Assembly (NCBI GenBank): GCA_003230015.1
Contig: QIGO01000003.1
Span: 1-42,894, forward strand
Direction of reading: 5' to 3'
Length of the DNA stretch: 42,894 nucleotides
Origin: Alphaproteobacteria bacterium
GTDB lineage: Bacteria > Pseudomonadota > Alphaproteobacteria > UBA6615
A model generated the notes under the pieces. The model saw only the letters and a program-made list of their open reading frames with translations, made no database searches and was not told where the DNA came from. Within the stretch, counting starts at the first letter, position 1. Every line of letters starts with the position of its first letter. This document shows positions 1-42,894 of the stretch, one piece after another. The position numbers and the translations under genes were made by a program.

Positions 1-898
1 CCAGATCGAACCCTTTCAGCAGCGCCAGCTGCTGCAACATCACCGGCCCCTGCCCCCAGGGCCCGGTCTTGCAGACCCGATACCCCTCATAATCGTATGT
101 CGCCGGCGCCTCATAGCCGGCCGTCCATTTTTCCAGATCTTTGCGTGTCAGCAGACCGCCATGGGCCGCGCCTGAACTGTCGAGAAACACGTTCTCTGCG
201 CAAAATCGCTCGATGATTTCGGCGATGGGCCCCTTATAGAAATAGCGCCGCGCCGCATCGATCTGCGCCACTCTGTCTCCGCCGGCCGCCTCCGCGGCCT
301 CGACGACCCGGCCATATGTCGCCGCCAGCACCGGGTTTCGAAACAACGCATTGGCTTTTGGCAAATCGCCGCCAGGCCGGTAGATCGCCAGAGAACTGGG
401 CCAGGCGGCCTCGAACAGCGGCATCACCGCTTCGATCGCGTTGGCCACGGCCGGCAGCATCGGATAGCCCCGTGCCGCGTAGGAAATCGCCGGCGCTAAA
501 ACCTGCCCGAGGGTCAGGGTGCCATAATCCCGCAACAGCACACACCAGGCATCGAACGCCCCCGGAACCACGGCCGGCAACAGACCCGTCCCCGGCACAT
601 GTTCCAAACCAAGACCGCGAAAATAGCCGATCGTCGCCGCTTCCGGCGCCACGCCCTGACCGCATAGCACCTTGGGCCCGTCCTCGCGCGCACTATGGAA
701 GATGATCGGCACATCGCCCGCCGGACCGTTCAAATGCGGCTCGACGATCTGCAGCACAAACCCGGTGGCGACGGCGGCATCGAAGGCATTGCCGCCGGCC
801 TCCAACATCGACATGCCGGTCGCCGAGGCCAGCCAATGGGTCGAGGTCACCGCCCCGAAGGTGCCGCGCAGTTCCGGGCGGGTCGTAAAGTTCACCAT
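1..898 (-). CDS. ggt: gamma-glutamyltransferase family protein, truncated at the window edge (N-terminal part present)
   Basis: My reading of the minus strand from ATG at 898: MVNFTTRPELRGTFGAVTSTHWLASATGMSMLEAGGNAFDAAVATGFVLQIVEPHLNGPAGDVPIIF..., typical of the GGT N-terminus. Open to base 1, so not listed whole in the ORF track. Confidence 0.88.
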   Translation of the reverse strand, partial: MVNFTTRPELRGTFGAVTSTHWLASATGMSMLEAGGNAFDAAVATGFVLQIVEPHLNGPAGDVPIIFHSAREDGPKVLCGQGVAPEAATIGYFRGLGLEHVPGTGLLPAVVPGAFDAWCVLLRDYGTLTLGQVLAPAISYAARGYPMLPAVANAIEAVMPLFEAAWPSSLAIYRPGGDLPKANALFRNPVLAATYGRVVEAAEAAGGDRVAQIDAARRYFYKGPIAEIIERFCAENVFLDSSGAAHGGLLTRKDLEKWTAGYEAPATYDYEGYRVCKTGPWGQGPVMLQQLALLKGFDL

Positions 899-1788
899 TC
901 TGCATTCCCGCGCACCATCTTGATAATGCCCGAAAAATCGAGCCCCGCGTGACCTTCCTCGACAAACCGTTCGTAGAGATCCCGCGCTTGCGTCCCCAGA
1001 GGTATCGCGGCCCCGGCACTGGCCGCCGCCTGCCCCGCCAGCCGCAAATCTTTCAGCATCATCGCCGCGGTAAAGCCCGCCTCGTATTCCCTGTTCGCGG
1101 GCGAAGCCGGCACCGGTCCCGGTATCGGACAATTGCTGGTCAGCGCCCAGCAAGAGCCCGAGGAACGGCTCGAGATTTCAAACAACACCGCCCCGTCCAA
1201 CCCCAACCGTTCGGCCAGGCAGAACGCCTCCGCCACCGAGATCATCTGAATGCCCAGCATCAGATTATTGCACAGCTTCGCCGCCTGTCCGCTGCCCGGC
1301 CCGCCGGCATGCACCACTGTCTTACCCATGCCAAAGAGCAGCGACCGCCCGCGCTGATAGGCCTTCTCCGACCCGCCCGCCATGAAAGTCAGCGTCCCCG
1401 CGCCGGCCCCCGTCACGCCCCCCGAAACCGGCGCGTCCAGCATCCCATGACCACTGGCCTCGGCGGCTTTGTGCACCGTCCGCGCGGTATCCACATCGAT
1501 GGTCGAGCAATCGATGAACAATCGGTCCCTGGCGCTCTGCTCAAACAGCCCGTCCTTGCCCAGATAAACGCTTTCCACATGGCTTCCCGCCGGCAGCATG
1601 GTGATCGCCACGTCACAGCCGGCCACGGCGTCAGCCATATTTTCAGCCGCCACAACCCCATTCACGCTCGCGGCCAGGACCGCTGCGCCGGACAAGTCGA
1701 AACCGCGCACCTCATGCCCCGCCTTGACCAGGTTCGCCGCCATCGGCCCGCCCATATTGCCCAATCCCAAGAACCCGACCCTGGCCAT
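892..1788 (-). CDS. mmsB: 3-hydroxyisobutyrate dehydrogenase
   Basis: MARVGFLGLGNMGGPMAANLVKAGHEVRGFDLS Rossmann motif, DAPVSGGVTGAGAGTL, GxGxAAKLCNNLMLG; beside other valine-catabolism genes. Confidence 0.9.
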   Translation of the reverse strand: MARVGFLGLGNMGGPMAANLVKAGHEVRGFDLSGAAVLAASVNGVVAAENMADAVAGCDVAITMLPAGSHVESVYLGKDGLFEQSARDRLFIDCSTIDVDTARTVHKAAEASGHGMLDAPVSGGVTGAGAGTLTFMAGGSEKAYQRGRSLLFGMGKTVVHAGGPGSGQAAKLCNNLMLGIQMISVAEAFCLAERLGLDGAVLFEISSRSSGSCWALTSNCPIPGPVPASPANREYEAGFTAAMMLKDLRLAGQAAASAGAAIPLGTQARDLYERFVEEGHAGLDFSGIIKMVRGNAEW

Positions 1789-1796
1789 CGATCACC

Positions 1797-2834
1797 TCAC
1801 GTGAATTGCAGCTCTTCTTCGAGCGGCGCGAAATAGGCGTCCAGCGCGCCGTCGGACACGGCATCGAGACTTGGCGGCTGCCACCGGGGTTTGTGATCTT
1901 TGTCCACCAGGACGGCCCGCACCCCCTCGTAGAAATCCGGCGCCGCCATGCAACGCTGACAGAGCCTGAAATCCATCCGCATAACCTCTTCAAAATCCAG
2001 CTCCGCCGCCTCATGCATTTGCCGAAATGTCAGTGCCAGGCTCAGGGGCGAGCGTGTCCGCAACAAAGCGGCGGTTTCCCTTGCCCAATCGCTGTTCGTT
2101 TCATCCAGCGCCGCCACAATTTCAGCCACGCTGCCGGCGCCGAAACAGCGGTCGATCTCCGGTCTTAGCGCTTCCAGTTGCCCCGGCGTGTCCGGTAAGG
2201 CCTCGCCCAGCACGCCGCCAATGCCGGCATCGCTCTTGTCCGCCACCGCCAGCCTGTCCACCAGCCCGGCCAAATCGCCGCTGTTCATATAATGGGTCGC
2301 CAAGCCGGCATACAAACAATCCGCCGCCCCAATTCGCCCCCCTGTCAGGGCCAGATAGAGGCCCACGCGCCCCGGACAACGGGGCAGGAAATAGCCCGCC
2401 CCAATATCGGGAAACAGGCCCAGCGCGGTCTCGGGCATGGCCAACAGGGTCCGTTCTGTGACCACCCGGTGCGAGCCATGCACGCTCAGACCCGCACCGC
2501 CGCCCATCACCACGCCATCCATCAGCGCGATATAGGGTTTACCCAAGCGAAAAATGGTTTGATTCAGCCTGTATTCGGCATAATAGAAGTCGCGGCCCAC
2601 CGCCGCACCTTTGCCCGCGTGATAGAGCGACCTGACATCGCCGCCGGCGCAAAACGCCCGCTCGCCGGCCCCGCACACAACGACGGCCTCGATCGCCCGG
2701 TCAAGCGCCCAGCGGTCCAGCACCGCCTTGAAAGCCAAGGCCATCTCAAGATTGAGCGCATTCAAGGCCCGCGGCCGGTTCAACCTGACAAGCCCCAGCC
2801 CGTCGCGCGCCTCAAACAGAATTTCGCCGCTCAT
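1797..2834 (-). CDS. enoyl-CoA hydratase/isomerase family, 3-hydroxyisobutyryl-CoA hydrolase-like
   Basis: RPRALNALNLEM, GERAFCAGGDVRSLY, MDGVVMGGGAGLSVHG, AMPETALGLFPDIGAGYFLPR are typical of HIBCH. Confidence 0.9.
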   Translation of the reverse strand: MSGEILFEARDGLGLVRLNRPRALNALNLEMALAFKAVLDRWALDRAIEAVVVCGAGERAFCAGGDVRSLYHAGKGAAVGRDFYYAEYRLNQTIFRLGKPYIALMDGVVMGGGAGLSVHGSHRVVTERTLLAMPETALGLFPDIGAGYFLPRCPGRVGLYLALTGGRIGAADCLYAGLATHYMNSGDLAGLVDRLAVADKSDAGIGGVLGEALPDTPGQLEALRPEIDRCFGAGSVAEIVAALDETNSDWARETAALLRTRSPLSLALTFRQMHEAAELDFEEVMRMDFRLCQRCMAAPDFYEGVRAVLVDKDHKPRWQPPSLDAVSDGALDAYFAPLEEELQFT

Positions 2835-2843
2835 CCCCTCTGC

Positions 2844-3479
2844 CTACCTGACTTGAATACGCGCTGCGCCGCCAAGCGCCATCTGCTGAATTCGCGACGG
2901 ATTGCCATAAACATCCACATTGCCGCTGCCGCTTACCTGAACCGACACGGCCTCGCTTGCATATACAACGACATCGCCGGCCCCCACCACGCTCACCTCG
3001 ACGGTCTCGCACACTAGATATTCCGCATCCACATCGCCACTACCTTTGATCTCCACCGACAGGCCGCCGCAGTCGCCGATAAGACGTGCATCCCCCGCGC
3101 CGCTGATGACCAACGCCAAGTCTCCACGGCTTATCCCATCCATGGAGATGTTCGAAGCACCCCGCAGCACGACCCGCTCCAAGACGGGCACGGTTATCCA
3201 CAGCGCCGCGGGCCGGTCGAATACGTGTCCAATTGTCGAAACCCGTAACTCACCATCCACCACCCGCGTCTCGATCCGCTCTAGACGAGACTGTTCGGTT
3301 TCAACAATCACCGACTGAGCCTGCCCCGCATTGACCACGATGTCGAAGGCGCCATCAACCACCATTCTGTCGAAGGGCGGCAGCTCGCGCGGCTGCTCCG
3401 CCCCGATCGCCGATCCGCTCATGCCCAATACCAGCACGCCCAAGACCATCCCTGTCCACAATTTCATCCGGCCCTCCAC
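2844..3479 (-). CDS. secreted DUF2807 (GIN / auto-transporter adhesin head-like) protein
   Basis: Signal peptide, then FDRMVVDGAFDIVVNAGQ and beta-helix-like repeats (SGAGDARL, KGSGDVDA, VGAGDVVV, SGSGNVDVYG). Confidence 0.75.
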   Translation of the reverse strand: MEGRMKLWTGMVLGVLVLGMSGSAIGAEQPRELPPFDRMVVDGAFDIVVNAGQAQSVIVETEQSRLERIETRVVDGELRVSTIGHVFDRPAALWITVPVLERVVLRGASNISMDGISRGDLALVISGAGDARLIGDCGGLSVEIKGSGDVDAEYLVCETVEVSVVGAGDVVVYASEAVSVQVSGSGNVDVYGNPSRIQQMALGGAARIQVR

Positions 3480-3584
3480 ATTTTCAAAAAATATTTATAT
3501 CCAGTAACTTAGACCCGACTCCAAAGCCACCTCACAGCCCGGGTTATCTCGCAAATACCCGGCGCAAAGCGTTGATTTCTTGGC

Positions 3585-4751
3585 CTATTCTGCCAGCAGT
3601 TCACGCGCTATGATAACGCGCATAATCTCATTCGTACCCTCTAGGATCTGATGCACCCGTAAGTCCCTGACAAAGCGTTCGATGGGATAGTCACGCAGAT
3701 AGCCGTAGCCGCCATGCAACTGCAACGCGTCGTTCGCCACCCGGAATCCCACATCGGTGGCGTAGCGCTTGGCCATGGCGATAGCCATCGGCGCCTGAGG
3801 ATCATTTTGGTCCAGCAGCCACGCCCCCCGCCACACCATCAGGCGCGCCGCCTCCAGTTCCGTCGCCATGTCGGCCAGCCGGAATTGCAGCGCCTGAAAG
3901 GCCGCCAGTGGCTGACCGAACTGCTTACGCTCGATCATATAGGCCCGCGTCGCCTCCAGGCACGCCCGCGCCCCGCCCAGGGAACAGGCGGCAATATTCA
4001 GCCGTCCACCGCCCAGAGCCTTGAGCGCGATGCCAAAACCCTCCCCTTCGCCACCCAACCGATTGCCTGTCGGAACCCGGCAATTCTCGAAGATCACCGC
4101 CGAGGTCGGCTGGCTGCGCCACCCCATCTTTTCTTCATGTTTGCCGAAACTCAGCCCCTCGCAGCCGCGCTCCACCAGCACGCACGAGATACCCTTCGCC
4201 CCCGGCCCGCCGGTCCGCACCATGCAAGCATACAGATCCGACGACGGCCCGCCGGAAATAAAGGCCTTGCTGCCATTGATGTTGTAATGATCTCCATCCG
4301 CCTGCGCCCGGGTCTTCAGGGCCGCCGCATCGGAACCGGCGTTGGCTTCGGTCAGGCAATAGCTTGCCATGATCTTCATACTGGTCAGGGCCGGCAGCCA
4401 GCGCCCCCGCTGGTCTTGATCGCCGAAGGTATCGACCATCCAAGCGACCATATTGTGAATCGATAGATAGGCGGCGGTGGAAGGACAGGCCGCCGCCAGC
4501 TCCTCGAAGATCAGCACGCTATCCAGCCGCGAAAGACCGCTCCCGCCATGGTCGGGATCGCAGCAAATGCCGGCCAGGCCCAGCCCCGCCGCCTGCCGCA
4601 ATGTGTCGATTGGAAAAATCTGCTCCGCATCCCACCGTGCCGCATGGGGCGCCATCTCGGCCTGGGCGAATGCCCGCACGGTCTCTTGAAAGGCCCGCTG
4701 CTCCTCATTGAGTGCAAAATCCACGCTAAGTGTCTCCTTTTGGCCGAGCAC
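3585..4751 (-). CDS. acyl-CoA dehydrogenase, probably isobutyryl-CoA dehydrogenase type
   Basis: ACAD motifs (YCLTEANAGSDAAALKTRA, QLHGGYGYLRDYPIERFVRDLRVHQILEGTNEIMR); clustered with mmsB and an HIBCH-like gene. Confidence 0.9.
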   Translation of the reverse strand: MLGQKETLSVDFALNEEQRAFQETVRAFAQAEMAPHAARWDAEQIFPIDTLRQAAGLGLAGICCDPDHGGSGLSRLDSVLIFEELAAACPSTAAYLSIHNMVAWMVDTFGDQDQRGRWLPALTSMKIMASYCLTEANAGSDAAALKTRAQADGDHYNINGSKAFISGGPSSDLYACMVRTGGPGAKGISCVLVERGCEGLSFGKHEEKMGWRSQPTSAVIFENCRVPTGNRLGGEGEGFGIALKALGGGRLNIAACSLGGARACLEATRAYMIERKQFGQPLAAFQALQFRLADMATELEAARLMVWRGAWLLDQNDPQAPMAIAMAKRYATDVGFRVANDALQLHGGYGYLRDYPIERFVRDLRVHQILEGTNEIMRVIIARELLAE

Positions 4752-4868
4752 TGCCGGATCATAACGGCCCGGCGACCATGGGCATAATGCGCCTTTTCGG
4801 GCCTGAAGACCGCGCCGCGTTTCGAATTTTCGTTGACACTAGGGCTGGCCGTGGCCTTTCTAGACCCC

Positions 4869-4955
4869 TGTCCTTATCTGGACATACGGCGAAATATGGC
4901 TCGGAACGCGGGTGAGCGTGCCCGGAACAAGATCAAAGGACGGAGAAGGCGAACG
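4869..4955 (+). promoter_or_regulatory. possible structured leader of metY (unclassified)
   Basis: Hairpin TGTCC-TTATCT-GGACA (4869-4884) and CGGG-TGAGCGTG-CCCG (4909-4924) before the metY ATG; no match by eye to SAM-II or SAM/SAH consensus. Confidence 0.25.
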
Positions 4956-6242
4956 ATGACCAGCAGCAATCCGGAAACATTGGCTCTTCATGCGGGCTAT
5001 CGTGCCGATCCCACGACCGGGGCGGTGGCGGTGCCCATTTACCAGACCACCAGCTACCAGTTCCGCGATACCGAGCACGCCGCCAACCTCTTCGCCCTTA
5101 AGGAAATGGGCAATATCTATACCCGCATCATGAACCCCACCACCGACGTGCTGGAGCAGCGCATGGCCGCCCTCGATGGTGGTGTCGCCGGACTGGCCCT
5201 GGCCTCCGGTCAGGCCGCTTCCCTGCTGGCGATTCAGAACCTTGCCCGTGCCGGCGACAATTTCGTCAGTTCCACCGACCTTTATGGCGGCACCTGGAAC
5301 CTCTTCAACAACACCATGCGCGATATCGGTATCGAGGTACGTTTTGTCGATCCCGGCGACCCCGAGGCTTTCCGTCGCGCCACCGATGAGCGCACCCGCG
5401 CCTATTATGCCGAAACCCTGCCCAACCCTAAGCTCAATGTCTTTCCCATCAGCGAGGTCGCCGAGATCGGCCGCGAGCTAGGTGTGCCCTTGATCGTCGA
5501 CAACACCGCCGCCCCTCTTATATGCCGGCCCTTCGACCATGGTGCGGCTGTCATCGTCTATTCCAGCACCAAATATATCGGTGGCCACGGCAATTCCATC
5601 GGCGGGCTGATCATCGACGGCGGTAATTTCGATTGGGAGGGCAACGCCGCACGCTTCCCCACCCTGACCGAGCCCGATCCCAGCTACCATGGGGCGGTCT
5701 GGACCGAGGCTGTGAAGCCCCTTGGCCCCATCGCCTACATCATCCGCATCCGCGTCGCTCTATTGCGCGATATGGGCGCGGCCATGAGCCCCTTTAACGC
5801 CTTCATGTTCATTCAGGGGCTGGAGACCCTGCCCCTGCGTATTGAGCGTCACTGCACCAATGCCAACAGGGTTTGCGCCTTCTTGAGCGAGCATCCAAAG
5901 GTCGAAAAAGTCATCCATCCCCGTCTCCAGACCGGCGAGATGCGACGCCGCGCCGACACTTATCTCAAGGGCGGATTTGGCGGCCTGGTCGGTATGGAGC
6001 TGGCCGGCGGCGTCGATGCCGGCCGTAAATTTATCGACAACCTTGAGCTGCTATACCATGTCGCCAATATCGGCGACGCCCGCAGCCTGGCGATCCACCC
6101 GGCGAGCACGACCCACAGTCAGCTCTCCCAAGAGGAACAACTGGCCACCGGTGTCACGCCGGGATATGTGCGTCTGTCGGTGGGTATCGAACATATCGAT
6201 GACATCATCGCCGACATCGACCAGGCGCTGTCGAAGGTCTAG
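4956..6242 (+). CDS. metY: O-acetylhomoserine aminocarboxypropyltransferase / Cys-Met metabolism PLP enzyme
   Basis: MTSSNPETLALHAGYRADPTTGAVAVPIYQTTSYQF...; PLP-binding region VIVYSSTKYIGGHGNSIGG. ATG at 4956 preferred over the ORF-track start at 4833. Confidence 0.9.
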   Translation: MTSSNPETLALHAGYRADPTTGAVAVPIYQTTSYQFRDTEHAANLFALKEMGNIYTRIMNPTTDVLEQRMAALDGGVAGLALASGQAASLLAIQNLARAGDNFVSSTDLYGGTWNLFNNTMRDIGIEVRFVDPGDPEAFRRATDERTRAYYAETLPNPKLNVFPISEVAEIGRELGVPLIVDNTAAPLICRPFDHGAAVIVYSSTKYIGGHGNSIGGLIIDGGNFDWEGNAARFPTLTEPDPSYHGAVWTEAVKPLGPIAYIIRIRVALLRDMGAAMSPFNAFMFIQGLETLPLRIERHCTNANRVCAFLSEHPKVEKVIHPRLQTGEMRRRADTYLKGGFGGLVGMELAGGVDAGRKFIDNLELLYHVANIGDARSLAIHPASTTHSQLSQEEQLATGVTPGYVRLSVGIEHIDDIIADIDQALSKV

Positions 6243-6345
6243 AGCTTTTTCCGTTCAAACGGATACGTTTGAACGATTAGAAAATGCGTCAAAACAAGAA
6301 GCTAGAGCACGTGTCGTGAACGCAAGTGAACGAAATTTGCTCTAG
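6239..6345. repeat. palindromic intergenic repeat (RIME/MITE-like) with CTAGAGC...GCTCTAG ends
   Basis: CTAGAGC at 6239-6245, a second CTAGAGC at 6302-6308, inverted GCTCTAG at 6339-6345; internal perfect hairpin CGTTCAAACG-GATA-CGTTTGAACG (6252-6275). Confidence 0.7.
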
Positions 6346-8027
<1,682 letters not shown>

Positions 8028-8045
8028 GACGCGCTCCTATCTAAG

Positions 8046-8063
8046 ATCCTATCGCGTCAGGAT
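8046..8063. promoter_or_regulatory. inverted repeat ATCCT-N8-AGGAT upstream of the peroxiredoxin gene
   Basis: ATCCTATCGCGTCAGGAT, 19 bp upstream of the peroxiredoxin start codon (8027). Confidence 0.35.
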
Positions 8064-8130
8064 AGTATCATCCTGCCTCTTTGCAACAACAGACAAGAGC
8101 CGTGATCGCGCGACTGTGTAGAGCGCCGCG

Positions 8131-8895
8131 CTACGGGCCAATGAACGCCTCGATCACGCCATTGAACGCCGCCGGATTTTCGATATTCGCCAAATGCCCG
8201 CACCCGTCGAGGCAGACATACCGGGCGTTGGCAATCTTGCCGGCCATGCGCGCCATCATCGCGGCGGGCGCATTGCGGTCATGCTGGCCCGCCAACACCA
8301 GCGTCGGCGCGGCGATGGCACTCAATGTGTGCCGCTGATCGAATGTCACGATCAAACGAATGGCATCGGCGAACGCCTCTGTCGGCACGCGTTTAATCGA
8401 CGCGACGGCCGTGGCCAGTCCCGCCGGGTCGCAATCCGGCCCCACCAGACCCCGCACCACCTCCGGCCCGAAATCGGCGAGTGTCCGCCCGGCCTCGATA
8501 GGTGCCAACCGTTGCTGCACGAAGGATTGTTGCCAATCCCCATCGGGCCGGCCGAAGGAAGCGCTGGTCGCCGACAGTACCAGGCTCTCCAGCCGTTCCG
8601 GGTAACGCACGCAAAAGACCTGCGCGATCATGCCGCCGATGCTGTGCCCCACCAGATGCACCCGCTCAAGGCCGTGCGCGTCCAGCAAAGTTTTTAGCGC
8701 CGCCGCCAGGCCATCCCAACTATCCGGCGCCACCCCGCCGTCATGACCGGGCATGGTCCAGGCCAGGGCCAACCGCGCTCGGCCGAAATAGTCCAGTTGC
8801 GGCTGCCAGATGCTGGCATCGCTGCCAATGCCATGGAGAAAGACAATAGCCGGCTCGCCTTCGCCGGCACTGAGCGAGTTCGCTACCTGGCTCAT
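8131..8895 (-). CDS. alpha/beta hydrolase, NicD-like (N-formylmaleamate deformylase) by context
   Basis: IVFLHGIGSDASIWQPQLDYF, LVGHSIGGMIAQ nucleophile elbow, HDRNAPAAMMARMA, GCGHLANIENPAAFN; ATGA overlap with the NicX-like gene. Confidence 0.8.
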   Translation of the reverse strand: MSQVANSLSAGEGEPAIVFLHGIGSDASIWQPQLDYFGRARLALAWTMPGHDGGVAPDSWDGLAAALKTLLDAHGLERVHLVGHSIGGMIAQVFCVRYPERLESLVLSATSASFGRPDGDWQQSFVQQRLAPIEAGRTLADFGPEVVRGLVGPDCDPAGLATAVASIKRVPTEAFADAIRLIVTFDQRHTLSAIAAPTLVLAGQHDRNAPAAMMARMAGKIANARYVCLDGCGHLANIENPAAFNGVIEAFIGP

Positions 8896-9938
8896 GCAAG
8901 TTCGCCTTGCAGAACACCCTCGACCACCACCGGCCGGTCGTCCAGTGCCACGGTGCAATTGCGCAGGGGCAGATCGAAATGGCCCAGCGTATGCCGTCCG
9001 GCCGTCTCGTTGGCGCCGGTCGAGTACAGAAAATTACCCGCGAACGCGCGCAACTCCGTACCGTTGCAATCCGCCTTGTCATACATCGCCATCGCCTCCC
9101 AGCGCGCCCCTGGGTTCATGCCCCATCCCACATGGCTGACCCCATAGGCCTCGCGGTCTCCCCAGGCGGCGAAATATTGCCGCATCAAATCCCCATCGAG
9201 CCCTTCACCCTCGATCGACACCACATAATCATCCTCGATCCGCAAGGTGACGGGAGTCTCCAGATAGCGCTTAAATGTAAGATTGGCGTCTCCCGGTGCC
9301 AGTACCAGAGTCCCGTTGACGCTGCCCGCCCGCGGGAAACACAGACACAGCCCGCCCGGCCAATGGGCCACTTGCCCCGGCCGGTCGGCAAAACCGAACA
9401 CCCCGGCCGCCGGGCAGTCGCTCACATTGATGGTAAGGTCGGTCCCCGCCGCCGATACGACTGTCATCCGCCGCGCCTTTTTGAGCATCTTCGCGCCGGC
9501 CAGAACTTTCGGTTTCAGTGCCGGGTCCGGCACCAGCCGTTCCAGCGCTTCGGGATGTTCGTTGCTGATCATCAGCACCCGCGCCCCGTCCCCCACGATC
9601 TCCGGCAGTTCGGCGGCATGCAGCAGCCCTTCGACGGTCAAATCCACCACCAGCCCCGCACCGGCGAGCGCCTTCACCACCGGGGCCAAGCCTGCCAGCG
9701 CGTTTGACGCCCCCGTCGAGCGCACGGGCACCGGGGCGACCTGTGGCGGTGTCGGTACCACCACATGGAACCACCGCGCCCCAAGCCTCGCCAGAGCCAA
9801 CTCGGTGAGTTGCACATTCAGCATCCGCGACTGGGTCTCGGAAAGAATCGCCACCGCTTCACCCTCGGCGACCGCACTCAGCCGCAGGGTCTCGGCAAAA
9901 CAGCCGATCCACTTATCCTCGATCCGATCCCCGCGCAT
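8892..9938 (-). CDS. M29 aminopeptidase-like fold protein, candidate 2,5-dihydroxypyridine 5,6-dioxygenase (NicX family)
   Basis: About 348 aa; TDLTINVSDCPAAGVFGFADRPGQVAHWPGG, HVGWGMNPGARW, TLGHFDLPLRNCTVALDDRPVV resemble NicX-type metalloenzymes. Confidence 0.65.
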   Translation of the reverse strand: MRGDRIEDKWIGCFAETLRLSAVAEGEAVAILSETQSRMLNVQLTELALARLGARWFHVVVPTPPQVAPVPVRSTGASNALAGLAPVVKALAGAGLVVDLTVEGLLHAAELPEIVGDGARVLMISNEHPEALERLVPDPALKPKVLAGAKMLKKARRMTVVSAAGTDLTINVSDCPAAGVFGFADRPGQVAHWPGGLCLCFPRAGSVNGTLVLAPGDANLTFKRYLETPVTLRIEDDYVVSIEGEGLDGDLMRQYFAAWGDREAYGVSHVGWGMNPGARWEAMAMYDKADCNGTELRAFAGNFLYSTGANETAGRHTLGHFDLPLRNCTVALDDRPVVVEGVLQGELA

Positions 9939-9991
9939 GCAAGCCCCCCGTGCTGCCAGACCGCCAGTCTAACAAGGGAGCCGCCCGCTGC

Positions 9992-10327
9992 CTATTTCAC
10001 AGGTAACTTTGAGACAAACTCATAGGCTTGCGCGATCCAGCTTTGCAACGCCGCCTCACTCTCCAAACCCTCGGGCGCCACATAGATCCACCCCCGCATC
10101 GGCCTGCCGGTAAAGTCGCAAGGCCTGGTGTGCGGCCGCGCCAAGGCGCCGGCCTCTTGCGCCGGCGACAGCCGCACCACCATATCCTCGGTCTTGCCAC
10201 TCACCCCACAGCACATCTTTCCATTGCACTGAAAGGACAGCCCGCCAAACATTTTCTTCTCGGTAATGCCCTCATAGCCGGCAAATACCGCCCGCATACG
10301 CTCGGCGAGCGCTTGATTGTAACCCAT
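9992..10327 (-). CDS. TfoX N-terminal domain protein
   Basis: ITEKKMFGGLSFQCNGKMCCGVSG, TGRPMRGWIYVAPEGL. Confidence 0.85.
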   Translation of the reverse strand: MGYNQALAERMRAVFAGYEGITEKKMFGGLSFQCNGKMCCGVSGKTEDMVVRLSPAQEAGALARPHTRPCDFTGRPMRGWIYVAPEGLESEAALQSWIAQAYEFVSKLPVK

Positions 10328-10360
10328 TGATTTTTCGTTCTTTAGGCGGGAATAGCCGAC

Positions 10361-10741
10361 TCAGTCTTTTTTCTCATACGTAATAAAATTGATCGCCGCG
10401 CCGACCGCGTCGATCACCACTGCCCAACGGCCGACGCCGGGAATATCCATCGGCGCCATGGCGATATGGCCGCCGGCCGCTTTTGCCTTCGCCACCCGCT
10501 CGTCCACATTGTCCACGGTGATATAGCCGGCCCAAACGGCCTCACCCTCGGCACCATGTGTGGTGATGCCGCCGATCGGCTCGCCGCCGGCCTTCAGCAC
10601 CGTATAGGTCCCGTCTGCCATCGGCATTTCTTCGATCTCCCAACCTATGACGTCCGTATAGAACGCTTTGGCTTTGGCGACGTCCTTGGTCCGCAATTCA
10701 AACCAACTGATCGCACCGTGAGTAACAAAAAGGTCGCTCAT
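10361..10741 (-). CDS. VOC family (glyoxalase-like) protein
   Basis: GAISWFELRTKDVAKAKAFYTDVIGWEIEEMPMADGTYTVLKAGGEPIGGI. Confidence 0.88.
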   Translation of the reverse strand: MSDLFVTHGAISWFELRTKDVAKAKAFYTDVIGWEIEEMPMADGTYTVLKAGGEPIGGITTHGAEGEAVWAGYITVDNVDERVAKAKAAGGHIAMAPMDIPGVGRWAVVIDAVGAAINFITYEKKD

Positions 10742-10824
10742 CCCTGTCTCCTCCATTGAAAGCCTAGATGCTAACTAGACGCGGGAGCCCGTCAACACCG
10801 GACAGCCATCCCATAGAAAAGAAA

Positions 10825-12060
10825 TCAGCTTAAGCTCGCCAATTTCCGTTCGATAAAACGGCGCTCGGCCGGGTTTTGTGTCAAGCCCAGCGCGGCTTCA
10901 AAATGACCGGCGGCCTCCCCTGCCCGCCCCGCTTCGGCCAGCAACGCCGCCTTGGCCGCATGGAAATGGTGGTAGCGCTGCATATCCGCCGACCCTTCCA
11001 AGGCTTGCAGTAACGCCAGTCCGGCCTCCGGTCCCTGGTCCTTGGCCACCGCGACCGCCCTGTTCAGGGTCACCACCGGCGAGGGTTGATAGCGTTCCAG
11101 CACCCCGTAAAGCTCGGCAATTTGCGCCCAGTCGGTATCCTCGGGCGCCAGCGCCTCGCTATGCACCGCGGCGATAGCGGCTTGCACCTGATAGCCCCCC
11201 GGCCGTTTCATACGCAGCGCCTTCTCCACCAGAAAGCGCCCCTCCACCGTCAGGCGCATATCCCACAAGGACCGATCCTGCACGTCCAGCAGCACGATCT
11301 CGCCATTTTGATCGAGCCGCGCCCGGTGCCGCGAATGCTGCAGCAGCAACAGCGCCAGCAAACCCACCACCTCCGGCTCATCGCGGAACAGCCGCACCAA
11401 CAGCCGGCCCAGCCTGATCGCCTCGTCGCACAACTCCACCCGGATGAGCTGCTTGTGACCCGAGGCGCTATAGCCTTCGTTGAATATCAGATAGACCACC
11501 GCCAGAACCGCCCGCAGCCGCTCTGGCAGCAGCGCCGCTTTCGGCACTTCATAGGGAATTTTCGCCTCGCTGATCTTGCGTTTCACCCGGCTCAACCGCC
11601 GCTCCATCGCCGCTGGCGAGACCAGAAACGCCCGCGCGATCTCCTCCACCGAAAGCCCCGCGACCGTTTTCAGGGTCAAAGATATCTGCGCCTCTTCGGC
11701 GATAGCGGGATGACAGCAGGTGAATAGCAGGGCCAGCAGATCGTCGCGCACATGCAGGGTCAGTGCTTCCTCAAGCACCGAATCTTCCGCCGGCTCGGCC
11801 GCCTCCGCCACCACCACGCTTTGGATGTAACGCGCCTCGACTCGCCGCCGCCGATACCCGTCGATGGTCCAGCGGCGGCCGGTCGTCACCAGCCAGGCGA
11901 CTGCGTTATCCGGCACCCCGTCGCGCGGCCAGGTCTCTACCGCCCGCGCCAGTGCTTCCTGCAACGCGTCTTCTGCCGCGCCAAAGTCGCCCAGCAGGCG
12001 TATCAGTGTCGCCAGTGCTTTCGGGTAGGACGCTCTAACCTCTACCGCGACCTGATCCAC
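10825..12060 (-). CDS. ECF sigma factor of the ECF42 / DUF6596 type
   Basis: Sigma-70 region 2 (LIRLLGDFGAAEDALQEALARAVETWPRDGVPDNAVAWLVTTGRRWTIDGYRRR) plus long C-terminal extension (YLIFNEGYSASG, LNRAVAVAKDQGPEAGL); adjacent YCII gene. Confidence 0.9.
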   Translation of the reverse strand: MDQVAVEVRASYPKALATLIRLLGDFGAAEDALQEALARAVETWPRDGVPDNAVAWLVTTGRRWTIDGYRRRRVEARYIQSVVVAEAAEPAEDSVLEEALTLHVRDDLLALLFTCCHPAIAEEAQISLTLKTVAGLSVEEIARAFLVSPAAMERRLSRVKRKISEAKIPYEVPKAALLPERLRAVLAVVYLIFNEGYSASGHKQLIRVELCDEAIRLGRLLVRLFRDEPEVVGLLALLLLQHSRHRARLDQNGEIVLLDVQDRSLWDMRLTVEGRFLVEKALRMKRPGGYQVQAAIAAVHSEALAPEDTDWAQIAELYGVLERYQPSPVVTLNRAVAVAKDQGPEAGLALLQALEGSADMQRYHHFHAAKAALLAEAGRAGEAAGHFEAALGLTQNPAERRFIERKLASLS

Positions 12061-12066
12061 CCTGCC

Positions 12067-12432
12067 TCACACCGTCGCGACCGACTCCAAATGAGCCATC
12101 GGACGCACCTCCACCGACCCCGATCCGGCGTGCGGGATTTCCTTGGCATAGGCCAGGGCCTGATCCAAATCCTCGCAATCGAAAATGTAGAAGCCCACCA
12201 GATGCTCCTTGGTCTCGGCGAACGGCCCATCGACGACACGATGCTTGCCGTCGCGCCGCCTTACCGTCGTTGCCGAACTTGTCGACACCAACTCACCCGC
12301 CGCCAGGAACGCGTCTTTCGCCTTCGCCCGCTGCTGCAAATGCCTGTGTCCCACCAGGCACCGCTCCCGTTGTTCCGGCGTATAATTCTCGATGGATTCT
12401 TCGGCGGCATAGATCAGCATCGTATAGAGCAT
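12067..12432 (-). CDS. YCII-related / DGPF-domain protein
   Basis: MLYTMLIYAAEESIENYTPEQRE..., VVDGPFAETKEHLVGFYIFDCEDLDQALAYAKEIP; directly upstream of the ECF42-type sigma gene. Confidence 0.9.
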   Translation of the reverse strand: MLYTMLIYAAEESIENYTPEQRERCLVGHRHLQQRAKAKDAFLAAGELVSTSSATTVRRRDGKHRVVDGPFAETKEHLVGFYIFDCEDLDQALAYAKEIPHAGSGSVEVRPMAHLESVATV

Positions 12433-12481
12433 GGCGTCCTCCGGTCTTCATGCATTCATTCTCTTGACGCCCCACGCCCCC

Positions 12482-13480
12482 TCAAGCGGACAATGAATCC
12501 AGAAATGACAGCGTGCATCTATCGTGCCATGTCGGCTTGCCAAACCGGTCGTGAAAGCCCAAATGCCCGCCCCCATCGGGCAATTGCAGCGACAGCATCG
12601 AATTCCCGGACACATCGGTATGGTCATAGGCATCCGCCGGGATCCATGGATCGTTGCGCGCGTGGATCAGCAAGGTCGGCACGCTGATATTGCCCAGCCC
12701 AGGCGCTGCCGAACACCGCGCGTAATATTCATCGGCGCCGGCAAAGCCATGGCGCGGGCCGAGAAAATTATCGTCGAAAGCCCGCACCGTTGGCGCCGCC
12801 CGGATTGTCGCCCTCTCTTGTGCCGTCAGCGCCGCCGCCGGGCGCGTCGCTTCGATTTTGATGCGCGCCAAGATCCAACGGTGGTAGAGCCAGTTCCGTG
12901 GCGCATGAAACCGCCGCGCCGCCGCCGCCAGATCGATCGGTGCCGATACCGAGACAGCCCCCCGCACCGCCGCGGCAAGACCGGATTCACCCAAATACTT
13001 CAGCAGGATATTGCCACCAAGAGAAAAACCGACGGCGACCATGCCATTGCGCAGCAAATCCTTCGGCAGCTGCTCCGGCAACTGCTCCAGCACGGCGGCC
13101 ACATCCTCGCTGCGCCCGGCATGAGTAGAGCCCTGGCAAGTCTTGCGCGACGGGCCGGCGCCCCGCTGATTGAGCCGCAACACCGGATATCCCGCATCCA
13201 GCAGCATCCGCGCCGTCACCCGCACATAGTAGCTTTCCTCACAGCCCGTCAGGCCATGCAGCAGCATCGCCAAAGGCCGCCGCGCCAATCCGTCGGGCAC
13301 CTGCAACACGCCGAGCATTTGATCGCCGCTACCATCGGGCAAGACGAAGGCCAGCCGCTGCAACACCCATGCTGATAAATCCGCGCCCCGCCGCATCACT
13401 TGATTGCGGATCGTTTGCAGATCGCCACCCCACCACGGCAAGCGTGATTCAAAGGTCGCTATATTTTCCGTCCAAGTCAT
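12482..13480 (-). CDS. YheT-family alpha/beta hydrolase
   Basis: MLLHGLTGCEESYYVRVTARMLLDAGYPVLRLNQRGAGPS, AVGFSLGGNILLKYLGESG, ARNDPWIPADAY, GGHLGF. Confidence 0.87.
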   Translation of the reverse strand: MTWTENIATFESRLPWWGGDLQTIRNQVMRRGADLSAWVLQRLAFVLPDGSGDQMLGVLQVPDGLARRPLAMLLHGLTGCEESYYVRVTARMLLDAGYPVLRLNQRGAGPSRKTCQGSTHAGRSEDVAAVLEQLPEQLPKDLLRNGMVAVGFSLGGNILLKYLGESGLAAAVRGAVSVSAPIDLAAAARRFHAPRNWLYHRWILARIKIEATRPAAALTAQERATIRAAPTVRAFDDNFLGPRHGFAGADEYYARCSAAPGLGNISVPTLLIHARNDPWIPADAYDHTDVSGNSMLSLQLPDGGGHLGFHDRFGKPTWHDRCTLSFLDSLSA

Positions 13481-13516
13481 AGGGACCGCATACTACATGC
13501 GCGGCCACGCTACCAG

Positions 13517-14170
13517 TTAGTCAATTGTGAGCGCCACAATATGGTCCGGAACGGCCATATCCCGATCCAACCGCGGACAGGGGGTCGGCGTGCCCGGCCG
13601 CTGCGCCAAAGGCACCACGCCGGCCCAGATCGGCAACCCGTAATCTTCTTCGTCGTCGATGGGCGGGCCCGTCCGGATTTTGGCCGACGCCTCGTCAATC
13701 GCGAAAACCAGCACTGCCGTGGCTTTTATCTCCTGTTCCGTATGCGGTCTCAGCAGCGCCCAGCGGCCGGGGGTAATGCGCTCGATCAAGCCCTTCAACT
13801 TGGTAATTTTTTCATCCGGGTTCTCAACCGGCCGCGCTTTGCCCAGCACCATGACGGAGCGAAAATTGACGCTGTGATGGAAGGCGCTACGGGCCATCAC
13901 CAGCCCGTCCACATGGGTCACGGTCACGCACGCGGCCGCACCGGCCGCGAGCACCCGCACCATGCGGCTGGCACTCGAACCATGAATGACCAGTTCGTCG
14001 CCGAGCCGCCAATAGGCCGTTGGTGTCACCAAGGGCTGTCCGTCATCGACATATCCCACATGGCAGAACAGCCCGGCATCCAAAACCCCATAGACCTCCT
14101 CACGCTCATACGCGCCCCGCTCATGGGTGCGTTTCAGGGTCGTGCGGGGTGTCTTCAAGGACCGCTGCAT
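13517..14170 (-). CDS. pyridoxamine 5'-phosphate oxidase-like FMN-binding protein (NimA-like)
   Basis: GVLDAGLFCHVGYVDDGQPLVTPTAYWRLGDELVIHGSSASRMVRVLAAG, MARSAFHHSVNFRSVMVLGKAR. Confidence 0.85.
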   Translation of the reverse strand: MQRSLKTPRTTLKRTHERGAYEREEVYGVLDAGLFCHVGYVDDGQPLVTPTAYWRLGDELVIHGSSASRMVRVLAAGAAACVTVTHVDGLVMARSAFHHSVNFRSVMVLGKARPVENPDEKITKLKGLIERITPGRWALLRPHTEQEIKATAVLVFAIDEASAKIRTGPPIDDEEDYGLPIWAGVVPLAQRPGTPTPCPRLDRDMAVPDHIVALTID

Positions 14171-14192
14171 CGCTCACTCTCCCTTGCCAGGC

Positions 14193-14216
14193 GGCCAATT
14201 TGGCCCATAATTGGCC
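14193..14216. promoter_or_regulatory. candidate MocR operator: GGCCAAT-N10-ATTGGCC with an overlapping GGCCAA-T-TTGGCC palindrome
   Basis: GGCCAATTTGGCCCATAATTGGCC in the divergent intergenic region (14171-14256). Confidence 0.5.
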
Positions 14217-14256
14217 TCTCGAAAAGGTCCATTCTTCGATATTCAAGAGAACCAAT

Positions 14257-15732
14257 ATGAAGACCGGCACGGCCTCTTTTCCCCTTGGCACCCTCGCACT
14301 CGACCGCAACGCGCCCGAATCCCTTGGTACCCAGCTCTATTTCGCCCTTCGCGGTGCCATTCTCCAGGGCACTCTGCGGCCCGGCATACGCCTGCCGGCC
14401 TCGCGCACTTTGGCCCGCGACATCGGCATTTCCCGCAACCCGGTCATCGCCGCCTATGAACAACTTCAGGCCGAAGGATATATCCAGGGCCGCGTTGGCG
14501 CCGGCAGTTTTGTCTCGGCCCAATTGCCCGAACATCTGCTGCAAGCACCCACCCCTACGACGGTCGCGGCCCAGCGCCGCCGGCCTCCCCGCCTCTCCCG
14601 GCGCGGCGGCACCATGGCCGCCCTGCGCCGCTCCTATCCCACTGGCCGCACCGCCTTCGCCCCCGGATTGCCCGACCTGGCAGCCTTTCCTTTTGATCTC
14701 TGGTCACGCTTGCTGGCGCGTCACTGGCGCCGCCCAACCACCGATATGCTGTTTAACGCCGACCCCGCCGGCTATCGGCCACTGCGCCAAGCCATCGCCA
14801 CCTATCTCGGTGCCGCCCGAGCCGTGCGCTGCCACGCCGACCAAATCGTCATCGTTTCCGGATCCCAGCAGGCCATCGACCTCATCGCCCGCCTGCTCAT
14901 CGACCCTGACGACCGGGTATGGCTCGAAGACCCCGGTTACCTTGGCACCCGTGGCGCCCTGCTTGGCGCCGGCGCCACTTTGGTCCCTGTGCCCATCGAC
15001 GACGAGGGCATGGATGTAGCGGCCGGCCGGCGCGCCGCCCCGCGGGCCCGGCTCGCCTGCGTTTGTCCCTCCCACCAATATCCCCTTGGCGTCACCATGT
15101 CCTTGAGCCGCCGCCTGGCCTTGCTGGAGTGGGCCCATCAGGCGCAGGCTTTTATCCTCGAGGACGACTATGACAGCGAGTACCGCTATGCGGGCCGCCC
15201 CCTCACCTCTCTGCAAGGCCTCGATACCCAGGCCCGGGTCATCTATGTCGGCACCATGAGCAAGGTGATGTTCCCCGGCTTGCGTCTTGGTTACCTGGTC
15301 CTGCCCGAGGACCTGATCGACCCGATCCGGGCCTTGCGCACACATATTGACGGCCACCCCTCCACACTCGCCCAAGCCGCGCTGACCGAATTCATCGCCA
15401 ACGGTCATTTCGCCGGTCATATCCGCCGCATGCGCACGCTTTATGAGGCGCGCCAGCAAATCCTGCTGGATCACGCCCCGTCTCTTGCCGCCCACTTCAC
15501 CCTCGAACCCGCCGCCGCCGGCATGCATTTGGTCGCTGCCTTACCGCCGGGTGCCAACGATTTGGCCATCTGCGAACGGGCCCGGCAGGCCGGTATTATC
15601 CTCGGCCCGCTATCGCGCTTCTACCATGGCCAGCCGCACCGCCAAGGCTTGCTGCTGGGATATGCCGGCTTCACCCCACACGAGATTCGCGGCGGCCTGG
15701 CGCGCCTGCAAACGATCCTCGCGACCGACTGA
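14257..15732 (+). CDS. MocR/PdxR-type regulator (GntR wHTH plus class I aminotransferase-like domain)
   Basis: Start MKTGTASFPLG; wHTH LRPGIRLPASRTLARDIGISRNPVIAAYEQLQAEGYIQGRVGAGSFV; aminotransferase-like part VSGSQQAIDL, FILEDDYDSEYRYAGRPL, GTMSKVMFPGLRLGYLVLP. Confidence 0.92.
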   Translation: MKTGTASFPLGTLALDRNAPESLGTQLYFALRGAILQGTLRPGIRLPASRTLARDIGISRNPVIAAYEQLQAEGYIQGRVGAGSFVSAQLPEHLLQAPTPTTVAAQRRRPPRLSRRGGTMAALRRSYPTGRTAFAPGLPDLAAFPFDLWSRLLARHWRRPTTDMLFNADPAGYRPLRQAIATYLGAARAVRCHADQIVIVSGSQQAIDLIARLLIDPDDRVWLEDPGYLGTRGALLGAGATLVPVPIDDEGMDVAAGRRAAPRARLACVCPSHQYPLGVTMSLSRRLALLEWAHQAQAFILEDDYDSEYRYAGRPLTSLQGLDTQARVIYVGTMSKVMFPGLRLGYLVLPEDLIDPIRALRTHIDGHPSTLAQAALTEFIANGHFAGHIRRMRTLYEARQQILLDHAPSLAAHFTLEPAAAGMHLVAALPPGANDLAICERARQAGIILGPLSRFYHGQPHRQGLLLGYAGFTPHEIRGGLARLQTILATD

Positions 15733-15828
15733 TAGTGCGTCTCCCACCCCGCCCCCATGCCAACCGGCACATTGCGCTTCGCCAAAGCCTCAGCTATGAC
15801 GCCCTGACACCATGATGGGGAAGCCGCC

Positions 15829-18228
15829 GTGAGCACAGCCAAGAACCGCCGCTGGTTACGCTGGTTGCGCTACATTGGCATCGCTGTCTTCCTCCTGCTG
15901 CTGACCGGGGTCACCGGCGCCTATATCTGGCTCCGCGGCTCCTTGCCCGATTATAACGGCAGCGCCTCCATCGCCGGCCTGACGGCCCAGGTCACGGTCG
16001 GCCGCGACGCCGACGGTATACCCAGCATCTTCGCCGCCAACACCGAGGACGCCTATCGCGCCCTCGGTTACATTCACGCCCAAGACCGTTTTTTCCAAAT
16101 GGAGATGACCCGCCGCGTCGGCGCCGGTCGCCTCAGTGAGGCGCTGGGCGAATCCACCTTGGCCATAGACCGGCTCATGCGCACCCTCGATTTCTATCGC
16201 CTTGCCGAGCAGTCGGTGGAGCAGATGGCACCGGACGCCCGCGCCGCCCTCGACGCCTATGCCCAGGGTGTCAACGCCTGGCTAACCGGCGATTCCCCGC
16301 TGCCGCCCGAATTTCTTATTTTCCGGGCAACTCCCGAACCGTGGGTTGCCGCCGACAGCGTCGTCTGGGGCCGCCTGATGGCATTCCAGCTCTCCAACAA
16401 TATGAGCGACGAGCTTCTCCGCGCCCGCATGGCGGCCATTCTCACACCCCAACAGATCGGCGATCTCTGGGCCCAGGACCCCCCCGGAACCGCCGCCACC
16501 CTGACCGACCTTGCATCGGTCCTGCGGACCCTGCCCCTGCGCGAGATCGCCGCCACGCTGGCCGCCGTCCAGGCACCGGCCAGTGCCTCCAACGAATGGG
16601 TCGTCGCCGGCGCGCGCAGCAAGACCGGGATGCCCCTGCTGGCCAACGATCCCCATCTGGGTTTCAGCGCCCCCGGCCTCTGGTACCTCGCCAGGATCGT
16701 CACCCCCGACGCCGAAATTGTTGGCGCCACCGTCCCCGGTGTGCCTTTCACCGTGGTTGGCCGCAACAGCCGCATCGCCTGGGGTTTCACCACCACCCAT
16801 GCCGATACCCAGGACCTTTTCATCGAGAGGATCGATCCCGCTAACCCGGCCAACTACCTGACCGAGAACGGCAGTGTCCCTTTTGTCGTCCGCGAGGAGT
16901 TCATTCAGGTCAGGGGGCGCGACGACCCGGAAAAACTCGTCGTCCGCGCCACCCGCAACGGCCCGGTTATTTCCGATGTCAACCGCGGCGCGGCACAAGC
17001 CGCACCCCCAGGCCATGTCCTCAGCCTCGCTTTTTCCGCCTTGTCGCCCCAGGACAGCTCGGCCGAAGCCCTGTTCCGGCTCAACCAGGCCCAGGACTGG
17101 CCGGATTTTGTCGATGCCATGCGGCTGTTCGATTCCCCCATGCAGAATGTCGTTTATGCCGACACCGCCGGCAACATCGGCTTTTACGCCCCCGCCCGCC
17201 TGCCCGTTCGCCGCGCCGGCGACGGCCGGCTGCCATTGCCGGGCTGGACCGGCGAGAATGGCTGGGATGGCGAGGTGCCATTTGCAGACCTCCCCAATGC
17301 CTTCAACCCGCCTTCGGGCCAAATCGTCAATGCCAACAACCGGCTGGAAAGTAGCGGCGGCAAACCTTTCATCGCCTACGACTGGCCGTCAAGCTACCGC
17401 GCCGACCGCATAACCGAACGTCTCGCCGCCACGCCCAAACACGATGCCGACAGTTTCGCCGCCATACAAACCGACGTGACAACCCCGCTTGCCCGCACCC
17501 TGCTGCCGCCGCTCCTGGATTTGGGCGCAACCATTGAGGATGAGCGAAGTCACGAGATCCTCGGCCTGCTTTCCATCTGGGATGGCGACATGGGCCGCCG
17601 CCGGCCCGAACCGCTCATTTTCATGGCCTGGCTCGATGCTCTCGGCCGCCGCCTTTATGCCGACGAACTCGGCGACTTGGCCGCGGACTTTGCGCAATTG
17701 CGGCCGCGCACCCTTGAGTTTATCCTCAGCCGCCGCCCGCAATGGTGCGATGATGTTACCACTGGAGCCACCGAGACCTGTAGTGTTCAAGTCCAGGCTG
17801 CCTTCGCCGACGCCATGTCCTTCCTCACCGATCGCCTTGGCGATGACTGGCGAAACTGGCGCTGGGGCGATCTGCACCGGGCCCGCTTCAGCCATCAGAT
17901 CTTCGGTCGCATCCCCTTGTTGAACAGACTGAGCGACACGTCCATTGCCAGCGATGGCGGCAACTTTACCATCAACCGGGGCGTCTATATGTCCGGCAAC
18001 GGCGATAATGCCTTCCGCCACATCGTCGGCGCCGGATACCGGGCGGTCTATGATCTGTCCGATCTGTCCAACTCCCGTTTCATCATCGCCACCGGTCAGT
18101 CCGGCCACTTTCTCTCGCCCTTCTATGGCAACCTCACCGAGCGCTGGCGTGATGGCGAGTATGTCACCATCGGCGGGGATCGGGAGCCGGCGGCCACACT
18201 GACTCTGCGCCCCCAGGACAGCCAGTGA
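15829..18228 (+). CDS. penicillin acylase family Ntn hydrolase
   Basis: YIHAQDRFFQMEMTRRVGAGRLSEALG, candidate nucleophile region ASNEWVVAGARSKTGMPLLANDPHLGFSAPGLWYLARI, GRNSRIAWGFTTTHADTQDLFIE. Confidence 0.92.
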   Translation: MSTAKNRRWLRWLRYIGIAVFLLLLTGVTGAYIWLRGSLPDYNGSASIAGLTAQVTVGRDADGIPSIFAANTEDAYRALGYIHAQDRFFQMEMTRRVGAGRLSEALGESTLAIDRLMRTLDFYRLAEQSVEQMAPDARAALDAYAQGVNAWLTGDSPLPPEFLIFRATPEPWVAADSVVWGRLMAFQLSNNMSDELLRARMAAILTPQQIGDLWAQDPPGTAATLTDLASVLRTLPLREIAATLAAVQAPASASNEWVVAGARSKTGMPLLANDPHLGFSAPGLWYLARIVTPDAEIVGATVPGVPFTVVGRNSRIAWGFTTTHADTQDLFIERIDPANPANYLTENGSVPFVVREEFIQVRGRDDPEKLVVRATRNGPVISDVNRGAAQAAPPGHVLSLAFSALSPQDSSAEALFRLNQAQDWPDFVDAMRLFDSPMQNVVYADTAGNIGFYAPARLPVRRAGDGRLPLPGWTGENGWDGEVPFADLPNAFNPPSGQIVNANNRLESSGGKPFIAYDWPSSYRADRITERLAATPKHDADSFAAIQTDVTTPLARTLLPPLLDLGATIEDERSHEILGLLSIWDGDMGRRRPEPLIFMAWLDALGRRLYADELGDLAADFAQLRPRTLEFILSRRPQWCDDVTTGATETCSVQVQAAFADAMSFLTDRLGDDWRNWRWGDLHRARFSHQIFGRIPLLNRLSDTSIASDGGNFTINRGVYMSGNGDNAFRHIVGAGYRAVYDLSDLSNSRFIIATGQSGHFLSPFYGNLTERWRDGEYVTIGGDREPAATLTLRPQDSQ

Positions 18229-19472
18229 CGGAAACATCGAAAACCATCGATCTTGCGGCTATCCGCGATGCGGCGGCGGCAATCCATGGCCAGGTCATCG
18301 CCACCCCCACCCTCACGATCCCCAGGCTTAACGAGCATGCCGGCGCGAGGCTCCACCTCAAACTTGAAAATTTCCAGCACACCGGGTCGTTCAAGGCCCG
18401 TGGTGCGGCCAACAAGCTTCGCACTCTATCTCCCGATGCCCGGGCCAGCGGCATCGTTGCCTGTTCTGCCGGCAACCATGCACAGGGTGTTGCCTACTTC
18501 GCCCAGCGTCTCGGCATACCGGCCACCATCGTCATGCCCATACCCACGCCTTTCACCAAAATCGAGCGCACCCAGGCACTTGGCGCAAAGGTTGAACTTC
18601 ATGGAGAAAATCTAAGCGATTCAGAGGTTTACGCACATAAGCTCGAGCAAAGAAAAAACCTCATCTTTATCCACCCCTATAACGACCCGTTGATTGTCGC
18701 TGGCCAGGGTACCGCCGGTCTTGAACTCATCGCCTCGGTCCCCGATCTCGATCTCATCATCGTGCCCATTGGCGGCGGCGGCCTGATCGCCGGCATCGCA
18801 ACGGCGGTCAAAGCCTTGCAGCCGGGTATCGAAATCATCGGCGTCGAGGCCGCCCTTTATCCATCCATGTCTGAGGCCATCGACCAGCGCCCGCCGACCG
18901 CCCATGGCGCCACCCTGGCCGACGGCATCGCCGTCAAGGTGCCGGGCCGGCTGACCCGCCCCATCATCGAGGCCTTGGTCGACGACATTGTCCTGGTCGA
19001 CGAGCCCACCCTTGAATTGGCCGTGCAGACCATGGCCGACACCGCCCGCATTGTCGCCGAAGGCGCCGGTGCGGCCAGTCTTGGCGCTGTCCTGGCCGAC
19101 CCCACACGGTTCAAGGGCCGCAATATCGGCCTTCTGGTTTCCGGCGGCAACATCGACCGCCGCCTGCTTGCCTCGGTCCTGCTGCGCGGACTGGCCCGTG
19201 AGGGCCGCATGATCCGTGTCCGTGTCTTGATCGATGACCGCCCGGGCGCCCTGGCCCGGATTACGGCCCAAATCGCCGATGCCGGCGGCGATATTGTCGA
19301 GATTATCCACCAGCGCCTGTTCTTCGACCTCTCGGCCAAACAGGCCGATTTGGATATCGTCATTGAAACCCGGGGCGGCAGCCATGCCGATGAAATTATC
19401 GCCCGCCTTGTGAAAGCCGGCTTCCAAGCCACCCGGCTCAGTTTCCGCGCCGCTGACAATGCTTCGCGCTAG
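18225..19472 (+). CDS. ilvA: threonine ammonia-lyase with C-terminal ACT domain
   Basis: LENFQHTGSFKARGAANKL, VACSAGNHAQGVAYFA, VPIGGGGLIAGIA, LVSGGNIDRRLL, ACT-like C-terminus (RVRVLIDDRPGALARITAQIADAGGDIVEI). GTG start overlaps the upstream stop. Confidence 0.9.
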   Translation: MTETSKTIDLAAIRDAAAAIHGQVIATPTLTIPRLNEHAGARLHLKLENFQHTGSFKARGAANKLRTLSPDARASGIVACSAGNHAQGVAYFAQRLGIPATIVMPIPTPFTKIERTQALGAKVELHGENLSDSEVYAHKLEQRKNLIFIHPYNDPLIVAGQGTAGLELIASVPDLDLIIVPIGGGGLIAGIATAVKALQPGIEIIGVEAALYPSMSEAIDQRPPTAHGATLADGIAVKVPGRLTRPIIEALVDDIVLVDEPTLELAVQTMADTARIVAEGAGAASLGAVLADPTRFKGRNIGLLVSGGNIDRRLLASVLLRGLAREGRMIRVRVLIDDRPGALARITAQIADAGGDIVEIIHQRLFFDLSAKQADLDIVIETRGGSHADEIIARLVKAGFQATRLSFRAADNASR

Positions 19473-19516
19473 CGTGTTTCCAGGAAAAGCGGGGACCGCT
19501 TTTCCTGGAAACACGC
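19472..19516. repeat. perfect 21-bp inverted repeat with GGA loop overlapping the ilvA stop codon
   Basis: GCGTGTTTCCAGGAAAAGCGG-GGA-CCGCTTTTCCTGGAAACACGC; arms 19472-19492 and 19496-19516. Confidence 0.9.
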
Positions 19517-19527
19517 CAAACAAGACT

Positions 19528-19569
19528 CTAGGATCTGGTTTTGAGTCTCTCAAAATCGCACGACCCTAG
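19528..19569. repeat. second palindrome with CTAGG/CCTAG ends and TTTTGAG-TCT-CTCAAAA core
   Basis: CTAGG 19528-19532, TTTTGAG 19539-19545, CTCAAAA 19549-19555, CCTAG 19565-19569. Confidence 0.65.
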
Positions 19570-19661
19570 CGCGCGCAACCTACTGATATAAACCAGTTAT
19601 TAACCCCTCTCGACGACCATGATCGCCCCATACTAACCGGCGATTACCGGGTCATTCACGC

Positions 19662-20525
19662 ATGTTCATTATCATCGGCTGGGTCATAGTTAGCGCCTCC
19701 ATCCTCAGCGGATACGTTCTGGCGGGCGGCAAACTCTTAGTCCTATGGCAGCCGTTGGAAGTGTTGATGATTTGCGGCTCCGGTATCGGTGCGTTCATCG
19801 TCGCCAATCCCCCATCTCTGCTCAAGAAGATCGGCAAGGGTGTCGGCGCGGCCATGAAAGGGCCGAAGAACAAGAAAGCCGATTTCGTCGAGCTCCTGTC
19901 GTTGCAATATGTCTTGTTCAAGCTTGCCAAGTCCAAGGGCAATTTGGCCCTCGAGCAGCATGTTGAAAACCCCCATGAGAGCGAACTATTCGCTCAATTT
20001 CCAAGATTCGCGGCCAACCACCACGCCGTTGAGTTCATGTGCGACTATTTGCGCTTGCTGACCCTTGGCACCGAGAACGCCATGGAGATCGAGTCTCTCA
20101 TGGACGCCGAACTCGACACCCACCATCATGAGGACGAACAGGTCGCAGGCGCGGTTCAGACCTTGGGGGACAGTTTTCCGGCCCTTGGCATTGTCGCCGC
20201 GGTGCTCGGCATCATCAAAACCATGGGCTCCATTGCCGAACCGCCGGAAGTTCTCGGCAAACTCATCGCCGCTGCCCTCGTCGGCACCTTTCTCGGCATC
20301 CTTTTGGCCTATGGTTTTGTCAGCCCCCTCGCGGCCACCGTCGGCGCCACGCTGCAGGCCAACGGCAAATATCTGCAATGCATTAAGGCAGGCATCCTCG
20401 CCCACGTGCAGGGTTATGCCCCCCAAATCTCCATCGAGTTCGCGCGCAAGGCGCTGCTTTCCGAGGTCAGACCCACCTTCGCCGAAGTCGAGGAAGCAAT
20501 CGAATCGGTCCCATCCGCAACTTAA
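19662..20525 (+). CDS. motA: flagellar motor stator protein MotA
   Basis: MFIIIGWVIVSASILSGYVLAGG..., ADFVELLSLQYVLFKLAKSKG, LGDSFPALGIVAAVLGIIKTMGSIAEPPEVLGKLIAAALVGTFLGILLAYGFVSPLA. Confidence 0.95.
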   Translation: MFIIIGWVIVSASILSGYVLAGGKLLVLWQPLEVLMICGSGIGAFIVANPPSLLKKIGKGVGAAMKGPKNKKADFVELLSLQYVLFKLAKSKGNLALEQHVENPHESELFAQFPRFAANHHAVEFMCDYLRLLTLGTENAMEIESLMDAELDTHHHEDEQVAGAVQTLGDSFPALGIVAAVLGIIKTMGSIAEPPEVLGKLIAAALVGTFLGILLAYGFVSPLAATVGATLQANGKYLQCIKAGILAHVQGYAPQISIEFARKALLSEVRPTFAEVEEAIESVPSAT

Positions 20526-20549
20526 ACCGTCACCGGACGCCCCCACACC

Positions 20550-21500
20550 ATGGCGGATACAAACCAACCACCCATAATAGTCATCAAAAAGGTCAAAAAG
20601 GGTGGCCACGGCCATCATGGTGGCGCCTGGAAGGTCGCCTACGCCGACTTCGTCACCGCCATGATGGCCTTTTTCCTGCTGCTTTGGCTGCTCGGCTCCA
20701 CCACCGACGAACAGAAACTCGGCATTTCCGATTATTTCAGCCCAGAAGCCGTTTCCATCGGACAAAGCGGCGCCGGTGGTCTCTTCGGTGGCACGTCCTT
20801 GGCCGTCGAGGGCGCCCTCACCTCCGCCGGCGGCGCCAGCGTCGGTGCGGTCAGCATTCCTTTGCCGCCCAGCGAACCACAGACCGCCGAGGATGACGGC
20901 GAAGACGGCGAGGACGGCGACGGCGGTATCGAGGACGCCAGCAGGGAAGCCCTGGAAGAACAACTCGCCGAGCGCGAGCAGGAACAATTCGAGGCCGCCG
21001 AGTCAGCCCTGCGCCAGGCCATACTCGAACTGCCTGAGCTGGTGGATCTGCAAGAGAGTTTGGTGATCGACCAAACACCCGAAGGTCTGCGTATTCAGCT
21101 TGTCGACCAGGAAGGCGTCTCCATGTTCGCCAGCGGCAGCGCCAAACCGAACGAGCATACGCGCCGTTTAATCGCCATGATCGCCAAGGTGGTCACCCAA
21201 TTGCCAAACAAAATCTCCGTTAGCGGCCACACCGATTCCGTTCCCTTCCGCAGTGCGAGCGGGTATAGCAATTGGGAACTAAGCGCCGACCGGGCCAACG
21301 CCGCCCGTCGTCTGCTGCTGGAATCTGGTCTCGACACCGACCGGATCGCCGGGGTTCAAGGTCTCGCCGCCACCGACCCTCTGCTCCCCGATGACCCGAC
21401 ATCCCCGCGAAACCGTCGGGTGAGCATCGTTTTGTTACGCGAAAGCAAGCACTTCACAGAGCCGGAAGTGGGGCCGCTACCACCGAGTTACGGCGAATAG
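20550..21500 (+). CDS. motB: flagellar motor protein MotB
   Basis: GGHGHHGGAWKVAYADFVTAMMAFFLLLWLLGS, OmpA-like peptidoglycan-binding domain ISVSGHTDSVPF...NWELSADRANAARRLL. Confidence 0.95.
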   Translation: MADTNQPPIIVIKKVKKGGHGHHGGAWKVAYADFVTAMMAFFLLLWLLGSTTDEQKLGISDYFSPEAVSIGQSGAGGLFGGTSLAVEGALTSAGGASVGAVSIPLPPSEPQTAEDDGEDGEDGDGGIEDASREALEEQLAEREQEQFEAAESALRQAILELPELVDLQESLVIDQTPEGLRIQLVDQEGVSMFASGSAKPNEHTRRLIAMIAKVVTQLPNKISVSGHTDSVPFRSASGYSNWELSADRANAARRLLLESGLDTDRIAGVQGLAATDPLLPDDPTSPRNRRVSIVLLRESKHFTEPEVGPLPPSYGE

Positions 21501-21663
21501 AGCCGGTCCTTGCCCTTCATGCCCCACCAAAAACCATTCAAGCTGTTGTCCCTCGGCGACGCGCAAGCTTTAATATATGCCAACTGGCATCGGTCACCGC
21601 ACGACCTACCACAGCCCCATTGTGCGGTATCCCGTGCCTGGACGAACAGGCAGACGCGTCTCA

Positions 21664-22389
21664 ATGACCAACCAAGCGCCAAAACAGCCCCGCGTGTTCT
21701 ATCGGACAGGCCCCATGCCTTGCCCTTATGTTCCTGGCCTGGTCGAGCGCAACCTCTTCACCGAGTTGCGGGGTCCCGGCGCACACCAACTGCACAATCA
21801 GCTCACATTGGCCGGATTTCGCCGCAGTCACCATATTGTCTACCGGCCGGCCTGCCCCCAATGCAGCGCCTGCCAGCCTGTCCGCGTCCTTGCGCGCGAA
21901 TTCGCCACCACCCGCTCTTTGCGGCGGGTGGCCGCCCGCAACGCCGACCTCACCGTGAAAATCCGCCGGCCCCTGGCCAGCCAGGAGCAGTTCGCCCTCT
22001 TCGCCCACTATCAACGCTCTCGCCACAGTGGCGGCGAAATGGCGGCCATGACTTTCGCCGACTACCGGGCCATGGTCGAGGACACGGCGGTCGAGACCCA
22101 TCTCGTCGAATTCTACTGTCCCCGGCGCCACCTCATCGCCGCCATTTTGATGGATCGCCTCGACGATGGCCTGTCGGCGGTCTACAGCTTCTTCGATCCC
22201 GATGCCATCGACCGCAGCCTTGGTACCTTCATGATTTTATGGCTGATCGGCCAGGCAAGAACCATGGACTTGCCCCACGTCTACCTCGGCTACTGGATCG
22301 AGCAATCTGCCAAGATGGCCTACAAGATGCGCTTTCAACCTTTGGAAACCCTCCGTCCGGAAGGTTGGCGGCGCCTCGGTCCCGGTTGA
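21664..22389 (+). CDS. bpt: aspartate/glutamate leucyltransferase / arginyl-tRNA-protein transferase
   Basis: GPMPCPYVPGLVERNLFTEL, RRSHHIVYRPACPQCSACQPVRV, YLGYWIEQSAKMAYKMRFQPLETL. Start at ATG 21664 preferred to 21577. Confidence 0.92.
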   Translation: MTNQAPKQPRVFYRTGPMPCPYVPGLVERNLFTELRGPGAHQLHNQLTLAGFRRSHHIVYRPACPQCSACQPVRVLAREFATTRSLRRVAARNADLTVKIRRPLASQEQFALFAHYQRSRHSGGEMAAMTFADYRAMVEDTAVETHLVEFYCPRRHLIAAILMDRLDDGLSAVYSFFDPDAIDRSLGTFMILWLIGQARTMDLPHVYLGYWIEQSAKMAYKMRFQPLETLRPEGWRRLGPG

Positions 22390-22411
22390 GCCAAGCACGG
22401 GCCTCCCGGCC

Positions 22412-23506
22412 ATGAAGCGGCGCGCCTTTCTCACCGCCGCCGGCGTCACCGGCGCCGCGCTCGCGGCCCGGCCCGCCCCCGCTGTAGCCGCCCGCCGGCT
22501 TGATTTGACCATGATATCTTTGTGGCCGCGCCAGCTTCCCGGTCTCGCCGACAGCGCGGCACGGCTTGCCAAACGTATTGGCGATGCTTCGGACCAAGAG
22601 ATATCCATCACCGTCTTGCAGCCCGGCGAACGTGTGCCGCCATTTGCGACCTTCGACGCGGTCGCCGGCGGCGAGGCCGATATCTACTACGGCGCCGAGT
22701 ATCTCTGGCACTTCAAATCACCTGCATACAGCCTGCTTTCCGGCGTCCCCTATGGCCTCACCACCAACGAGTTCAACGCCTGGATCCACCATGGCGGCGG
22801 TCAAGCCCATTGGGACAAGCTGTCCGCGTCCTTCAATCTAAAACCCTTCCTGGCCGGCAATCTTGGCGGCCAGATGGGGGGCTGGTTCAACCAGAAGATC
22901 GCCAGCCCCGAAGACCTCAGGGGACTGCGTATCAGCATCCCGGGCCTTGCCGGAGCGGCTTTGCGCAACCTTGGTGCCGAGGCCGTCTCGACCCCCCCGG
23001 AGACCCTTAATGATGCCCTCGGCTCCGGCTTCCTCGACGCCGCCGTCGGCCTCGGGCCTTGGACCGATCAGACCCTCGCTCTCCACGAGGTCGCCGAGAG
23101 TTACTACTATCCGGGCTTCCACCAGCCTGGTACCGCCCTGAGTTGCGTCTTCAACCTCGACACCTGGTCGCGGCTAACGGGCACCCAGAAAATTCTCATC
23201 GAACACGCCTGCGGTATGGAGAATGCTTGGACCCACGCGCTATTTACAGCCAGAAACGGCGAAGCATTGCGCTCCCTGCGCCGCGACTTCGACGTGCGCG
23301 TGCACCAATTCCCCACCAGCGTCTTGACCGCCATCGGCACCGCTGCCGGCGAAATCGTCTCTCAAACGAGTACCAACGATCCGGCCATCAGAGCGATCTA
23401 CCGCAGTTTCATAAACTTCCGGCGCCGCGCCATGTCGCTGTCGAAATTGACCGATCAGAGCTTCACCCAGGCCCGGCTGCTGCCCTTCCGCTACGGCCAG
23501 TCCTGA
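22412..23506 (+). CDS. TRAP transporter substrate-binding protein, divergent DctP/TakP-like paralogue
   Basis: Tat-like leader MKRRAFLTAAGVTGAALAARPAPA; collinear with the next gene (AGNLGGQMGGWFNQKIASPEDLRGLRISIPGLAGAALRNLGAE). Confidence 0.85.
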   Translation: MKRRAFLTAAGVTGAALAARPAPAVAARRLDLTMISLWPRQLPGLADSAARLAKRIGDASDQEISITVLQPGERVPPFATFDAVAGGEADIYYGAEYLWHFKSPAYSLLSGVPYGLTTNEFNAWIHHGGGQAHWDKLSASFNLKPFLAGNLGGQMGGWFNQKIASPEDLRGLRISIPGLAGAALRNLGAEAVSTPPETLNDALGSGFLDAAVGLGPWTDQTLALHEVAESYYYPGFHQPGTALSCVFNLDTWSRLTGTQKILIEHACGMENAWTHALFTARNGEALRSLRRDFDVRVHQFPTSVLTAIGTAAGEIVSQTSTNDPAIRAIYRSFINFRRRAMSLSKLTDQSFTQARLLPFRYGQS

Positions 23507-23531
23507 TCGGCAACCTCCGATACCCGCTTAG

Positions 23532-23610
23532 GTTTTGCATTGCGTCGATATCGCAAGCCGGATAACGTCCCGGAAGTAGCAAAACATTGATCCTGCCACC
23601 CTGTGGCGGG
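23532..23610. other. potentially structured intergenic region between the two TRAP binding-protein genes
   Basis: GTTTTGC (23532-23538) / GCAAAAC (23579-23585) enclosing TTGCG-TCGATAT-CGCAA and CCGG-N8-CCGG; then hairpin CCTGCCAC-CCT-GTGGCGGG (23592-23610). Confidence 0.35.
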
Positions 23611-23683
23611 CAAAGTCCGTTATGGTAACAACAACATGCGCCGGGCAAAACGCGGCGCCGCAACAACATAATCCGGAGGTTCT

Positions 23684-24790
23684 ATGAAACGTCGTTCATT
23701 TGTAAAGGGCGCAGTCGCAGCCGGGGTCGCCTCCGCAGCTGCATCGTCGTTGCCCAAACCGGCAATCGCGCAGGGCAAGATAGAGTGGCGCATGGCCACG
23801 TCCTGGCCAAAGGGGTTGCCCGGCTTGGGCACCGGTGCTGAGCGGGTGGCTGAGCGTATCGGCATCATGAGTGATGGTCGTTTGACCGTCAAGGTCTTCG
23901 CCGCCGGCGAACTGGTCCCGGCGCTTCAAGTTTTCGACGGCGTCGCCGGCGGTGCGGCGGATATGGGCCACGATGCGGCCTACTATCACCTTGGCAAATC
24001 CCCGGCCACCGCATTCTATACGGCCGTGCCTTTCGGTATGACCGCCAACGAACTCAACGCCTGGGTACGGTGGGGCGGCGGCCAGGAACTCTGGGACGAG
24101 CTTTACGAGCCATTCGGCCTCAAGGGTTTCCTTGCCGGCAACACCGGTGTCCAAATGGCCGGTTGGTTCCGCAAGGAAATCAAGTCCCTCGACGACCTCA
24201 AGGGCCTGAAATTCCGCATGCCGGGCCTCGGCGGTAAAGTTCTCGAACGTCTCGGCGCCACTGTCGTGTTGCTCCCGGGCGGCGAAATTTTCCCCGCCCT
24301 GCAGTCCGGCGCCCTCGACGGCACCGAATGGGTCGGCCCTTATAACGACCTGTCCCTCGGCTTCTACAAGGTCGCGAAATTCTACCACTGGCCCGGTTTC
24401 CACGAGCCAGGTTCGGGCCTGCAATTGACTGTAAACCGCAGTAAATACGAAGCTCTGCCGAAGGATCTGCAAGAGATCATAAGCGCTGCGGCCAGTGCCG
24501 AGAATGACATCATGTTGGCTGAGTTCAACAGCCGTTCCGCACCGGCCCTGCAGACTCTTATTCGCGAGCACGGCGTCCAGTTAGTCCAGATGCCGCGGGA
24601 TGTGCTCAACGCCCTCGGCACGGAATCCGGCAAATTGATGCAGGAGACCATGGATGACGGCGATGCCATCACCAAAAAGATCGCATCCTCCTTCTTCAAG
24701 GCCCGTCGCGAGGCACTGGCCTGGACCCGCCTTTCCGACCAGGGTTACGCCAACGCCCGGTTGCTGAACTTTCCATATCCCAGCGGTTAA
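23684..24790 (+). CDS. TRAP transporter substrate-binding protein, TakP-like (alpha-keto acid type)
   Basis: Tat-like leader MKRRSFVKGAVAAGVAS; WRMATSWPKGLPGLGTGAERVAERI, GNTGVQMAGWFRKEIKSLDDLKGLKFRMPGLGG, PALQSGALDGTEWVGPYNDL. Confidence 0.92.
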   Translation: MKRRSFVKGAVAAGVASAAASSLPKPAIAQGKIEWRMATSWPKGLPGLGTGAERVAERIGIMSDGRLTVKVFAAGELVPALQVFDGVAGGAADMGHDAAYYHLGKSPATAFYTAVPFGMTANELNAWVRWGGGQELWDELYEPFGLKGFLAGNTGVQMAGWFRKEIKSLDDLKGLKFRMPGLGGKVLERLGATVVLLPGGEIFPALQSGALDGTEWVGPYNDLSLGFYKVAKFYHWPGFHEPGSGLQLTVNRSKYEALPKDLQEIISAAASAENDIMLAEFNSRSAPALQTLIREHGVQLVQMPRDVLNALGTESGKLMQETMDDGDAITKKIASSFFKARREALAWTRLSDQGYANARLLNFPYPSG

Positions 24791-24815
24791 CGCGTCGGAA
24801 CGTTCAAATGCCAAG

Positions 24816-24850
24816 GCCCGCGCCATGACAATGGCGTGGGCTTTTTTTTT
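24816..24850 (+). terminator. Rho-independent terminator after the second TRAP binding-protein gene
   Basis: GCCCGCGCCAT-GACA-ATGGCGTGGGC followed by nine T (24842-24850). Confidence 0.9.
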
Positions 24851-24876
24851 GGCGAGCCCACCAAGCTAAATAGGCA

Positions 24877-26424
24877 TCAATTGGAGAACAGGTCCAATGT
24901 ACCTGACGGCGCCAGCGGATCATCGTCATATCCCGGGATCAACGAATCCTCGCCCGACGGCAGGAACAAATCGTCGTCCGCAGCACCCGGATCAAGCGAA
25001 CCGTCATTGACACGCTCGATAGCCGACGCTGGTGCCCCATAGATCACACCGGGCAGCCAGGTCGCAATCTGCGGGAACCCCCACAACAACCCCATTGCCA
25101 CCACCTGCAACGCCACAAACGGCACGATCCCGCGATAGATATGCCCGGTCGTGACTTCTTTCGGCGCCACGCCACGCAGATAGAACAGCGCAAAACCAAA
25201 TGGCGGCGTCAAAAAGCTGGTCTGCAGATTGACCCCGATCATCACCCCAAGCCAAACCGGATCCAGGTCCATCCCCAACAAGATCGGCGCCGTGATCGGC
25301 ACAATGATAAAAATGATCTCGAAGGCATCCAGGAAAAAGCCCAGCAGGAACATCAGCAGCATCACCGCCAGCACCGCCGAGAATGTCCCCCCCGGCAGCG
25401 CCGCCAGCGCGTCCTCGACCAGCTTTTCGCCGCCCAATCCCCTGAATACCAAGGAAAACACCGACGCCCCGATCAGGATGATGAACACCATCGAGGTGAT
25501 CTTCAGCGTCCCTCGCATCACTTCCTGTAGGATACCCAGGTTCAGCCGCCGGTTTCCCGCCGCCAGCACCATCGACCCCACCGCTCCCACCGAGGCCGAT
25601 TCCGTCGGCGTCGCGATGCCCAGCAGGATCGACCCCAGCACCGCGACGATCAGCGACAACGGCGGCACCAGAGCCACCAGAACCCGCCGCCACATCGCCC
25701 GGGTCTCGCTGGGGTCACGCTTCAATGGCGGGCAGGAGCTTGGGTCCACCACCGATTTGAACAGGATCCAGCCGATATAGATCCCCACCAGCATCATCCC
25801 CGGCAGGAAGGCGCCGGCGAACAAATCGCCGACCGAGACCGGATCCGGCGCGAAATTACCCTTCGCCAGCTGCGCTGCCTGGTTCGCGCCTTGCAGAATC
25901 TCGCCCATGAACACCAGCACGATGGACGGCGGAATGATCTGCCCCAAGGTGCCCGAGGCGCAGATGATGCCGGTCGCCAGTTTTGGATCGTAGCCGGCGC
26001 GCAACATCGTCGGCAGGCTGAGGATACCCATGGTAACAACCGTCGCCCCGATAATCCCTGTCGAGGCCGCCAGCAGTGTCCCCACCAGCACCACCGAGAT
26101 ACCCAGACCGCCGCGCATCGAGCCGAAAAGCTCGCCCATGGTCTCGAGCAGCGCTTCCGCCAGGCGCGAGCGTTCCAGCATCACGCCCATGAACACGAAC
26201 AGCGGCACCGCGACCAGCACCTCGTTCGTCATTATCCCGAAATAGCGAGACGACAGGCTCCAAAACAAGGCAAAGTCAAAAACCCCCAGGGCATGGCCCA
26301 GCCATGCGAACATCAGCGCCGTGCCGGCGAGTGTGAAGGCAACCGGAAAACCGATGAGCACCATGAAGATCGTCGCGCCGAACATGCCGACGGCGACAAA
26401 CTCGCCAACAACCGCAGGGTCCAT
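24877..26424 (-). CDS. dctM: TRAP transporter large permease subunit
   Basis: Multi-TM protein with MFGATIFMVLIGFPVAFTLAGTALMF, VPLFVFMGVMLERSRLAEALL, GIICASGTLGQIIPPSIVLVFMGE, LQTSFLTPPFGFALFYLRG. Confidence 0.95.
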   Translation of the reverse strand: MDPAVVGEFVAVGMFGATIFMVLIGFPVAFTLAGTALMFAWLGHALGVFDFALFWSLSSRYFGIMTNEVLVAVPLFVFMGVMLERSRLAEALLETMGELFGSMRGGLGISVVLVGTLLAASTGIIGATVVTMGILSLPTMLRAGYDPKLATGIICASGTLGQIIPPSIVLVFMGEILQGANQAAQLAKGNFAPDPVSVGDLFAGAFLPGMMLVGIYIGWILFKSVVDPSSCPPLKRDPSETRAMWRRVLVALVPPLSLIVAVLGSILLGIATPTESASVGAVGSMVLAAGNRRLNLGILQEVMRGTLKITSMVFIILIGASVFSLVFRGLGGEKLVEDALAALPGGTFSAVLAVMLLMFLLGFFLDAFEIIFIIVPITAPILLGMDLDPVWLGVMIGVNLQTSFLTPPFGFALFYLRGVAPKEVTTGHIYRGIVPFVALQVVAMGLLWGFPQIATWLPGVIYGAPASAIERVNDGSLDPGAADDDLFLPSGEDSLIPGYDDDPLAPSGTLDLFSN

Positions 26425-26437
26425 TCGGCTTACCCGC

Positions 26438-26974
26438 CTATTCGTCCGACGCCAGAGAAAACTCTTCGTGTCCTGTTAAGACCAGCACACTGCGCACGAG
26501 CATCGCCGAGCCTTGCAGCGCCATCAGGCCGGCAAACACGAGAATGGCGGTTTTTACCAGGAACACCCCCGGCAATCCCCCAGGTTGCGTCGACGGTTCC
26601 AGCAGGCGCCAGGACAACTGGACGAACGGCAACGTCGTCCACGCCAGCACGATCAGCCACGGCGCCAGAAACACCAATGTTCCAAATAGGTTAACCCAGG
26701 CCCGGTGGCGCACGTTACCGCGGATATAAAAGATATCCACGCGCACATGACCGCCATGGAGAAATGTGTAGCCGGCACCCAGCATGAACGCCACGCCATG
26801 CTGCCACACATAGACGTCCTGCATCCAAATAAAGCCGGTATTGAAGAATTTCCGCATCACGACAACGGTAAAAGCCGCCACGACGGCGCCAAGCATCATC
26901 CAAGCGGTGCCGCGCCCGACCCATTCGTTGATACCCTCAACGAACGTCACATACCGTCCCCATGAGTCTATCAA
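26438..26974 (-). CDS. dctQ: TRAP transporter small permease subunit
   Basis: Four-TM small protein (FNTGFIWMQDVYVWQHGVAFMLGAGYTFLHGGHVRVDIFY) upstream of dctM. Confidence 0.92.
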   Translation of the reverse strand: MIDSWGRYVTFVEGINEWVGRGTAWMMLGAVVAAFTVVVMRKFFNTGFIWMQDVYVWQHGVAFMLGAGYTFLHGGHVRVDIFYIRGNVRHRAWVNLFGTLVFLAPWLIVLAWTTLPFVQLSWRLLEPSTQPGGLPGVFLVKTAILVFAGLMALQGSAMLVRSVLVLTGHEEFSLASDE

Positions 26975-27000
26975 GGCGAGCCTCTCGGTTCCCGATCAAC

Positions 27001-27269
27001 CTAGTGGATAAAATCTAACAGAGGGTACCCATACGACGGCTTTGCGAGTTCACCCGGCGAGGCGCGAGATACGCCGTGATGCCCTCGCATCACAAGTGTC
27101 GCGCAACGCGGCCGGTGAGCTCGCAAAGCCGCCCTTCGGGTCCCGTATCCCGGTATCTGGGGGCGTCAAGACCCTCGACGATGCCTTGGCATCGCCCGCA
27201 CGCCTTCTCCTGCCCAGATACCGGGATACGGGATCGTATGGGTACCATCTGTTAGATTCTATCCACCAG
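27001..27269. other. E1: four-way-junction (cloverleaf-like) intergenic element
   Basis: Outer arms 27001-27036 / 27234-27269 (33 of 36 complementary); hairpin B 27037-27131 (terminal 18-nt arms, 17 of 18 Watson-Crick plus one T-G); mini-hairpin CCC-TTC-GGG 27132-27140; hairpin C 27141-27233 (perfect 21-bp arms). No unpaired nucleotides at the junction. Confidence 0.85.
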
Positions 27270-27312
27270 GGTGTATCAGTTTGTCGGGCCTAGCTCAACG
27301 TCCACCGGGCGG

Positions 27313-29556
27313 CTATCCGAAAGGGGCAGGTCCGAACCCGTTGGTCCTTGGGAATCCGGCCGGCGGCAACCGGCCGCTTTGTGCGCGTTTGCCCAGCCAC
27401 CCCTGCAGCTGATCGGCACCGAACGTCCGCCTTCGCTCGCCCGTCTGCACGCTCAGACCGTCTTCCAGCTTGAACATCCGCACATCGCGCAGCCCGCCCT
27501 TGGCAAAACGCTGCAGGCGCACGCCTTTGCCGCGTCCCATCTCAGGCAGGTCGTCTTTATGGAATATCAGCAGCTTACGGTTCTCGCCCAGGGCCGCCAC
27601 ATGGTCGCCCTCCGCCGGCACGCACAGCACCGCCTCGCTGCCGCCGCCGACATTAAGCACCTGACGGCCGCTACGGGTCTGCGCGATCACGTCTTTTTCC
27701 GACACCAGAAAGCCGCGCCCATCGGCCGAAGCGACAAGCAGCTGCCGCTCCGGGTCATGCACGAACAGGGCAACGATATCGGTGTCGTTGCCGAACTCGA
27801 GCATCAGCCGCAGCGGCTCGCCATTGCCCCGGCCGCCAGGCAGTTTGTCGGCCCCAAGGCAGTAGAAACGCCCGTTTGTCGCGAATACCAGCAATTTGTC
27901 GGTGGTTTCCGCCGCCACCGCCAGACGGGCCCTATCGCCTTCTTTGTATTTCAGCTCGCCGGCGTCTATCCCATGCCCTCTGATCGTGCGTACCCAGCCC
28001 TTGGCCGAGCAAATAACCGTAATCGGCTCACGCTCGATCATCGCCTCCAGCGGCACCACGACGGCATGCGGCGCGTCGGCGATCTCGGTCCGCCTTTCCC
28101 CGCCAGGATAATTGACGCCGAAACGCGCCTTCATTTCCTTGATTTCTTGGGCCAACCGGGCTGACTTTTGGCCCTCATCGGCCAACAGCGCCGTGATTTT
28201 GTCCCGCTCCCCTTCCAGGTCCGTCATCTCTTTGCGGATTTCCAACTCTTCGAGTTTGCGCAACGAACGCAAACGCATGTTCAAAATCGCCTCGGCCTGC
28301 GCCTCGGTCAATTCGAACCGCGCCATCAATTCCTGGCGTGGATGATCCTCCTCCCGGATGATACGGATCACCTCATCCAGATTGAGATAGACCACCATAT
28401 AACCCGCCAGCACATCCAGGCGCCGGGCTATTTTTTCCAGCCGGTGCTCGCTGCGCCGCACCAGCACCACCAGGCGATGGTCGAGAAATGCCTGCAACAA
28501 ACCGCGCAAGGTCATCACCTGCGGCGTCCGATCCGCGCTCACCACATTCATATTGAGGCTGATACGCGTTTCCAGATCGGTCTGCCGAAACAGGCTTTCC
28601 ATCAGCAGGGCTGGCTCTACATTGCGGCTCTTCGGCTCCAGCACCATCCGCAGATCCTCGGCCGACTCATCGCGCACATCCGCCAGCATCGTCAGCTTGC
28701 GCGCATTCAAAAGGTCGGCTATGCGCTCCACCAGACGCGACTTTTGCACTTGATAGGGAATCTCCGTCACCACCACCTGATATTGGCCACGGTTGAGATA
28801 CTCCACCTGCCACTTCGCCCGCACCCGCAAACCGCCACGCCCGGTTGTATAGGCCTCGACGATGGTCTCCCGATCCTCCACCAGGACGCCCCCGGTGGGC
28901 AGATCGGGCCCCGGCATGAATTCGCACAGCTTGGCGATCGATGCGTTGGGATGTTTGAGCAAATACTGCAGCGCGTCGCAGATCTCGCCGACATTATGGG
29001 GCGGAATATTGGTCGCCATGCCCACGGCGATACCCTGCGAGCCATTGGCCAGCAGGTTCGGAAACGCCGCCGGCAGCACCACCGGTTCTTCATTGTCCCC
29101 GTCATAGGTATCCTGCAGGTCGACGGCGTCCTCGTGGATACCCTCCAGCAGCGCCATCGCCACCGGTGTCAGGCGCGCCTCGGTATAGCGCATCGCCGCG
29201 GCGTTATCGCCATCGATACTGCCGAAATTACCCTGGCCATCCACCAGCGGATAACGCACCGCGAAATCCTGCGCCAGCCGCACCATGGCGTCATAGATCG
29301 CCACATCCCCATGGGGATGGAATTTACCCATGACGTCGCCCACGACCCGCGCGCATTTTTTGAACCCCTGATCCGGATCCAGCCGCAATTGCTGCATCGC
29401 GAACAGCAGCCGCCGATGCACCGGCTTCAAGCCGTCGCGCACATCGGGTAAGGAGCGCGACATGATCGTGCTCAACGCATAGCTCAAATAGCGCTCGCTC
29501 AACGCGTCTTTGAATTGCGTCGGCCTGATCTCGAGAGCGACTGCGGAATCGGACAT
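27313..29556 (-). CDS. parC: DNA topoisomerase IV subunit A
   Basis: [72 protein letters not shown]; followed on the minus strand by a C-terminal beta-pinwheel-like region. Start at [14 protein letters not shown] (29556) preferred to 29568. Confidence 0.95.
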
Positions 29557-29647
29557 AATTTTCCTCAAGTTGGCTGCGTCCCATATACGAGCGATGATCC
29601 GAGGCGGTCAACCGCATCGGCCCGAGACCGCTATGATTCTAGCCTTG

Positions 29648-29824
29648 TACCAAGGAGCGCTGATAATGACCCATAGAGACGGCCTACCATGGTTTTCGGC
29701 AAGGCGCGTGGGCTGCGACGATGCGGTGCATCGTAAAGCCCGCGCAACGCCGTCCGAAAGCCTTGGTAGGCCGCCGTTCCGGTCGCCTGCGATCTCTATG
29801 GGTCATTATCAGCGCTCCTTGGTA
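29648..29824. other. E2: four-way-junction (cloverleaf-like) intergenic element related to E1
   Basis: Perfect 32-bp outer arms 29648-29679 / 29793-29824; hairpin B 29680-29773 (20-nt arms, 18 of 20 Watson-Crick); mini-hairpin CCG-TTC-CGG 29774-29782; short hairpin TCGC-CT-GCGA 29783-29792. No unpaired nucleotides at the junction. Confidence 0.88.
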
Positions 29825-30550
29825 TTACACGCCAAACTGTGCCGCCAGCCGCTCCCTTGCCGCCGGCAGCGGCCGGTTCATCGGTCCGAAGACATGCTGT
29901 TGCAGAAAATACCCTGTCAGCCGCAGGCCGTCGCCAACGGCTGCCGCGTCCACATCGCCCCGCCCGATCAGAAATCCCGGCAATGTCAGCAGCTTGTCCC
30001 GGTAATCTTCACCGGCGGACAGACTGACCGCCCGCCCGCTGCGCGGTGAGACATAGGCCAGCATGTCGTTACGCCCGGTCGCCGCGCAGCGGCTGAGGTC
30101 GAGCCCGAACCCCAATTCCGACAGCAGCCCCAACTCCCATCTCACATAAATGCCTGGCCACACCGCGTTTTCATCATCCGCGGCCATGGCGTCGAATAAG
30201 GCGCCCAGACCCACGAACAGCGCCGGATGCGCCTCTCGCTCCGGCAGCGCCAATTCAGCCATGCTGCAGACCGCACTCAACCCGCTGAGCCGCAGCGGAT
30301 CGTCCATCAAGCCCGCCGCATAGGAGCGTTCGGCCTCCAAGGTATAAGTCCCCAGATGCTCGGCAAGACGCGCCCGCCAGGACGCCCGCACCCGTGTACC
30401 CGGCTCGATCAACCCGCGTTTCCTGCGCGATGTCGCCCCATGGACCAGCCCGGCATGGCGGCCATGCGCGGCCGTGAGAAGCTGCACCACCGCCGCCCCC
30501 TCGCCATGGGGCCGGTGACCCAGCACGAAGCCGTCGTCGCTCCAATCCAT
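29825..30550 (-). CDS. recO: DNA repair protein RecO
   Basis: MDWSDDGFVLGHRPHGEGAAVVQLLTAAHGRHAGLVHGATSRRKRGLIEPGTRVRASWRARLAEHLGTYTLE. Confidence 0.93.
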   Translation of the reverse strand: MDWSDDGFVLGHRPHGEGAAVVQLLTAAHGRHAGLVHGATSRRKRGLIEPGTRVRASWRARLAEHLGTYTLEAERSYAAGLMDDPLRLSGLSAVCSMAELALPEREAHPALFVGLGALFDAMAADDENAVWPGIYVRWELGLLSELGFGLDLSRCAATGRNDMLAYVSPRSGRAVSLSAGEDYRDKLLTLPGFLIGRGDVDAAAVGDGLRLTGYFLQQHVFGPMNRPLPAARERLAAQFGV

Positions 30551-30574
30551 GAATGCCTCCCGGCCCCAACCGGC

Positions 30575-31477
30575 TCAAACGTCGAACCGCAGTCCCCATC
30601 GCCGGTATTGCTCGGGGTCTTCGGCCCAGTTGCTGCGCACCTTCACCCGGATGAACAAATGAACGCTGCGCTGCAAATCCGCTTCCAGATCGACCTGCGC
30701 TTGGCTGCGAATCCGCTTGATGGTCTGCCCACCCTTGCCCAGCACAATGCCCTTTTGGCTGTCCCGGGCGACGGTGAGTGTCTGATCGATCCGCACGCTG
30801 CCATCCTTGAAATCCTGCCACGCCTCGGTTTCCACCGTCAGCGCGTAGGGCAACTCGTCATGCAGATTGAGAAACGCCTTTTCGCGGGTGACCTCGGCCG
30901 CCAGCATCCGCAGCGGCAGATCGGCTATCTGATCTTCCGGATACAGCCACGGCCCGTTCGGCATGCGGCTGGTCAGATGCGCCTGCAGATCCTTGACCCC
31001 ATCCCCATCGAGCGCCGAGATCATGAATATATCGGAAAAGACGCCGGTCTGGTTAAGCCGGTCCGCCTGAGCCAGCAACACCTCCCGACGCACCAGGTCG
31101 ACCTTGTTGAGAGCCAGCACGGCCTGCCGGCCCGCCGCCGATTGCCCCTTGACGATACGGTCCACATCGCCATCGGCCCCTCGCGCCGCATCCACCAGCA
31201 CGACGCTCACATCGGCGTCCCCCACGCCGGCCCAGGCGGCATCCACCATCGCCCGCTCCAGCCGCCGGCGCGGCGCGAAGATCCCCGGCGTATCGACAAA
31301 AACTATCTGACAGTCGCCGTCGAGCCCGATGCCCCGGATCTGCGCCCGCGTCGTTTGCACCTTGTGGGTCACGATCGAGACCTTGCTGCCCACCAGCCGG
31401 TTCAGCAATGTCGACTTGCCGGCATTTGGCGGGCCCGCCAAGGCCACCACGCCGCACCGTGTGTCTTTACCCGCCAT
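30575..31477 (-). CDS. era: GTPase Era
   Basis: Start MAGKDTRCGVVALAGPPNAGKSTLLNRLVGSKVSIVTHKVQTTRAQIRGIG; VDTPGIF; C-terminal KH-like part VLGKGGQTIKRIRSQAQ. Confidence 0.95.
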   Translation of the reverse strand: MAGKDTRCGVVALAGPPNAGKSTLLNRLVGSKVSIVTHKVQTTRAQIRGIGLDGDCQIVFVDTPGIFAPRRRLERAMVDAAWAGVGDADVSVVLVDAARGADGDVDRIVKGQSAAGRQAVLALNKVDLVRREVLLAQADRLNQTGVFSDIFMISALDGDGVKDLQAHLTSRMPNGPWLYPEDQIADLPLRMLAAEVTREKAFLNLHDELPYALTVETEAWQDFKDGSVRIDQTLTVARDSQKGIVLGKGGQTIKRIRSQAQVDLEADLQRSVHLFIRVKVRSNWAEDPEQYRRWGLRFDV

Positions 31478-32165
31478 CGCCCTGTCCGGCGACTTGGCGC
31501 AACATGGCGGCTGCCGCCCTTTGCTCTGCCACCCGCTTCGAACGGCCTTCGGCCTGCACACTTGGCCGCGCCTCTACTTCGACCCGCACGGTAAACTCGG
31601 GTTTATGGGACGGGCCCTTGCGCGCCACGACCTCGTATCGGGGCAAGCCGAGCCCGCGGTCCTGTACCCATTCCTGCAGCGCGGTCTTGGCGTCCTGGGG
31701 TGGGACGGCCGTCTCGTTCATCAGCTCGGTCCAATGCTCGACCACGAATTGTGCCGCCGGTTCCAGGCCGCCATCCATGTAGAGCGCCGCGATGACGGCT
31801 TCGACGGCATCCGCGAGGATCGACGCGCTGGCTCGCGTGCCCGCCCCCGCCTCCCCTTTCGACATCCGCAGATAGCGGCCAAGCCCAATACGTTCGGCCA
31901 CCAGCGTCGCCGTCTCACGCCGCACAAGAGCCGTATGCCGGCGCGCTATATCGCCTTCGTTTTCTTCTGGAAAATTTTGCAGCAGCATCTCGGCGACAAC
32001 CAGGCCCAGGACCCGGTCGCCGAGGAACTCCAGCCGCTCATAGCTCTGCCGGTGCCGCGCATTGGCGGCGCTCGGATGGGTCAGCGCCTCGACCAACAGG
32101 CCCGGGCAGCTGAAATCATGTCGGAGATCCGCCGCCAGGGCTTTCAGCGAGGCTTCGGTCTCCAC
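31467..32165 (-). CDS. rnc: ribonuclease III
   Basis: YERLEFLGDRVLGLVVAEMLL signature; C-terminal dsRBD. Confidence 0.95.
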   Translation of the reverse strand: METEASLKALAADLRHDFSCPGLLVEALTHPSAANARHRQSYERLEFLGDRVLGLVVAEMLLQNFPEENEGDIARRHTALVRRETATLVAERIGLGRYLRMSKGEAGAGTRASASILADAVEAVIAALYMDGGLEPAAQFVVEHWTELMNETAVPPQDAKTALQEWVQDRGLGLPRYEVVARKGPSHKPEFTVRVEVEARPSVQAEGRSKRVAEQRAAAAMLRQVAGQGDGG

Positions 32166-32170
32166 CCCGG

Positions 32171-32965
32171 CTACCGAACCGCATCGAACAGGCGAGAGAA
32201 CCGGGTCGCCGTCGGCCAGCGCCAGAACTCCAGCAGCCCCGCGGTTCCGTCGGTCGAGAAGAACAGAAATTCCGCCGGGCCAACGAAATTCTCCAATGGC
32301 ACCGTCCAGCCGGTCCGGCTGTCGGCTGAATTATCGCGGTTATCGCCCATCGCGAAATACTCCCCCGGCGGCACGATGAACACCCGCGTATTGTCGGACG
32401 ATCCGGTATCGCCGGCCACCTCGATGATCGGATGAACGGCACCGTTCGGCAAAGTTTCCAGATATCGCGGCACGAAATTCTTCACCCCGGGCCGCGGTTC
32501 GTAGAGAAAGTCGTCGATCCGCTCCCGCTTCACCGCCTCGCCATTGATCTGCAAGATACCGCCCACAACTTGGATCCGGTCGCCGGGCAAGCCGATGATC
32601 CGCTTGATAAAAGTCTCCTCATTGCTCGGTGGCTTGCGGAACACCGCGACATCGCCGCGCTCCGGCGCCCTGGATAATATCCGGCCCTTGAACAAGGGCG
32701 GCCGCAGGGGCAACGAGTAGCGGCTGTAGCCGTAGGAAAATTTCGATACGAACAAATAGTCGCCGATCAGCAGCGTCGGCACCATGGACCCTGATGGAAT
32801 GTTGAATGGCTCATAGGCCACGGTCCGTACCACCAGTGCGATCAGGACGGCATAGACCAATGTCCTGAAAGTCTCGGCCCATCCGCCGGTTTGCTGCTTC
32901 TTTTTCATCAATGTATCCGGCTTGGTCACGATTTCGAATTCCCCATCAAGAGACGGTCCTTTCAA
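32171..32965 (-). CDS. lepB: signal peptidase I
   Basis: [73 protein letters not shown]. Start could also be 32908. Confidence 0.95.
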
Positions 32966-33371
32966 TTAAACGATCTTCGGGGACCGCGGAGATTAACACG
33001 ATCGCCTGCGCCATGGGCGGATCATCGGTTAGCGAGACATCCACCTGCACCACCATGCCCGCCGGCACCATAGCGGCCAAATGCTTGGCCGCGTTGCCCG
33101 TAAGCACCATTGTCGGCTTGCCGGAGGGCAGATTTGCCACCCCCAGGTCACGCCAGTAGATCCCCCGGCGGAAACCGGTTCCCAACGCCTTGGAGCACGC
33201 CTCTTTGGCGGCAAAACGCCGCGCATAGCTTTCCGCGCGGTTGCGCCGCCGGTCCGATTTGCGCCGCTCCTCTTCGGTAAAGCAGCGCTGCGTGAAACGC
33301 TCGCCGAACCGCTCAAGCGTCCGCGCCACCCGCCGAATATCGACGATATCGCTGCCAAGCCCAAGAATCAT
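32946..33371 (-). CDS. acpS: holo-[acyl-carrier-protein] synthase
   Basis: [67 protein letters not shown]. Confidence 0.95.
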
Positions 33372-33524
33372 CAGCTGTCCGGGCTCTTCGGCGCCAGGCC
33401 GTGACCGGGATCCCACCGTCGAGACAGATCTACTTCATTACGCAAATGGGGTCTCCCGCTCCTCGCCAGCGCTGACATAGGCCAGAATTGGCCACCATAC
33501 AGCGAGGGTCAAGGGGGTTGCCTT

Positions 33525-35666
33525 CTACTGGCGGACACGGCTGACCGAAACCACCGCCGGTGCGGCCCGTAGCGCGGCGACGATGGTGCTCAAATGTTTG
33601 GCGTCCCGGACCTCCACATCCACCATCATGTCGAAAAAGTCCACGGTCCGATTGGTAAATTTCAGATTAGAGATATTGCCGTCATGCTTGGCGATCACCG
33701 AAGCGAGATCTCCCAGGCTTCCCGGCTCGTTGATCAGCACCGCCAGCAGCCGGCTCACCAGCTTGCTGTCCTGGCCGTCAACGACATCCCAGGCCACGTC
33801 GAGCCAACGTTCCGGGCTGTCGGAGAAATTCGCCAGCGTATCGCAATCGATGGTGTGAATTGTAACCCCTTTGCCGGTCGATACGATGCCCACGATTCGA
33901 TCCCCGGGCAGCGGATAGCAGCATTTTGCCAAATGCAGCGCCATCCCTGGTATCAGCCCGCGAATTGGCACCGCATGTTCGCCTGCCTTGCCCCGGGGCC
34001 GCCGCCGGCCGAGACCGAGACTGGGTAGCCGCCGTTTGGTTTCCGGATAGACCTGTTCGATGACCTCCCGCGCCGTAATCAAGCCCTCGCCCACATGCGC
34101 ATAGAGATCTTCAACCCGATCGCAATGTAAGGCTTTCAGCACTTTTTGCAGGCCCGCCTCGGTCAGCTCGCGCTTTTCCTTCTGCGCGGCCTTGGCCACG
34201 ATATCCCGGCCCAGACTGACATATTGCTCCTGCTGTTCGCGGTGAACGAAGCGCCGGATACGCGATCGTGCCTTGCCGGTGACAACCATCTGTTCCCATT
34301 CGGGCGATGGCGTCTGTTTCGACGATGTCAGGATCTCGACCTGGTCGCCATTCTGCAGCGCCACGCGCAGCGGCACCATGCGTCCATTGACCTTGGCGCC
34401 GACGCAATGATCTCCGATCTCCGAATGGACCGCATAGGCAAAATCGATCGGCGTCGCCCCCTGCGGCAACGCATAGACATCGCCCTTCGGCGAAAAGCAA
34501 AACACCTGATCGTGGAACATCTCGAGCTTGGTATGTTCGAGAAATTCCTCCGGTCCCGCCGCGCTCTCCAGGATATCCAGCAATTCTTGCAGCCACCGGT
34601 ACTGCCGGCCGTCGGTCGGATGTGGGGACCCGTCCTTATATTGCCAATGCGCCGCCACCCCGCGTTCGGCCACGTCGTGCATCTCGCGGGTGAGAATCTG
34701 TATCTCGATGCGCTGGCCCTCGGGGCCGACGACCCCGGTATGCAAGGACCGGTAGCCATTTGGCTTTGGCGTCGAGATATAATCCTTGAAACGCCCGGGA
34801 ACCAGCGGATAGCGGCTGTGAACGACCCCTAACGCCTGATAGCTGTCGGCGACCGTACCGACCACCGCCCGGAACGCCATGATATCGGACAGCGCCTCGA
34901 ACCCCACCTGCCGATGCTGCATCTTGCGCCAGATCGAATAGGGTGTTTTCTCGCGCCCTGACAGATCCGCCTTGACACCGCCTTCGGCCAGCGTCGCCTT
35001 CAATTCATCCAGAATCCGCCCGATCAGGCTTTCGCCGCCCTTTTCCCGCAGGAATCCCAACCGCTTGATTACCGAATCCCGCGCTTCCGGATTAAGCTCC
35101 TGGAACGACAGATCCTGCAATTCATCCTTGATGTCGTTCATGCCGATACGCTCGGCAAGGGGCGCATAGATGTCCATGGTTTCCCGGGCGATCCGGCGCC
35201 TTTTGTCGACCGAGCCGATAAACGACAACGTCCGCATATTGTGCAGCCGGTCCGCCAATTTGACCAGCAAGACACGGATATCCCGGCTCATCGCCAGCAC
35301 CAGCTTGCGGAAATTCTCCGCCTGCTTGGCCTGATCCGATTGCAGCTCCAGCTGCGACAGCTTGGTCACCCCATCGACCAGCTGGGCCACTTCCTCGCCA
35401 AACGAATGGCTTAGCTCGTCGAAGGTAACCTTTGTGTCTTCCAGCGTATCATGCAGCAAGGCTGTCACGATGGACGCGCCGTCCAGCCGATAACGCGTCA
35501 GGATGCCGGCAACTTCCAAGGGATGGGAAAAATAGGGATCGCCCGAGGCTCTCGTCTGTGACCCATGGGCCTGCATGGAGAAAACATAGGCACGGTTCAG
35601 CGCGTCTTCATCCACGCTTGGATCGTAATTCTTGACCCGCTCGACCAGCTCAAACTGGCGGATCAT
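33525..35666 (-). CDS. relA/spoT: bifunctional (p)ppGpp synthetase/hydrolase (RSH)
   Basis: HD domain HGSQTRASGDPYFSHPLEVAGIL..LLHDTLEDT; synthetase region; TGS domain VFCFSPKGDVYALPQGATPIDFAYAVHSEIG; ACT domain. Confidence 0.95.
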   Translation of the reverse strand: MIRQFELVERVKNYDPSVDEDALNRAYVFSMQAHGSQTRASGDPYFSHPLEVAGILTRYRLDGASIVTALLHDTLEDTKVTFDELSHSFGEEVAQLVDGVTKLSQLELQSDQAKQAENFRKLVLAMSRDIRVLLVKLADRLHNMRTLSFIGSVDKRRRIARETMDIYAPLAERIGMNDIKDELQDLSFQELNPEARDSVIKRLGFLREKGGESLIGRILDELKATLAEGGVKADLSGREKTPYSIWRKMQHRQVGFEALSDIMAFRAVVGTVADSYQALGVVHSRYPLVPGRFKDYISTPKPNGYRSLHTGVVGPEGQRIEIQILTREMHDVAERGVAAHWQYKDGSPHPTDGRQYRWLQELLDILESAAGPEEFLEHTKLEMFHDQVFCFSPKGDVYALPQGATPIDFAYAVHSEIGDHCVGAKVNGRMVPLRVALQNGDQVEILTSSKQTPSPEWEQMVVTGKARSRIRRFVHREQQEQYVSLGRDIVAKAAQKEKRELTEAGLQKVLKALHCDRVEDLYAHVGEGLITAREVIEQVYPETKRRLPSLGLGRRRPRGKAGEHAVPIRGLIPGMALHLAKCCYPLPGDRIVGIVSTGKGVTIHTIDCDTLANFSDSPERWLDVAWDVVDGQDSKLVSRLLAVLINEPGSLGDLASVIAKHDGNISNLKFTNRTVDFFDMMVDVEVRDAKHLSTIVAALRAAPAVVSVSRVRQ

Positions 35667-35722
35667 GCCAGCCTATTGTCAGCACCCGCGGTCACCCGCC
35701 GCCGTCCCAAAGCACGCTGGCC

Positions 35723-35770
35723 ACAACCCAGGGTTGTATTTTTCTGCCCGGTGGCCGGCGCCGGCCACCG
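35723..35770. other. adjacent palindromes between rpoZ and rsh
   Basis: ACAACCC-A-GGGTTGT (35723-35737) followed by ATTTTTC; perfect 22-nt palindrome CGGTGGCCGGCGCCGGCCACCG (35749-35770), ending next to the rpoZ stop codon. Confidence 0.5.
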
Positions 35771-35771
35771 A

Positions 35772-36146
35772 TCAGCCTTGTTCCGGCCCCTGTGGCGCTT
35801 CCGCTTCAGGCGCATCCACTTCACTCACGGCCGGCGCTTCGTCATTCACGACGCCGGGCACATCTTGCTCTGATTGCAACAATTCAAGCACGTCATCATC
35901 ATCCTCGGGATGATCGAAGTCCACATGCTTCTGCATGCTCTGAACCAGCGAATGTTGCAAAGCATCGGCGGCAACGGTCTCCTCCGCGATCTCTCGCAGG
36001 GCGACCACGGGATCCTTGTCGTTATCCCGCTCTACCGTCAGCGGCGCGCCGGAGGCAATTTCCCGCGCCCGATGCGCTGCCAGCATCACCAGATCAAACC
36101 TATTCGGAACCTTATCGATACAATCTTCGACTGTTACGCGCGCCAT
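35772..36146 (-). CDS. rpoZ: RNA polymerase omega subunit
   Basis: [55 protein letters not shown]. Confidence 0.95.
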
Positions 36147-36208
36147 TCAGCCCAACTCCAAGCAATAATAAGCCCTTATATATGGTGGAACCCAGCCGCT
36201 GCCAAGGT

Positions 36209-36772
36209 TCAAGAGGGTTGCACCCCAACCGCCGCCTCGCCGGCAATCTCACTCAATGCCTCTACCACCTGGTCGGCAGACAGGTCATTGGCCAAATCCC
36301 TGGCCGTACAGCGATAAATCGGGTGCAGCCATTTTGGCGCCAGCGCCGCCAGCGGCCGCAGCACGAAGGCCCGTTCATGCATTCTCGGATGCGGCAGTAA
36401 CGGTGCCGCCCCCGACACCCGCAGCACCGACCCATAGGCCAGCAGGTCCAGGTCGATTATTCTCGGCCCGTTAACCAGTCCCCGCACCCGCCCAAACCGC
36501 GCCTCGATACCCTGCAGCACGGCCAGCAGGGCTTCCGGCCCCAAACTGGTCTCCAGTTCGGCCACGCCATTGATAAACCAAGGCTGATCGGATTCCGGCA
36601 CCGGCGCACTACGGTACCAGCTCGAGCGGTCAACGACCCTTATCCCGGCCGCCGATATCGCTTCAAGTGCCCCTTCGCAGGTCTGCCGTGGACTACCAAA
36701 TCGAGTACTTGGTATATTGGCCCCAATCCCAAGTAGAATCACCCGGAGTTTCCCCTTTCGAGCTTCAACCAA
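36209..36772 (-). CDS. folK: 2-amino-4-hydroxy-6-hydroxymethyldihydropteridine diphosphokinase
   Basis: LLGIGANIPS, SSWYRSAPVPESDQPWFINGVAELET, NGPRIIDLDLLAYG, LPHPRMHERAFVLRPLAALAP. Confidence 0.93.
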   Translation of the reverse strand: MVEARKGKLRVILLGIGANIPSTRFGSPRQTCEGALEAISAAGIRVVDRSSWYRSAPVPESDQPWFINGVAELETSLGPEALLAVLQGIEARFGRVRGLVNGPRIIDLDLLAYGSVLRVSGAAPLLPHPRMHERAFVLRPLAALAPKWLHPIYRCTARDLANDLSADQVVEALSEIAGEAAVGVQPS

Positions 36773-36911
36773 TCATCACTAGGCAGCGATGGACAACGAC
36801 CCGCCGCGCCGTTAATTAGGACACCGTTATCGCTCACGCAACTGCCAGAACGGCGCCACGGCATCGCGTACAGAGCTAATTTTCGCGCCGGTAATATAAG
36901 GACGACTCGTA

Positions 36912-37604
36912 ATGCCCAATTCCACGGAACGTATAGCCTTATTCATAGATGGCGCCAATCTTTACGCCGCTGCCAGATCCCTGGGCTTTGACATCGACTA
37001 TAAGCGCCTCTTGGACCTGTTTGGCGAGCGCGGCAAGTTAATTCGCGCCTATTATTACACCGTTCTTATCGAGGATCAGGACTATTCGCCGATTCGCCCC
37101 CTCGTCGATTGGCTGGATTACAATGGTTATACCTTGATTACCAAGCCGGCAAAGGAATCTAGCGACCAAACCGGCCGCCGTCGTATCCGCAACAGCACCG
37201 ACGTCGAACTGGCGATCGACATGCTGGAGTTGGCCCCTCATCTCGATCATATCCTGCTATTCTCCGGCGACGGCGGCTTCCGCCGGGCCGTCGAGGCGGT
37301 CCAGCGCCTGGGCGTTCGGGTTACCCTGGTCAGCACCACACGCTCCAATCCGCCAATGGCCGCCGACGAACTCCGCCGCCAGGCTGATGATTTTATCGAA
37401 CTGCGGGACTTGGCCGATGACATCAAGCGCGCCCGCTCGGCCGCCCGGCCGGCCCCCGATTCTATACCCGTCCCGGTCGAAGAATATGACGACGACGATT
37501 ACGACGACGATGAATATGATGAATTCGAAGACGGCGAGGAGCCCGAAGAGCAAGAAGAGCGAGAAGCAGAGCAGGAAGAGGCCGAGGCCGAGGCCGGCAG
37601 TTGA
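36912..37604 (+). CDS. NYN domain (LabA/DUF88 family) protein with acidic low-complexity C-terminal tail
   Basis: RIALFIDGANLYAAARSLGFDIDYKRLLDLF, STDVELAIDMLELAPHLDHILLFSGDGGFRRAVEAVQRLGVRVTLVS; tail EEYDDDDYDDDEYDEFEDGEEPEEQEEREAEQEEAEAEAGS. Confidence 0.92.
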   Translation: MPNSTERIALFIDGANLYAAARSLGFDIDYKRLLDLFGERGKLIRAYYYTVLIEDQDYSPIRPLVDWLDYNGYTLITKPAKESSDQTGRRRIRNSTDVELAIDMLELAPHLDHILLFSGDGGFRRAVEAVQRLGVRVTLVSTTRSNPPMAADELRRQADDFIELRDLADDIKRARSAARPAPDSIPVPVEEYDDDDYDDDEYDEFEDGEEPEEQEEREAEQEEAEAEAGS

Positions 37605-38293
37605 GCCTTTCGACGCCCCCAGCACTCAGGACATTGACGCCGCCGGCTAAGTTTTCGCCACCGGCGGCCAACTGCCCCCTCTGCCCGCGCCTTGCCGCCT
37701 TCCGCGACGAGAATCGGGCCCGCCTGCCGGCCCACTTCAACGCCCCGGTCCCCAGTTTTGGCGACCCGGACGCACCCTTCATCGTCGTCGGCCTCGCGCC
37801 CGGCCTCAACGGCGCCAACAAGACAGGGCGTCCCTTCACCGGCGATTATGCCGGCGATCTGCTTTACGCAACCCTGCGGAAATTCGGTTTTGCCAACGGC
37901 ACCTATCGCTCTCGCCCCGATGACGGGCTAACCCTGGTCGGCTGCCGCATCGCCAACGCGGTCCGCTGCGTGCCGCCGCAAAACAAGCCCACCGGTCCCG
38001 AGGCCAGGACCTGCCGCCCGTTTCTCGTCGAGGAGCTAACCGCCGCCCCGGCCCCACGCGTGATTTTCGCCCTCGGCCAGGTCGCCCATGTGAACATCCT
38101 CTCGGCACTGGACTTGCGGCGGGCCGCCTATCGATTCGGCCACGCCGCCGTCCATCACTTGCCCGGCGGCCAGACCCTCATCGATAGTTATCACTGCTCC
38201 CGCTATAACACCAATACTGGCCGGCTAACGCAGGCCATGTTCCACGACGCCTTCGCCAGGGCCAAAGCGGCCGTCGACGCCCTGCCCGCCTGA
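37601..38293 (+). CDS. uracil-DNA glycosylase family 5 (UdgB-like)
   Basis: CPLCPRLAAFRDENR, IVVGLAPGLNGANKTGRPFTGDYAGDLLY, RCVPPQNKPTGPEARTCRPFL; TTG start overlaps the NYN stop (TTGA). Confidence 0.9.
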   Translation: MSLSTPPALRTLTPPAKFSPPAANCPLCPRLAAFRDENRARLPAHFNAPVPSFGDPDAPFIVVGLAPGLNGANKTGRPFTGDYAGDLLYATLRKFGFANGTYRSRPDDGLTLVGCRIANAVRCVPPQNKPTGPEARTCRPFLVEELTAAPAPRVIFALGQVAHVNILSALDLRRAAYRFGHAAVHHLPGGQTLIDSYHCSRYNTNTGRLTQAMFHDAFARAKAAVDALPA

Positions 38294-38312
38294 GCCCCGA
38301 GCCTTGCGCGGT

Positions 38313-38573
38313 CTAAACCGACCGCCCCTTGATCTTGCGATAGGCAAACAACAGCACCAGCGTGCCCACAACCGCCAAGATCAGGCTGCCGATATTGAAG
38401 CCGTCGACGCCGCCAAAGCCGATAAGCGTGCCGATAAATCCGCCGATAATCGCCCCGGCAATACCAATACCCATCGTCACGAAGAGGCCGCCCGGATCCT
38501 TCCCCGGCATAATGAACTTCCCCAACGCCCCGGCCACCAAGCCCAATATGATCCACGATATTATGCCCATCAA
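38313..38573 (-). CDS. GlsB/YeaQ/YmgE family (transglycosylase-associated) membrane protein
   Basis: MMGIISWIILGLVAGALGKFIMPGKDPGGLFVTMGIGIAGAIIGGFIGTLIGFGG. Confidence 0.92.
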   Translation of the reverse strand: MMGIISWIILGLVAGALGKFIMPGKDPGGLFVTMGIGIAGAIIGGFIGTLIGFGGVDGFNIGSLILAVVGTLVLLFAYRKIKGRSV

Positions 38574-38823
38574 CTCCTCCTCCGGTTGGTTATTGTCCGC
38601 AACAAGAACATCCGTCTAGAACCATAACCTAACCGAAATCGAACCCCATCTCCGCCAAAACCTTCCGCCAGTCGTTGCCCGTCGGCGGACGGCACTTCTT
38701 GTTCATATCAAAGGTCCGGGAACCGGCCGTCGGCGCTCCACATGCCCGCCGCCACCGGCTGCGCCGCGCGGTGATTCGGTGACGCCGAGCTTCACTGTAA
38801 CACTGGAGTTCCCCCTGGCTGCC

Positions 38824-39085
38824 ATGACTTTGGTTCGCCGCCAGCGCGGACGGACTCCGCACACCGGCACCTCTCTGCCGGTCGCCATAATGTTGCTGGT
38901 AACTGGAGGCTTCGTCGGTCTGCACCGCTCGTATTTAAAAAGCCCAATAGGCTTGATCTATATTCCCCTATTTCTGCTTATTCTTTTCATCAATACCCTT
39001 CCGGCTGCTTCAGGCGTTGGGTCTCGCCATCTGCGTCATTTTCCCGCAGATCATCCTGTGGCTGCCTCGCATGGTCTACGGCTAG
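38824..39085 (+). pseudogene. TM2-domain-like membrane protein with an apparent single-base frameshift
   Basis: Frame 1 MTLVRRQRGRTPHTGTSLPVAIMLLVTGGFVGLHRSYLKSPIGLIYIPLFLLILFIN; a shifted frame continues FRLLQALGLAICVIFPQIILWLPRMVYG* ending at 39085, tail-to-tail with the deacylase gene. Confidence 0.55.
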
Positions 39086-40101
39086 CCGCCCTCGAGATCG
39101 ACCACCACCACCGCGACGCAGTTACCCGGTTCCACCCGGCCCGGCTGCCGCCGCGCATAGACCCGGCCGGAGCATTTGAAATGGGCCGCCACCGGCGCCC
39201 GTCCCGGGTCATCGAGGAAATGGACCAGCCCCGCCGCCTCCCCCTCTTCGACGACGGCGCCTTTTTCATGAAATGGCTCGAAGACACCTGCCGCCGGCGC
39301 ATAGACATAACCCGCCGAACCGGGCACCCGCACCGCACGCGAGACCTGTCCCGCCGGCGGCGCGGCTGCCGCCCCGCCATCCATCACACCCAGATGAGCC
39401 AGTACATTGCGAACACCGCGCGACCCGATCTCGAGCGCATCGAGAGACACCCGCCCCCCCCGGCCAAGTTCGGTCCCAACGGTGATCAAACCGGCGCGCA
39501 CCGCCGCCGAGGTCGACGTGCGGGGATCGCCAAGATTGTTCAACACTACCGTAAGGGGGGCACCGAACGCCGACACCGCGCCCATGTTCTTTTCCGTCAG
39601 CTCGGCATCCTCCACCGAGGGCTCGACGATTGCGCTCGGCAGAATATCCAGCGATGACCCTCCCGAATGCAGATCCAGGAACGCATCGGCCATGCCAAAC
39701 AGCACATCATGCACATAATGCACGATCTGCTGCGTCATCGTCCCCAACGGGTCACCGGGAAAACAACGGTTAAAATTGAGCCCGTCCACCGGTGAGGTCC
39801 GTCGCCCGGCGATCACCGCTGGCGTGTTGATAGCCGGGATAATTATTAGCCGGCCTTGAATTTCGGCCGGGTCCAAGTCGCGGATCATCCGCCCCAGAAT
39901 AATCGGGCCCTCATATTCATCGCCATGGTTGCCGCCTTCCAGCAACACCGTCGGCCCAGCTCCATTCTTGATGACCGCGATCGGAATCGGCATCACGCCC
40001 CAGGCATCGTTATGGGGTGAATGGGGCAAATTCAGTTTGCTAACCTGCTTGCCATTGCGGTCAAAATCGATGTCGGTGTTGATTATGGATGTTCTAGTCA
40101 T
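39082..40101 (-). CDS. succinylglutamate desuccinylase/aspartoacylase family deacylase, DoeB-like
   Basis: Start MTRTSIINTDIDFDRNGKQVSKLNLPHSPHNDAWGVMPIPIAVIKNGAGPTVLLEGGNHGDEYEGPIILG; LNFNRCFPGDP; DLHSGGSSLD. Confidence 0.85.
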   Translation of the reverse strand: MTRTSIINTDIDFDRNGKQVSKLNLPHSPHNDAWGVMPIPIAVIKNGAGPTVLLEGGNHGDEYEGPIILGRMIRDLDPAEIQGRLIIIPAINTPAVIAGRRTSPVDGLNFNRCFPGDPLGTMTQQIVHYVHDVLFGMADAFLDLHSGGSSLDILPSAIVEPSVEDAELTEKNMGAVSAFGAPLTVVLNNLGDPRTSTSAAVRAGLITVGTELGRGGRVSLDALEIGSRGVRNVLAHLGVMDGGAAAAPPAGQVSRAVRVPGSAGYVYAPAAGVFEPFHEKGAVVEEGEAAGLVHFLDDPGRAPVAAHFKCSGRVYARRQPGRVEPGNCVAVVVVDLEGG

Positions 40102-40134
40102 AGTATCCGTATTTAGCGGCAAAACGGCGAAAGA

Positions 40135-40169
40135 GGGGCCCGCCAAGATCACGCCACATGACGGGCCCC
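40135..40169. other. intercistronic hairpin between the binding-protein gene and the deacylase gene
   Basis: GGGGCCCG (40135-40142) and CGGGCCCC (40162-40169). Confidence 0.5.
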
Positions 40170-40178
40170 GTCTTTGGG

Positions 40179-40961
40179 TTAGAAGGTCGGCAAATCGGCA
40201 AGCGGTTCGCCCAGCCACTTCTCATTCAGAGCGTCGAGAGAACCGTTCATTTTGCTGAAGAATATGAACGTATCGAGCCACCGCAACAGGTCGAATTCAC
40301 CCTGCCGCACGCCCATGTGGGCTGGGCTCGTGCGGAATTTATAGACAGTCGAGAAGTCTTTGTCCGGATTTCTCTCACCCAAACTTATGGCCACGATATT
40401 GGCGGTACCCATCACGTCGACTTGGCCGGATATATAGGCCGCCGCTGTCGTCGCATCGTCCTCGAAGCGCACGATGTTACCCTCGGGATAAAGATCGGTA
40501 ATCGAGATGTCTTGCGTGGTCCCGCGCGGCACCCCGATTTTCAGATCGCCAAGGTCCTTCACATCGGATACGGCAAGCTCCGCGGGCCCGAATAGGCCGA
40601 TGAACAGCCCTGCATAGGGCGAACTGAACATGATTGACTTGGCTCGCTCCGGCGTCGCACCCATCACCGCGATAACGATATCGACCTTGTCAGTTATCAG
40701 GAACGGAATCCGGTTAATCCCGGTAATCTGCTGTAGTTCCAGCTCCACGCCGAGTTGTTCGGCAATCATACGCGCAAGATCGATATCCAATCCGGCCGGC
40801 TCTTGGTTCTCATCGACAAAGCCAAAGACGGGAACGTCGAGCGGCACGCCGATACGCACCACCCCCCTGTCCAGAATATCTTGCAGGTCCGCTTGTGCCG
40901 CACCCATCATCAGGCCGAAGGTAAGTGTCAAGAAAGTAACGAATTTTCCCAGAGTAGACAT
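40179..40961 (-). CDS. polar amino-acid ABC transporter substrate-binding protein
   Basis: Signal peptide; RGVVRIGVPLDVPVFGFVDENQEPAGLDIDLARMIAEQLGVELELQQITGINRIPFLITDKVDIVIAVMGATPERAKSIMFSSPY. Confidence 0.92.
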   Translation of the reverse strand: MSTLGKFVTFLTLTFGLMMGAAQADLQDILDRGVVRIGVPLDVPVFGFVDENQEPAGLDIDLARMIAEQLGVELELQQITGINRIPFLITDKVDIVIAVMGATPERAKSIMFSSPYAGLFIGLFGPAELAVSDVKDLGDLKIGVPRGTTQDISITDLYPEGNIVRFEDDATTAAAYISGQVDVMGTANIVAISLGERNPDKDFSTVYKFRTSPAHMGVRQGEFDLLRWLDTFIFFSKMNGSLDALNEKWLGEPLADLPTF

Positions 40962-40988
40962 TTCACACCTCACTTTTTTTGTTAAACC

Positions 40989-41720
40989 TCACACCAGTAC
41001 AGACCCCAAGAAGCTTTTCAGCTCCGGTGTCTTTGGCTCGTCAAGAACAGCGCGCGCCGGCCCTTGCTCCCAAATCTCCCCCTCATGCATGAACACCAAC
41101 CGGTTGGCGACATTGCGCGCAAAACCCATTTCATGCGTCACCAAAATCATGGTCATGCCGTCCTCGGCCAGTTTGGCCAAAACCCGTAGAACCTCGCCGA
41201 TCAGCTCGGGATCAAGAGCCGAAGTAATTTCGTCGAAAAGCATCAGCTTCGGCGACATTGCCAGCGATCGCGCTATGGCGACGCGCTGTTGTTGGCCGCC
41301 GGACAACATGTCGGGATAAGCGCCAAGTTTCTCTTCAAGCCCGACCTGAACCATCACCTTGCGGGCGATTTCTTTTGCCTCGGCAAGCGCCATCTTCTTC
41401 ACCACGGTCAACCCCAACGTGATGTTGCGTTCAGCCGTCAGGTGAGGAAACAAGTTGAAGCTTTGAAAGACGATACCAACCTTCTGCCGCAGTTTACGCA
41501 GGTCTGTTTCCGGCGCGTTCACCTGCACATCGTCGAACCGGATGGTCCCCGACTGAACCGGTTCCAACCCGGTTATACAGCGCAGCAGCGTGCTTTTGCC
41601 CGAACCACTGCGGCCGATAACGGCAATGATCTCCCCCCGATCGACGTTCAGCGACACCCCACGCAGCACCTCCAGCTTATCGTAGGATTTGTGAACCTTT
41701 TCGATTTCAACGAGCGACAC
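40989..41720 (-). CDS. polar amino-acid ABC transporter ATP-binding protein
   Basis: GRSGSGKSTLLRCI Walker A, LSGGQQQRVAIARSLAMSPKLMLFDEITSALDPE; GTG start at 41720 preferred. Confidence 0.95.
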   Translation of the reverse strand: MSLVEIEKVHKSYDKLEVLRGVSLNVDRGEIIAVIGRSGSGKSTLLRCITGLEPVQSGTIRFDDVQVNAPETDLRKLRQKVGIVFQSFNLFPHLTAERNITLGLTVVKKMALAEAKEIARKVMVQVGLEEKLGAYPDMLSGGQQQRVAIARSLAMSPKLMLFDEITSALDPELIGEVLRVLAKLAEDGMTMILVTHEMGFARNVANRLVFMHEGEIWEQGPARAVLDEPKTPELKSFLGSVLV

Positions 41721-42354
41721 GAAGATTGCCCTCCAATTGCGCACTCAACCGCGTCAACACAAAACAAATGACGAAATAGGCGGCGGCGACGACCAGATAC
41801 ACCGTCATCGGTCGAAACGTCGCGGCGTTGATGATCTGGCCCGCGCGGGTCAGTTCGATGAAACCGATGATCGAGGCCAGCGAGGTATTCTTGACCAGAT
41901 GCACCCAGAAGCCGATGGTCGGCGGCACACTGATCCTTACCGCCTGCGGAATGATGACGTAGCGCAACTGCTCCAACGTGCTCAGACCAATCGATGCCGA
42001 GGCCTCCCATTGGGTTTTTGGCACCGCATGCACACTGCCCCGCCATATTTCCCCAAGGAAGGCGCCGGCATAGAGCGAGAAGGCCACCACCGCGGCACTC
42101 CACGGCGAAACTTCATAGCCGAACACGGCCAGCCCGAAGAACACGATGAACAACTGCCCCAGCAGGGGCGTGCCCTGGATAACGTTGATGTAGATGATTG
42201 CCACGATCCTCGCCGGCGCCACCGGTAAGACCCGCAGCAACATAATGACGCCGCCGATTAAACCGCCGCCCAGGATCGACACGATCGTCAGCGCCACGGT
42301 CCAACGCGCCGCGAACATCAGATAGAAGAAATCGCTGGTCGCAAAATCTCGCAC
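41707..42354 (-). CDS. polar amino-acid ABC transporter permease (HisM family)
   Basis: IYINVIQGTPLLGQLFIVFFGLAVFG, YAGAFLGEIWRGSVHAVPKTQWEASASIGLSTLEQLRYVIIPQAVR. Confidence 0.93.
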   Translation of the reverse strand: MRDFATSDFFYLMFAARWTVALTIVSILGGGLIGGVIMLLRVLPVAPARIVAIIYINVIQGTPLLGQLFIVFFGLAVFGYEVSPWSAAVVAFSLYAGAFLGEIWRGSVHAVPKTQWEASASIGLSTLEQLRYVIIPQAVRISVPPTIGFWVHLVKNTSLASIIGFIELTRAGQIINAATFRPMTVYLVVAAAYFVICFVLTRLSAQLEGNLRVAR

Positions 42355-42363
42355 CCTATCCCC

Positions 42364-42894
42364 CTACCGCCGCACAAAGACAAGGTAATAGAAAGCCGCG
42401 AATAGGCCACGTAAGGACAGTGCCATAACCAGGTAGATAGCGGTAATAACCAGATAGACTTCGAGACTTCTGAATATCCTCGATTCAATAAACGCCCCCA
42501 CATGAAACAGCTCGCTGACGGCGATCTGCGAAACAATACTGGTCGCGATCAGCAGCAGCACGAACTGGCTGGCAAGTGCCGGATAGATGACCTTCAAAGC
42601 CGGAAATAGAACCACATAACGAAACACATCTATCCGCGACATACCAAGCGACAAACCGGCTTCTGTTTGGCTCTTCGGGATCGCCTCGACCCCGGCGCGA
42701 ATTATCTCGGTGGTATAGGCACCCAGGTTGATGGACAGTGTGATCAGCGCCGTCTGCATCGAGCCCAGCTTTATCCCCAGGCTCGGCAGCCCGAAAAACA
42801 CAATGAACAGCTGCACCAGCAACGGTGTGTTGCGAATGACCTCCACATAGATCGAGACTATCCAGCGTAACTGGCGGAACTGACTGGTCTTCAT
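42364..42894 (-). CDS. polar amino-acid ABC transporter permease, likely truncated at the window edge
   Basis: IYVEVIRNTPLLVQLFIVFFGLPSLG, NLGAYTTEIIRAGVEAIPKSQTEAGLSLG; the Met at 42894 is probably internal. Confidence 0.9.
   Translation of the reverse strand: MKTSQFRQLRWIVSIYVEVIRNTPLLVQLFIVFFGLPSLGIKLGSMQTALITLSINLGAYTTEIIRAGVEAIPKSQTEAGLSLGMSRIDVFRYVVLFPALKVIYPALASQFVLLLIATSIVSQIAVSELFHVGAFIESRIFRSLEVYLVITAIYLVMALSLRGLFAAFYYLVFVRR

Follow-up and report, generated by a model that had tools for sequence, protein, structure and literature searches.

E1, a probable IS630-type MITE with a two-hairpin core between parC and dctQ of an alphaproteobacterium

The palindromic element E1, located between parC and dctQ in the window (the whole 42,894-nt stretch of contig QIGO01000003.1 analysed here), is very probably, judged from sequence comparison, a copy of a non-autonomous IS630/Tc1-mariner-type MITE that would be mobilised in trans and that contains a widely common two-hairpin core (Table 1). 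Its family has dispersed copies, IS630-type ends, CTAG/TA targets, precise empty sites (of copies other than E1), covarying stems and a common core. The 33-36-bp ends of E1 are most likely bound by an IS630-family transposase supplied in trans, which would excise the element and be its current mover; E1 would insert into the TA within CTAG, duplicating the TA, and its insertion between parC and dctQ would have extended the gap from about 73 bp to 338 bp. The stretch between the ends is a cloverleaf-like, non-coding two-hairpin core common to an alphaproteobacterial family with many end types.

Structure and genomic setting of E1

The outer arms of 36 nt (27001-27036 / 27234-27269) pair with three mismatches (two A-C, one G-A), and the arm of hairpin C (27141-27161 / 27213-27233) pairs over 21 bp with none; coordinates and mismatch counts, re-derived from the sequence, agreed with the original prediction. 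The minimum free energy of a 291-nt stretch including E1 was -179.9 kcal/mol for the plus strand and -199.3 kcal/mol for the minus strand (z = -14.9 and -16.0, respectively), and none of 200 dinucleotide shuffles was equally stable: the palindrome is real and far above the chance level, and E1 stands as a discrete structured element between the two genes. The bounds of the mobile unit, set by homology, are narrower (27004-27266) than the palindromic arms. E1 is flanked by TA on the left and a decayed copy, CA, on the right which, with C and G on the outside, corresponds to a CTAG target. parC and dctQ share the minus strand and are followed by dctM, and dctP is encoded on the plus strand; the distances of 26 bp from E1 to the dctQ start and 43 bp to the parC stop hold for the ORF bounds 26974 and 27313.

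Table 1 Features of E1, its neighbouring genes and the cousin element E2 (positions in the window).
Feature	Position	Strand	Basis
dctQ, neighbour outside E1	26438..26974	-	PF04290; ORF start 26974 (TTG)
Target duplication TA, left, within C-TA-G	27002..27003		TA next to 57/62 type-I ends; empty sites
E1 body, probable 263-bp IS630-type MITE, GTGG...CCAC, no transposase gene	27004..27266		Homologous copies, empty sites in other genomes, fold
Left terminal inverted repeat, type I	27004..27036	+	Matches IS630 end in L091
Core hairpin B	27037..27131		Stem covaries in 23 copies; absent from one-hairpin copies, e.g. G000:C9
Mini-hairpin CCC-TTC-GGG between hairpins B and C	27132..27140		Alignment; E2 has CCG-TTC-CGG
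Core hairpin C (model R1), conserved more widely than any other module	27141..27233		Covariance model searches
Right terminal inverted repeat, type I	27234..27266	-	Arm pairing, comparison with L091
Target duplication, right, decayed to CA	27267..27268		Sequence versus other copies
parC (topoisomerase IV subunit A), neighbour outside E1	27313..29568	-	PF00521; ORF end 27313
E2, cousin element with TACCAAGG... ends; retains hairpin B and mini-hairpin, has lost hairpin C by deletion	29648..29824		Sequence, alignment with E1 family

Copies, ends and target sites

The genome containing the window (G000, 74.6% complete) has a second full copy of E1 (C183:4739-5009, 88% identity), a related copy with one hairpin (C9:841-1004) and a solo end on C7. 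Among 60 relatives, copies were found in only one other genome, and a plasmid collection gave no match. When the extended end was used as a pattern to scan 84,980 genomes, 21 stretches were returned, every one of them from a MAG classified as alphaproteobacterial or proteobacterial, for the most part marine Rhodospirillales; altogether, E1-type copies are dispersed in the own genome and 10 other MAGs. Their anatomy is modular: two-hairpin copies measure 268 bp, those with a single hairpin or a fused form 154-175 bp, and those without hairpins 51 bp. The last are near-perfect palindromes made of two type-I ends alone (L039, L057, L079, L086 and others). Many MAG contigs terminate within or next to such elements (L139, L142, L151, L154, L158, L177), as expected from repeats that break assembly. 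A MITE should be short, free of a transposase gene, dispersed in multiple copies and variably present, and these properties were found in the E1 family (263 bp; the copies described above; the empty sites described below).

The ends of a MITE should also match an IS630-family transposase gene, and for E1 this gene was found at L091, in the MAG G068. It encodes a 184-aa C-terminal IS630 ORF (NF033545, 3.7e-40) with the last residues RGYQALDSIH-stop, whose final codons make up the end repeat CTAGTGGATAGAATCTAACGCTTGGTACCC (E1 counterpart CTAGTGGATAAAATCTAACAGAGGGTACCC; 18/19 bases identical, plus GGTACCC in register). The arms of E1 retain the readings YGYPLLDFIH-stop and YGYHLLDSIH, and an E1-like copy of 268 bp is present in the same MAG. 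L091, the best type-I partner of E1, is without its N-terminal part. A second IS630 element with related ends and an internal deletion (L095) continues at its left end with TTCCCATACGG, where E1 has TACCCATACGA. Type-II elements and an IS630 copy with a 380-aa ORF, located in the same MAG (G065), have TAGTGTCCTG and GAAGTT in common at their ends. None of the IS630 fragments of the 74.6% complete own genome (L093, L098, L102, L104) has type-I ends.

IS630-family elements insert at TA, duplicating it (PMC2170065), and a preference for TA in CTAG is named in the title of Tenzen and Ohtsubo 1991 (cited in PMC2170065). The E1 family follows this behaviour, with the right copy of E1 itself being CA. 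TA adjoins 57 of 62 distinct type-I ends, and the base outside it is C at 52 of the 62, T at 10, and never A or G, the pattern expected for CTAG target sites. Empty sites were sought by joining the flanks of filled sites: that of L117 (type I, G067) is contiguous in G068:C3 with a single TA at the junction, and single-TA empty sites were also present for L126 (in G068:C99), L140 (in G067:C163) and L132 (in G258:C114). The same approach found no empty counterpart for the insertion site of E1 itself.

Two more end types were observed in the own genome. E2, located in the same window, has a 32-bp perfect inverted repeat and shares hairpin B and the mini-hairpin with E1; its family numbers about eight copies in this genome, some of them with hairpin C. 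The third end type, CTAGTGTGGTGGAAC..., belongs to a 191-bp element with one hairpin (L263, G000:C59, core 1501-1595). Some type-II elements (L150, L153, L156, L162, L169) have an extra GC-rich hairpin (GGGGGTCGCGGGGGCGCCCC...) inside hairpin B or C.

Stem covariation and possible roles of the hairpins

Covariation was analysed in 23 complete copies over 94 pairs predicted on both strands (2162 cells): 2059 cells were Watson-Crick, 38 G-T, 32 A-C and 33 other, counts that do not represent independent events, as the copies share kinship. Between close copies, those with at least 92% identity, the core changes were one-sided (43 versus 0 double changes), and paired core positions diverged about 3 times slower than unpaired ones; in distant copies, double changes were far above independence. 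Such a pattern is consistent with DNA-level processes, either stepwise compensation or homogenisation of the arms. G-T and A-C cells did not differ significantly (p = 0.55), so no single RNA strand appears to be selected. The original prediction's argument from wobbles for a minus-strand RNA is thus correct for E1 alone (0 G-T, 3 A-C), whose two outer-stem A-C mismatches would be U-G in that RNA, the third outer-stem mismatch being G-A; selection of a minus-strand RNA in the family has no support.

A secondary effect of E1 on dctQ is possible by analogy with the NEMIS/CREE elements of Neisseria, whose RNA hairpins bind RNase III and for which RNase III cutting has been proposed (PMC2649163). 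E1 would then act as an incidental insulator or processing site, compatible with its being a MITE: RNA reading through from parC would fold as a cloverleaf and be cut (e.g. by RNase III) or slow the polymerase, lowering dctQ co-transcription. The common minus-strand orientation of parC and dctQ, the extreme stability of the fold and the RNase III binding by NEMIS/CREE hairpins point in this direction, but the pattern scan of E1 found neither a promoter nor an intrinsic U-tract terminator and the 23 copies show no single-strand selection, and we consider this role rather unlikely. Less probable still is a core that serves as a functional non-coding RNA gene and spreads on IS630 ends: 23 of 385 alphaproteobacterial genomes keep its sequence and fold, with many end types, and its paired positions diverge slowly, but the equal frequency of G-T and A-C mispairs argues against one selected RNA strand, E1 has no promoter-like site and many copies retain one hairpin or none. 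A structured 5' UTR controlling the dctQM transporter, suggested by the position of E1, 26 bp before the start of the dctQ ORF, its more stable minus-strand fold and its own mismatches, is highly improbable in view of the copies at unrelated loci, the wobbles without strand bias, the negative promoter scan and the weak, sub-threshold Rfam matches. Both this leader and the designed boundary between parC and the transporter of the original prediction are unsupported, given that unrelated loci of the own genome and other MAGs contain this element too, with IS630-type ends and CTAG targets, and that relatives have precise empty sites.

The wide family sharing the core and known repeat families

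As to E1 as a MITE, its core is also found with ends other than type I (TAGTGTCCTGGATC, TAGTGGCTTGTATC, TAGTGTGGTGGAAC, TAGTACTCCCTTTC and more). The covariance model of hairpin C (R1) gave matches in 23 of 385 alphaproteobacterial genomes and only two in a phylum sample of 299 genomes, both from Alphaproteobacteria. The arms of 29 loci (one or two R1 matches per genome plus three in G000, taken at known coordinates) were surveyed: 21 have a detectable outer inverted repeat, which spans 261-274 bp in 19 of them, and a dozen or more different ends were observed. Several weaker R1 matches (E near 1e-6) are supported by this independent outer-repeat anatomy. Ends and core mostly co-segregate in the core tree; L120, with a type-I end yet outside the main type-I clade, may faintly hint at end exchange. 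Co-segregation is compatible both with core spread by end swapping and with co-divergence of core and ends. The two-hairpin core may tentatively be regarded as a conserved functional module (e.g. a transposition-aiding DNA structure or a host-factor binding site) that a dozen or more IS630-type ends have carried through Alphaproteobacteria, by end acquisition or co-divergence; this is possible, though doubtful.

Among the known repeats, RUP of Streptococcus pneumoniae, the proposed cargo of IS630-Spn1, is like E1 a non-autonomous repeat with ends matching an IS630 element and a TA target (PMC2229807, PMC3049150), but it is 107 bp long, has a 9-bp contiguous TIR pairing and no two-hairpin core, and resides in another host phylum. 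The Correia elements of Neisseria (CREE/NEMIS) resemble E1 in their IS-like ends, folded transcript and length classes with internal additions (PMC5039591). Their end, tatagtggattaa..., has TAGTGGAT in common with the E1 type-I end (27001-27020), and an IS630 link for them is possible through this common sequence. However, only about 8 outer bases are common, their classes are 104-108 and 153-157 bp, and a relation of the cores is undemonstrated; E1 is not a Correia element, as the 26-bp repeat (tatagtggattaa..ccggtacgg) is absent and only TAGTGGAT and scattered bases match, compared by eye with the published repeat. The pneumococcal BOX elements share with the E1 family terminal modules and an optional or repeated middle module, but have other ends (compared by their authors with ISSpn2) and no shown sequence relation. 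CIR (Caulobacter, Brucella), also alphaproteobacterial, resembles E1 in its pair of long hairpin arms joined by a linker, but has neither TIRs nor an outer 5'-3' stem, whereas E1 has a 36-bp outer stem, and was rejected. REP/BIME elements, in which REPs of 20-40 nt are tagged with GTAG or CGTC and associated with a RAYT transposase, differ in anatomy. No Rfam family matched E1 at the gathering threshold, and the relaxed threshold gave only chance-level matches, mostly miRNA-type hairpins.

The literature search with the end sequences, with most subscription journals outside its reach, returned only Correia papers and no earlier description of an E1-type element. IS630 MITEs are already known (RUP); for a two-hairpin core carried by many different ends, the papers searched gave no precedent, though one may exist outside them. 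E1 thus belongs to a large, apparently undescribed alphaproteobacterial family with one folded core and many ends, a class of about 270 bp from about 20 genera that is new to the literature searched. The case of E1 warns that such hairpins are easily misread as gene-specific leaders, and its family is a natural experiment in which a non-coding core is kept while the transposon ends change.

Follow-up and report, generated by a model that had tools for sequence, protein, structure and literature searches.

A 177-bp palindrome between recO and parC is very probably a MITE inserted into the recO stop codon and likely mobilized by an IS630-family transposase

In the window, the whole stretch of 42,894 nucleotides of DNA from an uncultivated alphaproteobacterium that was analyzed, a long palindrome designated E2 (29648 to 29824) separates recO from parC, and its position raises the question of whether it serves these two genes or arrived between them as a mobile unit. 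Both genes, recO (29825 to 30550) and parC (27313 to 29568), lie on the minus strand and their identities were backed by Pfam domains. The recO stop codon (29825 to 29827, minus strand; TTA on the plus strand and TAA in sense) directly adjoins E2, and the other end of E2 is 79 to 91 nt from the parC start, depending on whether the ATG at 29556 or the TTG at 29568 is chosen. The abutment to the stop codon, the distance of about 80 to 90 bp from parC and the perfect 32-bp arms had all been described in a sequence-only reading of this DNA, and all three held on reanalysis.

The arms of E2, a parC-proximal one at 29648 to 29679 on the plus strand (TACCAAGGAGCGCTGATAATGACCCATAGAGA) and an identical recO-proximal one at 29793 to 29824 on the minus strand, are 32 nt each, 100% complementary and 113 nt apart. 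Between them lie internal hairpin A (29680 to 29773; tip CGATGC...GCATCG), a small junction hairpin, CCGTTCCGG (29774 to 29782), and TCGCCTGCGA (29783 to 29792), the vestige of a second internal hairpin, B. Since the arms enclose a second inverted pair of 20 bp with 90% identity (29680 to 29699 and 29754 to 29773) as well as two tiny hairpins, the whole 177 bp forms one branched palindrome. Its single strand folds with a predicted energy of -121 kcal/mol (z = -13 against shuffles). A chance origin is excluded by this fold, by the recurrence of the element in the genome and by the perfect 32-bp inverted pair, which is unexpected in a window of 43 kb.

The commonest intact copy of the family is 261 bp long and consists of two terminal repeats, hairpin B, the 9-nt junction hairpin and hairpin A. 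In an alignment to this canonical element, 84 bp of hairpin B are absent from E2, the gap falling at the vestige; in the orientation in which the 261-bp copies were aligned, E2 lies on the minus strand, in the same sense as recO and parC. Since several copies of 177 to 183 bp occupy separate sites, the shortened form either was itself dispersed or arose repeatedly. Family members are GC rich and two-hairpin in design, with sizes mostly of 157 to 300 bp. Arm positions 7 to 13 form a variable box, GGAGCGC in E2, that differs among copies (GGAGCG, GGATCG, GGTGCG, TCTCG, and AGGTCC) and is normally the same on both arms of one copy. Two mini-forms, both TTA-flanked, were also observed, namely, a palindrome of about 30 bp made of two fused terminal ends (L185:3661-3690) and a 96-bp copy (L064:815-910).

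The host genome, a 3.07-Mb draft that is about 75% complete, contains at least eight copies of the family with 74 to 100% identity. Within the family-level set of 24 genomes, the element was present only in the host and in G009, and further carriers belong to unrelated families of the same class (G030 with 34 matches, G219, G327, G210, G303, and G381). A DNA similarity search detected the E2 family in 7 of 387 genomes of the class, and a search with the terminal motif in 12 of the 387, the reversed control pattern giving 0 matches. Because the presence is patchy across families, horizontal spread is suggested. In GTDB genomes, 103 matching stretches were found, mostly in Rhodospirillales or Kiloniellaceae MAGs and many of them close to the ends of contigs, where repeats that interrupt assemblies are expected to lie. 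No match was found in the plasmid collection searched. The terminal motif also occurs on a 1-kb contig binned as Nitrospira (L113), which is probably a binning error and possibly a transfer.

The junction comparison that the sequence-only reading had proposed concerned the empty site and the target duplication. In all 20 relatives of the family in which recO was found, the order recO-parC is kept with a gap of 18 to 67 nt and no element, compared to 256 nt at the E2 locus. Across the E2 family, flanks are identical TNA triplets in 44 of the 74 copies with both flanks readable (TTA in 25, TAA in 14, TGA in 4, and TCA in 1), and the inverted combination TTA/TAA was seen in only 7 of the 74. Two near-empty sites were identified by flank comparison, one between L054 and L079 (96 to 97% identity), located at the stop codon of a gene for what, by eye, resembles the DNA polymerase III chi subunit, and one between L078 and L139 (about 77% identity). 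In length, both sites agree with a 3-bp duplication, although the triplet in question carries substitutions. Duplication of TA only was ruled out, since both sites fall short by 5 nt of the length that it predicts and the N is duplicated as well. At E2 itself, the two copies of the target differ: the recO-side one, the stop codon, is TTA and the parC-side one (29645 to 29647, plus strand) is now TTG, a single substitution away, so that 2 of 3 bases match.

Part of the copies without identical flanks is explained by mismatched arms. Boxes differ between the arms in 12 copies, 10 of which lack identical flanks, compared to 20 of the 62 others (Fisher P = 0.002). Differing boxes together with non-identical TNA flanks were seen at L067, L134, L137, L103, L131, L139, and L140. 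In these short-read MAGs, the mismatched copies have the appearance either of recombinants between family members or of misassemblies, and they may mark rearrangement breakpoints.

The insertion model also accounts for the abutment to recO, since the recO TAA is the TNA target site, and insertion at stop codons recurs in the family. When each element was excised and genes were called with a simple home-made codon model, 26 of 65 targets coincided with a natural stop codon, and only 6 lay 1 to 60 bp downstream of a stop. For TNA sites taken as controls from these loci, the numbers were 206 at stops and 345 at 1 to 60 bp, giving an odds ratio of 7 (P = 1e-6), or of 9 against TWA-only controls. 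The targets sit in a GC-rich context, and a mere effect of this context was rejected, as the roughly 8-fold excess over other intergenic TWA sites persisted within GC bins and reached P = 8e-8 in the GC-richest one. Beyond TNA, no target-site motif was visible save for a mild preference for a preceding C. The excess may be inflated by the home-made gene caller, by uncalled genes counted as intergenic and by selection against disruptive insertions; the stop-codon association is regarded as real, its cause being either target choice or better survival. Truncation of RecO was rejected as the reason for the abutment, since no clear truncation was apparent; RecO C termini vary, in two relatives the protein stops only a few residues from this length, and the insertion might at most have cost a short tail.

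Taken together, E2 is very probably a non-autonomous transposable element, a MITE, that was inserted into the recO TAA as a deletion derivative of the 261-bp element and likely mobilized by an IS630-type transposase. It is short, non-coding, bounded by terminal inverted repeats and multicopy. According to the proposed mechanism, E2, a form that lacks most of hairpin B of a two-hairpin, 261-bp element patchily distributed through Alphaproteobacteria, would have entered the recO stop codon with duplication of the 3-bp TNA target. The gene would thereby have kept its stop, and the parC leader and ribosome site would have been shifted about 180 bp downstream. The reading as a mobile palindromic unit, already entertained from the sequence alone, has strong support in the multiple copies, the empty sites, the family duplication and transposase-bearing relatives with like ends.

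These relatives point to a likely source of mobility. In G185, a 1172-bp element with diverged E2-type ends (TACCAACGGTCATTGATATTGACC / TACCAGCGGCC...) is flanked by TGA on both sides and carries a frameshifted transposase with Pfam HTH and DDE_3 domains, which scored 145 bits with NF033545, the NCBIfam IS630 model (cut-off 100). Homologues in G210, G030, and G303 likewise end in TACCA[A/G], next to TNA; a complete copy in G210 has the flanks TTA/TAA. A further, fragmentary IS630 locus in G030 has the same TACCA[A/G] end and shares inner ends of the GAT...ACCCAT type with G210 and G303. In all, five IS630-family transposase loci with E2-type ends (TACCA...GAT...ACCCAT) were found, all outside the host genome; in that genome, about 75% complete, no transposase with such ends was detected and the NF033545 matches lack them. 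A search of 8 genomes and of the fetched loci revealed no autonomous copy with near-identical ends at a spacing of 0.5 to 3.5 kb. Two apparent candidates were discarded, since the 2.1-kb one in G009 comprises a 297-bp MITE and an independent short palindrome and the 1.3-kb one in L103 resolves into an element of 200 bp and a partial end. A DDE_Tnp_1 (IS4/IS5-type) transposase was also rejected, as the fetched loci with it lack E2-type ends.

From the matching ends, E2 was most likely moved in trans by a DDE transposase of the IS630 family. The textbook target duplication of IS630 elements is TA. As the E2 family has a 3-bp TNA duplication in place of the 2-bp TA, the most suitable description of E2 is that of an IS630-related MITE, an atypical variant and not a typical IS630 MITE.

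The window contains a second palindromic element, E1 (26997 to 27273), between a dctQ-like gene and the 3' end of parC. Its core hairpins are homologous to the canonical core of the E2 family (local score 47 versus a maximum of 29 in 500 shuffles), and its terminal repeats, 40 bp long, are unrelated to those of E2. A common core with different terminal repeats suggests capture by different transposases, and E1 was presumably mobilized by another enzyme than E2. Copies of E1 were found in G000, G219, and G030, with about 30 related matches in G327. Elsewhere in the window, the stop of the ORF at 18225 to 19472 is the site of a perfect inverted repeat (19472 to 19516; 21 bp, 3-nt loop) that looks like a terminator or a REP-like unit.

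The most substantial rival explanation treats E2 as a conserved regulatory RNA or as a terminator within a recO-parC operon, protecting the recO 3' end or attenuating parC. It would fit the very stable fold, the placement between two co-directional genes and the strong covariation of pairs across the family: in 26 canonical copies, both-sided changes affected 49 of 103 pairs, compared to 22 in shuffles and 10 to 17 with slid partners. A single selected RNA strand should, however, favor G-U pairs, and the G-U and A-C cells were about equal (31 versus 28, with pairs predicted from both strands and counts that are not independent events, the copies being related). This symmetry points to maintenance of the stem at the DNA level, for example by template switching that corrects palindromes, or to selection on the RNAs of both strands, over one selected RNA, and the covariation does not demonstrate a regulatory RNA. 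Neither an intrinsic terminator (a GC-rich stem followed by a T run) nor a sigma-70-like promoter was found in E2, and an Rfam search gave no match above the gathering score. Family copies adjoin many different genes, and the 20 relatives do without E2 at recO-parC, which together make this rival improbable. Effects on RNA may nevertheless arise from a MITE as by-products: transcription across E2 would place a very stable RNA hairpin between recO and parC, which by analogy with Correia elements is a plausible RNase III substrate, and protection of the recO mRNA 3' end, raised in the sequence-only reading, is possible as a predicted side effect.

Two other rivals fare worse. A REP/REPIN-like unit moved by a RAYT (Y1) transposase instead of a DDE enzyme would also be palindromic, extragenic and multicopy, but REP/REPIN palindromes are of 20 to 40 bp, lack target duplication and have a linked RAYT gene, and the long perfect terminal repeats, the TNA duplication and the E2-type ends on IS630 loci make this origin very improbable. 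Supercoiling sensing on behalf of parC, by E2 or its topology, is an idea prompted by a long palindrome near a topoisomerase gene; it gained no support and is the most far-fetched of the three, since different copies have different neighboring genes and the element is missing beside parC in the relatives. Reading E2 as a transposon insertion explains the palindrome beside a topoisomerase gene and removes a regulatory red herring. The strand-neutral covariation would also warn that even massive covariation need not imply a functional RNA. It is conceivable, though we hold it to be rather doubtful, that an IS630-type lineage with a 3-bp TNA duplication prefers natural stop codons, where insertion is harmless because the stop is copied, and that the perfection of its stems is preserved at the DNA level, by hairpin template-switch correction or as a folded single-strand substrate, and not by selection on one RNA. 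If the stop preference is true targeting, it would give a bacterial transposon a safe-harbor strategy and might be of use as an insertion tool.

E2 is thus an ordinary MITE in kind, with the TNA duplication, the GC-rich core of two hairpins, the bias toward stop codons and the strand-neutral covariation as its atypical traits; an earlier description may exist, the literature search having covered open-access papers. Among known systems, the Correia elements (NEMIS) of Neisseria have different ends and a different host, are about 105 to 155 bp long, duplicate TA and have no two-hairpin core. Like E2, they are palindromic MITEs, with a terminal TA and transcripts that are RNase III substrates (PMC3049150). 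RUP of Streptococcus pneumoniae resembles the E2 family as a small non-coding intergenic MITE with ends like those of an IS630-family element (PMC2229807, PMC3049150) and is proposed to be mobilized in trans by IS630-Spn1 (PMC2229807). It is 107 bp long and inserts at TA, whereas the E2 family is larger, GC rich and two-hairpin, with a 3-bp TNA target and an excess at stop codons. The BOX repeats of S. pneumoniae, also multicopy and structured, supply the stop codon in 36 genes with no clear protein truncation (PMC3049150); they are built of boxA/B/C modules with other ends and encode the stop in the repeat, whereas with E2 the natural stop is the duplicated target.
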